DNA of 63,916 bases, taken from assembly GCA_016937175.1 (NCBI GenBank), contig JAFGWL010000025.1, positions 1-63,916 on the forward strand, given 5' to 3'. Each line of letters opens with the position of its first letter. Position 1 is the stretch's first letter. The notes below the pieces were generated by a model. The model did not search any database, was not told the origin of the DNA, and saw nothing but the letters and a program-made list of their open reading frames with translations. Source of the stretch: Candidatus Mcinerneyibacteriota bacterium (GTDB taxonomy: Bacteria; Macinerneyibacteriota; Macinerneyibacteria; Macinerneyibacteriales; DSCS01). Shown one piece after another: positions 1 to 63,916 of this stretch. The position numbers were made by a program, and so were the translations under genes.

Positions 1-181
1 CGACGGCTTCGGCAAAAGCAGCGCAACCGGCATACCCACAGGCCCCACAATTGGCCTGGGGAAGGATCCCTTCCACTTTTTCGATGCGCTCATCCTTTTC
101 AACATAGAAAGCCCTGGAAGCCAGGGCCAGGGCCAGTCCAAGCAGTAATCCTAAAATCCCTAATACGAGTGCAGCTGTCAT
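1..181 (-). CDS. rnfB: RnfB, N-terminal part (cut by window edge)
   Basis: This is the beginning of the Rnf ferredoxin:NAD+ oxidoreductase iron-sulfur subunit; the rest lies outside the window. Translation from the ATG at 181 gives one hydrophobic segment (about residues 4-22), the membrane anchor of RnfB, followed by the cysteine motif ANCGACGYAGC, the start of the [4Fe-4S] Fes domain that accepts electrons from ferredoxin. The ribosome binding site AAGGAG lies just upstream, in the 9-nt gap after rnfA. It is the last gene of a CDGEAB-ordered rnf cluster, the order known from Acetobacterium-type Rnf operons. The identification is firm; only about 60 residues are visible. Confidence 0.93.
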   Translation of the reverse strand, partial: MTAALVLGILGLLLGLALALASRAFYVEKDERIEKVEGILPQANCGACGYAGCAAFAEAV

Positions 182-190
182 AAACGCTCC

Positions 191-778
191 TTAACCGATC
201 TTCATTCCCGAAAAACCCATAAACGCCAGAGACATCAGGGAGGCAGTGATGAAGGTGATGGGAACCCCTTTAAGTGCTGCAGGAATATCCGCAAGTTCCA
301 GTTTTTCCCTGATTCCGGCCATCATCACCAGGGCCAGGGTAAATCCTATCCCGGCGCTCAATCCATTGACCACGGCGCCGATGAAAGAGTACTTTTCAGT
401 GATATTCATGATGGTCACCCCGAGAATGGCACAGTTAGTGGTGATCAGGGGAAGAAAGATCCCCAGAGCCTTGTAGAGGTCGGGAATGGATTTTTGTAAA
501 AACATCTCGATAAACTGGACCAGAGAGGCGATGACCACGATAAAGACTATGGTCTGGAGGTACTGAAGCCCATGCTTGTCCAAAACATACTTCTGAACAG
601 ACCAAGTGACTGCAGAAGCTATGGTCATGACAAAGATGACCGCACCTCCCATTCCCAGAGCGGAGTCCAGCTTCTTGGATACTCCCATAAAGGGGCATAT
701 CCCTAAAAACTTGATCAAAACAAAGTTATTGATGAAAATAGCTGAAATCGCTATGATGAAGAGTGATCCAAGGGCCAT
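191..778 (-). CDS. rnfA: RnfA, integral membrane subunit of the Rnf complex
   Basis: A 195-residue, six-helix membrane protein of the RnfA/RnfE/NqrD/NqrE family. It forms part of the membrane core that couples electron flow from ferredoxin to NAD+ with ion export. Two conserved cysteines sit in the family's half-repeat motifs: LGICPFMGVS (Cys28) and TTNCAILGV. In this family such cysteines, shared with the sister subunit RnfE, hold an intramembrane iron-sulfur centre. The ATG at 778 is preceded by AGGAGG. The gene sits 9 nt before rnfB and 11 nt after rnfE, so it is translated from the same operon mRNA. Length is normal for RnfA (about 190-195). Confidence 0.96.
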   Translation of the reverse strand: MALGSLFIIAISAIFINNFVLIKFLGICPFMGVSKKLDSALGMGGAVIFVMTIASAVTWSVQKYVLDKHGLQYLQTIVFIVVIASLVQFIEMFLQKSIPDLYKALGIFLPLITTNCAILGVTIMNITEKYSFIGAVVNGLSAGIGFTLALVMMAGIREKLELADIPAALKGVPITFITASLMSLAFMGFSGMKIG

Positions 779-789
779 AATACGTCCTC

Positions 790-1449
790 CTAATCCTTTT
801 TGCCTTGTTTCAGCTTATTGATAACAGCGATAATGAGCCCCATGGTCAAAAAAGCCCCCGGAGGGAGGATGAAAAGTCCCATAGGCTCATATCCCGGGAC
901 CAGGTCCATTCCGAAGATCTTGTTGGCGCCCAAGATCTCCCTGATGCTTCCGATGAGGACCAGAGCCAGAGTAAAACCAAGCCCCATCCCGATGGCATCC
1001 AGAATAGAGTAGTAGATATTGTTTTTAGAAGCGAAAGCCTCTGCACGTCCCAGGATGATGCAGTTGACCACGATCAGAGGAATGAAAAGGCCCAGCGACC
1101 GGTTGAGGTCGGGGAAAAACCCCTCCATGACAAACTGGATTATCGTGACAAAGGTCGCGATGACCACGATAAAGATAGGTATACGGACTTTTCCGGGAAC
1201 TGCTTTCTTGATGAGAGAGATGACGATGTTCGATCCCAGAAGGACAAAAAGAGTCGCTAACCCCATTCCCAGGCCGTTCTGAGCTGAAGAGGTCACAGCC
1301 AGAGTGGGACAAAGGCCCAAAAGCATGACTAAGGTGGGGTTTTCCTTTACAAGCCCTTTGCTGATCTCTTTCGCTGACCGTTTCCCCACGGGGATAAACC
1401 AATCGAGGACCCGTCTGAAGAAATTCTTCATTTTATGTTTCAATGACAT
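790..1449 (-). CDS. rnfE: RnfE, integral membrane subunit of the Rnf complex
   Basis: A 219-residue paralogue of RnfA with multiple membrane helices. It carries the matching cysteine motifs [12 protein letters not shown] near the N-terminus and [15 protein letters not shown] mid-protein, the signature that separates RnfE (with RAEAFA) from RnfA. It pairs with RnfA in the membrane core. An AGGGGGAG-type ribosome binding site precedes the ATG; an alternative Met six codons downstream cannot be excluded. It lies 1 nt after the rnfG stop, so translation is probably coupled. Confidence 0.96.
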
Positions 1450-1450
1450 A

Positions 1451-2080
1451 CTACTCCCCCTCTCCCTTCAGTGATTCCCGTGCGATGGCCAGGTATCCTT
1501 TATTGACAGCGTCGGTCACCGCTTTGCTGGTGATGGTGGCTGCTGTAATGGCTGAGATCCCGTTTACCCCTTCGGGGACGTCGCCTTTGATGACCTCGAT
1601 AGCCCCGGCCTTAAGGCCCTGGAATTGGCGGGTAAACCATACAACGGGAGCTCCCGCTTCCTCGACGGTTTCCTGGATACGGGCTCCCAGTCCGGGCGTC
1701 TCTTTTTGGGCAATGATCTTGAGTCCGATGAGCGTTCCGTCTTTTTTCAGCCCTGCCATGGCAATGATGGGCATCGGGTCATAACCGTAAGCATAGATTT
1801 TGATGACAAAGCCTGTTTCTTCGCCCTCTTTGTCGAGGCCGACCCAGTAGCGGTTCTCGACAGTGTTGTCGATGAGCAAAGAGTCCTTCTTATCCTCCTG
1901 CATTTTGACAGGATTAAATTCAGCCGCTTCGGGCAGGACCTCTTTTCTGGCCGCTGCTTCCTGGCTTCTTTGTATCTCTTCGATCATGGGTTTTGTCTTT
2001 TCATAAGCCGTATGGAGGACAAAACCGGCAATAAAAGTCACAGCCAAAAGGGCAAATCCGAGTTTTATAAAGTCTTTCAT
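1451..2080 (-). CDS. rnfG: RnfG, FMN-carrying subunit of the Rnf complex
   Basis: A 209-residue protein with one N-terminal membrane helix (about residues 7-27) and an exported FMN-binding domain. Its C-terminal part holds [10 protein letters not shown], matching the family's covalent flavinylation site (usual form SGATxTS); the threonine before Ile would carry FMN through a phosphoester bond. The first residues of the motif, TA instead of SG, are a mild departure. The start ATG overlaps the rnfD stop by 4 nt (ATGA), with GAGGTG as ribosome binding site. No flavin transferase (apbE), needed for loading FMN, is visible in the window. Confidence 0.95.
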
Positions 2081-3147
2081 GATTTCACCTCGCCAAAAGA
2101 GACAGGGACCGTATAGCGGTCTATCAACGGGACAAAAATATTCATGAGGAGAATGGAATAGGAGACTCCTTCAGGATATCCGCCCCACATCCTTATGGTA
2201 AAAGTAAGGACTCCGCAGCCCACGGCAAAGATCCATCGCCCTTTTGCTGTGATGGGTGACGTGACCATATCCGTCGCCATGAAGAAAGCTCCCAGCATCA
2301 GCCCTCCTGTAAAGAGGTGGAAGAGCGGTTCCCCTGTGAAGAGTCCGTCGATTCCGCCGAAAGCCCAGGCCAGAAGAGCCACTGTCCCGAGATAGCCGGC
2401 CGGGACCCGCCAGTCAGCCAGTTTGGCGACAAGCAGAAAGAGTCCGCCGATGAGAAGGAAGAGAGCCGTGGTCTCGCCCAGACAGCCCCCTACTTTTCCA
2501 AGAAAAGCATTGATGACACTTTCCCCTGAGAAAAGCTCTCCGATGACGTGGCGGGCCTGATCTTCGAGGCCGGGATCATTCAACGCCGCCCTGGCTGTCT
2601 TCAGGGCGTTCAGGGGTGTCGCCGATGTCACCGAATCGAGGAATTTGACCACTGCCGGGTCGGCTGCAGCCTGGGAAGCGGCCGGATTAAGAGACAAAAA
2701 ACCATTTGCCGGGGCAGACCACCCCGAAGTCATATCGGCAGGATAAGAGGCCATGAGAAAAGCCCTCCCAGCCAGAGCCGGGTTGAAGATGTTATATCCC
2801 AGCCCCCCGAAAAGCTGCTTGGCGACAATAATGGCAAAAGCGCTGCCCAGAGCCACTTTCCACAGGGCAATCGTCGGCGGGACATTGAAGGCTACAAGAA
2901 GGCCGGTCAGAAAAGCGCTTCCATCATAAAGAGTGATCTTTTTCTTGAAAAGGAGCTGCATGAAGGCTTCTGAGACGAGAGCCCCTCCCACAGCAGCCAG
3001 GCTTACCCAGACAGTCGTCATTCCGAAAAGGAATACCGTATGGATATAAGCAGGCAGGAGTGCTGCGATGACCAGCCACATCACTTTTGTGACGGAAATG
3101 TTCTTTTTGATATGGGGCGATGTCGCAACATAAAATTTCTCAGCCAT
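2077..3147 (-). CDS. rnfD: RnfD, membrane flavoprotein subunit of the Rnf complex
   Basis: A 356-residue NqrB/RnfD-family membrane protein with about nine to ten hydrophobic segments. The motif TSATPLNAL (normally SGATPL) near the middle is the predicted covalent FMN attachment site; the threonine is kept. Other family signatures are GGLGYNIFNPALAGRAFL and the late segment FFMATDMVTSPIT. It works with RnfG in carrying electrons across the membrane. The ATG follows AGAGGAGG and overlaps the end of rnfC by one base. Confidence 0.96.
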   Translation of the reverse strand: MAEKFYVATSPHIKKNISVTKVMWLVIAALLPAYIHTVFLFGMTTVWVSLAAVGGALVSEAFMQLLFKKKITLYDGSAFLTGLLVAFNVPPTIALWKVALGSAFAIIVAKQLFGGLGYNIFNPALAGRAFLMASYPADMTSGWSAPANGFLSLNPAASQAAADPAVVKFLDSVTSATPLNALKTARAALNDPGLEDQARHVIGELFSGESVINAFLGKVGGCLGETTALFLLIGGLFLLVAKLADWRVPAGYLGTVALLAWAFGGIDGLFTGEPLFHLFTGGLMLGAFFMATDMVTSPITAKGRWIFAVGCGVLTFTIRMWGGYPEGVSYSILLMNIFVPLIDRYTVPVSFGEVKS

Positions 3148-4484
3148 TATTTCGCCTCCTCTTTCTTTGCTCTTTCGCGAGCCGAGATCTTACGTAAAGC
3201 CCCTTTTCCGAGGCGGACATACTGGACAAGGGGGATTCGGGACGGACATACATAGGCACAGCTCCCGCATTCGATACAGGAATTGATATTCATCTCGCCG
3301 GCCTCCTCAAAACGCTTGTTTTTGACCAATGTCACAAGCTGAGTCGGAAGGAGCTTCATGGGGCAGACGCTCACACAGGCCCCGCAGGAGATGCACGGGC
3401 TTTCTTCATATCCCGGCAGCTGTTTTCTGGTAAAAAGAAGGATCCCGGATGTTCCCTTGATCACAGGCAGCTGCCTGGCGGTAACCTGGGCGAACCCCAT
3501 CATGGGACCGCCTGAAATAAGGCAACCGGCTTCTTCCTTCATCCCTCCTGCTTCATCGATCAGGCGCTCATAAGTATCACCGATACGGGTGATGAAATTG
3601 GCTGTATCCTTCATCCCCTCACCTGAAACAGTGACAGCCCTTTCGATAAGGGGCTTCCCTTCATAGACAGCTTCATAGACTGCAAAGGCTGTTCCCACGT
3701 TCTGGACGATGATCCCCACATCCAGGGGCAACCCTCCGGCTGGTACTTTCCTCCGTGTCAGAGAATCAATAAGCTGCTTTTCAGCTCCCTGGGGGTATTT
3801 CGTCTTGACCAGGGCGACTTTGAGTTCTTTATAAGGCGCACAGGCCTCTTTCATCTTTTCATAGGCTTCGGGTTTATTATGCTCGATCCCGACGATCCCC
3901 GTTTCGGCCCCGGTATTCTTCACCATGAGAAGGAGCCCCAGTGCGATCTTACGGCTCTCCTCCTGCATCAACCGGTCATCACAGGTAAGATAGGGCTCAC
4001 ATTCGGCTCCGTTGAGGATCACTGTGTCGACTTTTTTCCAGGAGGGAGGAGATAGCTTCACATGGGTGGGAAAGGTAGCCCCACCCAATCCCACTATTCC
4101 CATCTCTGCGACAATCTTCAGGAAGTCCTCCCGGCCACAGGTTTCGACGGTGTACGTGGGGTATTCAAAAAAACGGTCTTCTCCGGACCGTTCTATCACC
4201 ACAGCCGTTCCCCTTCCCGCCACCGGATGGGGAAATTCTCCTATTCCGATGACTTTCCCTGTCACAGAAGAGTGTATGTTCGCTGATATGGTCCCGGCGG
4301 CCTCGGCGATCTTCTGGCCCGTCAGGACTTCGTCCCCCACCTGAACAACAGCTTTGGCCGGAGCCCCGATATGCTGTGAAAGCGGGATGATGACTTTATC
4401 CGGCAATGACAGCCGCTTCAAAGGCTTATGCTCTGATAACGCTTTTCCCTCAGGGGGATGGATGCCTCCCTTGAACGTCAACAC
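3147..4484 (-). CDS. rnfC: RnfC, NADH-binding flavoprotein/iron-sulfur subunit
   Basis: A 445-residue soluble subunit in which NAD+ is reduced. The N-terminal and central parts resemble the NuoF-type FMN/NADH domain (GLGGATFPTHVK, NGAECEPYLTCDDRLM). The C-terminal third has two [4Fe-4S] motifs, CISCGACVSVCP and CIECGSCAYVCP. The start is a GTG at 4484 with AAGGAGG six bases before it. It is the first rnf gene and follows greA by 17 nt; there is no terminator in between, so the strong promoter before greA probably drives the whole rnf operon. Confidence 0.96.
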   Translation of the reverse strand: MLTFKGGIHPPEGKALSEHKPLKRLSLPDKVIIPLSQHIGAPAKAVVQVGDEVLTGQKIAEAAGTISANIHSSVTGKVIGIGEFPHPVAGRGTAVVIERSGEDRFFEYPTYTVETCGREDFLKIVAEMGIVGLGGATFPTHVKLSPPSWKKVDTVILNGAECEPYLTCDDRLMQEESRKIALGLLLMVKNTGAETGIVGIEHNKPEAYEKMKEACAPYKELKVALVKTKYPQGAEKQLIDSLTRRKVPAGGLPLDVGIIVQNVGTAFAVYEAVYEGKPLIERAVTVSGEGMKDTANFITRIGDTYERLIDEAGGMKEEAGCLISGGPMMGFAQVTARQLPVIKGTSGILLFTRKQLPGYEESPCISCGACVSVCPMKLLPTQLVTLVKNKRFEEAGEMNINSCIECGSCAYVCPSRIPLVQYVRLGKGALRKISARERAKKEEAK

Positions 4485-4501
4485 AAAGAACCTCCTTGAT
4501 C

Positions 4502-4978
4502 TCAGATACCTTTTTCTATGCCTACCACTTGCAGTTTTTGGGACCCTTCAGGGGCCCGGACGAGGACTTTGTCACCGATCTTCTTCCCGATAAGGACACT
4601 TCCGATGGGTGATTCATCCGATATCTTATGTTTGGAATAATCGGCATCGTCAGAGCCTACGATCACATAGCTCATCTCCTCTTCTGTGGTCAGATCCACA
4701 AGGCGTACACGGGCACCGACGACGACGACATCATCCCTGAATTTGCTTTCATCATAAATACGGGCGTATTGGAGCCGCTCCTGGAGCTCCGAGATCCTAG
4801 CCTCGATCAGCCCCTGTTTGTCTTTCGCTGTCGCGTACTCCGCGTTCTCGCTCAGATCCCCCAGGGCACGGGCTTCCTGAATGGCTTTGATGATCGCCGG
4901 CCGCTCTACTTTTTTTAAACGGTCCAGCTCTTCAGCCAATTCCTGATATTTTTCTTTTGAGATATGGACTTCTTTCAT
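4502..4978 (-). CDS. greA: Transcription elongation factor GreA
   Basis: A 158-residue GreA: an N-terminal coiled coil with the acidic tip region (GDLSENAEYATAKDKQ) that enters the RNA polymerase secondary channel and restarts backtracked complexes, then the C-terminal FKBP-like domain (SPIGSVLIGKKIGDKV). I place the start at the ATG at 4978, ten bases after AGGAGG; a TTG at 4987 gives three more residues but lies almost on the ribosome binding site. The gene leads the rnf operon, which is unusual for greA and may tie Rnf expression to a housekeeping promoter. Confidence 0.95.
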   Translation of the reverse strand: MKEVHISKEKYQELAEELDRLKKVERPAIIKAIQEARALGDLSENAEYATAKDKQGLIEARISELQERLQYARIYDESKFRDDVVVVGARVRLVDLTTEEEMSYVIVGSDDADYSKHKISDESPIGSVLIGKKIGDKVLVRAPEGSQKLQVVGIEKGI

Positions 4979-5010
4979 GAGACGCAATCCTCCTGAACGT
5001 TATTGTATTT

Positions 5011-5025
5011 ATCCCGAGACGGGAT
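5011..5025 (-). promoter_or_regulatory. Small hairpin in greA leader
   Basis: A perfect 6-bp inverted repeat (ATCCCG / CGGGAT) with a 3-nt loop lies between the greA promoter and its ribosome binding site. It is not followed by a T-run, so it is not a terminator. It may only stabilise the 5' end of the mRNA; function unknown. Confidence 0.4.
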
Positions 5026-5039
5026 CATCAACCTGCAAA

Positions 5040-5067
5040 ATTATAACCGGTATAATTCATTCGTCAA
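5040..5067 (-). promoter_or_regulatory. Sigma-70 promoter of greA-rnfCDGEAB
   Basis: On the minus strand TTGACG (5067-5062) and a perfect TATAAT (5045-5040) are separated by 16 bp. It is the only good promoter before greA and there is no terminator until rnfB, so it probably serves seven genes. Confidence 0.75.
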
Positions 5068-5073
5068 CACAAC

Positions 5074-6735
5074 TCATCTATCATACAAGAACCGTTTGAC
5101 CTTCTTGGTAGGTGTTTTTTCGAATGGCTCCGGCTGGATCTCTATCCGTTTGATCTGTGAATAAGAGGGCAAAGCTTGATTAACAAAGAGACGGTTCTCT
5201 TCCATTCTTTCCTTGAGAAAGGATTCCAGGTCCGTTCCGTCCAAGTCAAGAGCGTCCAACTCATCATAATCGGGATAGACCAGAGCCATCAGTCCTCCGT
5301 CTCGCTCCAGGACCAATGATTCCAGGACAAAAGGAAGGTTGTTGACCTTGTTCTCCACTTCTTCAGGATAGATATTCTGTCCTGAAGCTCCCAGGATCAT
5401 ATTCTTGCTTCTTCCCTTGATATAGAGATATCCCTCTTTGTCCATGAGAGCCAAATCACCTGTATGAAGCCATCCTTCTTCATCGATGGCCTCTTCCGTG
5501 GCGGCTGTATTTCTGTAATATCCAAGCATCGCATTGTCCCCTTTGACCAGGATTTCTCCCGGGATCTCGTCAGGCCTGGGGGAATCCACACGGGCAGCGC
5601 AATAGTCCATGGCCTTCCCCACCGATCCATGGGGATGTTTATCCCAGGGAGCATAAGAGATAAGCGGGCCGCATTCTGTCATGCCGTAGCCCACACTCAG
5701 AGGAAATTTTATCTTTTTAAAAAACCGTTCCACTTGTGGATTGAGAGGAGCCCCACCGACGATGACTTCAAGGAAATTGTTCCCGAAGGATCTGTAAAGA
5801 GACTTTTTAATCTTCTTGTAGATCAGTTCACGGGTTACGGGGACAGAAGCAAGCACTTTCACAGCCCCTTTTCCCAGGGCAGGCTGTATCCTTTTTCGGT
5901 AGATCTTCTCAATGATCAGTGGAACCATATTGACCAGGCGCGGTTTTATCTCTGCAAAAGCTTTAAGAAGTATTTTCGGTGATGGTATAGTTGGCAGGAA
6001 AGTTATATGACATCCCCTGGATAAGGGGAAAAGCAGGTCTATGGTACACCCATAGGCGTGGGCAAGGGGCAAAAAAGAAAGGATGTTATCCCCCGGATCA
6101 AGGGGCATGTTCTCCCGTGAATAGCGGACATTGACCGTCAGGCTCCTGTAGGGAATCATGACTCCTTTGGAAAGGCCCGATGTCCCGGATGTGTATACGA
6201 TGGCAGCACAGTCGTCAGGCCGGACGGATTCCCAGGGGAGGGAAAAGCCTCCGGAAGAGAGATTCTTCAGCTCCTCCCGGAACGTATCTCTTAAATGTTC
6301 AAGGTCTTTTTTCCCGCCGGGGATCCGGCTCAAAAGGACATCGAAGGAATCCAGGGAAAAAACAGCTTTGAGGTTTTTCAATGAATTTTCATCTATCTTC
6401 TCATACATCGAGTCAGCGACGAAAAAGAGGATGGAATCTGAATGATTCACGATATGCTGGACATCCTCAGGGTGAAAATCCGGAAGGATAGGGACCACCA
6501 CAGCTCCGTAGGACAAAGCAGAGAGGTAGACGTAAGCCCAATGGACGCAATTCCTGCCCAGAAGGGCGATCTTATCGCCTTTTTTGATATCGAATTTCTC
6601 GAATAATGCGTGAAAAAGTTTCATCTCACGCCCGAGATCGCCATAAGTCACGCTAATGCCCTGGTAGTCTGAAAAAGCCGGGCGTCCCCAATTCTGACGG
6701 ATCACAGCCTCATATTCCTGAATTAAATGTTCCAT
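5074..6735 (-). CDS. Long-chain acyl-CoA synthetase-like AMP-forming ligase
   Basis: A 553-residue member of the adenylate-forming ligase family (AMP-binding enzymes), closest in layout to long-chain fatty acid-CoA ligases. The phosphate-binding loop YTSGTSGLSKGVM lies at residues 181-193, and GYGMTECGPLIS supplies the A5 motif. The later GWLHTGDLALMDKEGYLYIKGR segment holds the Asp that binds ribose, and a C-terminal lysine (PTKKVKR) is the usual catalytic one. I choose the ATG at 6735, preceded by AAAGGAG; the open frame continues upstream only because it runs antisense through the tRNA-Pro gene. The substrate is not predictable. The gene is alone, with its own promoter, and the fatty acid it would activate could go to membrane lipids or lipoproteins. 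Confidence 0.88.
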   Translation of the reverse strand: MEHLIQEYEAVIRQNWGRPAFSDYQGISVTYGDLGREMKLFHALFEKFDIKKGDKIALLGRNCVHWAYVYLSALSYGAVVVPILPDFHPEDVQHIVNHSDSILFFVADSMYEKIDENSLKNLKAVFSLDSFDVLLSRIPGGKKDLEHLRDTFREELKNLSSGGFSLPWESVRPDDCAAIVYTSGTSGLSKGVMIPYRSLTVNVRYSRENMPLDPGDNILSFLPLAHAYGCTIDLLFPLSRGCHITFLPTIPSPKILLKAFAEIKPRLVNMVPLIIEKIYRKRIQPALGKGAVKVLASVPVTRELIYKKIKKSLYRSFGNNFLEVIVGGAPLNPQVERFFKKIKFPLSVGYGMTECGPLISYAPWDKHPHGSVGKAMDYCAARVDSPRPDEIPGEILVKGDNAMLGYYRNTAATEEAIDEEGWLHTGDLALMDKEGYLYIKGRSKNMILGASGQNIYPEEVENKVNNLPFVLESLVLERDGGLMALVYPDYDELDALDLDGTDLESFLKERMEENRLFVNQALPSYSQIKRIEIQPEPFEKTPTKKVKRFLYDR

Positions 6736-6757
6736 ACTTCTCCTTTCCCCGTAGCTT

Positions 6758-6785
6758 ATTTTACAGTAAATCAGCTTTATCTCAA
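6758..6785 (-). promoter_or_regulatory. Promoter of the acyl-CoA synthetase gene
   Basis: TTGAGA (6785-6780), 16-bp spacer, TAAAAT (6763-6758) on the minus strand, 22 bp before the start codon. Confidence 0.6.
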
Positions 6786-6820
6786 TATATTTTTTGTTTT
6801 CAGAGGGGTTAACTTTTGGG

Positions 6821-6849
6821 TTGACAAAGAAAGGGGTATCCAGTAATAT
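6821..6849 (+). promoter_or_regulatory. Promoter of the tRNA cluster
   Basis: Perfect TTGACA at 6821-6826, 17-bp spacer, TAATAT at 6844-6849, followed about 15 bp later by the first tRNA. It stands back to back with the acyl-CoA synthetase promoter. Confidence 0.75.
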
Positions 6850-6864
6850 ACCCGTGCCTGACGG

Positions 6865-6938
6865 CGGGGTGTGGCGCAGCCCGGTAGCGCACCTGCCTTG
6901 GGAGCAGGTGGTCGGAGGTTCAAATCCTCTCACCCCGA
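6865..6938 (+). tRNA. tRNA-Pro (anticodon UGG)
   Basis: A full cloverleaf: acceptor CGGGGTG pairs with CACCCCG; the D-arm, the anticodon stem CCTGC/GCAGG and the T-arm with GGTTCAAATCC are intact. The anticodon loop CTTGGGA reads TGG. No CCA is encoded. First of a four-tRNA transcript. Confidence 0.97.
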
Positions 6939-6956
6939 TGAATTCCCGGAGCAAAT

Positions 6957-7030
6957 GCGTCCGTAGCTCAGCCGGATAGAGCACCAGACTTCTAATCTGG
7001 GGGTCACAGGTTCGAATCCTGTCGGACGTG
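6957..7030 (+). tRNA. tRNA-Arg (anticodon UCU)
   Basis: Cloverleaf with acceptor GCGTCCG against CGGACGT (the first pair is a G-U wobble), anticodon stem CCAGA/TCTGG and loop CTTCTAA, anticodon TCT, which reads AGA codons. The T-arm GGTTCGAATCC is canonical. It follows tRNA-Pro by 18 nt. Confidence 0.96.
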
Positions 7031-7054
7031 CTTAATCAGGTCACTATATCATAC

Positions 7055-7128
7055 GGTGGGTGTAGCTCAGCTGGTAGAGCAACGGATTGTGGCTCCGTTG
7101 GTCGTGGGTTCAAGTCCCATCATCCACC
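7055..7128 (+). tRNA. tRNA-His (anticodon GUG)
   Basis: Cloverleaf with acceptor GTGGGTG/CATCCAC, anticodon stem ACGGA/TCCGT and loop TTGTGGC, anticodon GTG. The encoded G before position 1 (7055) faces discriminator C (7128), the G-1:C73 identity pair of bacterial tRNA-His. Confidence 0.97.
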
Positions 7129-7130
7129 CT

Positions 7131-7203
<73 letters not shown>

Positions 7204-7234
7204 TAAAAAAAAGGCGCTTAAAGCGCCTTTTTTA
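7204..7234. terminator. Bidirectional terminator between tRNA cluster and yajC
   Basis: The inverted repeat AAGGCGCTT / AAGCGCCTT (7211-7229) is flanked by an A-run on the left and a T-run on the right, so it works for the tRNA transcript (+) and the yajC operon (-). Its T-run contains the yajC stop codon. Confidence 0.9.
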
Positions 7235-7570
7235 TTGTTTCTGGAGTTCCTCCCCTGTCTTGGGGTCTGTTGCCAATCCGGCGATCATACTTTTGAGATA
7301 TTCGATCTTGACACCGTCTGCGATCCTCAGAACCACTTTTTCATCCTCGATCTTGACGATAGTCCCGTAAAGCCCGGCATTCGTCAGGACTTTATCCCCG
7401 GGATTAAGCTGATTCAGCATCTCCTGATGTCTTTTCCTCTGTTTCTTCTGGGGTACGATGAGAATCAGGTAAAAGACCAGGAAAAAGGCCAGAATGGGTA
7501 AAAGCCCGATAATGGGGTTTTGCCCCCCGGCAGCCTGTGCAGTCAGCATTCCGATAATCAGTGTATTCAT
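7232..7570 (-). CDS. yajC: YajC, accessory subunit of the SecDF-YajC translocase complex
   Basis: A 112-residue protein with one membrane helix (about residues 20-40, ending IVPQKKQRKRHQEM) and a small cytoplasmic beta domain (LNPGDKVLTNAGLYGTIVKI). Both are diagnostic of YajC, which joins SecD and SecF at the Sec translocon. secD and secF are not next to it; instead it ends the yebC-ruvCAB-queH-ridA-mobB operon. In many bacteria yajC lies near ruv, tgt and queA genes, so this position is a partly reshuffled version of that neighbourhood. It overlaps mobB by 4 nt. Confidence 0.93.
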   Translation of the reverse strand: MNTLIIGMLTAQAAGGQNPIIGLLPILAFFLVFYLILIVPQKKQRKRHQEMLNQLNPGDKVLTNAGLYGTIVKIEDEKVVLRIADGVKIEYLKSMIAGLATDPKTGEELQKQ

Positions 7571-8316
7571 TTTTTATCCTCCTTGGTTTGATGGTGTATG
7601 GTGATTTCAAGAGTGCCCTCTTCATATCCTTTCAGCTCTTTTAAAAAACCTTTCACAGTCTCCCGGAAAAGGGACTGAACAAACGGCATCAGGGTGAGCT
7701 CTTTTGCGTTGACGGTGACGGTGACGCTCTTCTCTTTCTCCTGTACCGGACAGACTCGGCCCTTCTTTCCGATCCCCCGACAGTAGAAATCAAGGCAATC
7801 GGATCCGCAGAGTCCGCAATCTAGCCCTGCCGGAAACGGCGGAAGGCTTTCGATAAGGCGGTCGACAGCAGCCAGGGTCTCCTCCCCCAGGCCTTTTAAA
7901 CACTTCTCCCCCTTCTTCGGTTCCCGCTTGTCAGGATTCAGGGAAAAACAGGCCAAAAGGACCCCCTTTTCTTCGTCCGGGTTCTCTTTTTCTCCGCACC
8001 AGATACGGGGAAGCCCGGATTCCTTAAAACCTTCGACGATGAGAAGATCATAACGGCCCAGTGCTTTTCTGATGAGGTCCATCAGCCCTTCTGTCATCGT
8101 GAGGGTATCTGTCAGGCCGTTTCGGAAAAGAATGGCTTCCCGGGCTCCTGCAACAAGAAACCGTTCTCCGTCATCCTTCCCGGTAAGGCCGAGTTCTCCG
8201 TGGATGTTCTTAATGACCGCGCACGATTTTCCTCTTTTTACGGCCCTGGCGACAATGGCCTGAGCCAAAGCCGTCTTTCCGCTCTTTTTATATCCCGCCA
8301 GTTGTAGGACCTTCAT
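7567..8316 (-). CDS. mobB: MobB-like GTP-binding protein with a C-terminal cysteine cluster
   Basis: A 249-residue protein. The N-terminal ~160 residues are a MobB-type P-loop NTPase (GYKKSGKT at residues 8-15, LLIVEGFKES at 91-100), the adaptor that helps MobA attach GMP to molybdopterin. The rest is not standard: cysteines at about 167, 170, 174, 179 and 189 (CGLCGSDC then two more) look like an iron-sulfur or zinc site, and a further ~60-residue domain follows. Similar cysteine-tailed MobB proteins occur in anaerobes and archaea. No other molybdopterin gene is here, but a molybdate/tungstate-type transporter lies at 19.3-21.1 kb. The ATG overlaps nothing upstream; ridA ends 1 nt before. 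Confidence 0.8.
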   Translation of the reverse strand: MKVLQLAGYKKSGKTALAQAIVARAVKRGKSCAVIKNIHGELGLTGKDDGERFLVAGAREAILFRNGLTDTLTMTEGLMDLIRKALGRYDLLIVEGFKESGLPRIWCGEKENPDEEKGVLLACFSLNPDKREPKKGEKCLKGLGEETLAAVDRLIESLPPFPAGLDCGLCGSDCLDFYCRGIGKKGRVCPVQEKEKSVTVTVNAKELTLMPFVQSLFRETVKGFLKELKGYEEGTLEITIHHQTKEDKK

Positions 8317-8317
8317 A

Positions 8318-8698
8318 TCATTCGACTGCAGCGATCATCTCGATCTCGACACGGGCTCCCAAAGGAAGCGCAGCGACCTGAAAAGCGCTTCTGGCCGGAG
8401 GCCCTTCCCGGAAAAAGGAGGCATAGACTTCGTTGACTGCTGCAAAATCTTTTATATCGGTCAGAAAGACAGTAGCTTTGACCACCTTGTCGAGAGACGT
8501 CCCCGCCGCTTCCAGGATGGCCCGTACATTCTCGAGGCACTGCCTGGTCTCTTCTTTGACCCCCCCCTCGACGAATTTTCCTGTTCCGGGGTCCATAGGT
8601 AATTGACCCGATGTAAAGACAAAACCCCCGCTGACCACGGCCTGGCTGTAAGGGCCCACTGCTCCCGGAGCTTTGTCTGTCTTAATGATCTTTTTCAT
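8318..8698 (-). CDS. ridA: RidA, reactive imine/enamine deaminase
   Basis: A 126-residue Rid/YjgF protein of standard length. It hydrolyses reactive enamine/imine intermediates released by PLP enzymes such as threonine dehydratase. Conserved features include GPYSQAVVSGGFVFTSGQ and the active-site arginine in PARSAFQVAALPLGA, followed by EIEMIAA. The genes around encode several PLP enzymes (aminotransferases at 13-17 kb, a tryptophanase-like lyase at 23 kb), which fits a detoxifying role. It overlaps the queH stop by 4 nt. Confidence 0.93.
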   Translation of the reverse strand: MKKIIKTDKAPGAVGPYSQAVVSGGFVFTSGQLPMDPGTGKFVEGGVKEETRQCLENVRAILEAAGTSLDKVVKATVFLTDIKDFAAVNEVYASFFREGPPARSAFQVAALPLGARVEIEMIAAVE

Positions 8699-9252
8699 AT
8701 CTCCTCCTTTTCGATCTCTTTCCGATAACGCTCTTTTTCACTGTAAAGACATCCACAATACTGTTGGCGGTAATAACCCCGTCGTTTCGACTCTTCGATT
8801 CCGTAAGCCCACCCTTCCCGGAAATCCCGGTAAAGAAACTTTTTTTTATATTTCCCGGCAGCCGCTTCCCCCTGCCTGCAGATCTCTTTATGGTTTTGGA
8901 ATTTACTGTAGAGGAGAGAAGACGTAAAAAAATCAAAATCTCCCTTTTTGGCCACAGCTGCCGTCTTTTCCAGCCTCATATTATAACATAGGGGACAGCG
9001 GACTTCTTCCCTGTAGGCCGTACGCCTGATAAACTCTTCCATGGGGTATCCCCCAGCCTGTATCAGTTGAAGACCCTCTTCTTTTGAAAACTGCAGGACG
9101 CTGTCCAGCCGTTTTTTATACTCCGTAAAGGGATGGATGTTGGGGTTAAACCAGAACCCATAGACATCATATCCATCCTCCCTCAAAAGCTTCAGAGGGA
9201 ACAGGGCACAGGGGGCGCAACATATGTGAAGCAATACTTTAGGTTTCGTCAT
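8695..9252 (-). CDS. queH: Epoxyqueuosine reductase QueH
   Basis: A 185-residue DUF208 protein, the oxygen-tolerant-cofactor-free alternative to QueG. It carries out the last step of queuosine synthesis in tRNA, reducing epoxyqueuosine to queuosine. Signatures are LLHICCAPC near residues 7-15, [13 protein letters not shown], and the C-terminal [14 protein letters not shown]; the paired cysteines hold a [4Fe-4S] cluster. It overlaps ruvB by 14 nt. The putative queuosine precursor transporter yhhQ is in the same window at 46 kb, so the organism may take up precursors rather than make them. Confidence 0.93.
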
Positions 9253-10264
9253 ATCCTGAAAACAGTCCCTTTTTCATTTCTCTTCCCAGAACTTCATAAG
9301 CCAGCGGTGTGGCACACCTTCCCCGGGGTGTTCTTTGGACAAACCCTGACCTCAGAAGAAAAGGCTCATATAGGTCTTCGATGGTATCTTTCTCCTCCCC
9401 TACCATGACAGCGAGGGTATCCAGCCCCACGGGGCCACCTTCAAACCGGTCGATCAGGGCTGTAAGGATCTCACGGTCCATCTTTTCCAGCCCGTGTCCG
9501 TCGATATGCAGCATCCGGAAAGAATCTTCTAAAAGTTCCCCGTCGATGACACCGTTGTTCCGGACTTCGGCAAAGTCCCTGACCCTTTTGAGAAGGCGAT
9601 TGGCCACCCTGGGGGTAAATCGGGACCTCCTGGCGATCTCCCGGGCAGGGCCCTCCTGAATACGGACATTCAGGATCTCAGCCGATCTTTTGATGATCGT
9701 CGTGATCTCCTCGATTCCGTAGAATTCCAGGCGTTCCATGACGCCGAACCGGTCTCTCAGAGGCGAGGTCAGCAGGCCTGCCCGGGTTGTGGCTCCCACC
9801 AGGGTAAAAGGCTGAAGGGGTATGCGGATATTCCGCGCTCCCGGCCCCTTTCCGATGATGATATCAAGTTCGAAATCCTCCATGGCTGAGTAGAGGATCT
9901 CTTCCACACTCCTGCTGAGCCGGTGGATCTCGTCGACAAAGAGGATGTCGTGAGCTTCAAGATTAGTCAGGATGGCGGCAAGATCCCCTGGCTTTGTGAG
10001 GACAGGGCCTGATGATATTTTTATATTGACCCCCATCTCACGGGCCATGATAAAGGCCAGTGTGGTCTTCCCCAGTCCCGGAGGCCCGTAAAAAAGAGTA
10101 TGGTCTATGGGCTCCTGACGCTGGCTGGCAGCCTGGATATAGACCTTCAGCTTCTGTCTTAATTCACCCTGTCCGATGAAATCGTCAAGCCGCTGGGGCC
10201 TGAGGCTCTGTTCTGTCTCTCTCTCTTCAGAATGGAGCTGAGGATCTGTAAAACGGTCTTCCAT
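9239..10264 (-). CDS. ruvB: Holliday junction branch migration ATPase RuvB
   Basis: A 341-residue AAA+ motor that drives branch migration of Holliday junctions with RuvA. Walker [10 protein letters not shown] at residues 60-68, Walker B FVDEIH around 109-114, sensor segment [11 protein letters not shown] and the winged-helix C-terminus ([25 protein letters not shown]) are all present. Length is typical. It follows ruvA by 1 nt, and its stop lies within queH. Confidence 0.98.
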
Positions 10265-10265
10265 C

Positions 10266-10859
10266 TCATCCCTTTCCCATATAACGCAAGGCTCTGCGGA
10301 TGAGCTCTTCAGTCGTAAGCTTTTCCACCGAATCCCGTATGATCTCGGCCAGGGCCGCCCTGATATGAGCCACAGGGAACTGTAGGTTCCTCAAAGCCTC
10401 CAGGGCTTCAGCCATAGCCTTGTCTTCTGCTTCCCGGGGCCCTTCTGCAGCAGCATATTCCTTCACCTTTTCACGGAGTTCCACAATAAGCCTTTCAGCT
10501 GTTTTTTTCCCGATTCCCGAAAGTGAAGAGAGGAACACCAGGTCGCCTTCTGCAATGGCTGCAGCAATATCCTGAAACGCAGCCTGGTCCATGATCTTCA
10601 AGGCTCCGCGGGGGCCTATCCCCGAAACGGTGATCAGGGTCATGAAAAAATCACGCCCTCCTTCATCTAAGAAACCGAAAAGCGAAGATTCGTCTTCCCG
10701 GATATGGTGGTAGACATGGATCAGCAGGGGTTCTCCCTGAGGGGGGAGTCCCTTCATCGCCGGCCCGGCCATATAGACCTTGTATCCCACTCCTCCTACA
10801 TCGATAATGACCCCGTCCTCCTGACGGTCCCACAAAAACCCGTTCAGAAAAGTAATCAT
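10266..10859 (-). CDS. ruvA: Holliday junction DNA-binding protein RuvA
   Basis: A 197-residue RuvA with the N-terminal OB fold ([11 protein letters not shown]), tandem helix-hairpin-helix motifs ([12 protein letters not shown] and [19 protein letters not shown]) and the flexible C-terminal RuvB-binding domain. It forms the tetramer that holds four-way junctions. It overlaps the ruvC stop by 4 nt, in the usual ruvC-ruvA-ruvB order. Confidence 0.98.
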
Positions 10860-11341
10860 GTGAACCTCGTCATCGTCCGTTTGTTCATATGGCAGATAGC
10901 TGCTGCCACAGCATCATAAGCATCGAAGGGATGCTCCTTTTCCGGAACCCCCGTGAGAAGCGAGACCATTTTCGAGACCTGCTCTTTGAGAGCTGTCCCG
11001 GTTCCCACTAAAGCCATTTTGATCTCCTTGGGTGAATATCCGAATACCGGGATACCGTACTGTGCAAAAGCGAGAAGAACCCCGCCCCTCACCTGGCCCA
11101 CGGCAATGGCCGACCGGGCGTTTTTAGCAAAAAAGAGCTCCTCCACCGCCGCCTCTTCAGGCTGATAGAGGCCGCACAATCTTGAGACGGTTTCATGGAC
11201 ATGCAGGATCTTTTCTTCATCTTTCAACCCTTTGTCCGGAGTGATCACTCCGAACTGACAGACACGGAAACGGGATCCGTTCTTCTCCACAAGGGCAAAT
11301 CCCGTGTTGTTGACACCGGGATCGATGCCGAAAACAAGCAT
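10856..11341 (-). CDS. ruvC: Holliday junction resolvase RuvC
   Basis: A 161-residue RNase H-fold endonuclease. The four catalytic acids are recognisable: Asp7 in FGIDPGVNNTG, Glu in AAVEELFFAKN, and two Asp in HPFDAYDAVAAAICH. It cuts junctions processed by RuvAB. The start overlaps the last base of yebC, and the yebC-ruvC-ruvA-ruvB arrangement is common in bacteria. Confidence 0.97.
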   Translation of the reverse strand: MLVFGIDPGVNNTGFALVEKNGSRFRVCQFGVITPDKGLKDEEKILHVHETVSRLCGLYQPEEAAVEELFFAKNARSAIAVGQVRGGVLLAFAQYGIPVFGYSPKEIKMALVGTGTALKEQVSKMVSLLTGVPEKEHPFDAYDAVAAAICHMNKRTMTRFT

Positions 11342-12093
11342 TATTCTCCGGCCAGTTTTTCCATAATGGCATCGTCGATATCAAAATTAGCGTAGACGTT
11401 CTGCACGTCATCATTATCTTCCAGCATATCCATCATTTTCAAGACTTTCTTGGCCCCGTTCTCATCCAGGGAGACGGTGTTTTTGGGGATCATAGTCAGG
11501 GTAGAGTCCTGAAGCTGAAGGCCTGCTTCTTCCAGGGCACGCGCGGCTTCGATAAAAGCCGATGGATCACAGTAGAGTTCGAAATTCTCTCCGGCATCCT
11601 GGATATCATCGACTCCGGCTTCTATGGCCATTTCTGTGAGTTTCTCCTCACTCACGGCCTCTTTCGGGACGACGATCATCCCTTTTTTATCGAACATCCA
11701 GGCCACAGAGCCGTTTTCCCCGAGATTCCCCCCGGCTTTAGAAAGAATATATCTCATTTCAGCAACGGTTCGGTTTTTGTTGTCCGTCATCGCTTCGATA
11801 AAAACGGCGACACCTTCGGGTCCGTATCCTTCATAGGTCACCTCTTCATAGACAACGCCGGGGAGTTCCCCTGTCCCCTTTTGAACGGCTCTTTCGATAT
11901 TATCTTTGGGCATATTGCTGGCTTTGGCTTTGTCCACGGCCATCCTTAGCCGGGGATTGCTGGCGAGGTCCCCTCCACCCAACCGGGCAGCAACGGTGAT
12001 CTCTTTAATGATCTTTGTGAAGACTTTCCCGCGGGCGGCATCGGCTTTTCCTTTTTTATGTTTGATTGTGCTCCATTTATTATGACCTGACAT
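11341..12093 (-). CDS. yebC: YebC/PmpR-family regulator or translation factor
   Basis: A 250-residue YebC protein starting [15 protein letters not shown], the family signature, at the ATG at 12093 after AGAGGAGG. An upstream in-frame ATG adds residues unlike the family. YebC proteins have been described as transcriptional regulators and more recently as factors that help ribosomes at difficult sequences. It is the promoter-proximal gene of an eight-gene operon ending with yajC. Confidence 0.95.
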
Positions 12094-12122
12094 GCGAAAC
12101 CTCCTCTGGTTGTTTTTCCATA

Positions 12123-12150
12123 AATATACCATAACTGAAGCACAATGCAA
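12123..12150 (-). promoter_or_regulatory. Promoter of the yebC-ruvCAB-queH-ridA-mobB-yajC operon
   Basis: TTGCAT (12150-12145), 16-bp spacer, TATATT (12128-12123). No other promoter or terminator is visible down to yajC. Confidence 0.65.
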
Positions 12151-12175
12151 ATAATTTCACGTTCTGGGGCCTCAC

Positions 12176-12204
12176 TTGACAGCTTGAAGAAGGGCAGTTA
12201 CCAT
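12176..12204 (+). promoter_or_regulatory. Promoter of the dihydrouridine synthase gene (predicted leaderless)
   Basis: Perfect TTGACA at 12176-12181, 17-bp spacer, weak -10 TACCAT at 12199-12204. Transcription would begin at 12211-12212, at the start codon, and no ribosome binding site is visible. Confidence 0.55.
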
Positions 12205-12211
12205 ATCCATT

Positions 12212-13210
12212 ATGCTTTTTAAAGGTGCGCTCCTTTCGGCCCCCATGGCCTCTGTCACAGATGTTGTTTTCCGTGAGATATGTGAGTTCTACGGAGGGGC
12301 CGATTACTATATCACAGAAATGATCAGTGCCCCGGCGCTTTTGAAACAGGGGCCCCTCGAAACCTATTACTGCAACTTTTCCCCCGCTCCCGAAAAGACC
12401 ATCGCTCAACTGGTCGGGGGGCGGGTTTCCGACCTTATCAGCGCAGCGGAGCTTCTTCTGTCCCGCGCTCCTCAGCTTGCCGGAATCGATATCAATATGG
12501 GGTGCTCCGCACCGCTGATCATGAAAAAAAGGGCGGGATTGGCCTGGATGTCCCGGCTTGATGAACTCCCCGGCCTTCTTAACGGGCTCCGGGATATGAC
12601 AAGAGGCAAATCCCTCTCTCTGAAATTCAGGATCGGGTTAACAGATGATGAAGAGGCTCTCATGGCGTTTTTAGAAAGGGTCATCCCCGGGCTGCCCGAC
12701 TTTGTGACATTTCACGGCCGGACTAAAAAGGACAAATTCAGCAGGAATGTCCGCTGGGACCTCTTTGATAAGGTCAGAGAGGCCTGCCCCTTTCCTGTTG
12801 TGGCGAACGGAGACATCTCATCTCTCTATCGGTTCTCGGCCCTTCACCGTCTCCATGACCCACATGCCGTCATGATGGGACGAAGTGCAGCTCAGTCTCC
12901 CTGGCTCTTTTCCGAACTAAAGGCTTATATGGAGAACCCCGGCACGGTGAAGACACCCTGCCTTTCCCGCTCTGTGGATTTCAGCTCCTATGTCTCCCTG
13001 TTTACGGGACGTCTCTTTTCTCTTGTGCCTGAGCCCCTCAGAAAATCACGCGTAGAGCACTTCGCCCGATACCTCTCCCCCAACCTCTTCTGGGGAAATC
13101 ATCTTTTAAACCGTGTCTCTGCAGCCCGGACGGCAGAAGAAGCAGCCTCCTTTATGTCTGAATATTTTATAAAACATCCCGAAGAGAAAATCAAGACATG
13201 GTCCTATTGA
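12212..13210 (+). CDS. tRNA-dihydrouridine synthase family protein (divergent)
   Basis: A 332-residue FMN-dependent Dus-family protein that would reduce uridine to dihydrouridine in tRNA. Seen: the N-terminal APMASVTDVVFREICEFYGG, TEMISA, DINMGC with the catalytic cysteine at residue 98, KFRIG, and FHGRTKKDKF, then VANGDI and MMGRSA for FMN phosphate binding. The region after the cysteine (SAPLIMKKRAGLAW) departs from the usual GCP...GAGSALL, so this is an outlying subfamily and I do not assign DusA, B or C. It is one of only two plus-strand protein genes. No ribosome binding site precedes the ATG; see the promoter entry. Confidence 0.85.
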   Translation: MLFKGALLSAPMASVTDVVFREICEFYGGADYYITEMISAPALLKQGPLETYYCNFSPAPEKTIAQLVGGRVSDLISAAELLLSRAPQLAGIDINMGCSAPLIMKKRAGLAWMSRLDELPGLLNGLRDMTRGKSLSLKFRIGLTDDEEALMAFLERVIPGLPDFVTFHGRTKKDKFSRNVRWDLFDKVREACPFPVVANGDISSLYRFSALHRLHDPHAVMMGRSAAQSPWLFSELKAYMENPGTVKTPCLSRSVDFSSYVSLFTGRLFSLVPEPLRKSRVEHFARYLSPNLFWGNHLLNRVSAARTAEEAASFMSEYFIKHPEEKIKTWSY

Positions 13211-13213
13211 AAT

Positions 13214-13243
13214 AAAAAAAAGGCCGGGGAGATCTCCCCGGCC
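13214..13243. terminator. Terminator between dus and lysine aminotransferase genes
   Basis: A perfect 22-bp palindrome (GGCCGGGGAGA / TCTCCCCGGCC, 13221-13242) lies between two convergent genes. Read on the minus strand it is followed by seven T residues, so it ends the aminotransferase transcript; it may also slow the plus-strand dus transcript. Confidence 0.85.
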
Positions 13244-13251
13244 TTTGTCCG

Positions 13252-14550
13252 TCAAAGGCTTTCTTTGATAATGGAGACTGCTTTATCGATGTCAGCTTTT
13301 GTGACATCCAGAAACGGCCTGAAGCGGATCGATTTCTGTCCGCAAGGCAGAGCGATGAGTCCCTTTTCGAAAAGAGTCTCTTTAAAGGCATCACGTTTTT
13401 CCGAGTTCTCCAGATCAAAGGCGATCATAAGCCCTTTTCCCCTGATATTGCTGACAGTTCCTTCGAACTGACGCAGTTCATTGATGATATATTCTCCCAT
13501 CTCAGCAGCATGCTCCACAAGTCTGTCCTCTTTGATGATCTCCAGGTAACGGGTCGCTCTGACCATATCGGTCAGATTGCCGCCCCATGTGGAATTGATG
13601 CGGGAGGCTTCCTTGAAGACGTTGTTTTCCACTTCATCGATACGAGGCCCGGCGAAGATACCACACACCTGCATCTTTTTCCCGAAACTGATGATATCGG
13701 GTTGAATATCATAATGCTCATGGGCCCACATCTTTCCGGTGATCCCCAGCCCGGACTGGACTTCATCGAGGATAAAGAGGATATCATTATCACGACAGAT
13801 CTTCTGCAGAGCCTGCATAAACTCAGGACGGAAATGGTTGTCCCCTCCTTCACCCTGAATGGGTTCGATAAGGATGGCCGCATAATCATCTGCGTCTTTC
13901 CGTACAAGGTCCATGATCATGGAGAGAGCCTTCTCTTCGCTTCTTTTCACTTCTTCAAGATGCTCTTCCAGGGGGAAGATCATCTTGGGGTTCGGGATCC
14001 TGGGCCAGTCGAATTTCGGGAAGTATTTTGTCTTCCTGGAATCGAACGTGTTGGTGACCGTGAGAGTATACCCGGTACGTCCATGGAAGGCCTGTTCGAA
14101 ATGGATGATCTTCAATCCCTTTTCTTCTTTATACCCTTTTTCGAAATTTTTCCTGACTTTCCAATCGAAGGCTGTCTTCATGGCGTTTTCTACGGCCAGT
14201 GCCCCGCCGGAAACAAAAAACTGATACTTCATATAAGAGGGCATTGCGACGGAGGCGACAGTCCTGGTAAAGGCAGCCATCTCAGGAGTATAGATGTCGC
14301 TGTTTGACGGATTGGAGATCGCGACTCTCTCGATATGATCCAGAAAGTCGGGATCTGTCATCTTGGGATGATTGTGTCCCAAAGGCTGAGAGGCAAAAAA
14401 TGAGAAGAAATCGAGATATTCTCTCTCATGTTTGGCATCGTAGAGATAACTTCCATGGCTTTTCCTGATATCGTAGACCATATCGAACCCGTCGGCCAAC
14501 ATATGCTCTCCGATAATCTTGTGGACATCCTTCGGCAAGATCTTTTCCAT
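13252..14550 (-). CDS. lat: L-lysine 6-transaminase
   Basis: A 432-residue class III PLP aminotransferase resembling mycobacterial and actinobacterial lysine epsilon-aminotransferase, which converts lysine and 2-oxoglutarate to 2-aminoadipate semialdehyde and glutamate. Seen: FVSGGALAVENAMKTAFDW for cofactor phosphate, AFHGRTGYTLT, LDEVQSGLGITG, and the PLP lysine in SFGKKMQVCG (about residue 291), whose QVCG tail is characteristic of LAT. The length is that of LAT. It has its own promoter and terminator. The semialdehyde would need a dehydrogenase, which is not in the window; the enzyme could serve lysine breakdown or compatible-solute synthesis. Confidence 0.88.
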   Translation of the reverse strand: MEKILPKDVHKIIGEHMLADGFDMVYDIRKSHGSYLYDAKHEREYLDFFSFFASQPLGHNHPKMTDPDFLDHIERVAISNPSNSDIYTPEMAAFTRTVASVAMPSYMKYQFFVSGGALAVENAMKTAFDWKVRKNFEKGYKEEKGLKIIHFEQAFHGRTGYTLTVTNTFDSRKTKYFPKFDWPRIPNPKMIFPLEEHLEEVKRSEEKALSMIMDLVRKDADDYAAILIEPIQGEGGDNHFRPEFMQALQKICRDNDILFILDEVQSGLGITGKMWAHEHYDIQPDIISFGKKMQVCGIFAGPRIDEVENNVFKEASRINSTWGGNLTDMVRATRYLEIIKEDRLVEHAAEMGEYIINELRQFEGTVSNIRGKGLMIAFDLENSEKRDAFKETLFEKGLIALPCGQKSIRFRPFLDVTKADIDKAVSIIKESL

Positions 14551-14586
14551 ATATTAATCCTCCTTATTTTGCCTTTTGTTACACGG

Positions 14587-14614
14587 ATTCTACTTGTTTA
14601 AAAAATAGTGTCAA
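14587..14614 (-). promoter_or_regulatory. Promoter of lat
   Basis: Perfect TTGACA (14614-14609), 16-bp spacer, TAGAAT (14592-14587). Just upstream, AGGGGTGATTCCCCT could form a small hairpin that weakly ends the preceding peptidase transcript. Confidence 0.7.
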
Positions 14615-14626
14615 GGGGAATCACCC

Positions 14627-15739
14627 CTATTTCCTTTCTTTCAGAAATACAATGAGAAATTCTGTTAATCGTACCATATCATCAAGGTAGATGTATTCTT
14701 TGGAGCTGTGTACATCTTCCATGCCAATACTGAGGACTACGCTCTCTAATCCTTTGTAGTTAAAGATATTCGCATCGCTCCCCCCTTTACACCGTACAAG
14801 GCTTTGGGGCCTTCCCAAACTATTCCCGGCATTCTGAAGGGCAATGATCAGAGGGCTTTTAGGGTCGTTTTGATAGGGTTTGTATTTTTCCTTTACCGTG
14901 ACGTCTATGGCCATCCCCGGAAACTCCTTTTCTGTCTCTTTGGCCGCCTCCAGGGCTTTCCGGACTATAACGTCCATTTTCCCCTCCCGGAAGGAACGTA
15001 TCTCGCCTCTTATACGGGTCCTTTCAGGGACGATGTTAACGGCCTCCCCGCCCTCGATCAACCCTATGTTGAAGACACTCTCCTCGTCCACGGTGCCTGT
15101 CTTCATCTTTCGGATCAGAGAGGCTGCACCGAGGATGGCATTGACTCCCTCATCGATGGCCCAGCCTGCATGGGAGGCTTTCCCTGTGATATCAAAGATG
15201 ATATCACGGGCCCCTACAGCGGCGTATCCGATCTTCTCAGTCCCGGACATGTCCAGAACCAGGGCTTCTTTTGATGAAAAACGGGTGATATCCATGAGGG
15301 AAGCCCCCAGAAGGCCTGTCTCCTCAGAAATGGAGAGGGCTATCTCTATGGGAGGATGGGCAAACCCCTCTTCACGGGCTGCCCGAAGGAGTTCAAAGAT
15401 GACGGCGATGGCTGCTTTATCATCAGCTCCCAGAATATGAGTCCCATCACCGGTGATCTTTCCTTCTGACAATCCGGGTTCCAGGGAAACGGTCGGCGTG
15501 ACTGTATCTGTATGGGCAGAGAGAAGAATAGTTTTCCGGGCCGGGTCTCCGGAGAAAAAAGCATAGATATTCCCGCCATCGGAGCCAATAGGGCCGCCTT
15601 CCCCGGGATCATACTCTACTCTGGCTCCCAGAGCTTCCAGACGGTGGATAATATGAGTATTGATCATGTTTTCATGGCCGGAGGGAGACGGGATCTTCAC
15701 CATCTCCCTGAAATCCTGAAAAAGGCGCTCTCTGATCAT
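14627..15739 (-). CDS. M20-family (peptidase T-like) metallopeptidase
   Basis: A 370-residue di-zinc peptidase of the M20 clan, similar to the PepT-like subgroup that trims tripeptides in the cytoplasm. Metal-site motifs are LSAHTDTVTP (His and first Asp), GADDKAAIA (bridging Asp), SISEETGLLGA (catalytic Glu and ligand), VLDMSG and the C-terminal VHSSKEYI histidine. The dimerisation domain sits between. It overlaps the upstream aminotransferase by 4 nt, so it is the last gene of DUF1015-pta-aspartate aminotransferase-peptidase and likely feeds amino acids to it. Confidence 0.88.
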   Translation of the reverse strand: MIRERLFQDFREMVKIPSPSGHENMINTHIIHRLEALGARVEYDPGEGGPIGSDGGNIYAFFSGDPARKTILLSAHTDTVTPTVSLEPGLSEGKITGDGTHILGADDKAAIAVIFELLRAAREEGFAHPPIEIALSISEETGLLGASLMDITRFSSKEALVLDMSGTEKIGYAAVGARDIIFDITGKASHAGWAIDEGVNAILGAASLIRKMKTGTVDEESVFNIGLIEGGEAVNIVPERTRIRGEIRSFREGKMDVIVRKALEAAKETEKEFPGMAIDVTVKEKYKPYQNDPKSPLIIALQNAGNSLGRPQSLVRCKGGSDANIFNYKGLESVVLSIGMEDVHSSKEYIYLDDMVRLTEFLIVFLKERK

Positions 15740-16902
15740 TTGAGAAGGGATTCGATCTTGTCCAGTCCCTCTTTGATCTCTTCCAGGGATGTCGCATAGG
15801 AGAGACGTAAAAATCCTTCAGCCCCGAAAGCAGTACCGCTGACAGCTGCCACGCTGGATTTCTCAAGAAGGTATTCGACCAGCTCATCGGCGCCCCTCAT
15901 CCCCATCTTTTCTACCGCTTCTCTGATCTCCGGAAAGACATAAAAGGCTCCTGATGGTTTTTTACAATGGATCCCGGGGATGGTATTAAGCCTTTCGACC
16001 ATATAATCACGCCGTTCTTCGAAAGCGGCCCTCATATACTCGATATCGCTTCCGTCGCCCTGGATAGCAGCCAGAGAGGCATACTGAGCGATGGAATTAG
16101 GGCATGAGGTGATCTGCCCCTGAAGCATGGCCATCTTTTTGATGATCCATTCGGGGCCGGCCACATAACCGATGCGCCACCCGGTCATGGCATAGGCTTT
16201 GGAGACGCCATTGATGACGATGGTCTTTTCAGGGAGGTATTTAGCGATGGAATAGTGTTTTTTACTGTCGTAGATCAATTTTTCATAGATCTCATCCGAA
16301 ATGACCCAGATGCTTCTTTCACGGCAGAATCTGGCCAGTTCTTTGATGAATTTTTTAGTATAGACAGCTCCGGTGGGGTTGTTAGGTGTGTTAAGCAGGA
16401 TCAGACGTGTCTTGGCGGTGACAGAAGCTTCAATATCCTCCATGCGAGGCTCAAAATGGTTTTCGGCATGGCAGGGAACGATGACTGACCGTGCTTCGGC
16501 AGTCTTGATCTGTTCTGTGTAGGAGACCCAGTAGGGCGCAAAGACAATAGCCTCATCATCCGGGTTCAGAATGGTAAACACGGCATTCCAGAGGGCATGC
16601 TTAGCTCCCGAGGAGATAAGGATATTTTTTCTCGTATATCCTTTGAGTCCGTTGTCATGTTCCAGTTTTCGGATAACGGCATCCTTGAGTTCGGGGATCC
16701 CGGAAGCTGTAGTATACCGGGTCTTTCCGTTATTCAAAGCCTCAATGGCTGCCTGTTTGATGTAATCAGGCGTGTCAAAGTCAGGCTCTCCCGCGCCGAA
16801 AGAGAGGACCTTCACCCCCATAGCTTTAAGTTCGTTCACGCGTTGGGTCACTTTCAACGTGGGCGATTCAGACAGAGATCCGACAATCTCAGAAAAAGGC
16901 AT
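15736..16902 (-). CDS. Aspartate/aromatic-type class I aminotransferase
   Basis: A 388-residue fold type I PLP enzyme like the AspB group of aspartate aminotransferases. Signatures: GAGEPDFDTPDYIKQAA near the N-terminus, LLNTPNNPTGAVY, SDEIYEKLIYD, and the PLP lysine in VINGVSKAYAMTGWRIGY; the substrate carboxylate arginine is in the C-terminal FLRLSYATS. It would interconvert aspartate and 2-oxoglutarate with oxaloacetate and glutamate, though related enzymes accept other amino acids. It follows pta by 18 nt. Confidence 0.88.
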   Translation of the reverse strand: MPFSEIVGSLSESPTLKVTQRVNELKAMGVKVLSFGAGEPDFDTPDYIKQAAIEALNNGKTRYTTASGIPELKDAVIRKLEHDNGLKGYTRKNILISSGAKHALWNAVFTILNPDDEAIVFAPYWVSYTEQIKTAEARSVIVPCHAENHFEPRMEDIEASVTAKTRLILLNTPNNPTGAVYTKKFIKELARFCRERSIWVISDEIYEKLIYDSKKHYSIAKYLPEKTIVINGVSKAYAMTGWRIGYVAGPEWIIKKMAMLQGQITSCPNSIAQYASLAAIQGDGSDIEYMRAAFEERRDYMVERLNTIPGIHCKKPSGAFYVFPEIREAVEKMGMRGADELVEYLLEKSSVAAVSGTAFGAEGFLRLSYATSLEEIKEGLDKIESLLK

Positions 16903-16920
16903 ATCTCATCATCTCCTCTG

Positions 16921-17919
16921 TTAACTGTTCAGCAGCGCCAAACATACGGTATTGACAATATCATCCACACTGCATCCCCTTGAGAGATCATTGAAGGGGC
17001 GTTTCAATCCCTGGATAACAGGGCCGACTGCTTCGGCTCCCGCCAGCCTCTGGACGAGTTTATATCCGATGTTCCCGGCTTCAAGGGAGGGAAAGATCAG
17101 GCAATTGGCCTTTCCGGCCACAGGAGAGCCGGGAGCTTTTTTTGCGCCCACAAAATCGACCAGAGCGGCATCGGCCTGAAGTTCGCCGTCATAGGCGAAT
17201 CCGGCATTCCGCTCCCGAAGGATATCAACGGCCCGGACGACTTTGTCCGCCCTCTCATGGGAAGCGCTGCCTTTGGTCGAAAAACTCATCAAAGCCACCT
17301 TGGGCTCAGTCTTTAAAAGGTTTCTTGTCGTTTCGGCTGACGCTACGGCGATATCAGCCAGCTGCTCAGGCGTCGGGTCCGGGACCACAGCGCAATCTCC
17401 CAAGACAAGAAGCCCCTCCTCTCCGAAACTCTTCTCTTTGAGGACCATGACAAAGACAGATGAGACAGTCTTCATGCCCTCTTTCAACCCCACAGCCTGA
17501 AGGGCTGCTCTCAACACGTCCCCGGTGGTGTGCTCAGCTCCGGCCACAGCCGCGTCTACATCCCCTTCACTCAAGAGCATGGCGGCATAATAGAGAGGGT
17601 CTTTCAGGGCTTCAGCAGCTTCTGCCTCTGTCAGTCCCTTTTTTTTGCGCTTTTCATAGAATTTCAGGATAAATGCGTCTCTCTTTTCATGTGTCAGGGG
17701 ATCCACAATGGCCGCCTTATCCAGCGAGACACCTCTCTTTTCCAGTTCAGGGGCCACATCAGCTTCACGGCCCACCAGGACTACCTTCCTGACAAGGTTA
17801 TCTCTGATCAACAGGGCAGCTGCATCCAAGGTACGCGGATCTCCACTTTCCGGGAGGCAGATGACCCCTTGCTTTAAAGCCCCTTCTTTTCTTATCTTTG
17901 CGATGAAATCCATAGTCAC
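16921..17919 (-). CDS. pta: Phosphate acetyltransferase (short Pta)
   Basis: A 332-residue phosphotransacetylase of the short single-domain type, converting acetyl-CoA and phosphate to acetyl phosphate for ATP formation with acetate kinase. Seen: [47 protein letters not shown], and the C-terminal [26 protein letters not shown] with PFNDLSRG. The start may be GTG at 17919 or ATG at 17913; no strong ribosome binding site is seen, and it begins 6 nt past the DUF1015 stop, so coupling is likely. No ackA is in the window. Phosphate butyryltransferase is a less likely alternative. Confidence 0.9.
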
Positions 17920-17925
17920 ATCCGC

Positions 17926-19185
17926 TTAATCAAGAAGGTGCAGGCAGAGGCCGCTGCGAAGTTTTGGTTCGAACCATGTGGATTTGGGCGGCATGACTTT
18001 CCCTGCATCCGCCACAGACATCAACTGAATGATCGATGTGGGGAAGAGAGCAAAGGCCACGGCATATTCTCCGGAGTCCACCAGACTTTCCAGTTCCTTC
18101 ATCCCTCTGATGCCTCCGACAAAATCAATCCTTTTATCCTTCCTTGGATCTCCGATGCCCAAGACCGGGGAAAGAAAGTTGTTCTGGAGGATGGCCACAT
18201 CAAGAGACCCTATGGGGTCTTCTGCATTGAAAGTGCCCTCCCGGGCCGTAAGGGAATACCACTCCCCCTTTAAATAGGCCGAAAAACGGTGAATGCCGGT
18301 GGGCCTGGCCTCATCTCCTCTTTTCGAAATCTTCTCGACAGTAAAGGACTCTTCCAGAGCGTTCAAGAACTCTTCAGCAGAGAGTCCGTTAAGATCTTTG
18401 ACTACTCTGTTATAATCCATGATATTCATCTGATCATGAGGGAATATCACCGAAAGAAAGTAGTTGTACTCCTCCTGTCCGGAATGGGCCTTATTCTCTT
18501 TTCTTTTGATCTCTCTTACCCGGGTGGCGGCTGCCGAACGGTGATGGCCGTCGGCCACATAAAGGACAGGGATCTGGCTGAATTCTTTCCTGATCGTTTC
18601 AATGGATTCTCTGTCATCTACGACCCAGAAGGTATGATGCACTTCAGCAAGGTCTCGAGAAATAAAATCGTAGACAGGCTTATTTTCCCGGGCATAACGG
18701 CTGACAAAGGAGTCCAGGGATTCCCGGGCTGAATAAGTGAGGAAAACAGGCCCAGTATTGGCATTCAGGCTATAGACATGACGGGTCCTGTCATCTTCCT
18801 TGTCCTGACGGGTAAATTCGTGTTTTTTGATGATATCCTTTTCATAATCATCGACAGAAGCTGCTGTTACAAGCCCTGTCTGGACATGATCCCCCATCTG
18901 CTGTCTGTAGATATAATAACAGGGTGATCCGTCCTGTTTCAGCCATCCCTTTTCCATAAATCTTTTAAGATTCTCCGCAGCTTTCTCATAGACGGCATCG
19001 TCATAAAGATCAATATCCACGGGCAGGTCTACTTCTGGTTTGGTTATGTGAAGGAAAGAATACTCATTCCCCTGGACCATCCGCCGTGCTTCAACGGAAT
19101 TGATGACATCATAGGGAGGAGAAGCGATCTTTTCCACCAGTTTTTCGAGGGGCCTGACTCCCCGGAAAGGCCTGACATCTGCCAT
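17926..19185 (-). CDS. DUF1015 family protein
   Basis: A 419-residue member of DUF1015, a widespread family without an established reaction. The N-terminus ADVRPFRGVRPLEKLVEKI and SPPYDVIN, and the central VADGHHRSAAATRVREIKR, are family hallmarks; the HH pair with nearby acids suggests a catalytic or metal site. The start is the ATG at 19185 after AAAGGAGTT, not the longer in-frame start further up. In other anaerobes DUF1015 genes often sit with serine-synthesis genes and aminotransferases; here it leads an operon with pta, an aminotransferase and a peptidase, consistent with amino-acid metabolism. Function unknown. Confidence 0.85.
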   Translation of the reverse strand: MADVRPFRGVRPLEKLVEKIASPPYDVINSVEARRMVQGNEYSFLHITKPEVDLPVDIDLYDDAVYEKAAENLKRFMEKGWLKQDGSPCYYIYRQQMGDHVQTGLVTAASVDDYEKDIIKKHEFTRQDKEDDRTRHVYSLNANTGPVFLTYSARESLDSFVSRYARENKPVYDFISRDLAEVHHTFWVVDDRESIETIRKEFSQIPVLYVADGHHRSAAATRVREIKRKENKAHSGQEEYNYFLSVIFPHDQMNIMDYNRVVKDLNGLSAEEFLNALEESFTVEKISKRGDEARPTGIHRFSAYLKGEWYSLTAREGTFNAEDPIGSLDVAILQNNFLSPVLGIGDPRKDKRIDFVGGIRGMKELESLVDSGEYAVAFALFPTSIIQLMSVADAGKVMPPKSTWFEPKLRSGLCLHLLD

Positions 19186-19234
19186 AACGAACTCCTTTCT
19201 TCTATAGAAAAAACCTATACATGTCCTTAAAGGG

Positions 19235-19262
19235 ATGATATCCATAAGAGGTGTTCTGTCAA
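19235..19262 (-). promoter_or_regulatory. Promoter of the DUF1015-pta-aminotransferase-peptidase operon
   Basis: Perfect TTGACA (19262-19257), 16-bp spacer, TATCAT (19240-19235), about 50 bp before the DUF1015 start. Confidence 0.7.
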
Positions 19263-19288
19263 TGGAATTGTCTTTTAAGTGAAGAAAA

Positions 19289-20083
19289 TCAGCGTTTTCC
19301 CTTATCCTTTACCTTCATCTTATGCTGAACAAAACGAAGGACGATAAAGATGATCAGTGAGACATAGATCATGATTACGGAAATGGGTTTCGAGTATTGG
19401 AGCCCGAAGGACGTGAACCGTTCATAGATCATCACCGGGGCAGTCATAGGATGATAAGCCAGAATAACTACAGCTCCGAACTCGCTCAATCCGCGGGCCC
19501 ACATCATGATCATCCCCGAAAGGATGTCTGAAAACGAACAGGGAAGAACTACTCGCCGGAAAGCCTGAAACCGCGTAGCGCCCAGATTCTGAGCCACATA
19601 TTCGAGGTGGACATCGACCTTTTTGAACCCCTCTTTGGCGCTGTTGACCAGGTAGGAAAAACTGACAAAAAACATTCCCAGAATGACACCCATTGCTGTG
19701 TCCACAAACTCGATCCCGAAGAGAGCAAAAAATTTGCCAAAGATAAACCGGCTGCCGTAGATACTCAGAAGTGCTATCCCCGCTGCAGAATGGGGAAACA
19801 TGACGGGAATGTCGACGATGGCTTCTATGACGCCCTTCCCCCAGAAATCGTTTCTGGCCAGAAGATAGGCGGCCGGGATCCCGAAGAGAAGCCCGAAGAG
19901 GGTGGCATAGAATGAGGCCTCAAGGGTAAAGAAAATGGATCGTACAATATCCTTGTCCTGAAAGACATATTCGATCAAACCCGGTGAGAGGGAGACGAGC
20001 ATATTGACTATGGGAGCTGCGACAAGGATGAGTAGGATGACAAAAAGCCCTTTGAGCATCAGACTGAATACCCGGTTTTTCAT
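19289..20083 (-). CDS. ABC transporter permease, molybdate/tungstate type (WtpB-like)
   Basis: A 264-residue membrane protein with about six helices and the binding-protein-dependent permease signature (EAA loop) EYVAQNLGATRFQAFRRVVLP truncated here as EYVAQNLGATRF. Segments DIPVMFPHSAAGIALL and ARGLSEFGAVVILAYHPMTA are those of WtpB/ModB-like oxyanion permeases. It overlaps the ATPase gene by 4 nt. No periplasmic binding protein gene (wtpA/modA) is adjacent, which is odd for an importer; it may be elsewhere. Molybdate, tungstate or sulfate are possible substrates. Confidence 0.8.
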   Translation of the reverse strand: MKNRVFSLMLKGLFVILLILVAAPIVNMLVSLSPGLIEYVFQDKDIVRSIFFTLEASFYATLFGLLFGIPAAYLLARNDFWGKGVIEAIVDIPVMFPHSAAGIALLSIYGSRFIFGKFFALFGIEFVDTAMGVILGMFFVSFSYLVNSAKEGFKKVDVHLEYVAQNLGATRFQAFRRVVLPCSFSDILSGMIMMWARGLSEFGAVVILAYHPMTAPVMIYERFTSFGLQYSKPISVIMIYVSLIIFIVLRFVQHKMKVKDKGKR

Positions 20084-21129
20084 ACGCCGTACACCCCCAC
20101 TGCATTGGATTTGAAGATGAAATAGATCTCTTTCCCTGTTTCCAGCTCCATTTCATGGAAGGAGCGCCTGGTCAAAAGGGAGACCAGCCTGATACCGGCC
20201 TCGACACCCACCTTGACACCCAGGTTATGATAGATGACAGAGTGGATACGGCCTTTGAAACAGTTTCGGGCACTTGAAGCGGTCACAGCTTCATGGCTGA
20301 GGATGATGTCTTCCGGCGGGATATGGACCAGATATTCATGTCTATCCTCCAATCCCTCCTTATAAAGGCAGAAATCTCCTTTACATAAAAGAGACCGTTG
20401 TGCATCATAGACCATCTTAAAGAGATTGTCCTTGCGGATCAGCTGTCCGATCTCTTCTCCTGCAGGGCGGTTCATGACCTCTTCCACAGTCCCCAGCTGT
20501 TTCAGTTCCCCCTGGATTATCACTCCGATCTTGTCAGAGAGGAAAAGAGCCTCTTCAATATCGTGTGTAACGTGAAGGACCGTCAGCTTTTTTTCTCTGT
20601 GGATCCGCCTGAGCTCCTGCATGATCTCCCATTTGGTGATGGCATCCAGGGCAGACAGAGGCTCGTCCAGCAGAAGAAGCGGACGCTCGGGGACAAGGGC
20701 CCGGGCCAGGGCCACCCGCTGTTTCTCCCCTCCGGAAAGATTCTGGATACTTCGTCCCAGAAGATCGGATATTCTCAGAAAGGCCGCTGTCTCCCCTACT
20801 TTTTTCTCAATGAGTTTTTTGGGCATTTTTTTAATGGAAAGAGGGAAGGCTATATTGTCGAAGACGTTTCTGTGAGGGAAAAGATAGAGATTCTGATAGA
20901 CGATCCCCACCGGCCGGTCCTGAAGCGGGACACGGTTCATCGCCTTTCCCTGGATGAAGACCTCCCCTGATAGGGGACGGTTGATCCCGATCACTGTATC
21001 CAGGATCATGGTCTTTCCTGACCCGGTGGGCCCCACCATGGTCAGATACTCTCCTTCCGACAGAGTGAACGAGATATCCTGTAGGTGAAACTGCCCCTTC
21101 TTCAGTGAGATATTCTTCAGATCCAGCAT
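20080..21129 (-). CDS. ABC transporter ATPase, molybdate/tungstate type (WtpC/ModC-like)
   Basis: A 349-residue ATPase. Walker A GPTGSGKT at about residues 34-41, signature LSGGEKQRVALARALV, Walker B LLLLDEPLSALD and the switch histidine in LHVTHDIEEAL are complete. The C-terminal ~110 residues (GRIHSVIYHNLGVKVGVEAG) form a TOBE/MOP-like oxyanion-sensing domain, which points to molybdate or tungstate. Upstream a perfect TTGACA (21185-21180) is seen but no good -10 box at the normal distance, so an activator could be needed; a TGTATACA palindrome lies between it and the start codon. Confidence 0.82.
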   Translation of the reverse strand: MLDLKNISLKKGQFHLQDISFTLSEGEYLTMVGPTGSGKTMILDTVIGINRPLSGEVFIQGKAMNRVPLQDRPVGIVYQNLYLFPHRNVFDNIAFPLSIKKMPKKLIEKKVGETAAFLRISDLLGRSIQNLSGGEKQRVALARALVPERPLLLLDEPLSALDAITKWEIMQELRRIHREKKLTVLHVTHDIEEALFLSDKIGVIIQGELKQLGTVEEVMNRPAGEEIGQLIRKDNLFKMVYDAQRSLLCKGDFCLYKEGLEDRHEYLVHIPPEDIILSHEAVTASSARNCFKGRIHSVIYHNLGVKVGVEAGIRLVSLLTRRSFHEMELETGKEIYFIFKSNAVGVYGV

Positions 21130-21208
21130 AGCTCTCCTATATGTTTATGTGTATACATCGATAGTAGCGGGGAAGCGGTTGTCAATCAAGCTTAAAAGAG
21201 ATTAACGT

Positions 21209-21234
21209 GCCCGGGAAAAGATTTTTTCCCGGGC
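21209..21234 (-). terminator. Hairpin after the DUF4139 gene
   Basis: GCCCGGGAAAA pairs with TTTTCCCGGGC around a 4-nt loop, right after the DUF4139 stop and before the ABC promoter. A clean T-run does not follow, so it is a likely but not certain terminator. Confidence 0.6.
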
Positions 21235-21241
21235 CTTAAGA

Positions 21242-22585
21242 TCAGTATTGTGTCCGGACTGTAAACGTAAAAGTCCTCTCCTCATCCGGATTCAAAGGGA
21301 CAGCGAAAACGATTTCCCGGGCATCTTCACTCTTTGGTTTGATCTCATATTGGATGAGCTTCTCCCTGGGAGACCGATGGTAGGAGGCATAGACAGTCTC
21401 CTTGCTCTCTTTTCTGTTTTTCAGCATGACCTGGTACTGGATATCATAAGTATCTTTACGGACCTTTTCCCGTTTCAGGACCACTGCTTCGCCCAGTATG
21501 TCAAAGGAATCCCCTATGCGAACGGAGATCCTTTCATTCTTCGGTGTATGGCTGATCCGGTCGTTTCCGACAAATTGAAGATTTCCTGAGGAATCATTCT
21601 TGTAGACTGAAAGGATCCCTGCAGGAAGCGCCATTCCCATGGCATTCTCCTTGGTGTTCATAAACTCGACTGTCACGTTGACCTTTTTATTGTATTCAGC
21701 GATCATGTATTTTAATCTTTTTTCTGTCTTGATGGAGAGAGGAGAAAAAAACGGGATCTCCTTTTTCTGCCGCGGAGCGATTGAGACATCACGGGCAATA
21801 GAGTAGAGATGGTATTCCATCATCCCCTCTTCACTGACCTCTGTATCAGCCATGGCCATCTCTTCGACCATCCCCATCCCCTTGAGTCGGGAAACCGGGC
21901 GGTTCTCAGTAAGGCGCTGTACATCCCCCGCCATGAGCTGAAGCCTGACATCAGTGAACTCCTTGCCTGATTCATTGGTCATGGTGATCCATGAATTGAG
22001 GATTCCCTCTGTCTCATCGTCATTCAGGATGAGATTATACTTGGCGGACCAGCGCATCCCGTTGAGAAGATAGCTCAGCCGGAATTTTTCTCTCCCCTGG
22101 ACAGGGCTTTTCATCATCCATGAGAGTGTGGGGCGTACCATGATCTCCCCGCTCTTCTCAAAGGAAAAGCGAAAGATCTGGTCTCCCCTGATGGACTGGA
22201 TCTCACCCTGGACATCGAGAAGAAGCGAAGAGCCGTCATAATTGAGAAGAGTCCCGCGGATCTCATCTCCTTTGAGAGTCACGACGGTGATCTTTTTTCC
22301 CAGTTGTTTTTTGAAAAGTTGGGAAGAATTTATCAGGTCGTAATCATAATTCTGCTCATAGACGACGATTCCCTTGTTATCTAACGGGTAGATGGTGATC
22401 GAACCGGTATCCAGCGTCTCCGGCACTTCGGGAAGAGAGTAGATGTGGACCCCTTTTTTCATCTCAAATCGGACCTCTTCTCCATAAAGGGCATACCCGC
22501 TGTTGTAAACGGTCAGATTTCGGGCAGAAGCCCATGACAGAAGCACGAGAAACAAAATGATGATAAACGAAGACTTTTTCCTCAT
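21242..22585 (-). CDS. Exported DUF4139 domain protein
   Basis: A 447-residue protein with a clear signal peptide (MRKKSSFIIILFLVLLSWASA) and a DUF4139 domain from about residue 170 to the end (LSYLLNGMRWSAKYNLILND, followed by LRLQLMAGDVQ-like segments). DUF4139 proteins are beta-rich, exported and of unknown function. The N-terminal part has a VVTLKGDEIRGTLLNYDG segment typical of the family. The ATG is preceded by AAGGAGG. It stands alone between two terminators. Confidence 0.83.
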   Translation of the reverse strand: MRKKSSFIIILFLVLLSWASARNLTVYNSGYALYGEEVRFEMKKGVHIYSLPEVPETLDTGSITIYPLDNKGIVVYEQNYDYDLINSSQLFKKQLGKKITVVTLKGDEIRGTLLNYDGSSLLLDVQGEIQSIRGDQIFRFSFEKSGEIMVRPTLSWMMKSPVQGREKFRLSYLLNGMRWSAKYNLILNDDETEGILNSWITMTNESGKEFTDVRLQLMAGDVQRLTENRPVSRLKGMGMVEEMAMADTEVSEEGMMEYHLYSIARDVSIAPRQKKEIPFFSPLSIKTEKRLKYMIAEYNKKVNVTVEFMNTKENAMGMALPAGILSVYKNDSSGNLQFVGNDRISHTPKNERISVRIGDSFDILGEAVVLKREKVRKDTYDIQYQVMLKNRKESKETVYASYHRSPREKLIQYEIKPKSEDAREIVFAVPLNPDEERTFTFTVRTQY

Positions 22586-22610
22586 AACGGCCTCCTTTTC
22601 ATGATGTTTG

Positions 22611-22638
22611 ATTATACCGTCTCAGGAAATTTCTTCAA
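22611..22638 (-). promoter_or_regulatory. Promoter of the DUF4139 gene
   Basis: TTGAAG (22638-22633), 16-bp spacer, perfect TATAAT (22616-22611). It starts within 10 bp of the end of the tRNA-Thr terminator. Confidence 0.7.
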
Positions 22639-22643
22639 CAGTT

Positions 22644-22670
22644 AAAAAAAGCCCGGGGAATCCCCCGGGC
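22644..22670 (-). terminator. Terminator after tRNA-Thr
   Basis: A GC-rich hairpin (GCCCGGGG / CCCCGGGC, 22651-22670) followed on the minus strand by seven T residues. It ends the tryptophanase-tRNA transcript. Confidence 0.92.
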
Positions 22671-22675
22671 TTAGA

Positions 22676-22747
22676 AGCTGGTGAGCGGATTTGAACCGCT
22701 GACCGACGGTTTACGAAACCGTTGCTCTACCACTGAGCCACACCAGC
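22676..22747 (-). tRNA. tRNA-Thr (anticodon CGU)
   Basis: Read on the minus strand: acceptor GCTGGTG/CACCAGC, D-arm GCTC...GAGC, anticodon stem ACGGT/ACCGT with loop TTCGTAA (anticodon CGT), and T-arm with GGTTCAAATCC. Discriminator is T, no CCA encoded. Its first base is the very next base after the stop codon of the upstream tryptophanase-like gene, and no promoter lies between, so it must be cut out of that mRNA by RNase P. Confidence 0.96.
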
Positions 22748-24124
22748 TTACAGACGCTCCAGTTCCATGGTAAAATGGCGCAGAATGGGTGCTTCTTTTA
22801 CTATCTTCAAACCATTTTTGATGGACTCTCGCCGCTCGAAGACATTCCCCAGGGCTGCAGCCGTATAATCCATATGATTATTGGTATAAACCCTTCGGGG
22901 GATAGCTAAACGCAGGAGTTCCAGCTTGGGATAACGGTCTTTTCCTGTCTCAGGGTCCCGGTCTGCCAGAAGAGTGCCGATCTCCACTCCGCGCACCCCC
23001 CCCTCGATGTAAAGCTCTACAGCAAGGAGCTGGGCGGTATATTCTGCCTGTGGAATATGGGGGAAAAACCTTTTTGCGTCAACAAAAACCGCATGTCCGC
23101 CGAAGGGCTCCTGGACAGGGATCCCCAGGGCTTTGCACTTTTCTCCCAGATATGCTACCTGGCCGATCCGGCTCTCAAGATAATCGAACTCTGTGCTCTC
23201 ATCAAGTCCCTGGGCTAAAGCACCCAGGTCCCGGCCGGCCAACCCACCGTAGGTCAGGTAGCCTTCAAACATGATGTTGAAGACAGAAGCTTTCTTTTTG
23301 AGTTCTTCATCGCGGAAACCCACCATTCCGCCGATATTGGCGATAGCATCTTTTTTGGCGCTCATGGTGAATCCGTCTACATGGGAAAACATCTCCCTGA
23401 CGATCTCTTTGATACTTTTGGAAGAATATCCCTCTTCCCGTACTTTTATGAAATAGGCATTTTCAGCAAAACGGGCCGCGTCAAAGAAGAGCGGGACCTT
23501 GTAACGGCGGCAGAGTTCAGCTGTTTCGCGGATATTTCTCATGGAGACCGGCTGCCCTCCCGCAGAGTTACATGTCACAGTGAGGATAACAAGGGGGATC
23601 TTTTCGGTGCTGTTTGATTTCAAAACCGTTTCAAGTTTTTCCAGGTCGATATTCCCTTTAAAGGGATGGCTGACTGTCGTGTCAAAGGCTTCATCTATGG
23701 TACAGTCTACCGCCCTGGCTTTCCTGAACTCGATATGCCCCTTTGTCGTATCGAAGTGGGCATTTCCGGGTACGATATCTCCCTCTTTGAGTAGTGCCGA
23801 AAAAAGGACATTCTCTGCTGCCCGTCCCTGGTGGGTGGGCAGGAAATAGGGCATCCCCAGGATCTCTTCCACCCGCTCCTTCAGTTTGTAATAAGAACGG
23901 GCCCCGGCGTAACTCTCATCTCCTGTCATGATCTCGGCCCATTGCCGGTCACTCATGGCGTTGGTTCCCGAGTCGGTGAGGAGGTCTATGAAAACATAAT
24001 CACTTTTCAGGTTAAAAAGGTTATATCTGGCCTCACGGATCCATCTCTTTCTCTCATCCGTCGTGGATCTCCGGATCATCTCGACTGTCTTAATCCGATA
24101 TGGTTCAGCATAAGGTAGTTTCAT
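22748..24124 (-). CDS. Tryptophanase-family PLP beta-eliminating lyase
   Basis: A 458-residue enzyme of the tryptophanase/tyrosine phenol-lyase family, which split aromatic amino acids to an aromatic ring compound, pyruvate and ammonia. Shared signatures: FIDLLTDSGTNAMSD, THQGRAAENVLF, SNSAGGQPVS-like CNSAGGQPVS, and the PLP lysine in MSAKKDA (about residue 258). Overall wording (MSDRQW, NIGG, YGGLAGRD) is nearer tyrosine phenol-lyase. But two residues that set specificity match tryptophanase: Asp125 in HFDTTKGH where the phenol-lyase has Thr, and Ile382 in VEIGTLL where it has Arg. I therefore favour tryptophan or a related substrate. No TnaC leader or permease is present; it has its own promoter and a tRNA-Thr gene directly attached. 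Confidence 0.85.
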   Translation of the reverse strand: MKLPYAEPYRIKTVEMIRRSTTDERKRWIREARYNLFNLKSDYVFIDLLTDSGTNAMSDRQWAEIMTGDESYAGARSYYKLKERVEEILGMPYFLPTHQGRAAENVLFSALLKEGDIVPGNAHFDTTKGHIEFRKARAVDCTIDEAFDTTVSHPFKGNIDLEKLETVLKSNSTEKIPLVILTVTCNSAGGQPVSMRNIRETAELCRRYKVPLFFDAARFAENAYFIKVREEGYSSKSIKEIVREMFSHVDGFTMSAKKDAIANIGGMVGFRDEELKKKASVFNIMFEGYLTYGGLAGRDLGALAQGLDESTEFDYLESRIGQVAYLGEKCKALGIPVQEPFGGHAVFVDAKRFFPHIPQAEYTAQLLAVELYIEGGVRGVEIGTLLADRDPETGKDRYPKLELLRLAIPRRVYTNNHMDYTAAALGNVFERRESIKNGLKIVKEAPILRHFTMELERL

Positions 24125-24144
24125 ACAGCCTCCTTTGCAGGGAC

Positions 24145-24173
24145 ATTATATAAAAAAGGCATTGAGAATGCAA
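24145..24173 (-). promoter_or_regulatory. Promoter of the tryptophanase-like gene and tRNA-Thr
   Basis: TTGCAT (24173-24168), 17-bp spacer, perfect TATAAT (24150-24145). A 5-bp hairpin followed by six T residues (GCATT/AATGC) overlaps the spacer and may also be a weak terminator for tamB. Confidence 0.7.
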
Positions 24174-24182
24174 CCTGTTTTT

Positions 24183-27100
24183 TTAATATTTGAATTTGAT
24201 CTTAAAATCGATATTATAGGTGAAATCCCCCTCCTCTTCTGCAGCGCCTGTCTGGAGAGAGAGGTTTTTGTTGAAATAGTAGATAAAGTCAAAACGCCTT
24301 GAATCCCCGCTGAGGATCTCGTCCTGATAACTTAAATAGAGGTTACTTCTGATATATTTTCCTATCTGAAGGTCCAGATAGGGATCTTCTGCCGTGAGAA
24401 TATTACCGCGAACCGAAAAGGAGTCCACCCATTGGCTCTCGCGTAAAGGGGAAAAGAGTTTATTCTGAAGATAGTCTGTGGCCAGTTCCCCGACCTTCTG
24501 GGCAACGGCATCTTCTCCTGCCATGTCATAGGCGGGCCTGTTAAACGTCAGAAGTGATATGATATCCTCCCGTGTAAGGGTCGGGTCATCGGCGCTGAGC
24601 CGGACGACGGGATTCTGAATATCCCCTGTGACATCCAACTCTATCCGAATCCTTTCTTTGTATATGACATATGTTTCAGCAGTTACATCGATAGACGGAA
24701 GTACTTCCGGAGAGTTTGAAAAGGCGAGGACAGCATCCCGGACCTGAAACGGGACATTGAGAAATCGGACTGTTCCTTTCAGAGTCTGGATCGACCCTGA
24801 AAAAAAGACCTGATCCGTCTTTCTTTCCCTTTTGTAGTAAAAATCAGTCGAGAGCTCCAGGTTGGCCATGCTGTTTTTCAGCCAGACATTATTGTCAGCC
24901 AGGATATGAACGTTCATATCCATCCCTTTGATCTCCAAAAAATCCCTTGCGGCGAACATCTCCCCGAACTCCCCCGCAACGAGCCCGTTATCCACGCGGA
25001 CTTCCCCCGACATGGCGGTGTGTCCGTCCACTGTTTTCAGGGTTATCTCACCGCTTCCCATTCCGCTGAAATACCATAAGTGATTGATGACAGCATCCTC
25101 AAAGGAGATCCTAAAATCAAAACTGAGATCATAGATAAAATCCTTAATCTTACCGGAAAAGAAGAATTTGCCCCCTTCGCCCACATCTCCACGGAACATA
25201 TTGATAGTGATCCGGTTGTCGCGTATAAGTGCATCACCACGGAGATTGTGGATGAAGACATCTCCGAGGCCGAAGATGATAAGCTGTGTCTCCTCAAGAG
25301 CTACATTGGCGTCAAGATGGAACCTTCCGTCATAGAGCAGATGGACAGGGCCGGAGAAATAACCCGATGTGACAGAGGCATCCGGTGTCGCCAGGTTGAC
25401 AAGGTAAGCCGAATGGACTTTTTTTAAATCGCCTTCCAGTTCAAAGGAATCAAGGACGAAAGGGTTTCCGTCCCGCCCGAGAAGGGCCCTTCCTTTAAGG
25501 AGATTGGTCTCTCCCGAAACATCAAAAGAAAGTTCTGTGACCTTTATCTCGTTTTTCTCCATATGCCAGTCAAGAGAGATATTCTCATAAGACATAGTCT
25601 CAAAATCAGAGAGCTGGACTTCCACTGAAGGGGAAGCTACCCTGATCTCCGGACTCCGGCCTGGTTTCTCCACAGTCTCCAGGGAAACCTTTCCACTGAT
25701 GTCAGGGAGGATCCGGAAGAGGCCGTTCAGTTCTTTCAGGTCCAGGGTTCCCTGCAGGTCTACATTCGAATCTTCCCAGGCCCGGTCGAAAGAGAGTGAT
25801 AAGTAGGCTTCCGACGCTTTGTGCTTGATATAAAAACCGTTTATGTCGGCTTTCCCCCCTTTCAGAGTCGCTTCATCCACTCCGAAGTGAAGAGACTCTC
25901 CGCCGATCTCCACCTTATTTTCCATATCCTGTATACGCCACCTTCCCTCTCGATGACTGGCAGAGAAGTCAAAAGTAGCAGCAGCACTCTCTTTTATGAG
26001 AAAGCGTGAGTTCCTGACGGACAGAAGAGTACCCTTGTCTTCCAGAAAGAGGTCCATCTTCCCGGATGGTGACAAGGCCTTCCCCTTAAGGGAAAGGCCC
26101 GAATAGAAAAGATTCGCCGTCATCTTCTCTCCGGCGGAAAGGAAGATATTGATATTCTCAACACCCAGTGCTTCTTTGTAGGAAAAGTTATCCACAGAAG
26201 CATATCCCATTATGGAAAAGCCCTTCTCATCCTTATTCACGACTCCCTTGAAGTCCACACTTCCTTTTGTCAAGCTTCTCGGGAAGATTTTTTCCAATGC
26301 TATGGTGTCGAGTTCCAAATCAAAATTATAATAGCTTCTGTAATAATCCCCCTGGAAAGAGACTTCTCCTGCTCCGATACCCGCCCGGGCCCTTTCTATA
26401 CGGAAGAGGTCTCCTTTTTTAATAAAATCGACTTCCCCCCGGGAGACATCTTCATCTTCGATGGTCCCGGAAAGATCCTTGAGTGTGACCGTCCCGTTGA
26501 AGTCCTGGTAGATCCCGGTCTCCCCCTGAAGCCGGATCTTTCCGTTGAGTTTCGTCTTTAAAGGGAAATTCTCGATGACTTCATGAAAATCGATCTTTTC
26601 GAAGGTGAAATCCCCTTCAAGGCTTTTGGCCCGGCCCAGATTGATATCAAGATTCCCTGTCAGAGTCCCTTCCCCTGTTGTGGCATAAATATGGGGGAAG
26701 GAAAGGCGTTCAGGGGTAAGGCTCACACCGTATTGCCCGTTTTGGATGACAAATTGCCGGAATCTGACATTGTCTAAAAAAATATCTCCTGTCAGTCTCG
26801 GTGAGTCAAGAGTTCCCTGCAGCTTTCCTCTGATCCCGGCATATCCCGACAACCCTTCACTGAGATAATCCAGGTCGAGACGTTCAAGGGAGAGCCGCGC
26901 TGAAAGGACCCCCGACTTTACCCGTCCTTCAAAAAGGAAGTCCCCTTCATTGATCGTACCCCTGAGGGAAAGAGTCCGGGTCGAATTGCGCCGGTTGTCA
27001 GTAAAATCACCATCCCGGATTGAAAATCTGCTTTCCATGAGAGACGTCTCTCCTTTTAGAGACCTGAGGCTGACCGATCTGCTTTCGCCCAGGGAGATCC

Positions 27101-27566
27101 CCATGACGGCTTCTTCGATCTTTACGAAATCATCCTCACGGGTGAGATAGATATCCTCCAGACGGAATGAATAGATGTCCAGGTCCAGGCCGGGGCCGGG
27201 CTTCTTTTCACGGGACCGGGCGAAGGAGTCGAGGTCCCGGGAATCGATGATGGCTTCCCTGACTCTGAGATTAAGCAAAGAGACAGAATTCTTCCTGAAA
27301 AAGGTCAGGGGTGAGATCATCAGGTCTATCTCTTTGATGAATGAATTCTGTCCGAAGACGACCCCGCGGACTTTAAAACGGAGCGGAAAGACATAGGTAA
27401 ATTCCATGGCCTCTCTGTCGACCTGGTACTGATCCATGACCGGAGCAAGTGTCGTTTTCAGCAGATAGTCATCGACCTGCGCGTATGAGGCGAAGAGGTA
27501 GAGAAAAAGAATGACAAAAGCCGCGATCCCCAGATCCTTGATCAGAGACAAGAGAAAATGCTTCAT
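24183..27566 (-). CDS. tamB: TamB-like translocation and assembly protein (DUF490)
   Basis: A 1127-residue AsmA/TamB-type protein: one N-terminal membrane anchor (about residues 10-30, GIAAFVILFLYLFASYA), then a long run of short beta repeats without cysteines, ending in a DUF490 domain. The C-terminal LDVTGDIQNPVVRLSADDPTLTREDIISLL and the final beta segment ending KIKFKY are characteristic. TamB spans the periplasm; it assists outer-membrane protein insertion or carries lipids. Its partner gene tamA is 1 nt upstream. Length is slightly below E. coli TamB (1259). Confidence 0.9.
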   Translation of the reverse strand: MKHFLLSLIKDLGIAAFVILFLYLFASYAQVDDYLLKTTLAPVMDQYQVDREAMEFTYVFPLRFKVRGVVFGQNSFIKEIDLMISPLTFFRKNSVSLLNLRVREAIIDSRDLDSFARSREKKPGPGLDLDIYSFRLEDIYLTREDDFVKIEEAVMGISLGESRSVSLRSLKGETSLMESRFSIRDGDFTDNRRNSTRTLSLRGTINEGDFLFEGRVKSGVLSARLSLERLDLDYLSEGLSGYAGIRGKLQGTLDSPRLTGDIFLDNVRFRQFVIQNGQYGVSLTPERLSFPHIYATTGEGTLTGNLDINLGRAKSLEGDFTFEKIDFHEVIENFPLKTKLNGKIRLQGETGIYQDFNGTVTLKDLSGTIEDEDVSRGEVDFIKKGDLFRIERARAGIGAGEVSFQGDYYRSYYNFDLELDTIALEKIFPRSLTKGSVDFKGVVNKDEKGFSIMGYASVDNFSYKEALGVENINIFLSAGEKMTANLFYSGLSLKGKALSPSGKMDLFLEDKGTLLSVRNSRFLIKESAAATFDFSASHREGRWRIQDMENKVEIGGESLHFGVDEATLKGGKADINGFYIKHKASEAYLSLSFDRAWEDSNVDLQGTLDLKELNGLFRILPDISGKVSLETVEKPGRSPEIRVASPSVEVQLSDFETMSYENISLDWHMEKNEIKVTELSFDVSGETNLLKGRALLGRDGNPFVLDSFELEGDLKKVHSAYLVNLATPDASVTSGYFSGPVHLLYDGRFHLDANVALEETQLIIFGLGDVFIHNLRGDALIRDNRITINMFRGDVGEGGKFFFSGKIKDFIYDLSFDFRISFEDAVINHLWYFSGMGSGEITLKTVDGHTAMSGEVRVDNGLVAGEFGEMFAARDFLEIKGMDMNVHILADNNVWLKNSMANLELSTDFYYKRERKTDQVFFSGSIQTLKGTVRFLNVPFQVRDAVLAFSNSPEVLPSIDVTAETYVIYKERIRIELDVTGDIQNPVVRLSADDPTLTREDIISLLTFNRPAYDMAGEDAVAQKVGELATDYLQNKLFSPLRESQWVDSFSVRGNILTAEDPYLDLQIGKYIRSNLYLSYQDEILSGDSRRFDFIYYFNKNLSLQTGAAEEEGDFTYNIDFKIKFKY

Positions 27567-27567
27567 G

Positions 27568-29316
27568 TCAGAAGACCTGCCCTAAGACAAAATGCCAGAC
27601 ACCCTCATCGGCGAAGTTCTGCATCCCGTAATCGACCCGGATAATAATAAAGGGGAGGACATAACGTATCCCCCCTCCGAATGAATCCACTCCGTCAGTC
27701 AGCTTCAGGGCATTATTCCGGTCTGTCCCGGCGGCAATATCCCAGAAGAGTTCTCCCCAGAAGGACCGATAGAGAAGGAACCGGTATTCCATATTTCCCA
27801 GAGCTGTCTTGTAAAAGGTGTCTCCAAACCCTTTATAGGCAAACCCCCGTAAATCATAGGCTCCTCCCAGGGCGAAGAGTTCATCATAGGGGGCGCGCAG
27901 GTCTCCGCTCATCGGGGTCAGTGTCCTGAAAGCTCCGTGCAGGACAAGGATGTGATTATTGTCATGAAGATCCAAATAGAGGGCTCCCTCTGTCTGTGTC
28001 TTGACATAGCTGAAATCCCCTTCGAGGAAACCCCCCGAAAAAAAGTTTTTACTGCTGATGAAATAACCGTTTTCCCTTGGATGGACTTTGTTTTTAAGAT
28101 TATCCTGATAATATTCCAGGATCAGGCCGTTAGTGATGAGCCATTCCTCAGTTGGAAGGGCTGTCTCATCGCTATAAAGGTCTGAATAGTAATCAAGCCT
28201 TTTTTCATAACCGGTGATCAGTTCCCGGTTCTCCCCCAACTCCTTATGCCCCAGGACCTTGAAAGAGAGCTGAGTCTTCCGCCCTTTCTCCTGGTTTTCA
28301 TTTACGATGGAATTAATAAAGGCGATATCCATTCTTTTCCCAAAGACCCACCCCACTGAATAGTTGAAATCCAAAGCTATCTGATGGTTCATCGTCTCAA
28401 AATCGACTTCATTCCTGTTGACAATACTGAACTTATGCAATTTCCCGAAGATATTGTTGTTTCCCCATTCCAATCCGACACGCCCCACTGCGGGAGAAGT
28501 GTAACCCAGGTCGACTCCGATCCATTTGGACTTCCCCTCTTTAACGTCTACGAGGACAGTTACCATCTGTTCGGCATCAATAAGCCGGATATTTATATCC
28601 TCAAAAACACCCAGAGCATAGATCCTCTCCTGATATTTGCGGACAGCCTCGATATCAAAAAGGTCTCCTGATGAAAAGGGAGCTTCACGCAAGACATACC
28701 TGACCGGGATCCTCAGAAGGCCTGTGCAATAGATCTCTCCGAAGTAGAAGCGCGCCCCTTTATCAATAAGGACTTCCAGGCGGACGTGATAAGGCTCCGT
28801 CGTCTGCTTCTGAATCGTTATACGGGGTTTGTAAAAACCCCTCCTCTGCAGGTCTTCTGTGAGAAGAAGAATCAATGTCTCTTCCACTCCCCGGGCCCAA
28901 CGCCGGTTAAGGAACTTTTTTTTGATCTTGTTGAAATAGCCGGATTCAGGAAGGGATCCCATCTGAGTAATGATCTCAGGCCTACCCTCGTCTATTTCTA
29001 TAGAGACGACGATCCCGTCGCCGGCTTTCTCATATTCAGCTGTGATCAGTGCCTCAGGAAATCCGTTATCCATGTAAAAGCGTTTCAACCCGTCCACATC
29101 GTTATAAAAAATATAGGGATAAAAAGGCGTGTCCAGAGCCATTTTGAGCTGCTCATGCAAAATCTCTGTCTTCAGGGCCCTGTTTCCGGTTATCTGAATC
29201 TTTTTAAGAGTTCCCTCTTCTCCCCAGAGCAGCGGAGAGAAGAGGGTCAGGAAGAGAATAAGTAAAGGGAGGGAAAACCGCCTTATACGGTTAAGGTCTT
29301 CCCTGCCTTTATGCAT
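27568..29316 (-). CDS. TamA/BamA-family outer membrane protein (Omp85)
   Basis: A 582-residue protein with a signal peptide ([19 protein letters not shown]), about three POTRA domains (for example [21 protein letters not shown] and [19 protein letters not shown] shortened: [14 protein letters not shown]), and a 16-strand-type Omp85 barrel. The barrel has the conserved [12 protein letters not shown] loop motif and ends in phenylalanine (HFVLGQVF). Size, three POTRAs and linkage to tamB favour TamA over BamA. The start is the ATG at 29316, or a TTG at 29325; either way it begins inside rpmB, overlapping it by at least 34 nt without a clear ribosome binding site, so translation is probably coupled to rpmB. 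Confidence 0.85.
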
Positions 29317-29471
29317 TTTGTACAAGCGTATACTTTCTTTGATTGTCCGGACTCCTCGACAGTCACCCTCTGAAGGTTGGGGTCAAAGGTCCTGCGTGTC
29401 TTGTTATTGGAATGGCTGACAGAATTCCCTGTCATTGCTTTTTTCCCACAAAAATGGCATACTCTGGACAT
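29283..29471 (-). CDS. rpmB: Ribosomal protein bL28
   Basis: A 62-residue bL28 of the zinc-binding type, with cysteine pairs CHFC and CTKC and the core [19 protein letters not shown]. The start is the ATG at 29471, nine bases after AAGGAG; an ATG nine bases earlier touches the ribosome binding site. It is followed by, and overlaps, the tamA-like gene, so a ribosomal protein promoter probably drives the outer-membrane genes too. Confidence 0.96.
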
Positions 29472-29500
29472 AAATATCATCTCCTTCTCAATGCGGGCTT

Positions 29501-29528
29501 ATAATAGCAGTTAAAAGAGCTTTTGCAA
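29501..29528 (-). promoter_or_regulatory. Promoter of rpmB-tamA-tamB
   Basis: TTGCAA (29528-29523), 16-bp spacer, TATTAT (29506-29501). The -35 region lies in the last codons of the mazG gene. Confidence 0.6.
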
Positions 29529-29930
29529 GTCTTTTTTCGCCGGCTCTTCGATTTTTGCTTCTTCCCACAAACGGGTCATCTCTTCCAGTGAGAGTCGGGA
29601 AAAGGGGGTCCCTTCCCGGGAGGCTTTCTCACAGGCCGAACTGAACCGGGCCGCAAATTTCTTATTGGTCAGAGAGAGGCAGGCATCTGGATCCAGGGGA
29701 ATATACCGGGAAAGCTTAACCACGGAAAAGAGAAGGTCTCCATACTCTTCACTGATTGCATCCTCTTCCCCTTTTTCCAGCTCCTGCCTGAGTTCTTCTA
29801 CTTCTTCCCGGATCTTATCCAGGACACCGTGCACATCAGGCCAGTCGAACCCCTCTCTGCGAGCCTCCTGCTGAATAACAGCGGCTTTTTCCCATGCAGC
29901 GCCCATGGGCGACGTTTTCTTCCTTATCAC
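29511..29930 (-). CDS. Single-domain MazG nucleotide pyrophosphohydrolase
   Basis: A 139-residue protein equal to the catalytic half of MazG. Metal-binding acids are arranged as KIREEVEELRQEL and EEYGDLLFSVVKLSRYI, followed by the family's LTNKKFAARF. It would hydrolyse nucleoside triphosphates to monophosphates, cleaning the nucleotide pool. E. coli MazG is a two-domain 263-residue protein; only one domain is here and no second half is next to it. It overlaps the upstream hydrolase gene by 4 nt. Confidence 0.87.
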   Translation of the reverse strand: MIRKKTSPMGAAWEKAAVIQQEARREGFDWPDVHGVLDKIREEVEELRQELEKGEEDAISEEYGDLLFSVVKLSRYIPLDPDACLSLTNKKFAARFSSACEKASREGTPFSRLSLEEMTRLWEEAKIEEPAKKDLQKLF

Positions 29931-30604
29931 AGTTCTTTTTCTTCCCCCGGTTTCACATAGAGGCCTTCCATCCCCCGGTCTTTTATCTTCTTAACAAACT
30001 CTTCGGGAGAGGCTTCGATGACTTCAAAGGTATTATAATGGACAGGCATGACAGACTTCGGGCGTATCATTTCAGCAGCCTTCAAAGCATCCTCCACATC
30101 CATGGTAAAATTCCCCCCTATGGGCAGAAAAGCATAATCGATGGAGTAGTCTTTGAGCAGCTTCATATCATAAGTCAATGCTGTATCTCCTGCATAATAA
30201 AAGCGTTTCCCTTCACTCTCCCACAAAAAACCGCAGGGATGACCCATATAATGGATCTCATGCTTCGTGATGAGCCCGCTGCCGTGAATGGCATTGACAA
30301 GCTTGACCCATCCGAAGGGAAACTGGAACTTCCCTCCTATATGCATGGGATGGGTAAGGACATCCTGCCAGCTGCACCAGGTGGCCAGCTCATATGGTGC
30401 AATGATGGTAGCTCCGCTTCTCTTTGCAAAATCGATGGCATCTCCCAGATGATCTCCATGCCCGTGAGAGAGGAATATGTAGTCCGGCGAGAAGTCATAC
30501 TGCTTCTCTTTGACCCAGGGATTCCCCGTGATAAACGGGTCGATGAGTATTTTAACTTCACCTTCGAAATACATGGCCGAATGGCCCACATACATCAGTC
30601 TCAT
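29927..30604 (-). CDS. UPF0173-type metal-dependent hydrolase (metallo-beta-lactamase fold)
   Basis: A 225-residue protein with the metal motif SHGHGDHLGD, downstream histidines (HYMGHPCGF), YYAGDTALT with the bridging Asp, and the C-terminal VMPVHYNTFE. These are the hallmarks of the UPF0173/YtkL group of the metallo-beta-lactamase superfamily; the natural substrate is unknown. I use the ATG at 30604, six bases after AGGAGG; a second ATG immediately upstream is the alternative, and longer starts are unsupported. Confidence 0.87.
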   Translation of the reverse strand: MRLMYVGHSAMYFEGEVKILIDPFITGNPWVKEKQYDFSPDYIFLSHGHGDHLGDAIDFAKRSGATIIAPYELATWCSWQDVLTHPMHIGGKFQFPFGWVKLVNAIHGSGLITKHEIHYMGHPCGFLWESEGKRFYYAGDTALTYDMKLLKDYSIDYAFLPIGGNFTMDVEDALKAAEMIRPKSVMPVHYNTFEVIEASPEEFVKKIKDRGMEGLYVKPGEEKEL

Positions 30605-30614
30605 CATCCACCTC

Positions 30615-32336
30615 CTACAATGCCTCGTCCAGATCCCAGCAAACAAATTCCGTTTTGACCGGGTTCGCCCCTGCCAATCCCTTTAGAAAGGTTTCAAGGT
30701 CCAGGGGTTCTCTGTTCATCCCCCAAAGCGAACCTTCCCGGAGCCTTTCCCAGAAAGAAAGGGGTTCGGGATAAATGACCACCTGGGCTCTCTTCAGTTT
30801 CAGTTCTTCTTTCATGGCCTCAAGCGCGTCCCGGAGGCCGCCGATCTCATCAGCCAATCCCAGGTGCACAAAATCCCCTCCGAGATAGATCTTTCCCTGG
30901 GCAAGTTCTTCCACGCGGTCCATCGACATCCCGCGTCCTTCGGCTACGCGGCTTTTGAATTCTATATAGGTCTTTTCCATACTCTCTTTCAACCGGAGAG
31001 CTTCACTTCCTGTCACCTCTTTGAAGGGATCTCCGAATCCGGCATACCTTCCTTTGGAGATCACCTGATAATCCAGCCCGACCTTATTCTCCGCAAGGCC
31101 TCTGAAATTGGGGAGCATGGCCACCACACCTATAGAACCGACAATGGAAGTCTCGTCAACGAATATCTTTTTGGCCGGGGTGGAGATATAGTATCCTCCC
31201 GAAGCCCCCATTCCACCCACAGAGACAAAGACAGGCTTTTTCCCGGCGGCTCTTTTAAGAGAAGCCCACATGATATCACTGGCCAGGGCATCCCCTCCGG
31301 GACTGTCTACGCGGACGACGATCCCTTTGATATCGTCTCGTTCTTCCGCTTTTCGGACCAGTTCCGTAAAGGTCTCTTCACCAAGGACCTGCATCCTCCC
31401 GAAAAGGGGATTATAGGAATTTCTACTCTCTCCCATGGAAATAGTCCCCTGGGCATAGATAAGAGCGATCTTCTCCCGGGCCATGGGCAGAGTTTCAGCA
31501 GCTGCATAATCAGAGAGAGGGACACATTTCTCTCTATCGATCCCCGTTGACTCATAAAACTCAGTCTCATATCCGATCTTATCCACCAGTTTGTATTCAA
31601 GCGCTTCTTCCGGAGATATGAGGAAAAAATCTCCGTCAAGGATCTTTTTCTCAAAATCAGCTTTGTCCAGCTTTCTGCTCCGTGAGAAGGACTCTACAAA
31701 CCTAGAAAATAATCCGTCCACCACAGATTCCAGATTACTTCGCATCTCAGGAGACATCTCCCGCTGAGTATAGTTTTCTCCCGTGCCTTTGTAAGCTCCC
31801 ATATGGATTACAGTGAACTCGATTCCCAGCTTATCAAACATCCTCTTGTAAAAAGGCATACTGAAATAGTACCCCTTTAGGTCGATAAATGAGGAGGCTG
31901 AGGGCTGCATCCAAATCTCATCGGCCAGCCTGGAAGCCAGAAAAGCACCGCTATCCAGGTTATCATAATAAGCGTATATCTTTTTCCCGCTCTTTTTCAC
32001 TTCTTCCAGGATGTTGTTGATCTCTTCGATCTGCCATGCAGGGACACCGGAATACCTGATGAGGATAGAGCTGACGCGGGAATCGTCGGCGGAGCGCTCC
32101 AAAGCATACAGAAGAGGATATATCCCGGCAGAGGATTCCTCCCACAATCCCTGCTCCTGATAGGCAAGTGGGCCATTAAAATCGAGGACCAGGGTAGCTC
32201 CCGCTGTGACTTTGACCTGTTTCCCCCGGGAAATATTCCCAATAAAAGAGGAAAACACAATAATCCCGACCAACATAAGGACGATCACGACCAATAATGC
32301 AACAAGGCAACCTTTGTTTTTCTTTTTATCGCTCAT
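30615..32336 (-). CDS. sppA: Signal peptide peptidase SppA, long (67K) type
   Basis: A 573-residue membrane-anchored serine protease with an N-terminal helix (about residues 10-31) and two tandem S49 domains. The catalytic lysine is Lys183 (AYKGTGENY) in the first domain and the nucleophile Ser379 (GGMGASGGYY) in the second, as in E. coli SppA. It digests leftover signal peptides in the membrane. It follows the coiled-coil gene by 14 nt. Confidence 0.93.
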   Translation of the reverse strand: MSDKKKNKGCLVALLVVIVLMLVGIIVFSSFIGNISRGKQVKVTAGATLVLDFNGPLAYQEQGLWEESSAGIYPLLYALERSADDSRVSSILIRYSGVPAWQIEEINNILEEVKKSGKKIYAYYDNLDSGAFLASRLADEIWMQPSASSFIDLKGYYFSMPFYKRMFDKLGIEFTVIHMGAYKGTGENYTQREMSPEMRSNLESVVDGLFSRFVESFSRSRKLDKADFEKKILDGDFFLISPEEALEYKLVDKIGYETEFYESTGIDREKCVPLSDYAAAETLPMAREKIALIYAQGTISMGESRNSYNPLFGRMQVLGEETFTELVRKAEERDDIKGIVVRVDSPGGDALASDIMWASLKRAAGKKPVFVSVGGMGASGGYYISTPAKKIFVDETSIVGSIGVVAMLPNFRGLAENKVGLDYQVISKGRYAGFGDPFKEVTGSEALRLKESMEKTYIEFKSRVAEGRGMSMDRVEELAQGKIYLGGDFVHLGLADEIGGLRDALEAMKEELKLKRAQVVIYPEPLSFWERLREGSLWGMNREPLDLETFLKGLAGANPVKTEFVCWDLDEAL

Positions 32337-32350
32337 AGAGTCTTCTTTCT

Positions 32351-32548
32351 TTATTTTTTGGTTTTTTCAGGAAAGAGAGCTTCTTCGAACTCCTTCTGCA
32401 TCTCTTTCACTTCTTCATAATAAGCCTGGACCCTTTTTTTGACATTGTCGATGTCCTCAAGCATGATGGATAAGTCTCTCGCCAGATACTCCAGACGGCT
32501 GTGGACCAGCATATCCCAATCATAATCAGACTTTTTTTTCTTCAGCAT
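32351..32548 (-). CDS. Small charged coiled-coil protein, unknown function
   Basis: A 65-residue protein, mostly one predicted long helix with heptad-like spacing (LARDLSIMLEDIDNVKKRV) and a lysine-rich N-terminus. I do not recognise the family. It has a GGGAGG ribosome binding site and a strong promoter of its own, so it is probably real. It leads the sppA-UPF0173-mazG operon; a link with SppA or the cell envelope is only a guess. Confidence 0.65.
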   Translation of the reverse strand: MLKKKKSDYDWDMLVHSRLEYLARDLSIMLEDIDNVKKRVQAYYEEVKEMQKEFEEALFPEKTKK

Positions 32549-32577
32549 AAAAACCTCCCTGTGAATGTGTATCTACG

Positions 32578-32605
32578 ATTATAGAAAAAAGTCCGGTTGA
32601 GTCAA
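32578..32605 (-). promoter_or_regulatory. Promoter of the coiled-coil-sppA-hydrolase-mazG operon
   Basis: TTGACT (32605-32600), 16-bp spacer, perfect TATAAT (32583-32578). Confidence 0.75.
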
Positions 32606-32629
32606 GGTTAAAAGAGCATGGTTTGAAAC

Positions 32630-32660
32630 GGGCCGGATCAGGCTCTACACCCGCCGGCCC
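32630..32660 (-). terminator. Possible terminator hairpin after the DUF1858 gene
   Basis: GGGCCGG (32630-32636) and CCGGCCC (32654-32660) can pair across a 17-nt loop, 19 bp past the DUF1858 stop. There is no T-run after it, so it could be a pause or processing site instead. The rest of this 130-bp gap holds only the promoter of the next operon. Confidence 0.35.
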
Positions 32661-32678
32661 CTGAGTCGGTAAAAGTCC

Positions 32679-32876
32679 CTATTCTACGATAGCGTTCAGT
32701 TTTTTAAGGACATCCTCCACATCCATGCCGTGTGCTTTAAGCCCCTGCTCCAGTGTCTCGAACTGAGCAGCGAAACAACCTATGCATCCCAGGCCCAACC
32801 GCCCTAATTCGGCAGCTGCCTGAGGGTATTGGCTAATAATATCCTTTAACTGCATGTCTTTTGTTATTTTTCCCAT
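32679..32876 (-). CDS. DUF1858 protein with a CxxC redox motif
   Basis: A 65-residue protein of the DUF1858 family (hybrid-cluster-protein-associated redox disulfide type). The motif LGLGCIGCFAAQ carries the paired cysteines; the N-terminal TKDMQLKDIISQYPQAAAEL and C-terminal LKAHGMDVEDVLKKLN match the fold. It may act as a small redox relay or metallochaperone. It lies 9 nt after the aminopeptidase gene, so it is in the same operon. No hybrid cluster protein is near. Confidence 0.85.
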   Translation of the reverse strand: MGKITKDMQLKDIISQYPQAAAELGRLGLGCIGCFAAQFETLEQGLKAHGMDVEDVLKKLNAIVE

Positions 32877-32885
32877 TCTTCCTCC

Positions 32886-34154
32886 TTATTTTTTCATGAT
32901 CCCCATGATCTCTTCAGGCTCTTTTGCAATTGACTTCGATAAGTTAAGGGCCTGGTTCCGCTTTATCACAATATCGTCTTCGATCCGTATCCCCATCTTT
33001 TTCTCTTTGATATAGAGGCCCGGTTCTACGGTGATCACTGAATTGACCGGAAGTCCCTCCTCCCGTCCCTGGCCCAGGTCATGGGTATCAAGTCCGAGAT
33101 GGTGGCTTACTCCGTGATAGTAATATTTCCCGACCTCTTCCGGCTGAGAGATCAGGCCGTCCTCGGTAAGGCGCTTCCGAAGTGTCTCCACGACGATGGA
33201 GTTCAACTCTCCCAGAGTAGTCCCCTGGCAGGCGACATCGATCACTTTTTTGTTGCATTCAAGGACAATATTGTAATATTTGAGCTGTTCAGGGGTAAAC
33301 CGGCCCGAAATCGGAACAGTACGTGTGATGTCAGCTGAATAAAGCCCATATTCGGCTCCTACGTCGAAAAGGACCAGTTCCCCTTCTTCGACGACCTTGT
33401 TACACTCCACATAGTGAAGAACGACTCCGTTTTCGCCTGCTGCGACAATGGAATTGAAGGCGATATCACCGCCTTGTCTTTTAAACTCATACTCTACAAG
33501 GGCACGTATCTGATACTCTGTCATCCCCGGCTTCATCTTCTTCCAGGTCTTATGCAGAGCCGTCTTGGTTATTTTTACTGCTTCTTTTAAAAATTTGATC
33601 TCGAGGGGGCTTTTCCTGGTCCGCATTACTTTGAGGAGATCCAGGGCATTGAGAAATCTGAGATGCGGAAAGCCTTCTTTGAAGCGGTTGATCCTCAAAA
33701 CCTCCTGTGAAGGTTCTTCGTTGAGAGTGCCTTTATAGGGATACGGGATCCACACACGCTGGCTCTTATTGAACAGTTGGCTGATGATCCCCTCTGACTG
33801 ATTCAGATAGTAGACATCGGAGATCCCTGAGATCTCTTTGGCAGCCTCTTTCCCCAGCCTGTATCCGGTCCACTTCTCTTTCAGAGGGTCTTTTTCCTGG
33901 ACAAAAAGTATCTCTCTTATCCCCCCTTTTTCAGTTTTGGTTAAGATGAAGACCGCTTCACTCTCTTTGATCCCCGTCAAATAGTAGAAATTGCTGTCCT
34001 GCCGAAAGGGATAGACGTTATCCAGGCCGTTTCGCAGTCTCTGTTCACTACCGGCAAAAAGCAAAAGGAGGTCCCGGTCACCTAAAAAGGTCCTCGCGAA
34101 ATGGTGCCTTCTCTTTTTCAATTCATCCTGTGTCAAAAAAATATTACGTGCCAT
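32886..34154 (-). CDS. pepP: Xaa-Pro aminopeptidase (M24B)
   Basis: A 422-residue peptidase that removes N-terminal residues before proline. The N-terminal ~130 residues are the AMP_N (creatinase-like) domain (LFAGSEQRLRNGLDNVYPFRQ shortened: RNGLDNVYPFRQDSNFYYL); the C-terminal pita-bread domain has the two-metal set: LFDVGAEYGLYSADITRT (two Asp), GVSHHLGLDTHD (His), TVEPGLYI (Glu) and GIRIEDD (Glu). It has its own promoter and starts the pepP-DUF1858 pair. Confidence 0.92.
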   Translation of the reverse strand: MARNIFLTQDELKKRRHHFARTFLGDRDLLLLFAGSEQRLRNGLDNVYPFRQDSNFYYLTGIKESEAVFILTKTEKGGIREILFVQEKDPLKEKWTGYRLGKEAAKEISGISDVYYLNQSEGIISQLFNKSQRVWIPYPYKGTLNEEPSQEVLRINRFKEGFPHLRFLNALDLLKVMRTRKSPLEIKFLKEAVKITKTALHKTWKKMKPGMTEYQIRALVEYEFKRQGGDIAFNSIVAAGENGVVLHYVECNKVVEEGELVLFDVGAEYGLYSADITRTVPISGRFTPEQLKYYNIVLECNKKVIDVACQGTTLGELNSIVVETLRKRLTEDGLISQPEEVGKYYYHGVSHHLGLDTHDLGQGREEGLPVNSVITVEPGLYIKEKKMGIRIEDDIVIKRNQALNLSKSIAKEPEEIMGIMKK

Positions 34155-34189
34155 GCCTCTCCTTCCTGAAGAACGCTTTAACGGCTCTT

Positions 34190-34217
34190 ATTATATAGTC
34201 TTCTACTAACATTTCAA
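34190..34217 (-). promoter_or_regulatory. Promoter of pepP-DUF1858
   Basis: TTGAAA (34217-34212), 16-bp spacer, perfect TATAAT (34195-34190). Confidence 0.7.
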
Positions 34218-34221
34218 CCCT

Positions 34222-36345
34222 TTATGTGATAATCTCGATTTTTTCCACTGAGGGATCCACCTCTCTTAGTTTTCCGGAAAAATCGATGACATAATTCCTC
34301 ATTTTCGAAGCAAGTACAAATCCCTCCCCCCACTTGTCGTGGTAGACTTTCATCCCGGTCTTCAATTTGACACGCTGAAAGGCAGTTCTGTTTCCCCTCT
34401 CTTCCTTTCGCCCGGCAGGAACCAGGATTTTTCCGGCCTCCTCCTTATGCTCCGGGGGGATCTCGTCGAGAAAGCGGGAAGGCTTAGAAAAAGATCCATC
34501 TCCGGAAAAGATAAAAGACGAGGCACGATTGAATGTGGAGGGTGCCTGGGCATAGGTAAGGATCACTCGCTTCCTGGCCCTTGTGAGACCTACATAGAAA
34601 AGACGACGCTCCTCTTCCAGTTCTTCATAACTTCCCTGCGAGTTGGCATGAGGAAGGATATTGTCTTCCAGCCCTGAAATAATCACGGAATCATACTCCA
34701 GTCCTTTGGCTTTATGCAGTGTCATAACACTAACAGCCTCAGCCTCTTCCCGGCCCAGCAAGTCGATATCCTGAATAAGAGTCACTTCACTCAGGTAATG
34801 GGCCAGATCCGGGTGTTCTGCAGAAGATTCATATTCGTAGATATCATTCATCAGCTCGATGACGTTTTCCCACCTTTCACCGGCATCCTCATACTCATCA
34901 TTCAGATATTGCTGATACCCAAGCTCTTTCAAAAGCTGTTCCAGCCCTTTTCCAAGCCCCTCTTCGTCAAAAACGGCTTTGACCCGGTCGATCAGGGACA
35001 CAAAGGGTATCAAGGCTTTGAGGACCCTCGGAGAGAGAGTGTCGTCAGCGGCCAGGTCTCTGAGCGAAGCCCCTTCTCTTGTGATCTTTGTGAGGATCAG
35101 GTCAAGGCTCTGTTTGCCGAGCCCCCTTTTTGGTGTATTGACGATCCTCCCCAGGCTGACCAGGTCACGCTCATTATTCAAGACTTTGAGATAGGCAAGT
35201 ATATCCCGGACTTCTTTCCTGTCGAAAAAACGGAGGGCTCCGATGATCTTATAAGGGATCTTGCTGCTTCTCAGCCCCTTCTCGATATCCCTTGTAAAGG
35301 CGTTTGTACGGACAAAGACGGCGATCTCGGAAAGCTTCTCCCCCTTCTGTTTCAATCCCATGATCTCACGGGCCACGGCCAGTCCCTCCGACTCCCTGTC
35401 GGGGTTCGGGATCACCCTGATCTTCTCCCCTCCCACTTTTGTCGTCCAAAGGGCTTTGTCTTTACGGAAGGTATTGTTTCGTATCACACTGTTTGCAGCC
35501 TGGAGGATAAGAGGTGTAGAGCGGTAATTCTGTTCAAGTTTGATGATCCTGGCCTGCGGAAAAGACTCTTCAAAGCGGAAGATATTATCTGCAGAGGCCC
35601 CTCTCCAGCTGTAGATGGATTGGTCTTCATCCCCCACAGCGCAGATCCCAGTTTTTCCCTGCCCCAGGAGTTCTATAAAGTCAAATTGGATCCGGTTTGT
35701 ATCCTGATATTCGTCTACCAGGATATAGTTAAAGTAATTGTTATAATATTCTCTTATCTCTTTATTATTCTTGAGGATATCAACAGTAAAGCAAAGGATA
35801 TTATCGAAATCAACGGCGTTGGCTTCCAGAAGCCTCTCTTCGTATCGAGCTGCGATCCGTTTAAGGAAGGGATCCTCACATTCCAGGGCCAGGGATTCAC
35901 CGTCCTGTTTAGCCCGGGATATGGCATTGAGGGTCCGGGCCACTTCAGATCGTGTGAGAGAAGCCTCCTCTTCTTTGGCCAGATCTTTGACCAGAGAGAG
36001 TTGATCATCTCTGTCATAGATAATGAAATTATTCTCAAGACCGGCCTTTTCAGGGTAACGCCTGAGTATCCTCAGTGAAATCGAATGAAATGTCCCTACC
36101 CAGGCATTTCTGATATCGATGGAGGGAACCAGTCGTGAGATCCTTTCTTTCATCTCTCCGGCCGCTTTATTGGTGAAAGTAACCGCCAGGCTCTTGGAAG
36201 GAAAAACCCCCCGGGAAATCAGCCAGGCGATCTTATGGGTGATCACCCTTGTCTTCCCTGATCCGGCTCCTGCCAAGATAAGCAGCGGAGACTGGTCACA
36301 GAGGACCGCCTCTTTCTGCTGTTCATTCAATTCTTCCAGTATCAT
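34222..36345 (-). CDS. pcrA: UvrD/PcrA-type superfamily 1 DNA helicase
   Basis: A 707-residue 3'-to-5' DNA helicase involved in repair and in removing stalled complexes. Motif I ILAGAGSGKT (about residues 23-32), Ia TFTNKAAGEMKERI, II LVDEYQDTN, III AVGDEDQSIYSWRGA, IV LEQNYRS, V SVMTLHKAKGLEYD and VI LFYVGLTRARKR are all there. The C-terminal GMKVYHDKWGEGFV is the PcrA/UvrD-type tudor-like tail that touches RNA polymerase. I choose the ATG at 36345, just after AGGAGG; an ATG 21 nt upstream lacks one. It may have a promoter of its own, but none is convincing. Confidence 0.94.
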   Translation of the reverse strand: MILEELNEQQKEAVLCDQSPLLILAGAGSGKTRVITHKIAWLISRGVFPSKSLAVTFTNKAAGEMKERISRLVPSIDIRNAWVGTFHSISLRILRRYPEKAGLENNFIIYDRDDQLSLVKDLAKEEEASLTRSEVARTLNAISRAKQDGESLALECEDPFLKRIAARYEERLLEANAVDFDNILCFTVDILKNNKEIREYYNNYFNYILVDEYQDTNRIQFDFIELLGQGKTGICAVGDEDQSIYSWRGASADNIFRFEESFPQARIIKLEQNYRSTPLILQAANSVIRNNTFRKDKALWTTKVGGEKIRVIPNPDRESEGLAVAREIMGLKQKGEKLSEIAVFVRTNAFTRDIEKGLRSSKIPYKIIGALRFFDRKEVRDILAYLKVLNNERDLVSLGRIVNTPKRGLGKQSLDLILTKITREGASLRDLAADDTLSPRVLKALIPFVSLIDRVKAVFDEEGLGKGLEQLLKELGYQQYLNDEYEDAGERWENVIELMNDIYEYESSAEHPDLAHYLSEVTLIQDIDLLGREEAEAVSVMTLHKAKGLEYDSVIISGLEDNILPHANSQGSYEELEEERRLFYVGLTRARKRVILTYAQAPSTFNRASSFIFSGDGSFSKPSRFLDEIPPEHKEEAGKILVPAGRKEERGNRTAFQRVKLKTGMKVYHDKWGEGFVLASKMRNYVIDFSGKLREVDPSVEKIEIIT

Positions 36346-36424
36346 TTTCCTCCTGACGTCTTTCATTGTATTAGATGCGTCAACATTAACGACACAAATT
36401 TTCGGCTTTTGGAAAAGGATCCTT

Positions 36425-37000
36425 TTACATGGGGCGGATCATAGCCTCCAGGCTCTTCCACAGCTCCCGGCCCTCTGCCGAAAGATCATTTTTATAACCA
36501 CTGAACTTCCATTTCTGTACAAGAAGCCTCAGTGAGCCCATCAAAAGGATGAAGAGGTGCTCCTCTTTGACATCAAGCCGGATTTTCCCCTGATCCATCC
36601 CCTTTCGGAGATAAGACAGGATAGCTTTCTGATGTCTTTCCATCATCCCTTTGACTTGAAGGCCGAAAGAGGGGTCCGACAAAAGCTCATTATTCAAAAG
36701 GACAGCTGACAGGGCCGGAAACCGGGCAAAGGTATCACAACGGTCCAGAAAAAAGGCCCTGACAGCTTCCAACGGCGATTCAGCATTCCCGGCTTCTTCG
36801 AGGGCTCTCGCGGCATCTTCTTCAAAAAGGCCGGCCACACCGGCCAGGATCTCATTTTTAGACCTGAAATGTTTATATAGGGCTGCATCAGAGATCTTGA
36901 ACTGCCCTGCAATATCTTTCATGGTGACAGCACCCAGACCCTTTTCTGCCATGAGGTTCAGTGTCGCCCTGACAATCTCTTTCTGCCGTCGGCTCATCAT
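36425..37000 (-). CDS. TetR/AcrR-family transcriptional regulator
   Basis: A 191-residue repressor-like protein. The N-terminal helix-turn-helix is clear (AEKGLGAVTMKDIAGQFKIS followed by DAALYKHFRSKNEILAG); the C-terminal ligand domain is unspecific. It follows the glycosyltransferase gene by 4 nt, at the end of the long run that begins with yhhQ, so its target could be a neighbouring gene or a distant one. A palindrome AAAAGGATCCTTTT follows its stop codon and may end the transcript weakly. Confidence 0.87.
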   Translation of the reverse strand: MMSRRQKEIVRATLNLMAEKGLGAVTMKDIAGQFKISDAALYKHFRSKNEILAGVAGLFEEDAARALEEAGNAESPLEAVRAFFLDRCDTFARFPALSAVLLNNELLSDPSFGLQVKGMMERHQKAILSYLRKGMDQGKIRLDVKEEHLFILLMGSLRLLVQKWKFSGYKNDLSAEGRELWKSLEAMIRPM

Positions 37001-37004
37001 CTTA

Positions 37005-38003
37005 TCACCCGAGAGAATCGATATCTATCTTCGACAGAAGAAAGAAAAAGAGGGAAAAAACAAAAAAGAGCAGCATGTAGACCAGAAATGCTTCGTTGGC
37101 TTCAAGAGAGACAGCGATAAGGGCCGATTCTCCCATGATAATAGATAAAAAATAACTCACGAGCAAAATCGCGCTATGGGGAAACCCGGCGGCCTTGAGA
37201 CGGAACGCAAAATGGTCTTTGCTGCCGTAAAAAGGCGATTTCCCTTTAGAGAGGCGCAGGACAGAGACCAGGATAGTCTCATAAATGGGAAGCCACAGGA
37301 TCAGGACCGGAGAGATAAGGGCCAGTTTATTCGTTACGGTGAAGGAGCCGGTAATGGAATACCCCGCCAGGAGAAAACCCAAAGCCAGGCTCCCGGCATC
37401 CCCCATAAAGATGCGGGCCGGCGGAAAATTGAATATGAGAAAAGCCGCCAGGGAGGCAGCGAGAAAAAGAAGAAAGAGATTTCCGTCTCCGTTACTGAAA
37501 AAAAGAAAAAAGGCGGCTATGGCGGCGATCCCTCCGCATAGGCCGTCCATGATATCGATAAGGTTGAAGGCATTGGTCACCCCGACGATCCAAAGCAGGG
37601 TCAAAGCTATGTTGGCCCACAGCGGAAGGAAGAAGATATCCAGACGTATTCCGAGAAGGACAATCCCCGCAGCTGTAACCGTCTGGATGATAAATTTCGT
37701 TCGGGGCCTGATCTTTTTCACATCATCGACGACCCCGGTGATCATCATGATCCCCCCTCCGATTAAAAGGATCCCCTCCTGACGGGGGATGTTATAGGAG
37801 GAAAAAAGGGCGTAAAGAAGCGTAGCTGTAAAAGAAGCCAGGATGAAGGCAGGCCCGCCCAGATAAGGGGTAGCTTTTTTGTGAAGCTTTACACTGCTGT
37901 CAGGACGGTCCAGGATCCCGTAACGGAGAGCCAGATAACGGAAGAAAAGAGTAAACAGGTAAGAGAGTATAAAACTTCCGGCGAGAGCTATGCTTAACAT
38001 CAT
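37005..38003 (-). CDS. Undecaprenyl-phosphate sugar-1-phosphate transferase (WecA/TagO-like)
   Basis: A 332-residue integral membrane enzyme with about ten helices, of the MraY/WecA family. Signatures: an early DRPDSSVKLHKKATPYLGGP, GVVDDVKK with the Mg-binding Asp pair, NAFNLIDIMDGLCGG, and NFPPARIFMGDAGSLALGF. This set fits WecA/TagO (transfer of GlcNAc-1-phosphate to undecaprenyl phosphate) better than MraY. It would start synthesis of a surface polysaccharide. No other glycan gene is adjacent. It overlaps the alaX-like gene by 4 nt. Confidence 0.88.
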   Translation of the reverse strand: MMLSIALAGSFILSYLFTLFFRYLALRYGILDRPDSSVKLHKKATPYLGGPAFILASFTATLLYALFSSYNIPRQEGILLIGGGIMMITGVVDDVKKIRPRTKFIIQTVTAAGIVLLGIRLDIFFLPLWANIALTLLWIVGVTNAFNLIDIMDGLCGGIAAIAAFFLFFSNGDGNLFLLFLAASLAAFLIFNFPPARIFMGDAGSLALGFLLAGYSITGSFTVTNKLALISPVLILWLPIYETILVSVLRLSKGKSPFYGSKDHFAFRLKAAGFPHSAILLVSYFLSIIMGESALIAVSLEANEAFLVYMLLFFVFSLFFFLLSKIDIDSLG

Positions 38004-39160
38004 CTGCCCATCATCTCCTTCAGAAGCAGCTCAGGGTCCAGGTCCTGCGGGCAGTTTTTGATTCTGAAAAGTGTCTCGTTTCCTCCCCCTTTACCTCCAA
38101 ACCGTTGAAGAAGGATTTCACCCCAGCTTTGGACTGGATGAGAACCGTCAGAAAGAAGACAGAAAAAACCTAAAGCGGGCTGAAACAAAGCAACGACTTT
38201 CATCTTCTTATCCAGTAATCTGCGTCCCAGGGTACAAAGGAAAGCTTCGTCGCCCCAATCGAGAGAAGCAGCGGCATATCCATTTTCTTCGGCCATGCGG
38301 TCAGACAGAAGTTCTATGAGAAAAGAATCCGTTTTTTTCTTTTCACGGCTCCAGAAAGCTTTCTCCTCCAAAAGCCTCCTGACCCCATCGGGGCACTCTT
38401 TCTCAGGAAGGCTCAGGGCCCGGCGTATCTCTTCCATGTAAAGAGAGATCCTCTGAAAGTGTCTGAGCGCCCTATGCCCGAACAGAAAGGAGAGACGGAC
38501 CTGCCCCCCTCTTATCTTTTCCTGGCCGGTGATCTTGAAAAGCATCAGTTCACTGGTGTTATCTACATGGGTTCCGGCACACATGGAGAGGTCCACCCCC
38601 TCGATATTGACCAGACGGACCTCTTTCTCCATCTTCCCCTCTTTTCGGATCTTATACCGATGCAGGTCTTCGACATCGATCCAGAAGGAAGTCACCGGGT
38701 GATGCTCTCCGATAAGAGCATTGGCCTGCTCTTCCAGATGTTCGATCTCCCGGGGTGTGAAGGCATCTCTGGGAAGGTCTATTGTCGTCACCTCTTCAGA
38801 GATATGAAAACCCACAGTAGGGATCCTCCAGTCCCTGAGAAGAAGCGCTGAAAGAAGATGCTGCCCTGTATGCTGCTGCATATGGTCGATTCTTCTGGCA
38901 CTGTCTATGATCCCCCAGACATCATCCCCATGGCCTACGGGTGAATCTGTCACATGTACGATTTTGTCATCCTGGATTTGTACATCCAGGACGGGAGTGT
39001 CGTTTAACATCCCCCTGTCTGCAGGCTGCCCTCCCGATTCGGGATAAAACCATGTCCTGTCCAGGACAGTGTAATAAAGGCCCTTTTCTTCCCGGGTTGA
39101 GAGAAGGCGGGCGCTGAAATGGAATTTCCCGGGTTCATCATGACAGGGAAGCCTTTTCAT
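38000..39160 (-). CDS. Stand-alone alanyl-tRNA editing protein (AlaX-L type)
   Basis: A 386-residue free-standing relative of the editing part of alanyl-tRNA synthetase, which hydrolyses Ser-tRNA(Ala) or Gly-tRNA(Ala). The zinc site is formed by H97xxxH101 (HTGQH) and C194xxxH198 (CAGTH). FYPESGGQPADRG lies in the N-terminal beta domain. The C-terminal segment with FGGKGGGNETLF is a DHHA1/C-Ala domain, so this is the long AlaX form. It lies 1 nt after cvpA in a tightly packed operon. Confidence 0.9.
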   Translation of the reverse strand: MKRLPCHDEPGKFHFSARLLSTREEKGLYYTVLDRTWFYPESGGQPADRGMLNDTPVLDVQIQDDKIVHVTDSPVGHGDDVWGIIDSARRIDHMQQHTGQHLLSALLLRDWRIPTVGFHISEEVTTIDLPRDAFTPREIEHLEEQANALIGEHHPVTSFWIDVEDLHRYKIRKEGKMEKEVRLVNIEGVDLSMCAGTHVDNTSELMLFKITGQEKIRGGQVRLSFLFGHRALRHFQRISLYMEEIRRALSLPEKECPDGVRRLLEEKAFWSREKKKTDSFLIELLSDRMAEENGYAAASLDWGDEAFLCTLGRRLLDKKMKVVALFQPALGFFCLLSDGSHPVQSWGEILLQRFGGKGGGNETLFRIKNCPQDLDPELLLKEMMGR

Positions 39161-39161
39161 C

Positions 39162-39620
39162 TCAGCCCCCTATCAGTCCCAGTTGCCTCGAGGCCAGGAC
39201 AAGAAACTTGCCGATGAGTGATGATTTCATCACTTTTTCGGGAGTCACGATCTGAAAATGAAGCAGAAGAAGAAGAATGAACTCCAAAATAATCAAACCT
39301 TTGAGAATGCCGAAAAAAGCACCCATGGTCTTATCAACTGTCCGGACACTGTTATCCCCGCTGATGGCTTTCCTGATAAAAGAGAAGATAAGAAGAGAAA
39401 GAACGAAGGCCACAAAAAAGGCCAGGGCATAGGAAAGGAATTCTTTGGCCATGGTATTGGGCATGCTCCCGAAGACCATGTCTGCGGGGATGGTATAGAA
39501 GTTTCTGGCAGCCCAATAGGCGATAAGAAGGCTTGCCAGCTGGAATATCTCCATGAAGAAACCTTTTTTCATGGAAAAGGCTATGGAGATGAGGAGAAAA
39601 ACGACGAGCAGAACATCCAT
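39162..39620 (-). CDS. cvpA: CvpA-family membrane protein
   Basis: A 152-residue protein with four hydrophobic segments in the CvpA pattern: an N-terminal ISIAFSMKKGFFMEIFQLAS, then FLSYALAFFVAFVLSLLIFS and DKTMGAFFGILKGLIILEF (each under 21 residues). CvpA proteins are linked to colicin V production and envelope stress tolerance, but the biochemical role is not settled. In many bacteria cvpA lies near mutS2; not here. It sits between a cation exchanger gene and alaX. Confidence 0.85.
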   Translation of the reverse strand: MDVLLVVFLLISIAFSMKKGFFMEIFQLASLLIAYWAARNFYTIPADMVFGSMPNTMAKEFLSYALAFFVAFVLSLLIFSFIRKAISGDNSVRTVDKTMGAFFGILKGLIILEFILLLLLHFQIVTPEKVMKSSLIGKFLVLASRQLGLIGG

Positions 39621-39626
39621 TCCCCT

Positions 39627-40601
39627 TCATCTCCTAACATACATGAGCCAGAGGCCCAACAGATAGAGGCCCAGGATGAAAAATGTCTCAATATGTATTT
39701 TGAACCGGTCTTTCGCCGGTTTTTTCCGCATGATCCCGAAGATCATCAGGGAGACGAGGATGATGGAAAAGAGGGCGGGGATGATCTGATTGCCTTTAGG
39801 GTCGGCAAAGACACTGCCCTCTCTGTAGAGGAGGTCGGCAATAAAGATGATCCCGAGGTTGAAAAGGTTAGACCCCAGAATATTGCCTACGATCATGTCA
39901 TAAGCCCCCAGGCGGGCTGAAGAGACAGAGGTTATGACTTCAGGGAGAGAGGTCATAGCCGCCAGGAGAAGACCTCCGACAAAAGTCCGCCCGAGATTGG
40001 TGGACAGTGCTATCTTGTCGGCCAGGACAGTTGCGTAGCTTCCGGTGACTACGATGACACCGCCCAGCAACACAAACATGAGAAGAGCCGACGAAAGCTT
40101 GCTTGACACATACCGGGGAGCCTCGTCTTCGTTTTCTTTTTCAATATTCTTGTAACCTGTATACATGGCAGCAAGATAAAGCCCTCCGATGACCATAGAA
40201 AAGAGGCTGACATCCCAGACGGAGATATCAAATCCCAGCATAGCCATGATTGCAGACATGGTCGCCAGGATCATAAATCCGATATAGGTCATATTCTCTT
40301 TGGAGATCGAATAGAGTATGGGTTTCCTGACGATCAGGATCTCAAGGAAAGCGATGATGAAAATATTGAACATGTTGCTTCCCAGGATATTTCCCAGAGA
40401 GAGGTCCGGAGCGTTTCGTATCACAATGGCGCTGATGCTGGTAATGAGCTCAGGAAGAGAAGTCACAGCCGACAAGAGGATCAGTCCGATAAACCCCCGT
40501 CCCAGCTTGGTCTTTTCAGCGATGATATCGGCATAAACGGAAAGAAACCAGCCGGAAAAGATGATCATAAGAGCACACAGGGAAAATTGAAGATAAAGCA
40601 T
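39627..40601 (-). CDS. CaCA-family cation (Na+/Ca2+-type) exchanger
   Basis: A 324-residue membrane antiporter with two inverted halves. The alpha repeats are easily seen: SAVTSLPELITSISA with GNILGSNMFN, and AAMTSLPEVITSVSS with GNILGSNLFN; the glutamate in each TSLPE coordinates Ca2+ or Na+. About ten hydrophobic segments. It resembles bacterial YrbG/CaxA-type exchangers. The ion specificity cannot be read from the sequence. Confidence 0.92.
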   Translation of the reverse strand: MLYLQFSLCALMIIFSGWFLSVYADIIAEKTKLGRGFIGLILLSAVTSLPELITSISAIVIRNAPDLSLGNILGSNMFNIFIIAFLEILIVRKPILYSISKENMTYIGFMILATMSAIMAMLGFDISVWDVSLFSMVIGGLYLAAMYTGYKNIEKENEDEAPRYVSSKLSSALLMFVLLGGVIVVTGSYATVLADKIALSTNLGRTFVGGLLLAAMTSLPEVITSVSSARLGAYDMIVGNILGSNLFNLGIIFIADLLYREGSVFADPKGNQIIPALFSIILVSLMIFGIMRKKPAKDRFKIHIETFFILGLYLLGLWLMYVRR

Positions 40602-40610
40602 CTCTCTCCT

Positions 40611-41414
40611 TTAGCGCCGCGTAACTACAAAAGGGGACTCGATTTTCTTAAGGACTTTTTTTGCGGCCTGATACCCCTTTTCGTAAAGCTCTTCCAACCT
40701 ATCCAGCCCGTCATAGTCGATCTTGTCGATGGCGGGCGTCACGACGATATCCCCTTCGTCATCTCTTTTGCTTCGTTTGCGCCTCCGCCCCAGAAGATAG
40801 ATGGAATGGGCCATGATACGGAAGATAGTATCGGGGTTTTCGTCAAAATCGTAGAAATGGTCCAGAGAGACACCGATGACACGGGATGCTCCCATGTGAC
40901 GTGCCAGGCCCACGGGGACATTCTCCACCAATCCCCCGTCAACATAAGACTCTCCGTCGATCTCCACCGGGCTGAAGACCACGGGGACAGCGCAGCTGGC
41001 GGCTACAGCTCTGGCGAGAGGCCCCTGCGTCAGGTAGAGGGCACGTCCGCTGTTCAGATGTGTTGCCACACAACCGAAAGGCTTTTCCAGAGATTCAAAA
41101 GAGTTATGGGGAATATACCCTTTTATGATCTCTTCCAGTTTCGAAAGAGAAAATATGCCTTTTTTAGGAAGGTTGATCTTTAAAATATCTTTTTTCCGGA
41201 TCCCTTCAGCGATGTCATAGATCTCATCTGCTTTATATCCGGAAGCCCAAAGGGCTCCGATAATCGCCCCGACACTTGTCCCTGTCACAAGAGAAACGGG
41301 AATGTCATTTTCTTCCAGAACCTTAAGGACCCCTATATGGGCCAGTCCATGAGCGGCTCCCCCGCTCAGCGCCAGTCCTATCTTCTTTTTTGAGCGAAAA
41401 TGTATTCGTGCCAT
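40611..41414 (-). CDS. Patatin-like phospholipase (RssA-type)
   Basis: A 267-residue lipid acyl hydrolase. The oxyanion-hole loop GLALSGGAAHGLAHIGVL (residues ~13-30), the nucleophile elbow GTSVG and the catalytic Asp in YVDGGLVENVP complete the Ser-Asp dyad. The size and motifs are those of the bacterial RssA/YchK group. It starts one base inside the ftsY stop codon (TGATG), so it is translated by coupling. Confidence 0.92.
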   Translation of the reverse strand: MARIHFRSKKKIGLALSGGAAHGLAHIGVLKVLEENDIPVSLVTGTSVGAIIGALWASGYKADEIYDIAEGIRKKDILKINLPKKGIFSLSKLEEIIKGYIPHNSFESLEKPFGCVATHLNSGRALYLTQGPLARAVAASCAVPVVFSPVEIDGESYVDGGLVENVPVGLARHMGASRVIGVSLDHFYDFDENPDTIFRIMAHSIYLLGRRRKRSKRDDEGDIVVTPAIDKIDYDGLDRLEELYEKGYQAAKKVLKKIESPFVVTRR

Positions 41415-42313
41415 CAGGAAAACAACGCCTCCACAAAGGGGAGAGGCTCAAAGCGGTCCAGTTGATCCACGCCTTCACCCATCCCGACCAGTTTCACAGG
41501 TATATTATAAAGGGATTCTACGGAAAAGACAATACCCCCTTTGGAACTGCCGTCAAGCTTAGTCAGGATAAGGCCGGTAATACCCAGAGCCTCATGAAAC
41601 TCCCGCACCTGCTGCAGGACATTTTGCCCTGACGTGGCATCTACGACCAGAAGAGTCTCGGCCGGCTCCTCTCCGCTCTTTTTGATTAGGATCCGTTTGA
41701 TCTTGGCGATCTCATCCATGAGTCCCTTTTTTGTATGCATCCGCCCGGCAGTATCGATGAGAAGAACATCGTAGTCTCCCGAACGGGCTGTGTCCAGAGC
41801 TTCATAGACAAGAGCCGCAGGATCATGCCCATGTCCCTTGGCAATGACTTCGGCTCCTATCCTCTCTGCCCATTTCTCCATCTGCACGGATCCCGCTGCT
41901 CTGTAGGTGTCTCCGGCAGCGATGAGGATCTTGTGCCCCTTCTCTTTCAGAAAGCTTGCAACCTTTGCCACAGTAGTCGTTTTTCCGACTCCGTTGACCC
42001 CGACAAAAAGCAGTACAGCAGGTTTCTGCCGGGACAGGCTCAGCTCCCGCTCTTTAAGGGACAAGGATCCCAGCAGAGACTGGTGAAAGGCTTTCTCCAC
42101 TGAAAGCCCCTCTCTGACTCTCTCTTGGGCAGCACGGATCACTTTTTCTGCTGTCTCAACCCCGAGGTCAGCTCCGAGTAAAATATCTTCCATCTCTTCC
42201 AAAAAGGCTTCGTCCAAAAGAGAGCGGCCTTTGATCTTTTGCAAAAAGGCCGAAAATATACCTTTTTTCGTCTTTTCCAGTCCCCGGGAATATCTCTCAA
42301 AGATGGAACTCAT
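41414..42313 (-). CDS. ftsY: Signal recognition particle receptor FtsY
   Basis: A 299-residue SRP GTPase that docks ribosome-SRP complexes on the membrane. G1 FVGVNGVGKTTTVAK (about residues 103-117), G3 LIDTAGRMHTKKGLMDE, G4 LTKLDGSSKGG and the closing VGMGEGVDQLDRFEP are present. The acidic A domain of E. coli FtsY is missing and the N domain begins almost at once, as in many short FtsY proteins. It shares its first base with the smc stop codon. smc-ftsY neighbours are common. Confidence 0.96.
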   Translation of the reverse strand: MSSIFERYSRGLEKTKKGIFSAFLQKIKGRSLLDEAFLEEMEDILLGADLGVETAEKVIRAAQERVREGLSVEKAFHQSLLGSLSLKERELSLSRQKPAVLLFVGVNGVGKTTTVAKVASFLKEKGHKILIAAGDTYRAAGSVQMEKWAERIGAEVIAKGHGHDPAALVYEALDTARSGDYDVLLIDTAGRMHTKKGLMDEIAKIKRILIKKSGEEPAETLLVVDATSGQNVLQQVREFHEALGITGLILTKLDGSSKGGIVFSVESLYNIPVKLVGMGEGVDQLDRFEPLPFVEALFS

Positions 42314-45300
42314 CAGGCCCCCTCTTTGAACTGGACAGAGACGATCTTGCTGACACCGGGCTCATCCATGGTGACCCCGTAGAGGGCATCAGCCATCTCC
42401 ATGGTATACTTATTGTGTGAAACGATGATAAACTGTGTGGTCTCGGTAAATTCTGACAGCATATGGATAAACCTGGCAATATTGGCATCATCCAGAGGGG
42501 CGTCGATCTCATCCAGGACGCAAAAGGGAGCCGGTTTCACTTTAAAGATGGAGAAGAGAAGGGCTATTGCCGAAAGAGCCTTTTCCCCTCCGGAGAGAAG
42601 GTCGATATTCTGAAGCCGTTTCCCGGGAGGCTTGACATTGACATCGATCCCGGCTTCCAGGATATCCTCCCCCTCCTCCATTACCAGGGTGATATCAGCC
42701 TTCCCTCCGTTAAAAAGAAGAGGGAATATCTGCTTGAAATTCTCACTGATCTGGTAGAAAGTATCCAGGAATTTCTCCTTGCTGATCTGATCGATCCTCT
42801 CCATGGCCTCTTCCAGCTGGCCCTTTGCATCTTCCAGGTCACTCTTCTGGGTGACAAGAAAATCATAACGTTCTTTCAGAGCCGTATACTCTTCAAGAGC
42901 TGACAGGTTGACATTCCCCAAAGCCTTGACTCTCCTCTGGAGCTCCCCGGCCTTTTCCTTCTCCTCTTCTTCCCTGTACTCGTCTGATGGCGGAGCGGGG
43001 ATCTCAGAGAGTTCGACCTCATACTTGTCCAGGATATAGAGGCGGTTGTTCTCTATCTTGTCTTTCAGCCGGGCCTCCTCCACCTCAGCATCCCTCAGGG
43101 CCTCCTGCACATTGCGGAACTTCTCTTCACAACTCCGCAGTCTGGAGACTGCAGATCCGGCCTTTTCCTTGACTTCGGCGATGGCATTCTTCTTTCCTAC
43201 GATCTCCTCTTCAAGCCCGGAGATCTCTGTGATAAAACTCTTGACTGTCACCTTTGCTTCTGAGATGCCTTCTCTGTCCCGGATGGTTTTTTCATTGTTT
43301 TCTGCGATCCTCAGGCGATTACGCTCCTGTTTTTCCCGGTTTTCGCTTATATTTCCTTCGATCCTGGACTGGTCTCTCTTTTTGCTTATGATCTCTGAAT
43401 TGATTTCTGAAAGTTTCATGCGATGGGTTGTAAGGCTTTGCTGAGCTTTTTCCTGCCTCTCTCTGAGCCCTTTGAGAGATTCCTGAAGTTCGAGTTTTAT
43501 ATTCTCTTCAGCTTCCCCCTCCTGTGTCGATTGAGAAAAGAGGCCCTGCAGACGTTTTTTCTCTTTTTCCAGTTCTTCTATCTCTCTATGAAGTAATTCC
43601 TTCTCTTTCAGGTTTGTGGCCATCTCCGTTTCATTCCGCTTCCGTTCCCTTGAGAGAAAATCGATTTCCCCACGGATCTGCCGTATCTCGTTTTCCAGCT
43701 CCCTTTGAGCCGCCCGGGACTCTTCCAGGATCTTTTCCTGCTCCTCTTTTTTCTTTTTCAGCCCGGCCATGGCTTCAGAAGATATCCCTTCTTTTTTCTC
43801 AAGACGGGTGATCTCTTTCTTATACTCCTCCTGAAGGGTCTTTCGTCCCACAAGCCCCGGTCCCTGGTGTACCGTATCTGTAAAAGAGACAAGCCCGTCG
43901 GCATACAGGATCGTTCCGTCGGGATAGATCACATCGACAGTCTCCCCCCCGATTTTGCCAGAAGAGTCTTCTTCCGCGGGGAATACACTCCCCAGGGCCT
44001 GTTTAAGGAATTCATCGACGACAGGGTGAGGCGAACGGCATCTTTCATAGAGGGATCCCGGCAAAGGGGCTCTTTGAGCCCGGGGCTCTGTTATGTAATA
44101 GAACCCTTCCCCCTTTTTTCTGGAGAGAAGAAACTCTTTCAGTTTTTCCAGATGTCCCTTCTCACCCACCAGAGCCTGCCCCTTCTCTGACAGGACCCGG
44201 TCCACGTAGTTTTCGTACCCTTTTTCAACTTCTATATAATCGGCCAGGATCTTTTCCACACCGAAATCTTCTCTTTTTTCCAGGATAGCCTTTGTCCCTT
44301 CCTGATATCCTTCGCGTTTCCTCTCAAGGAAGGCCAGGCCTTCGAGTTTAGCTTTAAGAAGGTTGATCTCTTTGGAGAGTTTTTCGAATTCTTCCTCCTC
44401 CTGTAAGAGATCATCTGACAAGGTCTTTACCGCAGCCTCTTCTTCTTTTCCTTTCTCTGTCAGGACCCTCAGCTCCCCCTCTTTTTTGCTGAGATCCGTT
44501 TCTTTCTGTCCGCCGTCATCTGTGAGCTTTTCGATCTCATCTTCCAGCTGAAGGTTTTTCCCCTCCAGCCTTTGAATGCGGACCCTTATATTATTGAGAT
44601 CAGCTTCTATGGTGCTTATGCGTCCTTTGATATTAGACTGATCCCTCATGTTTTCCAAAAGGCCGGTGACCTTGTTCTGAAGAGCTTCCTCTTTTTCGGC
44701 GATCTCGCTTCTTAATCCGTCCAGAGCCTCTTCATCCTGCATCACCTGCTCTTCTATACCGGTCTTTTCCATTTCCAGCCGTCTGATCTCCCGCTTAAGG
44801 TCTTCCATCCTTCGCGCTGCGATCTCATTTTCCGTCTCAAGCCCGGCATTCTCTGATTCCAGCTCTGTGTTCTGCCTTAAATGATACTCTATCTCCCGTT
44901 CCAATCCGTCGATGCTGTTTTTGAGCCTTTCAAGTTCCATTTTTTTCTCATAAAGAGCCGATTCCATCCGGCTTCTCTCTTCTTCCTCCTGCATCAGCTG
45001 ATACTGAAGTGTCTCATTCTCGGCTGAGAGCCTGTTCATCTCCACCATCAATGATGAGTTCTCCCCGCGGATCCTGCTTAAGTTCTTCTCTTTTTCCCGA
45101 AGAGTCTCTCTGTCCAGGGAATCGTGATAGGCGTAAAGGGCTGTTTCGGACTCTCTTAACAGGCCGTAGAGTTCTTTGAATTTTTTGGCTTTCTCCACCT
45201 GTTTTTCCAGAGTCTTCAGCTGACGTTCCACTTCATAGAAGATATCCTTCAAGCGGTTCAGGTTTTCCCGGGTAGTGTCCAGCTTTCGGGATGTCTCCTT

Positions 45301-45822
45301 TTTTCTCACCCTGTACTTCATGATCCCGGCGGCCTCTTCAAAGATGGCCCGGCGCTCTTCAGCCTTGGTAGAGAGGATCTGCGATATCATCCCCTGCTCG
45401 ATGAAGGAGTAGGCACTCATCCCGATCCCGGTGTCGGTGATCATCTCCTGGACGTCTTTCATCCGGACTTTTTGTCTGTTGATATAATACTCAGAATCGC
45501 CGTCTGAAAAGAGTTTCCGGGAGACGGAGACCTCGCTGTAGTCGCTGGGAAGGAGATGCTTTTCATTATCCAGGACCACATGGACTTCTGCCAGGTTTAA
45601 GGGTTTTCTGTCGGAAGTGCCGCTGAAGATCACATCCTGCATCCGCCCTCCCCGAAGCTTTTTTGCGCTTTGTTCCCCGAAGACCCATCGGAGTGCGTCG
45701 GTGATATTGCTTTTACCGCATCCGTTGGGGCCGACGATGCAGGTCATGCCCGGGGTGAAGGTTATTTTGACTTTGTCAGGGAAGGATTTGAACCCGAGAA
45801 GTGTGATCTCTTTCAGGAACAT
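42313..45822 (-). CDS. smc: Chromosome segregation ATPase SMC
   Basis: A 1169-residue SMC condensin subunit. The N-terminal head has Walker A IVGPNGCGKSNITDALRW (around 29-46). Two long coiled-coil arms rich in Glu, Lys and Leu flank a hinge near residues 500-640. The C-terminal head has the signature LLSGGEKALSAIALLF and Walker B CVLDEIDAPLDDANI. Length is normal for bacterial SMC. The kleisin partners scpA and scpB are not in the window. It follows the zinc-ribbon gene by 1 nt. Confidence 0.97.
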   Translation of the reverse strand: MFLKEITLLGFKSFPDKVKITFTPGMTCIVGPNGCGKSNITDALRWVFGEQSAKKLRGGRMQDVIFSGTSDRKPLNLAEVHVVLDNEKHLLPSDYSEVSVSRKLFSDGDSEYYINRQKVRMKDVQEMITDTGIGMSAYSFIEQGMISQILSTKAEERRAIFEEAAGIMKYRVRKKETSRKLDTTRENLNRLKDIFYEVERQLKTLEKQVEKAKKFKELYGLLRESETALYAYHDSLDRETLREKEKNLSRIRGENSSLMVEMNRLSAENETLQYQLMQEEEERSRMESALYEKKMELERLKNSIDGLEREIEYHLRQNTELESENAGLETENEIAARRMEDLKREIRRLEMEKTGIEEQVMQDEEALDGLRSEIAEKEEALQNKVTGLLENMRDQSNIKGRISTIEADLNNIRVRIQRLEGKNLQLEDEIEKLTDDGGQKETDLSKKEGELRVLTEKGKEEEAAVKTLSDDLLQEEEEFEKLSKEINLLKAKLEGLAFLERKREGYQEGTKAILEKREDFGVEKILADYIEVEKGYENYVDRVLSEKGQALVGEKGHLEKLKEFLLSRKKGEGFYYITEPRAQRAPLPGSLYERCRSPHPVVDEFLKQALGSVFPAEEDSSGKIGGETVDVIYPDGTILYADGLVSFTDTVHQGPGLVGRKTLQEEYKKEITRLEKKEGISSEAMAGLKKKKEEQEKILEESRAAQRELENEIRQIRGEIDFLSRERKRNETEMATNLKEKELLHREIEELEKEKKRLQGLFSQSTQEGEAEENIKLELQESLKGLRERQEKAQQSLTTHRMKLSEINSEIISKKRDQSRIEGNISENREKQERNRLRIAENNEKTIRDREGISEAKVTVKSFITEISGLEEEIVGKKNAIAEVKEKAGSAVSRLRSCEEKFRNVQEALRDAEVEEARLKDKIENNRLYILDKYEVELSEIPAPPSDEYREEEEKEKAGELQRRVKALGNVNLSALEEYTALKERYDFLVTQKSDLEDAKGQLEEAMERIDQISKEKFLDTFYQISENFKQIFPLLFNGGKADITLVMEEGEDILEAGIDVNVKPPGKRLQNIDLLSGGEKALSAIALLFSIFKVKPAPFCVLDEIDAPLDDANIARFIHMLSEFTETTQFIIVSHNKYTMEMADALYGVTMDEPGVSKIVSVQFKEGA

Positions 45823-45823
45823 A

Positions 45824-46141
45824 TCATCCCCATCGTCCCTCTTTGACTTTTTTCTCCAGTTCCGCTTTGATCATCTGGGTCATTTCCACAGTATTTTTGA
45901 ATAAAGTGTCGAAAATAAGGCTGTGATCCTCTTCGAAAATATTTTCCAGCTCATAGGATATCTCGTTGAGCCTTGAGAGGACATTGACAAGGATCTCGTT
46001 TTCGGAAAGGCTGTTTTCGATCTTGCGGCAGGAAGCCTCATCCAGTGTAAGGAGGTTTTCCTGTTCCGCATGACAAAAAGGGCACTCTTCAGGAAGGTCA
46101 CTCATCCAGTGGACATAACCGCAACGGGAACATTTATACAT
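45824..46141 (-). CDS. Zinc-ribbon protein of unknown function
   Basis: A 105-residue protein with a rubredoxin-like N-terminal metal site (YKCSRCGYVHWM then EECPFCHA, two CxxC pairs) and a helical, acidic C-terminal part. The ribbon resembles the tail of rubrerythrins, but no di-iron domain is present. I use the ATG at 46141, five bases after GGAGG. It lies between yhhQ and smc; no function can be assigned. Confidence 0.7.
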   Translation of the reverse strand: MYKCSRCGYVHWMSDLPEECPFCHAEQENLLTLDEASCRKIENSLSENEILVNVLSRLNEISYELENIFEEDHSLIFDTLFKNTVEMTQMIKAELEKKVKEGRWG

Positions 46142-46152
46142 AAGCACCTCCG

Positions 46153-46851
46153 TCAGCTTTTTTCAGGGAAATATTCCCCCATTTTTATGGCCAGGATCCG
46201 GCCAAGGTAGATAAAGGGCGTATCGATAAGGGCCACGACAAGTTTCAAAAGATAGGTAGTGATAATGATCTGAATGAGTTCTGTAAAGGGAAGAGTGCCT
46301 GCAAAAGCCAGCAAGGTAAAAATAAGAGAGTCCAGAAGCTGAGAGATCAAAGTGGAAAGGTTGTTTCTGAGCCACAGATGGCGCCCTCCCGTCTTCTCTT
46401 TCCAGAAGTGAAAAGCCCATATATCGTGGTACTGGCTGATCAAATAGGCAATGAGGGAGGCAATGGCGATGCGGGGCATGACTGAAAAAATGGCGGCTAT
46501 ATGAGGATGCATGGTATCATAGGCAGAGGGAGTGAACAAAATGGCGATATTCATCACAACAGTCATGATAAAGAGAGCCGCGAATCCCTGGACCATCCCT
46601 TTTTGAGCTACCTTTTTGCCGTAGATCTCAGAAAGCATATCCGTCGCCCAGAATATCCCTCCGTAGAGAAGATTCCCCAGTGTGGCTGTCATACCGAAAA
46701 TATCGATGAATTTCACAACCTGGATATTGCAAAGGATGATATTCATCACTATAATAGCAAGAAGTCCCTCTTTCTTAAAAAGACGGAATAAAATAATACT
46801 GATACCGAAATCGAGAAAAATAAAAAGCAGCCATAAGAGTTCATTGCTCAT
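46153..46851 (-). CDS. yhhQ: Queuosine precursor transporter (YhhQ/VUT family)
   Basis: A 232-residue membrane protein with about six helices. Family motifs are GGIFWATDMLSEIYGKKVAQKG near the second helix pair (shown in part: ATDMLSEIYGKKVAQKG), RIAIASLIAYLISQYHDIWA and WLRNNLSTLISQLLDSLIF. YhhQ-type proteins take up preQ0, preQ1 or queuine. Together with queH at 8.7-9.3 kb it points to salvage of queuosine precursors. No preQ1 riboswitch is visible in the short leader. It is the first gene of the smc-ftsY operon. Confidence 0.9.
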   Translation of the reverse strand: MSNELLWLLFIFLDFGISIILFRLFKKEGLLAIIVMNIILCNIQVVKFIDIFGMTATLGNLLYGGIFWATDMLSEIYGKKVAQKGMVQGFAALFIMTVVMNIAILFTPSAYDTMHPHIAAIFSVMPRIAIASLIAYLISQYHDIWAFHFWKEKTGGRHLWLRNNLSTLISQLLDSLIFTLLAFAGTLPFTELIQIIITTYLLKLVVALIDTPFIYLGRILAIKMGEYFPEKS

Positions 46852-46874
46852 AACTTCACCCCATTTTCACGTTG

Positions 46875-46902
46875 ATTATACGAAGCAATTGAAAAATGTA
46901 AA
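46875..46902 (-). promoter_or_regulatory. Promoter of the yhhQ-smc-ftsY operon
   Basis: TTTACA (46902-46897), 16-bp spacer, perfect TATAAT (46880-46875). It is the only strong promoter seen before a run of about ten minus-strand genes, so it may be responsible for much of 36-47 kb. Confidence 0.78.
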
Positions 46903-46920
46903 GAGATAATGGAAGCAATT

Positions 46921-47691
46921 TCAGGAAAGGCTGAAATCATCATACTCCACCGCCCGGTACGGGACGAAATCCTCCCCCTTTACAGAAATGGCGCCCGTGG
47001 GGCAGAATGTCACACAGCGCAGACAGAACTCACAGCGCCCTGCAAAACAAGGTATCTCTTCCATTGTGATATTTTCTACCGGGCAGAGCGAAAGACAGCG
47101 CCCACAACGGATACATGTACCGGGATCCACCGTAAAACGATACTTTTTTCTGAGCATCTTCCACAGGAGCGAAGAACCCGAGAATGCTTGCATCACCGGA
47201 GACCAGAAGGAGTCCCTGGGCCATTTCTTCTCTCCGTTTAGAAAGTCCCGCACGAATCTGCGTCCTTCCTCCAGTCCTTTACGTCGTGTCTTCTCTTCTT
47301 CCTCAGGATTCCGCCCATTTTTGAAAAAATTCGAAGGCATGACGATCTCCTGCGCAGCTGCAGTGAAGTATCCCTTTGCTGACAAGATCTTCTTAACCGG
47401 CCCGAGAAGCCCGCCTGAATAGGCGCCCAGAGTATCAAGGAAAAACAGTTCATTGTCTCCCCCGGGAAAGGCTCTTAAGAAGTCAAAGATGAAGGGAAAA
47501 GTAGACTGAACAGCAACAGGGACAAGGATACCGATAATATCTCCGGAAGAGTGTCCGTATTCCTTCTTCCGGCTGATCCATTGTGCTTCACAAACGTACC
47601 CGGCCTCTTCAAAAGCCTTGCGGACACTTCTGTATAGAAGGAATGTGTTTCCTGTCCCTGAAAAGAGATAAAAAAAGATCCTTTTTGCCAT
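46921..47691 (-). CDS. Flavodoxin plus 2x[4Fe-4S] ferredoxin fusion (EFR1 type)
   Basis: A 256-residue protein of the EFR1 family common in anaerobes. The N-terminal half is flavodoxin-like (LFSGTGNTFLL binds FMN phosphate). The C-terminal half has two ferredoxin motifs, CIRCGRCLSLCPVENI and CEFCLRCVTFCPTGAI (CxxCxxCxxxCP). It may move electrons between flavin and iron-sulfur partners; the partner is unknown. It starts 4 nt after the ferritin-like gene and lacks its own ribosome binding site, so the two are coupled. Confidence 0.88.
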   Translation of the reverse strand: MAKRIFFYLFSGTGNTFLLYRSVRKAFEEAGYVCEAQWISRKKEYGHSSGDIIGILVPVAVQSTFPFIFDFLRAFPGGDNELFFLDTLGAYSGGLLGPVKKILSAKGYFTAAAQEIVMPSNFFKNGRNPEEEEKTRRKGLEEGRRFVRDFLNGEKKWPRDSFWSPVMQAFSGSSLLWKMLRKKYRFTVDPGTCIRCGRCLSLCPVENITMEEIPCFAGRCEFCLRCVTFCPTGAISVKGEDFVPYRAVEYDDFSLS

Positions 47692-47695
47692 GGTT

Positions 47696-48193
47696 CTAGA
47701 AGGGCTCGAAACGGTTGATCTCCCAATAGTGATGCTCAGCCTCTTCCTGGATCTTCAGGACCGTCTCATAATGTTCTTTTTCCCAATCCTCCATTACTCC
47801 AAAAAACTTTTTCAGTGCGGGATCGGCTGCCTCCTCTTTTTTCTTCCGGTAAAATTCTATGGATCTCAGCTCCAGCAGTGCAGCTGTGGACATGGCGCTG
47901 AACAGGACCTGGTCTTTTCCGATACGTTTTACAAATTCGGGGCTGATTACGGGGCTGAACGGTTCAGCGTTTCTCTTGTCCAGGATCTTTTCCGGTTGGG
48001 CTTCTCCCCCGTCGATCTGCTTGTAGAGAGCCAGGAGATAATTATAATGCTTCTTTTCTTCTTCGGCCCTCTGGTCGAAAAAATTTTTCACTTCCCCATC
48101 GGCATTCCGGGAAGCTGTTTCATAGAGGACGACACTGTCCATTTCTCCCAACATCCCCTCTTTCAGAGCCTTTTTAAGCGAATTCTTTTCCAT
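47696..48193 (-). CDS. Ferritin-like di-iron protein (rubrerythrin type without rubredoxin)
   Basis: A 165-residue four-helix protein. Glutamate and histidine pairs in spacing typical of the ferritin-like fold are seen: EGMLGEMDSVVLYE, RAEEEKKHYNYLL, LLELRSIEFYRKK and WEKEHYETVLKI. Such proteins reduce peroxide or store iron; there is no rubredoxin tail. The start is the ATG at 48193 after AAAGGAGAGG. It precedes the EFR1-type flavoprotein, which could be its reductant; this is inference. Confidence 0.8.
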   Translation of the reverse strand: MEKNSLKKALKEGMLGEMDSVVLYETASRNADGEVKNFFDQRAEEEKKHYNYLLALYKQIDGGEAQPEKILDKRNAEPFSPVISPEFVKRIGKDQVLFSAMSTAALLELRSIEFYRKKKEEAADPALKKFFGVMEDWEKEHYETVLKIQEEAEHHYWEINRFEPF

Positions 48194-48220
48194 ACCTCTC
48201 CTTTCATCCGGCAAAACTCT

Positions 48221-48248
48221 ATTTTACCACGGGAGCCTCTCTTTGCAA
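48221..48248 (-). promoter_or_regulatory. Promoter of the ferritin-like-EFR1 pair
   Basis: TTGCAA (48248-48243), 16-bp spacer, TAAAAT (48226-48221). Confidence 0.62.
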
Positions 48249-48256
48249 TGCTTCAT

Positions 48257-49954
48257 TTACATGCGTTCGACTGCTGTGATACCCAAAAGCCCCAGTCCGG
48301 CTTTAAGAGCCTCTCCGGTCCTTACGGAGAGCTGAAGCCGGGACAGGGCTGTAGAGCGGTCTTCCTTCAAGACCGGCAGAGAGTTGTAAAAGGTGTTGTA
48401 TTTTTGGGCTATGTCGAATAGCTGGTCTGCAATAAGGTTGGGGCGGTAGCTATCCGCAGCTCTCCGGACTGTAGCCGGAAGCTGGGTCAGCGCCAGAGCC
48501 AGGGCTCGCTCTGTCTCATTTTCGATAAGGATGACATTCTCCGGGGGAAGCTCCAGCCCTGTTTCCGTTGCTTTCCGGTAAAGGGAACGGATCCTGGCAT
48601 GGGTATACTGAAGATAGGGAGCCGTATTCCCTTCAAAAGAGAGCATCTTATCCCAGTCGAATGTCACGTTGCTGAGACGGTTCTGGCTGAGATCAGCATA
48701 TTTTACGGCTCCTATCCCGACAGCTTCGGCTATGATATCTTTCTCTTCTTCACTCAATTCAGGATTTTTCTCTTCCACCACGGCTCTGGCTCTGGCGACG
48801 GCTTCGTCGATTAGCTCCTTCAATTTGATGACATTTCCCTTCCGGGTCGAAAAATGGCCCTCTTTCAAACCCATAAGTCCGAAAGGAATGTGGACAAGAT
48901 CGATATTCCAGCCGAGCCTCCCTGCGATATTGAAGATCTGTTTAAAATGTGTCTCCTGACGGGCATCGGTGACATAAAGAAGGCTGTGGAGGTGATAATG
49001 CTCTTTCCGGAAGGCGATACAGGCCAGCTCTGATGTGGCGTAGAGAAAGGCCCCGTCTTTTTTACGGATTATACAGGGATGAAGGCTCTCTTTTTCGTCA
49101 AAAAAGACGACGACAGCTCCTTCGCTGATCCTAGCCACCTCTTTTTCCTGCAGCTCACGGACGATATCGGGCATCAGGTCATGATAATGACTCTCGCCGT
49201 ACATAATATCAAACTCTATCCCCAGACGCTGATAGACTTTATCATACTCCTGAAGCGAGACCCGGACAAACTCCTCCCAGAGAGCAATATTCTCGGGGTC
49301 ATGTTCCTGAAGCCTGACAAGTTCCCGGCGGGCTTCCTCCTCCAGGGCGGGATCCTTTTCCGCCTCCCGGGCAAACTTCACATAGATCCGCTCCAGCTCG
49401 TCTACAGGAGAGAGTCCATACTCTTTTTCATCCAGCCAGCGTCGGTAGGCGACGATAAGTTTTCCGAACTGTGTCCCCCAATCACCCAGGTGGTTGTCTG
49501 CGATGACTTTATATCCCAGGAAACGGTAGATCCTCTTTATACTGTCTCCGATGACAGTGCTTCTCAGATGTCCCACATGCATGGGTTTGGCTATATTCGG
49601 TGAAGAGTAGTCTATGATGACCACCCCCTCGTCCGGTTGTTCCTCTCGGGGAGAAATCCCCTGATAAACCGCTCCTGATAAAAATTCACGTGTCAGGGTC
49701 ATGTTGATAAATCCCGGGCCGGCGACTTCAATTCTTTCAAAGACCGGGTCTCTCTTCAACTCATCAGCCAGTGCCGCAGCTATATCACGCGGCTTTTTCC
49801 CGAGTCTCCCGGCTGCATTCAAGGCAAAATTCGACTGGTAATCTCCAAACCGGCTGTTTGCTGTCTTCTGAAGAAAGGAATCCTGCGCATAATCCCGGCC
49901 GAAAAGGCGGGAAATGGCTTCTTCTACCCTCTTCTCTAAAGCTGTATCGATCAT
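48257..49954 (-). CDS. argS: Arginyl-tRNA synthetase
   Basis: A 565-residue class I synthetase. The N-terminal Add-1 domain contacts the tRNA elbow (RFGDYQSNFALNAAGRLGKK), then the HIGH-type motif PMHVGHLRSTVIGDS in SSPNIAKPMHVGH, the connective domain with GLMGLKEGHFSTRKGNVI in place of KMSKS, and a C-terminal DALR anticodon-binding domain (LQYTHARIRSLYRKA). It follows the HD-GYP gene by 8 nt. A tRNA-Arg(UCU) gene is at 7 kb. Confidence 0.97.
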   Translation of the reverse strand: MIDTALEKRVEEAISRLFGRDYAQDSFLQKTANSRFGDYQSNFALNAAGRLGKKPRDIAAALADELKRDPVFERIEVAGPGFINMTLTREFLSGAVYQGISPREEQPDEGVVIIDYSSPNIAKPMHVGHLRSTVIGDSIKRIYRFLGYKVIADNHLGDWGTQFGKLIVAYRRWLDEKEYGLSPVDELERIYVKFAREAEKDPALEEEARRELVRLQEHDPENIALWEEFVRVSLQEYDKVYQRLGIEFDIMYGESHYHDLMPDIVRELQEKEVARISEGAVVVFFDEKESLHPCIIRKKDGAFLYATSELACIAFRKEHYHLHSLLYVTDARQETHFKQIFNIAGRLGWNIDLVHIPFGLMGLKEGHFSTRKGNVIKLKELIDEAVARARAVVEEKNPELSEEEKDIIAEAVGIGAVKYADLSQNRLSNVTFDWDKMLSFEGNTAPYLQYTHARIRSLYRKATETGLELPPENVILIENETERALALALTQLPATVRRAADSYRPNLIADQLFDIAQKYNTFYNSLPVLKEDRSTALSRLQLSVRTGEALKAGLGLLGITAVERM

Positions 49955-49962
49955 ATCTGCTC

Positions 49963-51213
49963 CTATCTGAAACTCTTATTCCAAGCCATATAATCTTTCA
50001 AGGCATCCTGTTCCACCTGCTGATGGATCTCCATAAGGGCATCCAGGCTCCTCAGGGCATAGTCTGCCAGGTCAGCTGAGAAAACCCCGCCCCTTCGGTA
50101 CTCTTCCAGGATCCCTGCCACATAATTACGCCCTTTTCTCGGCCTGTAGGCCCTGTCCTCAAGCAGAGCGCAGACAATATCAGCCAAAGCCACCATCTGG
50201 GCTTCATTTGTGAACTTTGCCCCTTCCAGGTGAAAGGGGTACCCACTGCCATCCAGACGTTCATGATGGTAAGAGGCATACTCATGGACCTCTTCCATAT
50301 CGCCCATCTGCTTCACGAGGACTCCTGTATAGAAGGGGTGGGTCTGGACAAGGGAGAGCTCCCGGGCATTGAGGGGCCCGTTCTTTTCGATGACTTCTCT
50401 GGGGAGGACGAGCTTACCCACATCATGGAGCAGGCCGGCGATCTTGATCTTGTAAAGCTTTTTCTCATCCCAGCCCAGCTGCCGGCCGGTGTATTCCGCC
50501 AGGGAGGAGACTCCGGATGAGTGGGCGAATGTATACTGGCTCCTGAAATCCACGGCATAAGCGGCGAAACGGGCGACATTGATGACACTTTCCGGAGCCA
50601 GGTATTCATTCTCTTTTCGGAAGACCCGGGAAAGCCATTCCATGATGTTTGCAGATTTCAGGGCCTGCCAGAACCCCATGTCTTCAGACAGGCCTGTAAA
50701 AAGATCTACCAGGTCAGGAGCAAACATGATCCCTCTCTGCCGCTCGATGAGCTCCCGGTTGACCGGAATCTGCTCAAACAGGTCCTTTTGCCAGTCGATG
50801 ACCACTTCGATCCGGTCTGCCAGGTGAAGGATGTCACTGAGTTCGAAGGACTTTCCCCCGCTGCTGTCCCGGGAAAGAGTGTTCCAGTAGCGATGATGGT
50901 CATGCACGATGGGGGCCAGAGAAGCAAGCCTGGGGACAAAACTCAAAAGGGAAGCCCCGCGGGCGGCATGCTGCTGGGCTCCGTTGAAATTAAACTCTAA
51001 CAGCTCCTCCTTTTCCTTTTTCGTAATGACCCCGATATCATGGATAAGGGCAGCATAGACAAGCCGTGAGAGCATTTCGTGAGCCAGCCCTGCTTCCCGC
51101 CCCAGACGATAGGAGATATATGCGACCCTGTGGTGATGGTCATAAAGCTCGTTTTCCACAAGATCCAGGGCCGACGCGAGAGCGCCCAGGGTATCGAAGA
51201 GGTGCATCTTCAC
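49963..51213 (-). CDS. Tandem HD / HD-GYP protein (c-di-GMP phosphodiesterase-like)
   Basis: A 416-residue protein with two HD-type halves. The first (about residues 20-140) has HHHRVA, LIHDIG (HD at 58-59) and VHDHHRYW. The second (about 225-400) is a full HD-GYP domain: FAHSSGV, LLHDVGKLVLP (HD at 263-264), THPFYT, SYHHERLDGSGYP (GYP at 324-326) and ALADIVCALLEDR. HD-GYP domains hydrolyse cyclic di-GMP; the first half lacks GYP and may be regulatory. The start is a GTG at 51213 with AAAGGAG before it. It is cotranscribed with argS. Confidence 0.88.
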   Translation of the reverse strand: MKMHLFDTLGALASALDLVENELYDHHHRVAYISYRLGREAGLAHEMLSRLVYAALIHDIGVITKKEKEELLEFNFNGAQQHAARGASLLSFVPRLASLAPIVHDHHRYWNTLSRDSSGGKSFELSDILHLADRIEVVIDWQKDLFEQIPVNRELIERQRGIMFAPDLVDLFTGLSEDMGFWQALKSANIMEWLSRVFRKENEYLAPESVINVARFAAYAVDFRSQYTFAHSSGVSSLAEYTGRQLGWDEKKLYKIKIAGLLHDVGKLVLPREVIEKNGPLNARELSLVQTHPFYTGVLVKQMGDMEEVHEYASYHHERLDGSGYPFHLEGAKFTNEAQMVALADIVCALLEDRAYRPRKGRNYVAGILEEYRRGGVFSADLADYALRSLDALMEIHQQVEQDALKDYMAWNKSFR

Positions 51214-51233
51214 AATGGTCTCCTTTCAGCTTC

Positions 51234-51262
51234 ACTTTATCAAAAAAGTCTCTCTCATGCAA
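51234..51262 (-). promoter_or_regulatory. Promoter of the HD-GYP-argS operon
   Basis: TTGCAT (51262-51257), 17-bp spacer, TAAAGT (51239-51234). The -35 box touches the end of the tonB gene. Confidence 0.55.
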
Positions 51263-51826
51263 TCACTCCTTTAGCCGGAATTGAAAAGGGCCCAGCAGCA
51301 GGCGGCTCTGGACCGGAAGGCCGTTTTCCGTCGCCGGCCGGGCACGGCTCTTTCTCAATCCTTCAAGGACAGCATGGTCAAGGCGTTCATATCCGCTGCT
51401 TTTCACGATAACGACTTCAATAAGCCGTCCGTCTCGTCCTATGACAGCTTCGGCCCACACATCACCCTCTTCCCCTCGTTTCCTTGAGAGGTAAGGGTAT
51501 ATGATATCTATCCCGACGACCTCTGCAGGGTTAAAAGACTCCTCCCCTTTTTCCCCGGATCCCTGTTCAGCAGGAGTTCTCTGCGAAAAAGGTTCCGGGC
51601 TCACGTTTCTTTCAGAAAAAGAGTCCTGTCCCTGTGGAAAGGTCTTCGGGATTTCTTCTCTCCGGCCGGTAGAGGCTTTCGAAGAGATCCTGCTTGTAAG
51701 CCGAACGTTCAATAACAGGTCTGCGGTGCTCTCTTTTCCCTCCTCCCTGCTTCGGGGGATGAAGAGCAGAAGAAGGTGAAAAAAAAGCGACAACACGATA
51801 AAAAACAGGAAAGAGGAATGTTTCAT
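51263..51826 (-). CDS. TonB-family energy transducer
   Basis: A 187-residue protein with an N-terminal anchor (SSFLFFIVLSLFFHLLLLF; the His in the helix is typical of TonB), a variable linker, and a C-terminal TonB domain (about residues 105-187: IIYPYLSRKRGEEGDVWAEA, then VVIVKSSGYERLDHAVLEGL). It would pass the energy of the proton gradient to outer-membrane receptors. It follows exbD by 14 nt. No TonB-dependent receptor and no exbB are in the window. Confidence 0.85.
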   Translation of the reverse strand: MKHSSFLFFIVLSLFFHLLLLFIPRSREEGKESTADLLLNVRLTSRISSKASTGRREEIPKTFPQGQDSFSERNVSPEPFSQRTPAEQGSGEKGEESFNPAEVVGIDIIYPYLSRKRGEEGDVWAEAVIGRDGRLIEVVIVKSSGYERLDHAVLEGLRKSRARPATENGLPVQSRLLLGPFQFRLKE

Positions 51827-51840
51827 GCGGGCCTGCCGTC

Positions 51841-52251
51841 TCAGGGTGAGGTGACTTCCACAGAGAGATTCTCCAGCCCTGCATCTTTCATAAGGTTTAA
51901 GGCCTCGATAACACGTTCAAAAACCACTCGTCTGTCAGCGCTGAGAAGTACACGGGCGGGACGTCGGCTCTGAAGGTATTCTTTCACCGTCTCGGGGGTC
52001 ATGATCTCACCGTCATCTCTCATCAGATCCCCGTTCCGGCTGATAAAGACCCGCCACGAAGTCCCTGCCGGGGCAACCCCCTCCCCTTGCGGGAGTTCAA
52101 TATCCATGGCCCTGGTCTGGGATGCATGGATCAGGAGAAGAGAGAAAAAGATAAGAAGGATGAATATCGTGTCCAGCAAAGGGATGAGATTTATCTCTCC
52201 TTTTTCTTCGCTGAAAGAAAGGCCCTCATCAAACTCGTAAAACTCGTTCAT
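51841..52251 (-). CDS. exbD: ExbD/TolR-family protein (predicted leaderless)
   Basis: A 136-residue protein: short cytoplasmic N-terminus, one membrane helix NLIPLLDTIFILLIFFSLLL containing the essential Asp, and a periplasmic domain with VLLSADRRVVFERVIEAL near the end. The ATG at 52251 fits the family length; upstream in-frame codons give unrelated sequence. There is no ribosome binding site, and a perfect -10 box lies 6 nt before the ATG. The usual partner ExbB/TolQ is absent from the operon, so it must come from elsewhere. Confidence 0.87.
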   Translation of the reverse strand: MNEFYEFDEGLSFSEEKGEINLIPLLDTIFILLIFFSLLLIHASQTRAMDIELPQGEGVAPAGTSWRVFISRNGDLMRDDGEIMTPETVKEYLQSRRPARVLLSADRRVVFERVIEALNLMKDAGLENLSVEVTSP

Positions 52252-52257
52252 GGCTCT

Positions 52258-52285
52258 ATTATACGCAAAATGGATAAGAAGGCAA
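52258..52285 (-). promoter_or_regulatory. Promoter of exbD-tonB (predicted leaderless)
   Basis: TTGCCT (52285-52280), 16-bp spacer, perfect TATAAT (52263-52258). With the usual 6-nt gap the first transcribed base is the A of the exbD ATG. Confidence 0.65.
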
Positions 52286-52288
52286 ACA

Positions 52289-52978
52289 TCAATAAAGAGA
52301 AAGGATCTTGTTTCCGTTTTCCCGGAGCCAGGACCGACGGTAGTTAAAATCAGGCATGAATCGAGCCACTTCATTCCAGAACCGGAAAGAATGGTCGGCT
52401 ACTTTCAGATGCGCCAGCTCGTGTAGGATAACATAATCCACCACATCTCCCGGTGCCATGACAAGAAGGGTGTTCAGGGTGATGGCTCTCTGAGGTGAAG
52501 CGCTGCCCCATCGGGAGCGCATAGGCCGAAAACGCCAGCGCGAGGCTTCCTCTCCGGTCTTATCCTCCCAGAACCCGATTTTTTCATGAAAGCAAAGAGG
52601 CGCCTCCTGATCAAGATATTCCTTCCATCTGGTGAAAAAAAGGTCTCCCTCGTTCAGACAGGATGTCCGGATGGTCTTGGCCAGGTCATCTCTGAAAAAT
52701 GTTTCCCCGGTTTCAGGGGCTTCTGAAGAGAGCCTGTATTCCTCTCCGCCGTAGAGAAGAGAAGCCCCCTCCCCGGGTAGAAAAACCTGGCTGAAGAGAG
52801 CCAGCACCCTTCTTTTTCTCTTTTCTAAAAAATTTTTCAGAACTGCTTCCGAGAGGGAACGGGGATGAAAACAACGGATCAAGCGCTCTTGCCTATCCCA
52901 GGCAAGGCGTATAGAACGCCTTTTTTCGGGGATCAGGCACACGGGGGCTTCCTCGATATAGATGATCTTTTCTTTCAT
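52289..52978 (-). CDS. YgjP/SprT-type zinc metallopeptidase (DUF45), predicted leaderless
   Basis: A 229-residue protein with the zinc motif ILHELAHLKVADHSFRFWNEV (in parts: HELAH then a third His and a downstream Glu) and the family's MRSRWGSASPQRAITLNTLL shortened RSRWGSASPQRAITLN. These mark the YgjP/DUF45 group of M48-like peptidases, sometimes found with restriction-modification genes, though none is here. The ATG at 52978 has no ribosome binding site and lies 6 nt past a -10 box. It is divergent from hpt. Confidence 0.85.
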   Translation of the reverse strand: MKEKIIYIEEAPVCLIPEKRRSIRLAWDRQERLIRCFHPRSLSEAVLKNFLEKRKRRVLALFSQVFLPGEGASLLYGGEEYRLSSEAPETGETFFRDDLAKTIRTSCLNEGDLFFTRWKEYLDQEAPLCFHEKIGFWEDKTGEEASRWRFRPMRSRWGSASPQRAITLNTLLVMAPGDVVDYVILHELAHLKVADHSFRFWNEVARFMPDFNYRRSWLRENGNKILSLY

Positions 52979-52984
52979 GGAGTC

Positions 52985-53012
52985 ACTATAAAGCTCAAAA
53001 CAAGCAAATCAA
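52985..53012 (-). promoter_or_regulatory. Promoter of the YgjP-type peptidase gene (predicted leaderless)
   Basis: TTGATT (53012-53007), 16-bp spacer, TATAGT (52990-52985), then six bases and the ATG. Confidence 0.6.
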
Positions 53013-53026
53013 GAGATTCTTTGTTG

Positions 53027-53055
53027 TTGATTGGAAGCTCTCTTTTTCCTATAAT
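53027..53055 (+). promoter_or_regulatory. Promoter of hpt
   Basis: TTGATT at 53027-53032, 17-bp spacer, perfect TATAAT at 53050-53055, followed by a strong AAAGGAGGGG ribosome binding site. It is divergent from the peptidase promoter, the two -35 boxes being 14 bp apart. Confidence 0.7.
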
Positions 53056-53072
53056 CCAACAAAGGAGGGGCC

Positions 53073-53609
53073 ATGCATCCTGATATCAGTTCTGTTCTAA
53101 TTTCAGAAGAAGAGATCAGATCTCGTGTTTCTCAACTGGCCAGAGAGATCGAAGCTCTCTACGAGGGGCGTGAGTTGATGGCCATCGGCATACTCAAGGG
53201 GTCTGTCCCCTTTCTGGCCGACCTGATCCGTAAGATATCTCTTCCAGTCTCCTATGATTTTATGGCCGTCTCCTCTTACGGAGAAGCTACCGAATCATCA
53301 GGAATCGTCCGGATCACCTACGATATTACCGGAGACATCTCAGGGAAAGAGATCCTTATAGTGGAAGACATCATCGATACAGGGAGGACTCTGAGTCATC
53401 TTAAAGCTTTTTTAAAAGCCAAGGGCCCGGCTTCCGTGAGGATAGCCACTCTTTTGGACAAACCCGACCGGCGTGTAGTGCCCATTTCCGTCGATTTCAC
53501 GGGTTTCTCCATCCCCGATGAATTCGTCGTGGGGTACGGGCTTGATTACGCCAACCGCTACCGGAATCTGCCCTATGTGGGGATTTTAAAGCCTGAGGTC
53601 TTTCACTGA
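53073..53609 (+). CDS. hpt: Hypoxanthine (guanine) phosphoribosyltransferase
   Basis: A 178-residue purine salvage enzyme converting hypoxanthine or guanine and PRPP to IMP or GMP. The PRPP-binding motif ILIVEDIIDTGRTLSHL, the GILKGSVPFLADL loop, and the late FVVGYGLDYANRYRNLPYVG are typical of bacterial Hpt. It is one of only two plus-strand protein genes. Its last 7 bases overlap the end of gerW on the other strand, with no terminator between them. Confidence 0.95.
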   Translation: MHPDISSVLISEEEIRSRVSQLAREIEALYEGRELMAIGILKGSVPFLADLIRKISLPVSYDFMAVSSYGEATESSGIVRITYDITGDISGKEILIVEDIIDTGRTLSHLKAFLKAKGPASVRIATLLDKPDRRVVPISVDFTGFSIPDEFVVGYGLDYANRYRNLPYVGILKPEVFH

Positions 53610-53938
53610 TCCCCGTCGTCTTCGTCTTTCCCCTTATGAAATGCCTTATGCAACACATCCTGGGCCAGGTCTATTACTTTTGAAGAGATATTCTCTTTTC
53701 CTCCTGTAGTGACAAAAGAGACCTCCCCTTTGTTGATGACAAGAAAACCGACAGGGCTGATGCCGCCGCCTATCCCCACAAGGTCATGTCCCCTGGCATT
53801 TCCCGTTCCCAGCCCGAAGGCTACCTTTGTGAAGGGAATCACTGTGATCTCATCGCTGATGACCATGGGAGTGCCTGTCACCGTCTCCGATTTAACAAAA
53901 GCATTGAGCTTGTCTAAAACATCTGCCGTCTTTTCCAC
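53603..53938 (-). CDS. GerW/YtfJ-family protein
   Basis: A 111-residue protein of the GerW (YtfJ) family. Signatures: VITPF-like TVIPFTKVAFGLGTG, GIGGGISPVGFLVI and a charged C-terminus. In Bacillus it is a spore germination protein, but homologues occur in non-sporulating bacteria, including diderms, where the role is unknown. It follows the DUF2953-like gene with a 25-nt overlap, the same neighbour pair as Bacillus ytfI-ytfJ. Confidence 0.85.
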   Translation of the reverse strand: MEKTADVLDKLNAFVKSETVTGTPMVISDEITVIPFTKVAFGLGTGNARGHDLVGIGGGISPVGFLVINKGEVSFVTTGGKENISSKVIDLAQDVLHKAFHKGKDEDDGDQ

Positions 53939-54312
53939 AAAAATCGTCCTCCTTTTTTCAAATTGACATCGATATCACCTTCGATGATCAACTCCTTGTC
54001 CATATCAGGATCCTTACGGACTACTAACCCGGGAGTCCACCAGAAGACCAGGCCGTAATAAAGGGCATAGACTTCCGGGGAGAAGGCCCTTTTTTCAGTG
54101 ACCTTGATTTGTCTGACCCTTACGATACCACGCATGTCTCTGATCAGAGCGAACACTCTTCTCAGGGAGTGGCCTTTCTTTCTGACGGCCTTCCTCTTCC
54201 TTTCAGAGGCCTTTCGCCCCCTCCTCACCCTTTTCCGGTAACGGAAGAACCCCTTTTTTACCTCAATATCGATATAAGAATCTCCTGCGGAGAGGGTCAC
54301 TTTACATCTCAT
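53914..54312 (-). CDS. DUF2953-like small basic protein
   Basis: A 132-residue protein, strongly basic in the middle (RYRKRVRRGRKASERKRKAV). The C-terminal half (YALYYGLVFWWTPGLVVRKD, then ELIIEGDIDVNLKKGGR) resembles the DUF2953/YtfI family, which neighbours gerW in Firmicutes. The identification rests partly on that context. The proposed ATG at 54312 overlaps the tmcAL stop by 11 nt. A typical N-terminal membrane helix of DUF2953 is not evident, so it may be a reduced form. Confidence 0.6.
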   Translation of the reverse strand: MRCKVTLSAGDSYIDIEVKKGFFRYRKRVRRGRKASERKRKAVRKKGHSLRRVFALIRDMRGIVRVRQIKVTEKRAFSPEVYALYYGLVFWWTPGLVVRKDPDMDKELIIEGDIDVNLKKGGRFLWKRRQMF

Positions 54313-55534
54313 GCGAGAGCATCCGGTAAAGGTTTTCAGCTTTTGTCTCAAGTCCCCGGAAGAGATCCAGGCTCGTCTTTTTTGTATAGTATTTCTTCCA
54401 GGGATATCGGTTATCGTTGTGGATAAAAGGGACAGAAGAGGATCTTCTGATCTCTGCCAGCAGCCGGTTCCCTTTCTCTGTTCTCCCCAAAATACGGATA
54501 TAGGGATAATTCAAGCCGTTCATGTCCCCAAACTCTTCTTTGGTCAGCCCTAAAAAAGCAGCGAGCAGGGCTCTTTTTATGGTGGAATCGGTATAGCGCT
54601 TTGTCCCCACAGCTATGACGAGTCCTTCATAGGAGCCTTCATCCGGGAGCGATGAGACGATCCTGTTCTCCAGCCCCTCCACCATATCCCTGTAGCGGCT
54701 GAGAGACTCCCCTTCTCTTGTGATCAGATAGCGGAGATAAGGCATCATCATCGAGGGGGCCACCAGGGAAGCATGCGTAAGAGCCTTCTGAGTCCAGGGA
54801 GGAACAGCCCTTTCCCATCCCTTCCGTCCGGCGAGGATAAGCCTCCTGACCCCTGTGGCGCTCATAAAATTCCCGGGGGCCGGATCCTTGTACCCGGCCC
54901 CTTTCCTCAGGACCGTATGGATCCTGCAACGGCCTCCTACAAGCCTATTGATATGCTTGATGTATTCGATCCCGAGAATATTGTTAGGTTGCTGCATAAG
55001 GCCTTTGAGGCCGGGGATGTGACGTACCAGGAATTCTTCCCTCGCTCTTGGGAATGATATTCCCTGTGAGAGCCTTTCTCTTATAAAAGAGTAATACTCC
55101 TCTTCTTTATCATCAAGGAGGTTTGCAGCCTCTTCCATGATTGCCGTCCTGCCCTCTTCACTGCCAAAGGAGAGAAAGAGCTCGCCGGGGATCTCTTTCA
55201 GGACCCGGACCGCTCCCAGAGCAAAATAATCGGCGGAGGCCGTGGCAAAGGCTGTTGGATTTCTCAAAACAAGATCGGCTCCGGCTTCCACGGCCAGGCC
55301 TGCCCTTGTCTGCTCGTCCAGGATTGCCGGCTCCCCCCGCTGGACAAAGTTCCCTGAGAGGATGACAACAGTGTAATCAGCTTTTGTCTCTTCCCTGGCT
55401 TTCTCCATCTGATAGAGATGCCCGTTATGAAAGGGATTATATTCGGCTATGATGACGAGGGATTTTTTTTTCATGGATTTCCGGGAACCTTTTCTTTCCC
55501 CGTCTGTTTTATTATCAGAAACAGAGAAGAACAT
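54302..55534 (-). CDS. tmcAL: tRNA(Met) cytidine acetate ligase TmcAL
   Basis: A 410-residue protein. It has the nucleotidyltransferase-like VIIAEYNPFHNGHLYQM (HxGH-type site), SGNFVQRGEPAI, and the C-terminal YPYIRILGRTEKG; TmcAL makes N4-acetylcytidine at the wobble position of elongator tRNA-Met from acetate and ATP. The family normally begins near the MKKK at 55474, but that codon has a poor ribosome binding site, while the ATG at 55534 follows a very strong AGAAAGGAGGT. The result is a 20-residue Lys/Ser-rich extension. A promoter and a 5' hairpin precede it. Confidence 0.87.
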   Translation of the reverse strand: MFFSVSDNKTDGERKGSRKSMKKKSLVIIAEYNPFHNGHLYQMEKAREETKADYTVVILSGNFVQRGEPAILDEQTRAGLAVEAGADLVLRNPTAFATASADYFALGAVRVLKEIPGELFLSFGSEEGRTAIMEEAANLLDDKEEEYYSFIRERLSQGISFPRAREEFLVRHIPGLKGLMQQPNNILGIEYIKHINRLVGGRCRIHTVLRKGAGYKDPAPGNFMSATGVRRLILAGRKGWERAVPPWTQKALTHASLVAPSMMMPYLRYLITREGESLSRYRDMVEGLENRIVSSLPDEGSYEGLVIAVGTKRYTDSTIKRALLAAFLGLTKEEFGDMNGLNYPYIRILGRTEKGNRLLAEIRRSSSVPFIHNDNRYPWKKYYTKKTSLDLFRGLETKAENLYRMLSHEM

Positions 55535-55559
55535 CCAACCAACCTCCTTTCTTATCCAT

Positions 55560-55593
55560 GAGCCGGTTTCTCCACCCCCCGGAGAACCGGCTC
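55560..55593 (-). promoter_or_regulatory. 5'-end stem-loop in the tmcAL leader
   Basis: GAGCCGGTTCTCC and GGAGAAACCGGCTC pair with a single bulge around a G-rich loop (55574-55580). Given the predicted promoter, the mRNA would begin at about 55591, so this hairpin forms its extreme 5' end, about 15 nt before the ribosome binding site. It may protect the mRNA or regulate translation. Confidence 0.55.
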
Positions 55594-55597
55594 TCCC

Positions 55598-55626
55598 ATT
55601 TTACAGCCACTTTCCGTTTCCAACAA
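55598..55626 (-). promoter_or_regulatory. Promoter of tmcAL-DUF2953-gerW
   Basis: TTGTTG (55626-55621), 17-bp spacer, TAAAAT (55603-55598), directly after the terminator of the RND operon. Confidence 0.5.
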
Positions 55627-55668
55627 TAAAAAACCCCGGCTCGACTCCGAACCGGGGTTCTTTTTTCA
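55626..55668. terminator. Terminator after the RND efflux operon
   Basis: AACCCCGG (55632-55639) pairs with CCGGGGTT (55652-55659), and the stem extends with TCG/CGA. It has T-rich runs on both sides (TTTTTTATTG on the minus strand), so it ends the PII-like transcript. Confidence 0.9.
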
Positions 55669-55681
55669 GTTATCGCCCTCT

Positions 55682-56002
55682 TTAAAGCGTGATCTTCTTG
55701 TCATGGACTGAAATATCAAGAAGAGGCGTCGTCCAGAAGACGATGGCCTCCACCGGGTTCTCCTCACGGAGTGTGTTCAGCCTCTCCATGATTCGGGCGG
55801 CGCTTTTTTCATCGCACAGAATGATCATCATCATGTTTTTCCCCGGCCACACATGGTTATTGAACCTGGGGTCTGTGGACAAACCCCTCCCGAAAAGCTC
55901 AGGGATGATCGTATAGGCAGTAACGCCCATATGTTTCATCTCGGCGATCATCTCATCGCCGAAGGTGTCAGCAAAGATAATATGCAGGGCTTTCATCTTC
56001 AT
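55682..56002 (-). CDS. PII-like (GlnB superfamily) small protein linked to an RND pump
   Basis: A 106-residue ferredoxin-fold protein. KALHIIFADTFGDEMIAEMK, HMGVTAYTIIPELFGRG and HVWPGKNMMMIILCDEKSAA match a PII-like group encoded next to RND or heavy-metal efflux genes in other bacteria. The VWPGKN loop takes the place of the longer PII T-loop. It is the last gene of the efflux operon and overlaps the pump gene by 4 nt, so it may sense a small ligand and act on the pump. What it binds is unknown. Confidence 0.7.
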   Translation of the reverse strand: MKMKALHIIFADTFGDEMIAEMKHMGVTAYTIIPELFGRGLSTDPRFNNHVWPGKNMMMIILCDEKSAARIMERLNTLREENPVEAIVFWTTPLLDISVHDKKITL

Positions 56003-59000
56003 ATAAACTCACCTCTCCTTCTGGCGGCTTTCCGTTCTGCAATTAGATAGACTGTGGGAACAAAAAGAAGAGTGACAAATGTCGAAAAGAGGAGCCCGGC
56101 GATAACAGTCACTCCCAGAGGAACCCAGGATTCGGCCCCTTCTCCGGTACTCAAAGCCAAAGGCAGCATGCCGAAGATCGTGGTCAAAGCTGTCATAAGG
56201 ACGGGGCGTAGACGTGTCTGTCCGGCTGTCAGAATCGCCTCTTCGATGGGATACTCACGCTTACGGAGAAGATTGGTGTAATCGACGAGGACGATGGCAT
56301 TATTGACCACGATCCCCACCAACAGGATCAATCCCACAAAGACGATGATATTGAGGTTAAGCCCCAAAATCGGCAGTGCCAGAAAGACTCCGCTGAAAGC
56401 GAAGGGAATCGAAAAGAGGATGACAAAGGGGTCTCTGAACGATTCAAACTGACCCGCCATGACCAGGTAGACGAGAAGGATCCCTCCCAGGACTGCAAGG
56501 GCCAGATATTTAAACGAATTCTGCTGGTCTTCGAATGTCCCGCTCATGACAATGTCCACATCGTCGGGATGCTCGATCTTTCGGATGGCGTTATTGACGT
56601 CGGCTGCGACTTCTCCGAAAGACCGGCCGAAGGTGCTGGCCGTTACGTAGATGACCCTTGACTGGGATTTACGCTCGATGTCCACCGGCCCCCGTTCGAT
56701 GCTGAAGTCGGCTATGGTTTCCAGAGGGACGGGAAGGCCTGTCGGAGTGACGATATTCGTCCCCTTGAGGGTCTCGATATCCCGCCGTAGTTCATCTTTT
56801 ATCCTCAAAAAGATGTTATATTCATTCCCCCCCTCGCGGAAAAGGCTGGCCACAATACCATAATACTGGGCCCTGAGCTGCTGGCCCACATCATTGACCG
56901 TAAGCCCCATTCTGTAGAGCTTATCCCTGTTAAGCTGGACTGTGACTTCGGGTTTCCCCATATCACGGGAAATATCTGCATTCCGGACTCCGTCGATCTT
57001 CGAAATGGTGAATTTCACTTCTTCAGCCAGGCTATAGGTCTTGTCCAGGTCATATCCGTAGATCTCAATATTGATGGGAGAGCCTCCCCCGCCGAACATC
57101 TGCATCCCCTGGTCTTCAGACGTGACTATGAGTTTTTCGATGCCATGGACGTGTTCTATCTTCTTCCTTAGGTTTTCCGCGATCTCCACAGAGCTTCTCT
57201 CCCGCTCATTGACTGAGACCAGAGAGAGGCCGATCCGTGCTATGTTGAGCCCCTCCTGAGCTCCGAAGACAGAGGCGAACCCTCCTTCAGAGACCCCTGA
57301 CATGATGAAACGGTCTTTGATCTCAGGGACAGAATCTGTGATGATCTTGTCCACCTCTTTGGCGATCTCCACTGTCTTGTCGTGACTTGTCCCCTGGGGG
57401 AGGATGACAGTGATATCCACCTGTCCCGAATCACTCTCCGGCATAAACTCCGACCCTCCGAAAAGGCCGAAAAAAGCTATTGAGAGAGAAAAGATCATAA
57501 TCCCTGTCAGGACTGTGGCTTTTCTGTGCGAGATGGCCCACTGCAACACAGACCGGTAACTCTTTTCGATTCTTTCAAAGGCCCTTTCCGTAGCGCTTGA
57601 GACTCTCCCCTTCAACTCGATGTTCTTGAGAAAGAGAGACGAAAGCATGGGAATAAGGAGCATAGCCGTAAAAAAGGAGCCGAAAAGGACGATCATAATG
57701 GAAAATCCCAGCTGTTTGAAAAGAATAGCTGAAATATCATTGATGAAAAAGATCGGCACAAAGATGACGATGGTGGTCAAAGTAGACGCCAGGATGGCTG
57801 ACCCCACTTCTGACGCTCCGAACATAGCAGCCTCTCTCTTATTGACCCCTTTCTTCAGATGCCGGTAGATATTTTCCAGTACCACGATTCCGTTGTCCAC
57901 TACCATCCCGATGGCGATAGCCAGAGCTGAAAGAGAGATGATATTGATGGTATATCCATTGATATACATGAGGATGAAGGCAACGATGAGTGAGAAAGGT
58001 ATCATCAGAGATATAATCAGGCTTCCCCGGATATTCCGGAGAAAAAGAAGGACGATCAATACGACAAAGATACCTCCTGCCAGAAGCGTCTTGGCCAGGT
58101 TGGAAATGGAGTCGTTGATGTACTCTGCTCCGTCAAAGACCACATCCAGGGTAAAATCAGCCGGCAGGTTTTTCTTTATCTCTTCAATACGCTCTTTGAC
58201 CTCCCCTGCCACCCGGACCGTGTTGGCACCGGACTGTTTCTGAAGGATACAGAGCATCCCGGGTTTCCCGTTGATCCGGATCTCCCTGTTCTCTTCAAAA
58301 TAACTGTCCACGACTTCTGCTACATCCCGGACCCGGACGAATCGTCCGTTGACATTGGAGAGGACGATGTTCTCGATCTGGGAAGCATCGGTATACTCTC
58401 CCGGGACACGGAGGACGTAATTCCTTCTTTCGTTTTTGATGTTTCCCGCAGGCGTGTCGACATTCTGGGCTGCGATGATCCCGGCTACTGTGTAGACATT
58501 AAGGCCCAGATTGTTGAGCTTGTCCCTGTCGAAATAGACCCGTATTTCACGCTGCGGCCCGCCCCGGACAAAGGCATTCCCCACTCCCGGGACACGCTTC
58601 AATGGTTCCACCAGGTCATTTTCCACAATGGTCCTCATCTGGTTCAGGTTCTGCTCGGCGTTGATAGAAAGATAAAGGATCGGCATCATGGAAATATCAA
58701 ATTTAAAGACGGAAGGGCGTTCCACCCCGTCAGGGAGAGAACTGATGACAAAGTCAAGGGCCCCGCGGATATCACTGAGGGCTGTATCCATGTTGCTCCC
58801 CCATTTGAACTCAAGGGTCACCACCGAAACCCCTTCCTGGGACTGTGATGTGACTCCTTTGATATTCGGGACAGTGGACACAGCTCCTTCGATGATCTCG
58901 GTCACCTTTTTTTCAACATCCTCAGCTCCGGCTCCCTCGTATGTAGTCAGGATACTAGCTACCGGGGGTGTAATATCCGGAAAGAGGTCGATGCTCAACA

Positions 59001-59091
59001 TAGAAAGAGAGATCGCTCCCAGAATAAGGACGATAATAAAAATGACAAGTGTCGTGATCGGGCGCCTTACCCCGAATTCGGATAAGTTCAT
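55999..59091 (-). CDS. RND efflux pump, inner membrane subunit (HAE1/AcrB family)
   Basis: A 1030-residue pump with 12 membrane helices and two large periplasmic loops. The typical start (MNLSEFGVRRPITTLVIFI), SMLSIDLFPDITPP, the TM4 motif AIGMVVDNGIVVLENIYRHL, and RLRPVLMTALTTIFGMLPLA are clear. The residue pair equivalent to AcrB Asp407-Asp408 is Asp399-Asn400, and the site of AcrB Lys940 is Asn930 (VVNNAIVLVDY), so two proton-relay residues are changed. It would export drugs, detergents or lipids with the adaptor and TolC genes upstream. Confidence 0.92.
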   Translation of the reverse strand: MNLSEFGVRRPITTLVIFIIVLILGAISLSMLSIDLFPDITPPVASILTTYEGAGAEDVEKKVTEIIEGAVSTVPNIKGVTSQSQEGVSVVTLEFKWGSNMDTALSDIRGALDFVISSLPDGVERPSVFKFDISMMPILYLSINAEQNLNQMRTIVENDLVEPLKRVPGVGNAFVRGGPQREIRVYFDRDKLNNLGLNVYTVAGIIAAQNVDTPAGNIKNERRNYVLRVPGEYTDASQIENIVLSNVNGRFVRVRDVAEVVDSYFEENREIRINGKPGMLCILQKQSGANTVRVAGEVKERIEEIKKNLPADFTLDVVFDGAEYINDSISNLAKTLLAGGIFVVLIVLLFLRNIRGSLIISLMIPFSLIVAFILMYINGYTINIISLSALAIAIGMVVDNGIVVLENIYRHLKKGVNKREAAMFGASEVGSAILASTLTTIVIFVPIFFINDISAILFKQLGFSIMIVLFGSFFTAMLLIPMLSSLFLKNIELKGRVSSATERAFERIEKSYRSVLQWAISHRKATVLTGIMIFSLSIAFFGLFGGSEFMPESDSGQVDITVILPQGTSHDKTVEIAKEVDKIITDSVPEIKDRFIMSGVSEGGFASVFGAQEGLNIARIGLSLVSVNERERSSVEIAENLRKKIEHVHGIEKLIVTSEDQGMQMFGGGGSPINIEIYGYDLDKTYSLAEEVKFTISKIDGVRNADISRDMGKPEVTVQLNRDKLYRMGLTVNDVGQQLRAQYYGIVASLFREGGNEYNIFLRIKDELRRDIETLKGTNIVTPTGLPVPLETIADFSIERGPVDIERKSQSRVIYVTASTFGRSFGEVAADVNNAIRKIEHPDDVDIVMSGTFEDQQNSFKYLALAVLGGILLVYLVMAGQFESFRDPFVILFSIPFAFSGVFLALPILGLNLNIIVFVGLILLVGIVVNNAIVLVDYTNLLRKREYPIEEAILTAGQTRLRPVLMTALTTIFGMLPLALSTGEGAESWVPLGVTVIAGLLFSTFVTLLFVPTVYLIAERKAARRRGEFI

Positions 59092-59100
59092 ACTGCCTCC

Positions 59101-59961
59101 CTACCGGATCTGGACTTCCATGCCGTCCTGGATGTACTTCTGGCCCACGACAATGACATCTTCCCCTTCAGTGAGCCCGTCAAGGATCTCTATGAATGTA
59201 TTATATTCCAGTCCTGTATTGACTTCACGCAGATGAGCTTTCCCGTCATTGTACACGAAGACAAACCGGTTATCGATGACCGCCTCCTCAGGGAGAGCCA
59301 ACCCGTGGCGCTCGCTCAAGATGATACTGATACGGGCAAACATCCCGGACCTGAGTCTGAGGCCCGGGTTGGGGACGTGGACTTTCAAGTCGATGGTATG
59401 TGTCAACGGATCAGAGACAGGCGTAAAGGAGACGATCTTTCCTTTGAAGACCTCTCCGGGGTAGGCCTCTGTTGTCACCTCAACGGGGTTGTTTCCCCTG
59501 AGATGAGGATAGTAACGCTCAGGTACCGAAATAGTCGCCTCCATGGTGGTCATGTTGGAGACACTGGCCACGGGTATCTGCCCCGGGATGATCATCTCCC
59601 CTTTGTCCCGGTTAAGGTTTCCCACGATGCCGCTTATGGGGCTCTTGATCAAAGCCGGCTCATATTTCAAGCCGGTCACATCCCGGTCGATCCGTGCGAT
59701 GACCTGGTCTTTTTCCACATACTGCCCTTCTCGTACATCATAGGAGAGGAATTTCCCGTTGATCTTGGAGTAGACAGAGATATCCTGAATCCCCAAGAGC
59801 GTGCCGGTGGCTTTGTAGACTTCCCGCACCACACGTTTTTCCAGTTTTTGAATACTCACAAAAGGAGCGGCCTGCTGTTGAGCTGCTCCTCCCTTTTTAC
59901 ACCCGCCTGCACTCAGGGCTAAGACGACGAAAAGGATAATAACCACTGCATCACGTTTCAT
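59101..59961 (-). CDS. RND periplasmic adaptor lipoprotein, without alpha-hairpin
   Basis: A 286-residue membrane fusion protein. The signal ends in lipobox LSAGGC (lipidated Cys21). Two lipoyl half-motifs (VREGQYVEKDQVIARIDRD and ALIKSPISGIVGNL) are joined by a linker of only about 12 residues (93-104), where AcrA has a 60-100-residue coiled-coil hairpin. Beta-barrel and membrane-proximal domains follow. The ATG at 59961 after GAGGAGG overlaps the tolC stop. Borrelia BesA has the same hairpin-less design. Confidence 0.9.
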   Translation of the reverse strand: MKRDAVVIILFVVLALSAGGCKKGGAAQQQAAPFVSIQKLEKRVVREVYKATGTLLGIQDISVYSKINGKFLSYDVREGQYVEKDQVIARIDRDVTGLKYEPALIKSPISGIVGNLNRDKGEMIIPGQIPVASVSNMTTMEATISVPERYYPHLRGNNPVEVTTEAYPGEVFKGKIVSFTPVSDPLTHTIDLKVHVPNPGLRLRSGMFARISIILSERHGLALPEEAVIDNRFVFVYNDGKAHLREVNTGLEYNTFIEILDGLTEGEDVIVVGQKYIQDGMEVQIR

Positions 59962-61271
59962 AACGCCTCCTCTTTCTCCAGTATTCCTGCAGCTTTTCTT
60001 AATTTCAGCCAAGAAAGGTTCAAGTCATAACGGGCGCGTATATCCCCTGCTTTGGCATTATTGTAGCCGATCCGGGCCTGCATAAGCTCCAGCAGAGAGA
60101 CGACGCCCTCTTTGTATCCGGCCCGGGCGACTTCAAGGCTTTCCCTGGCCAGAGAAAGGTTCGTCTTCTGGGCATCCAGGCGTTCACGGGCTTCCCGGAC
60201 ACTCTCCAGCTTCAGGCTGAGATCGATTCCTGTCTTTTCTATGATATCCCGGTAAGTGTCGTCCAGGATCTCCTGCTGTAAAGAGAGGTTTTTGATTCCG
60301 ACAGGACGTTTGAGTCCTTGGAACAGGTTCCATTGGAGAGCCAGGGTGATATTATAGGAATCTTCCCACTCCTGCCCCCACTCTTCTTTCTGTTGTCCGT
60401 AAGTCCCTGAAAGGACCAGGGAGGGCAGATACTGCCCCTTGGACATGCTTTTGGAGTAATCGACGATGGCACTGTTCATTTTCAGGATCTGTATATCCGG
60501 GTTGTTGCTTAAGGCCAGATCCATCAGGAGGCTTTTTTCGGGAAGAAGCCTTTCTTCGTCAACGGCAAAATCACGGGAGACAGTCAGCTCCATCTCTTCG
60601 GCGGCTCCCACGATATTTTTCAGGCTCATGAGAGCCGTTTTATACCCCGATTCCGCTTTGAGGGCGTCAGGACGGGCATTATTGAGCTCCACTCTGGCCT
60701 GGAGCAGTTCCAGATTGGAAGCTTCTCCGTTATTGTACTGGGCTTCGACCATCGCCTTCTGTTCTTCAAGGATCTCGACGGTCTCCCGGGCCAGGTCCTT
60801 CATCAATCCTGCGTATATGACATTGTAATAGGCTTCTGAGACAGCGTAGATGACATCCATCCGTGCTTTTCGATACTCCTGCTTAGCGATATCCCGCCGG
60901 GCATAAGCTGTCTTCAGACTGAAGAAGCGTGCCCCTCCCGTAAACAGGGGGAGGTTCGCCGAAAGAGAGTACTGATAATTACTGAGCATATCCATCTCAT
61001 AATCCATGGCCGTCCCCCCGGGCCCGGGAAGGGAAAAGGTGGAGACAGATTCTTTCAGGACCTTAAGCCCTGATGCGCTCACTGTAGGGAGAAAATCCCC
61101 GTAAGCAGTCAGGATCTCATTTTTCGCCTGGGCGATCTCCCTTTCTTTGTTCACTAATTGGGTATTGTTCTCCAGGGCAAAAGAAATCGTCTGGTCTAAA
61201 GTCCACTCTTCTCCCGAAGCGGGGAGAAAGAGGACAGCTGTGAGAATAAAAAGATTGATCAGGTGCTTCAT
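59958..61271 (-). CDS. TolC-family outer membrane efflux protein
   Basis: A 437-residue OEP protein with a signal peptide (LINLFILTAVLFLPASG) and the internal repeat of TolC (two halves of long helices and short strands: ALENNTQLVNKEREIAQAKN, SEAYYNVIYAGLMKDLA, ARVELNNARPDALKAESGYK, QARIGYNNAKAGDIRARYDL). It forms the outer-membrane duct for the RND pump. It overlaps the tetR stop by 4 nt. The size is like that of TolC. Confidence 0.92.
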   Translation of the reverse strand: MKHLINLFILTAVLFLPASGEEWTLDQTISFALENNTQLVNKEREIAQAKNEILTAYGDFLPTVSASGLKVLKESVSTFSLPGPGGTAMDYEMDMLSNYQYSLSANLPLFTGGARFFSLKTAYARRDIAKQEYRKARMDVIYAVSEAYYNVIYAGLMKDLARETVEILEEQKAMVEAQYNNGEASNLELLQARVELNNARPDALKAESGYKTALMSLKNIVGAAEEMELTVSRDFAVDEERLLPEKSLLMDLALSNNPDIQILKMNSAIVDYSKSMSKGQYLPSLVLSGTYGQQKEEWGQEWEDSYNITLALQWNLFQGLKRPVGIKNLSLQQEILDDTYRDIIEKTGIDLSLKLESVREARERLDAQKTNLSLARESLEVARAGYKEGVVSLLELMQARIGYNNAKAGDIRARYDLNLSWLKLRKAAGILEKEEAL

Positions 61272-61888
61272 TTTTCCTCCTCTGTGTTTTCTCCCAGAGC
61301 ACTTTTCAAAAAGATCTTCATAATCTGATAGGCTTTCTCATCTTCCATAGAGTTCTCTTCCATCATCTTGTAATGTTCCATTCCGTGCAAAACCCCCATC
61401 ACCAGATAAGACACTAAAGTGGCCTTTTTTACGTCACTGATATACTCTTTTAAGACACCTGAGAGAAATTTTATGCGTTTTTCATAGATCCCCATGATTT
61501 TCTCAAAGATCTCCCCGTTATTCTGATAGATCAACCCGATATTTTTGTGAAAGAGCGTGGCTACCTTTTTATTGCGGTAGGTCTTGCGAAAGCTTTCGTC
61601 AAACAAGACATCGAAAAGGGATTCCGACTCACCCGGCTCGATTTTTTTCAGCTGTTCAGTAATAAAACTTTCGATCTCCTGAAACTCCTCATCCGCCAGT
61701 TCCACAAGATAGGAGATAATGTCATCCCTGGATTTGAAGTAGGAATAGAGGCTTGATTTGCTGTAGCCCACTTGAGAAGCGATTTCAGCCAGTGTGACAT
61801 TCTCCACCCCTTTTTCCAGGAAAAGATCCGCCGCCGCATCGGCGATGAGATCTTTTTTCATCTTGAATTCCCACTCTCTTTTTTTCAA
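61268..61888 (-). CDS. TetR/AcrR-family regulator of the RND operon
   Basis: A 206-residue repressor with a standard helix-turn-helix (EKGVENVTLAEIASQVGYSK, then SSLYSYFKSRDDIISYLVEL) and a ligand domain. The start is uncertain: TTG at 61888 has AGGGGG six bases before it, ATG at 61861 does not. It is the first gene of tetR-tolC-adaptor-pump-PII, and a palindrome over its promoter suggests that it represses the whole operon, including itself. Confidence 0.88.
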   Translation of the reverse strand: MKKREWEFKMKKDLIADAAADLFLEKGVENVTLAEIASQVGYSKSSLYSYFKSRDDIISYLVELADEEFQEIESFITEQLKKIEPGESESLFDVLFDESFRKTYRNKKVATLFHKNIGLIYQNNGEIFEKIMGIYEKRIKFLSGVLKEYISDVKKATLVSYLVMGVLHGMEHYKMMEENSMEDEKAYQIMKIFLKSALGENTEEEK

Positions 61889-61917
61889 TATTGACCCCCT
61901 GTTTTAAATTCTGACCC

Positions 61918-61939
61918 TGCGGTCGATATAATAACCGCA
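61918..61939. promoter_or_regulatory. Candidate TetR operator over the -10 box
   Basis: A 22-bp inverted repeat: TGCGGT (61918-61923) and ACCGCA (61934-61939) with 10 bp between, exactly enclosing the -10 box of the tetR promoter. Size and place suit an autorepressing TetR dimer. Confidence 0.65.
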
Positions 61940-61955
61940 CATTCAATAGTGTCAA
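61928..61955 (-). promoter_or_regulatory. Promoter of the RND efflux operon
   Basis: Perfect TTGACA (61955-61950), 16-bp spacer, TATTAT (61933-61928). Confidence 0.75.
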
Positions 61956-61983
61956 GAAAAAAAAGGGGGATAGGAAATAATTC

Positions 61984-62448
61984 TTAATGGTCTTCCGGAG
62001 GAGGGTTGAATAGAGACCGCAACTCGCTCACATAGGCTCTGGCCTTTTCGCAGTCTCCTTTGTCCAGGGCGTTTTCAGCCTGGACAAGGTCTTCCTGTAT
62101 AATATGAAGCTTGTCACTCATATCGTCCAAAAATCCGTTCAGGTCGTCGATAAGATCGGCAAACAGGTAATCTTCTCCCACATAAACCCTTTCCCTGAAA
62201 CTCGTATGTCTGATCCTTTTTACGGCTCCTGACAAGAGACGGAATACTTTTGTTATATTCGCCGTTTCGAAATAGGCAAGAGCCCCGGCAGCCAGAAATA
62301 CAATAATAAACCGGGCTGCAAGGAGTAACTTCTGTTCATTCCACAAATAGGAGAAACCGTAATCCAGGGTAAAGATCATAGATGTGAGAATGACGATGAT
62401 CACCATCATGAGAAACAGTTCCACAAAGAGACGTACTTGTGCTTTCAA
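61984..62448 (-). CDS. Membrane protein with two helices and a HAMP-like helix region, unknown
   Basis: A 154-residue protein with two N-terminal membrane helices (about residues 10-28 and 42-60) and a cytoplasmic helical tail. The segment after the second helix (TNITKVFRLLSGAVKRIR-like, then LFADLIDDLNGFLDDMSDKL) resembles a HAMP linker, but no output domain follows. I do not recognise a family. It overlaps the BioD-like gene by 4 nt, so the two are probably linked in function. Confidence 0.6.
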   Translation of the reverse strand: MKAQVRLFVELFLMMVIIVILTSMIFTLDYGFSYLWNEQKLLLAARFIIVFLAAGALAYFETANITKVFRLLSGAVKRIRHTSFRERVYVGEDYLFADLIDDLNGFLDDMSDKLHIIQEDLVQAENALDKGDCEKARAYVSELRSLFNPPPEDH

Positions 62449-63671
62449 ACCCCGTTCCTCCTTCCGAAAAACTTTTTGATGTCATGAGTCAGCAAAAACC
62501 TGACAAAGATCACGGCCCTGCGAAGGAACCTTTTGATCTTACCCAGGGTACTTTCCATCACCGTAGCATTGGCCAACCGGGAAAAGACCTTTTTGTAATC
62601 GATATTTTTAAAAACAAAATTGTGCATAGCTTCTATCTTGCTGTTATCCTGGGACCGCGTCTTGACAGAGATCCCCGAAAGTTCCGAGACCACGGAAAAG
62701 GTGTCTCCCTCTTTCCAGAGCACCGTCATCTCCTCCTCTTCAAGGACTTTCATGCTGATCTCTCCGGGGGGACGGCTTCCGTTAAGAAGTAAGGCGCATA
62801 TCTTTGAGTTCCACTCCCTGAGGATCTGCTGCATTTTGGGAAGAGCGAAGATCACATCCATCCTGTCAGCCGGAAAGATGATCATGATGTTTCCTTTATG
62901 CTTCTTAATATAATTGAGAGCCTCTTCAATATTGGCTGCTCCCACGATATAGCGGTCGATGACAGAATTACGCGGAGCCTTTTCCTGTAAGATCTGGGGT
63001 TTGATGTCTTCGATGATCGTATCCAGAGTGGGGTTATTCAAAACAGAAGAGTAGGGAATAGCTCCGAACAGGGCCAGCCTGTTCTTCTCGCAATAGATCT
63101 CCAGGGCTCTTTTGACTTTTTCCAGTTTTTTTTCGACGACCTTATTGACTACGACTCCGATGACTTCCACACCGAACCGTTCAAAAAATATACGGTTGAG
63201 CTCCAGCCGGTCGATGGTATTCCCTATCCCACCCTTGGCGACAAGCACGACCTTGGCATCAAGCAGGCGGGCCACATGAGCATTGGAATGGTCAAAAACC
63301 GACCCGACTCCTGCATGGCCAGTCCCTTCGATAATCACATAGTCGTTATCCTTAGCCAGTTTTTTGTATGAATCTATGATCTTGTCACTGAGGTTCGGTT
63401 TTACGGCACGGAGCAGGTACTCTTCTGTAAATCCCTTTTCAACCACCACGGGGTTCATGAGGACCGGATCGGCTTCCAGCTGAAAGACCTCTTTCATCAA
63501 CACTACATCTTCATCCACAGGGCCCCATTTGGAGGCGACCCATCGCTGGCCGACGGGCTTCATAAAGGCCGTTTTTTTACCCATTTCATGAAGACGGTGT
63601 AAAAAGGCCAGGGAAATGGTCGATTTTCCTACATCTTTATCTGTCGCTGCGATAAAGAGGTTCTTAGCCAC
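62445..63671 (-). CDS. BioD-like P-loop plus DRTGG-type protein (phosphotransacetylase N-terminal-like)
   Basis: A 408-residue protein. The N-terminal ~220 residues are a dethiobiotin synthetase/CobB-like NTPase: IAATDKDVGKSTISLAF (P-loop), FMKPVGQR, and YVIIEGTGHAG. The later part (APRNSVIDRYIVGAANIEEA, then IMIIFPADRMDVIFALPKM) resembles the DRTGG domain found with it in the regulatory half of long phosphate acetyltransferases. There is no catalytic Pta domain, so the protein is likely a sensor or regulator. The start is a GTG at 63671 after CGGAG, overlapping the GAF gene by 8 nt; further upstream codons belong to that gene's frame region. Confidence 0.75.
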   Translation of the reverse strand: MAKNLFIAATDKDVGKSTISLAFLHRLHEMGKKTAFMKPVGQRWVASKWGPVDEDVVLMKEVFQLEADPVLMNPVVVEKGFTEEYLLRAVKPNLSDKIIDSYKKLAKDNDYVIIEGTGHAGVGSVFDHSNAHVARLLDAKVVLVAKGGIGNTIDRLELNRIFFERFGVEVIGVVVNKVVEKKLEKVKRALEIYCEKNRLALFGAIPYSSVLNNPTLDTIIEDIKPQILQEKAPRNSVIDRYIVGAANIEEALNYIKKHKGNIMIIFPADRMDVIFALPKMQQILREWNSKICALLLNGSRPPGEISMKVLEEEEMTVLWKEGDTFSVVSELSGISVKTRSQDNSKIEAMHNFVFKNIDYKKVFSRLANATVMESTLGKIKRFLRRAVIFVRFLLTHDIKKFFGRRNGV

Positions 63672-63916
63672 GATTTCTCCGCCGTTCAGAAATAAGTACG
63701 GCGACCTCTTCCAAAAAGTGACGGTCTTCTGCCGTAAAAGCGTCCGGAGTGTGGGAATCGACATCGATCTCCCCCCAGACCTCTTCTCCCTCGATGAGGG
63801 GAACTACGATCTCTGATCTGACATGGGGACTGCAGGAGAGATAATTATCTGCGAGAGAAACGTCCGGGACGACGAATACTGATTGAGTAGCCACAGCCTG
63901 GCCACAGATCCCCCGC
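63664..63916 (-). CDS. GAF-domain protein, free methionine-R-sulfoxide reductase-like (cut by window edge)
   Basis: The C-terminal 83 residues of a GAF protein that continues beyond the right edge. RGICGQAVATQSVFVVPDVS and YLSCSPHVRSEIVVPLIEG, then GEIDVDS and FTAEDRHFLEEVA, line up with fRMsr (YebR), which reduces free methionine-R-sulfoxide. The cysteines of GICG and of YLSC fall where YebR has its active cysteines. A GAF sensor without catalysis cannot be excluded while the N-terminus is missing. Confidence 0.75.
   Translation of the reverse strand, partial: RGICGQAVATQSVFVVPDVSLADNYLSCSPHVRSEIVVPLIEGEEVWGEIDVDSHTPDAFTAEDRHFLEEVAVLISERRRNRG

Follow-up and report, generated by a model that had tools for sequence, protein, structure and literature searches.

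A PG0541-family PII-like protein encoded with an RND efflux pump as a candidate pump subunit

What might a small PII-like protein do at the end of an operon that encodes a tripartite efflux pump? The question was raised by a stretch of 63,916 nucleotides from a Candidatus Mcinerneyibacteriota bacterium (here termed the window), in which a first-pass annotation had noted a GlnB-fold protein beside an RND pump and proposed that it could be a ligand-sensing subunit of that pump. The PII-fold gene was confirmed as an open reading frame of 106 amino acids with an ATG start, and is the last gene of an operon with the order TetR-TolC-MFP-RND-PII (Table 1). The successive junctions measure -4, -4, +9, and -4 nt, with ATGA overlaps between tetR and the TolC gene, between the TolC and MFP genes, and between the RND and PII genes. 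The RND frame ends with TTT ATA TGA, and the ATGA common to its stop codon and the PII start codon forms the 4-nt overlap that had been described. A ribosome site judged good, AGGAGAGG, is present just upstream of the PII ATG.

Table 1. Features of the efflux operon in the window, and fused homologs found elsewhere
Feature	Position	Strand	Basis
PG0541-family PII-like protein, 106 aa	55682..56002	-	NF045581 76.5 bits (cut-off 45); Pfam P-II 29.4 bits (cut-off 25); AlphaFold2 model
HVWPGKN, C-terminal half of T-loop, family signature	55835..55855	-	45-member comparison
RND permease, ACR_tran, 1030 aa	55999..59091	-	PF00873 856 bits; trees place the pump in a predominantly PII-linked clade
Codon of pump R945, cytoplasmic TM10-TM11 loop, candidate PII contact	56257..56259	-	Coordinates by arithmetic from ORF start
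Periplasmic adaptor (MFP), lipoprotein-type start	59101..59961 (listed ORF begins 60012)	-	TIGR01730 175 bits (cut-off 94.9)
TolC/OEP outer-membrane channel	59958..61271	-	PF02321 204 bits
TetR-type regulator	61268..61888	-	PF00440 51.7 bits
Promoter-like TTGACA-16-TATTAT, strong, sigma-70-like, upstream of tetR	61928..61955	-	Best of region, 11/12; consensus match only
Terminator-like GC hairpin and T run, just 3' of PII gene	55633..55660	-	Consensus match only
RND-PII fusions	L215-L221, e.g., L216 1530-4955	+ (L216)	Family matches inside long frames, read through

The window protein exceeded the cut-offs of both the Pfam P-II superfamily and NF045581, the "PG0541 family transporter-associated protein" (Table 1), and missed that of DUF3240 (PF11582; 17.3 versus 21 bits). 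The transporter operon that NF045581 implies was also found, with the RND gene directly 5' of the PII gene and overlapping it. The family name and its transporter link are already recorded in NCBIfam, and the window protein is a member of this known family; in Parabacteroides distasonis, its named PG0541 example, the order TetR-TolC-MFP-RND-PG0541 equals that of the window. PG0541 is only listed in two papers (PMC1887533, PMC4493947), and the open-access literature searched yielded neither a functional study nor a functional description of PG0541-family proteins. As far as that literature goes, the natural fusions, the breadth of the pump linkage, and the residue correlation reported below are new. 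A first scan of genome contigs for the family yielded three loci only, and the gene occurred in all 3 genomes sampled from the source phylum, Candidatus Mcinerneyibacterium among them. No canonical GlnB or GlnK was found in the source genome (98.7% complete), where the sole other P-II match, on C58, stayed below the cut-off at 14.4 bits. A search of viral contigs found no relative.

An AlphaFold2 model of the window protein, computed from four orthologue sequences, exhibited the beta-alpha-beta-beta-alpha-beta order of the PII fold (pLDDT 77.3, pTM 0.70; 1 of 5 models exceeded pLDDT 70), and a second family member was modelled with an identical order of strands and helices (pLDDT 71.7). The closest structures were CPII (Z 11.5), TTHA0516 (11.4), SbtB (11.3), and GlnK1 (10.8), with a Foldseek probability of 1.00. 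TTHA0516 (PDB 2cz4) was also the only PDB sequence match (E 0.0014), and its W-x-G-x-N segment was aligned with that of the window protein. A fold unlike PII, which the first-pass annotation had named as grounds for abandoning its proposal, was therefore not what the model revealed. The HVWPGKN loop that it had singled out was recovered as part of NHVWPGKN at residues 49 to 56. Among 45 family members, P53 was invariant, G54 was present in 40, and W52 in 34; G38 was also strongly kept, and position 46 was basic in 43. In contrast, the B-loop nucleotide motif of canonical PII proteins, GDG[KR]I, was found in 0/45 members. The canonical C-loop R-x-R, sought with a loose pattern (RTGE or R.R.G) and irrespective of position, matched 1/45, and the C-terminal CGPxGC redox loop of some SbtB homologues was absent from the sequence of the window protein.

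Does the pairing with a pump extend beyond this locus? In a domain-wide sample of 386 genomes, 42 contained a family member above the cut-off, and 41 of these loci could be evaluated. An RND gene was located directly 5' on the same strand in 38 of them; two loci had no pump (L016 and L049), and at L060 the pump lay 3'. Even supposing that 2% of all genes are RND genes, the binomial probability of this outcome is ∼3e-61, and chance is excluded, since the same gene order recurs in 38/41 evaluable loci across the bacterial domain. Two further phyla contributed 42 loci, of which 40 were linked; the other two were one contig end and one orphan. A conserved link, whose absence from other genomes would have told against the proposed pump subunit, was thus observed twice. 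The exact 4-nt stop-start overlap was shared by the window and 17 other loci, and the pairing was kept in dozens of bacterial families. Viewed from the pump side, a PII gene accompanied 16 of the 18 pumps nearest to the window pump; of the other two loci, one was truncated by the end of its contig and the other lacked the gene. Next to 40 more distant pumps, chosen as having no known PII match, a missed PII gene was found in 0/35 evaluable cases. In the pump tree, one clade of 26 comprised 24 linked and 2 unlinked pumps, and linkage occurred outside this clade, too. An ordinary nitrogen-signalling PII (GlnB/GlnK) that adjoins a pump by happenstance would explain the Pfam P-II match, but neither the missing B-loop nor an RND neighbor conserved in dozens of families, and we give this reading practically no credence.

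Members that do not adjoin a pump were seen at L016, L049, and L213. At L016, the gene (8265-8576) is flanked by two frames, one of 496 aa and one of 362 aa that resembles a radical SAM protein. The weakest family matches adjoin, as judged by eye, an SbtA-like transporter (L085, 7220-8498) and a DabA-like protein (L087, 5115-8732), neighbors which hint at a possible kinship of the family with SbtB and CPII. In spirochaete-like genomes of ∼1 Mb (L222, 4636-8229, and L223), TolC-MFP-RND or MFP-RND genes are followed by a PG0541-family gene, an order that matches the Borrelia bes genes (besA, besB, besC; PMC2279261). Two candidates from the phylum of G302, L227 (4616-5297) and L228, were rejected as family members; both are tandem PII-like proteins that belong to a different type.

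The same phylum, that of G302, includes seven genomes in which pump and PII protein share a single frame of 1140 to 1159 aa; these frames consist of a full RND permease, a linker, and a C-terminal PII domain matched at E values of 3e-14 to 5e-17. The four fused pumps sampled formed one clade with full support, so that the fusion looks like a single event, since retained by seven genomes from at least two families; it counts as one evolutionary event, and to that extent against the weight of the explanation that we prefer. The C termini of RND permeases are cytoplasmic, as established for AcrB, and the fused PII domain is therefore held at the cytoplasmic face. Together with the linkage, the fusions support the idea that the PII protein is a pump subunit.

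Both the linkage and the fusions would, however, look identical if the protein were an assembly or stability subunit, constitutively bound to the pump and not responsive to any ligand, for which the small protein AcrZ on AcrB provides a precedent (PMC10710835). The lack of the GDG[KR]I motif in 45/45 members also fits such a role; yet AcrZ is a single membrane helix, as opposed to the soluble ligand-sensing fold encountered here, and we regard this alternative as unlikely, though by no means negligible. The tetR gene within the operon might instead suggest that the PII protein regulates expression by acting on the TetR repressor or on another cytoplasmic target rather than on the pump. But the RND neighbor is nearly constant, several linked loci have no TetR match (e.g., L055, L058, and L063), and the partner to which the PII domain became fused is the pump and not TetR, all of which makes an expression regulator very improbable.

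A first comparison of 19 linked with 9 unlinked pumps had its sharpest column at R945 of the window pump, in the cytoplasmic TM10-TM11 loop. Among 83 pumps (40 of them added), a set that excludes the group of linked pumps that diverge most (L017, L018, and L081-L083), Arg occupied this column in 32/34 linked versus 12/49 unlinked pumps (Fisher 7e-11), which ranked it first of all pump columns for PII linkage (runner-up, 1.6e-7); three pumps of the excluded group have no Arg there. Phylogenetically independent pairs (n=8) gave an average of 5.3 with and 0.0 against the association, at a median p of 0.06 that is not significant alone. Linked or fused pumps read later had Arg in 51/51 cases, all of them related pumps from few phyla. 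The relationship between R945 and linkage is a correlation, and its column was picked post hoc. A C-terminal tail motif common to linked pumps was also sought; none was seen, and the tails vary.

The first-pass annotation had set the pump apart from heavy-metal pumps and assigned it to the HAE1 (drug/lipid) type, which was partly right but loose as a label: the pump missed the cut-off of TIGR00914 (HME; 506.6 versus 701.45 bits) and likewise that of TIGR00915 (HAE1; 492.5 versus 940.35 bits). The best RND model was RND_permease_2, though still below its cut-off. The proton relay residues of AcrB, D407, D408, and K940, are incomplete in the window pump (D, N, and N), and with two of them replaced, proton coupling may differ from that of AcrB. 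A reading of the D-N-N relay as a PII-specific trait was rejected, because the variant also occurs in many unlinked pumps.

As had been noted in the first-pass annotation, PII-like proteins encoded with heavy-metal RND pumps are known, and PII-NG (GSU2134) adjoins CzcABC in Geobacter (PMC7726332). By that example, the window protein might be a metal sensor, adjusting export or expression upon binding a metal ion, a role to which its distant, below-cut-off resemblance to DUF3240 (with structure 3ce8 at Z 10.2) and the T-loop HPG in place of WPG in some linked members also point. Such an HPG was observed in L018, L081, L083, L013, and L078, whose neighboring pumps fall outside the main clade. 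No set of Cys or His residues is conserved, however; H50 is variable, W52 is replaced by His in only 5/45 members, and the window pump lies below the HME cut-off, and we consider a metal sensor quite unlikely.

We think it probable, then, that this cytoplasmic PII-fold protein binds the RND pump with which it is co-translated, probably as trimer on trimer, and modulates transport via a small intracellular ligand. In GlnK-AmtB and SbtB-SbtA, a PII trimer caps a trimeric transporter from the cytoplasmic side with its T-loop inserted (PMC8352866, PMC10710835, PMC10117731), and it is by analogy with these complexes that a dedicated cytoplasmic pump modulator is proposed; for the separate protein, docking, trimer symmetry, and stoichiometry, as well as the ligand, control by it, and the direction of that control, are inferred. 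Made together with the pump, the PII protein would dock on the cytoplasmic face, where the T-loop with its WPGxN segment would act as the contact element and the TM10-TM11 loop of the pump, including R945, would form part of the dock; upon binding of the small intracellular ligand, it would then modulate transport. Since adenine nucleotides are ligands of SbtB and CPII, an adenine nucleotide would be the first candidate here. A bolder generalization is put forward tentatively, as somewhat more apt to be wrong than right: throughout a non-metal RND clade of dozens of bacterial families, spirochaete-like genomes included, a dedicated PII protein that reads a nucleotide signal and docks on the cytoplasmic TM10-TM11 region would act as the switch of the pump.

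Discussions of how RND efflux pumps are controlled usually center on transcription. If the proposal is true, tripartite efflux would be gated by a metabolite at the protein level, and a pump-dedicated PII protein would couple the efflux of drugs or lipids to cellular metabolism. Few protein-level RND modulators are known, namely AcrZ, WatS1, and YajC (PMC10710835). Given the natural fusions and the R945 column, the idea of a pump modulator can be tested directly.

Among known systems, PII-NG proteins such as GSU2134 resemble the window protein in having the PII fold and in sharing a locus with the genes of a tripartite RND pump (PMC7726332). GSU2134, however, stands first, ahead of a metal pump, whereas the window gene comes at the end of its operon, after a pump that does not reach the HME cut-off, and the linkage to HME RND genes by which PII-NG is delimited was not found at this locus. 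SbtB and CPII provide the nearest folds (Z 11.3 to 11.5), at only ∼12 to 20% identity to the window protein. SbtB is likewise encoded with a trimeric transporter, SbtA, which it caps via its T-loop (PMC8352866), but SbtA is a bicarbonate importer, in contrast to the efflux pump of the RND operon, and the CGPxGC R-loop of some SbtB homologues has no counterpart here. TTHA0516, whose W-x-G-x-N loop aligns with that of the window protein, is itself without assigned function. GlnK shares the fold and, with AmtB, the principle by which a PII trimer controls a membrane protein that is itself trimeric; yet GlnK serves nitrogen signalling and possesses the B-loop, which the family of the window protein lacks.
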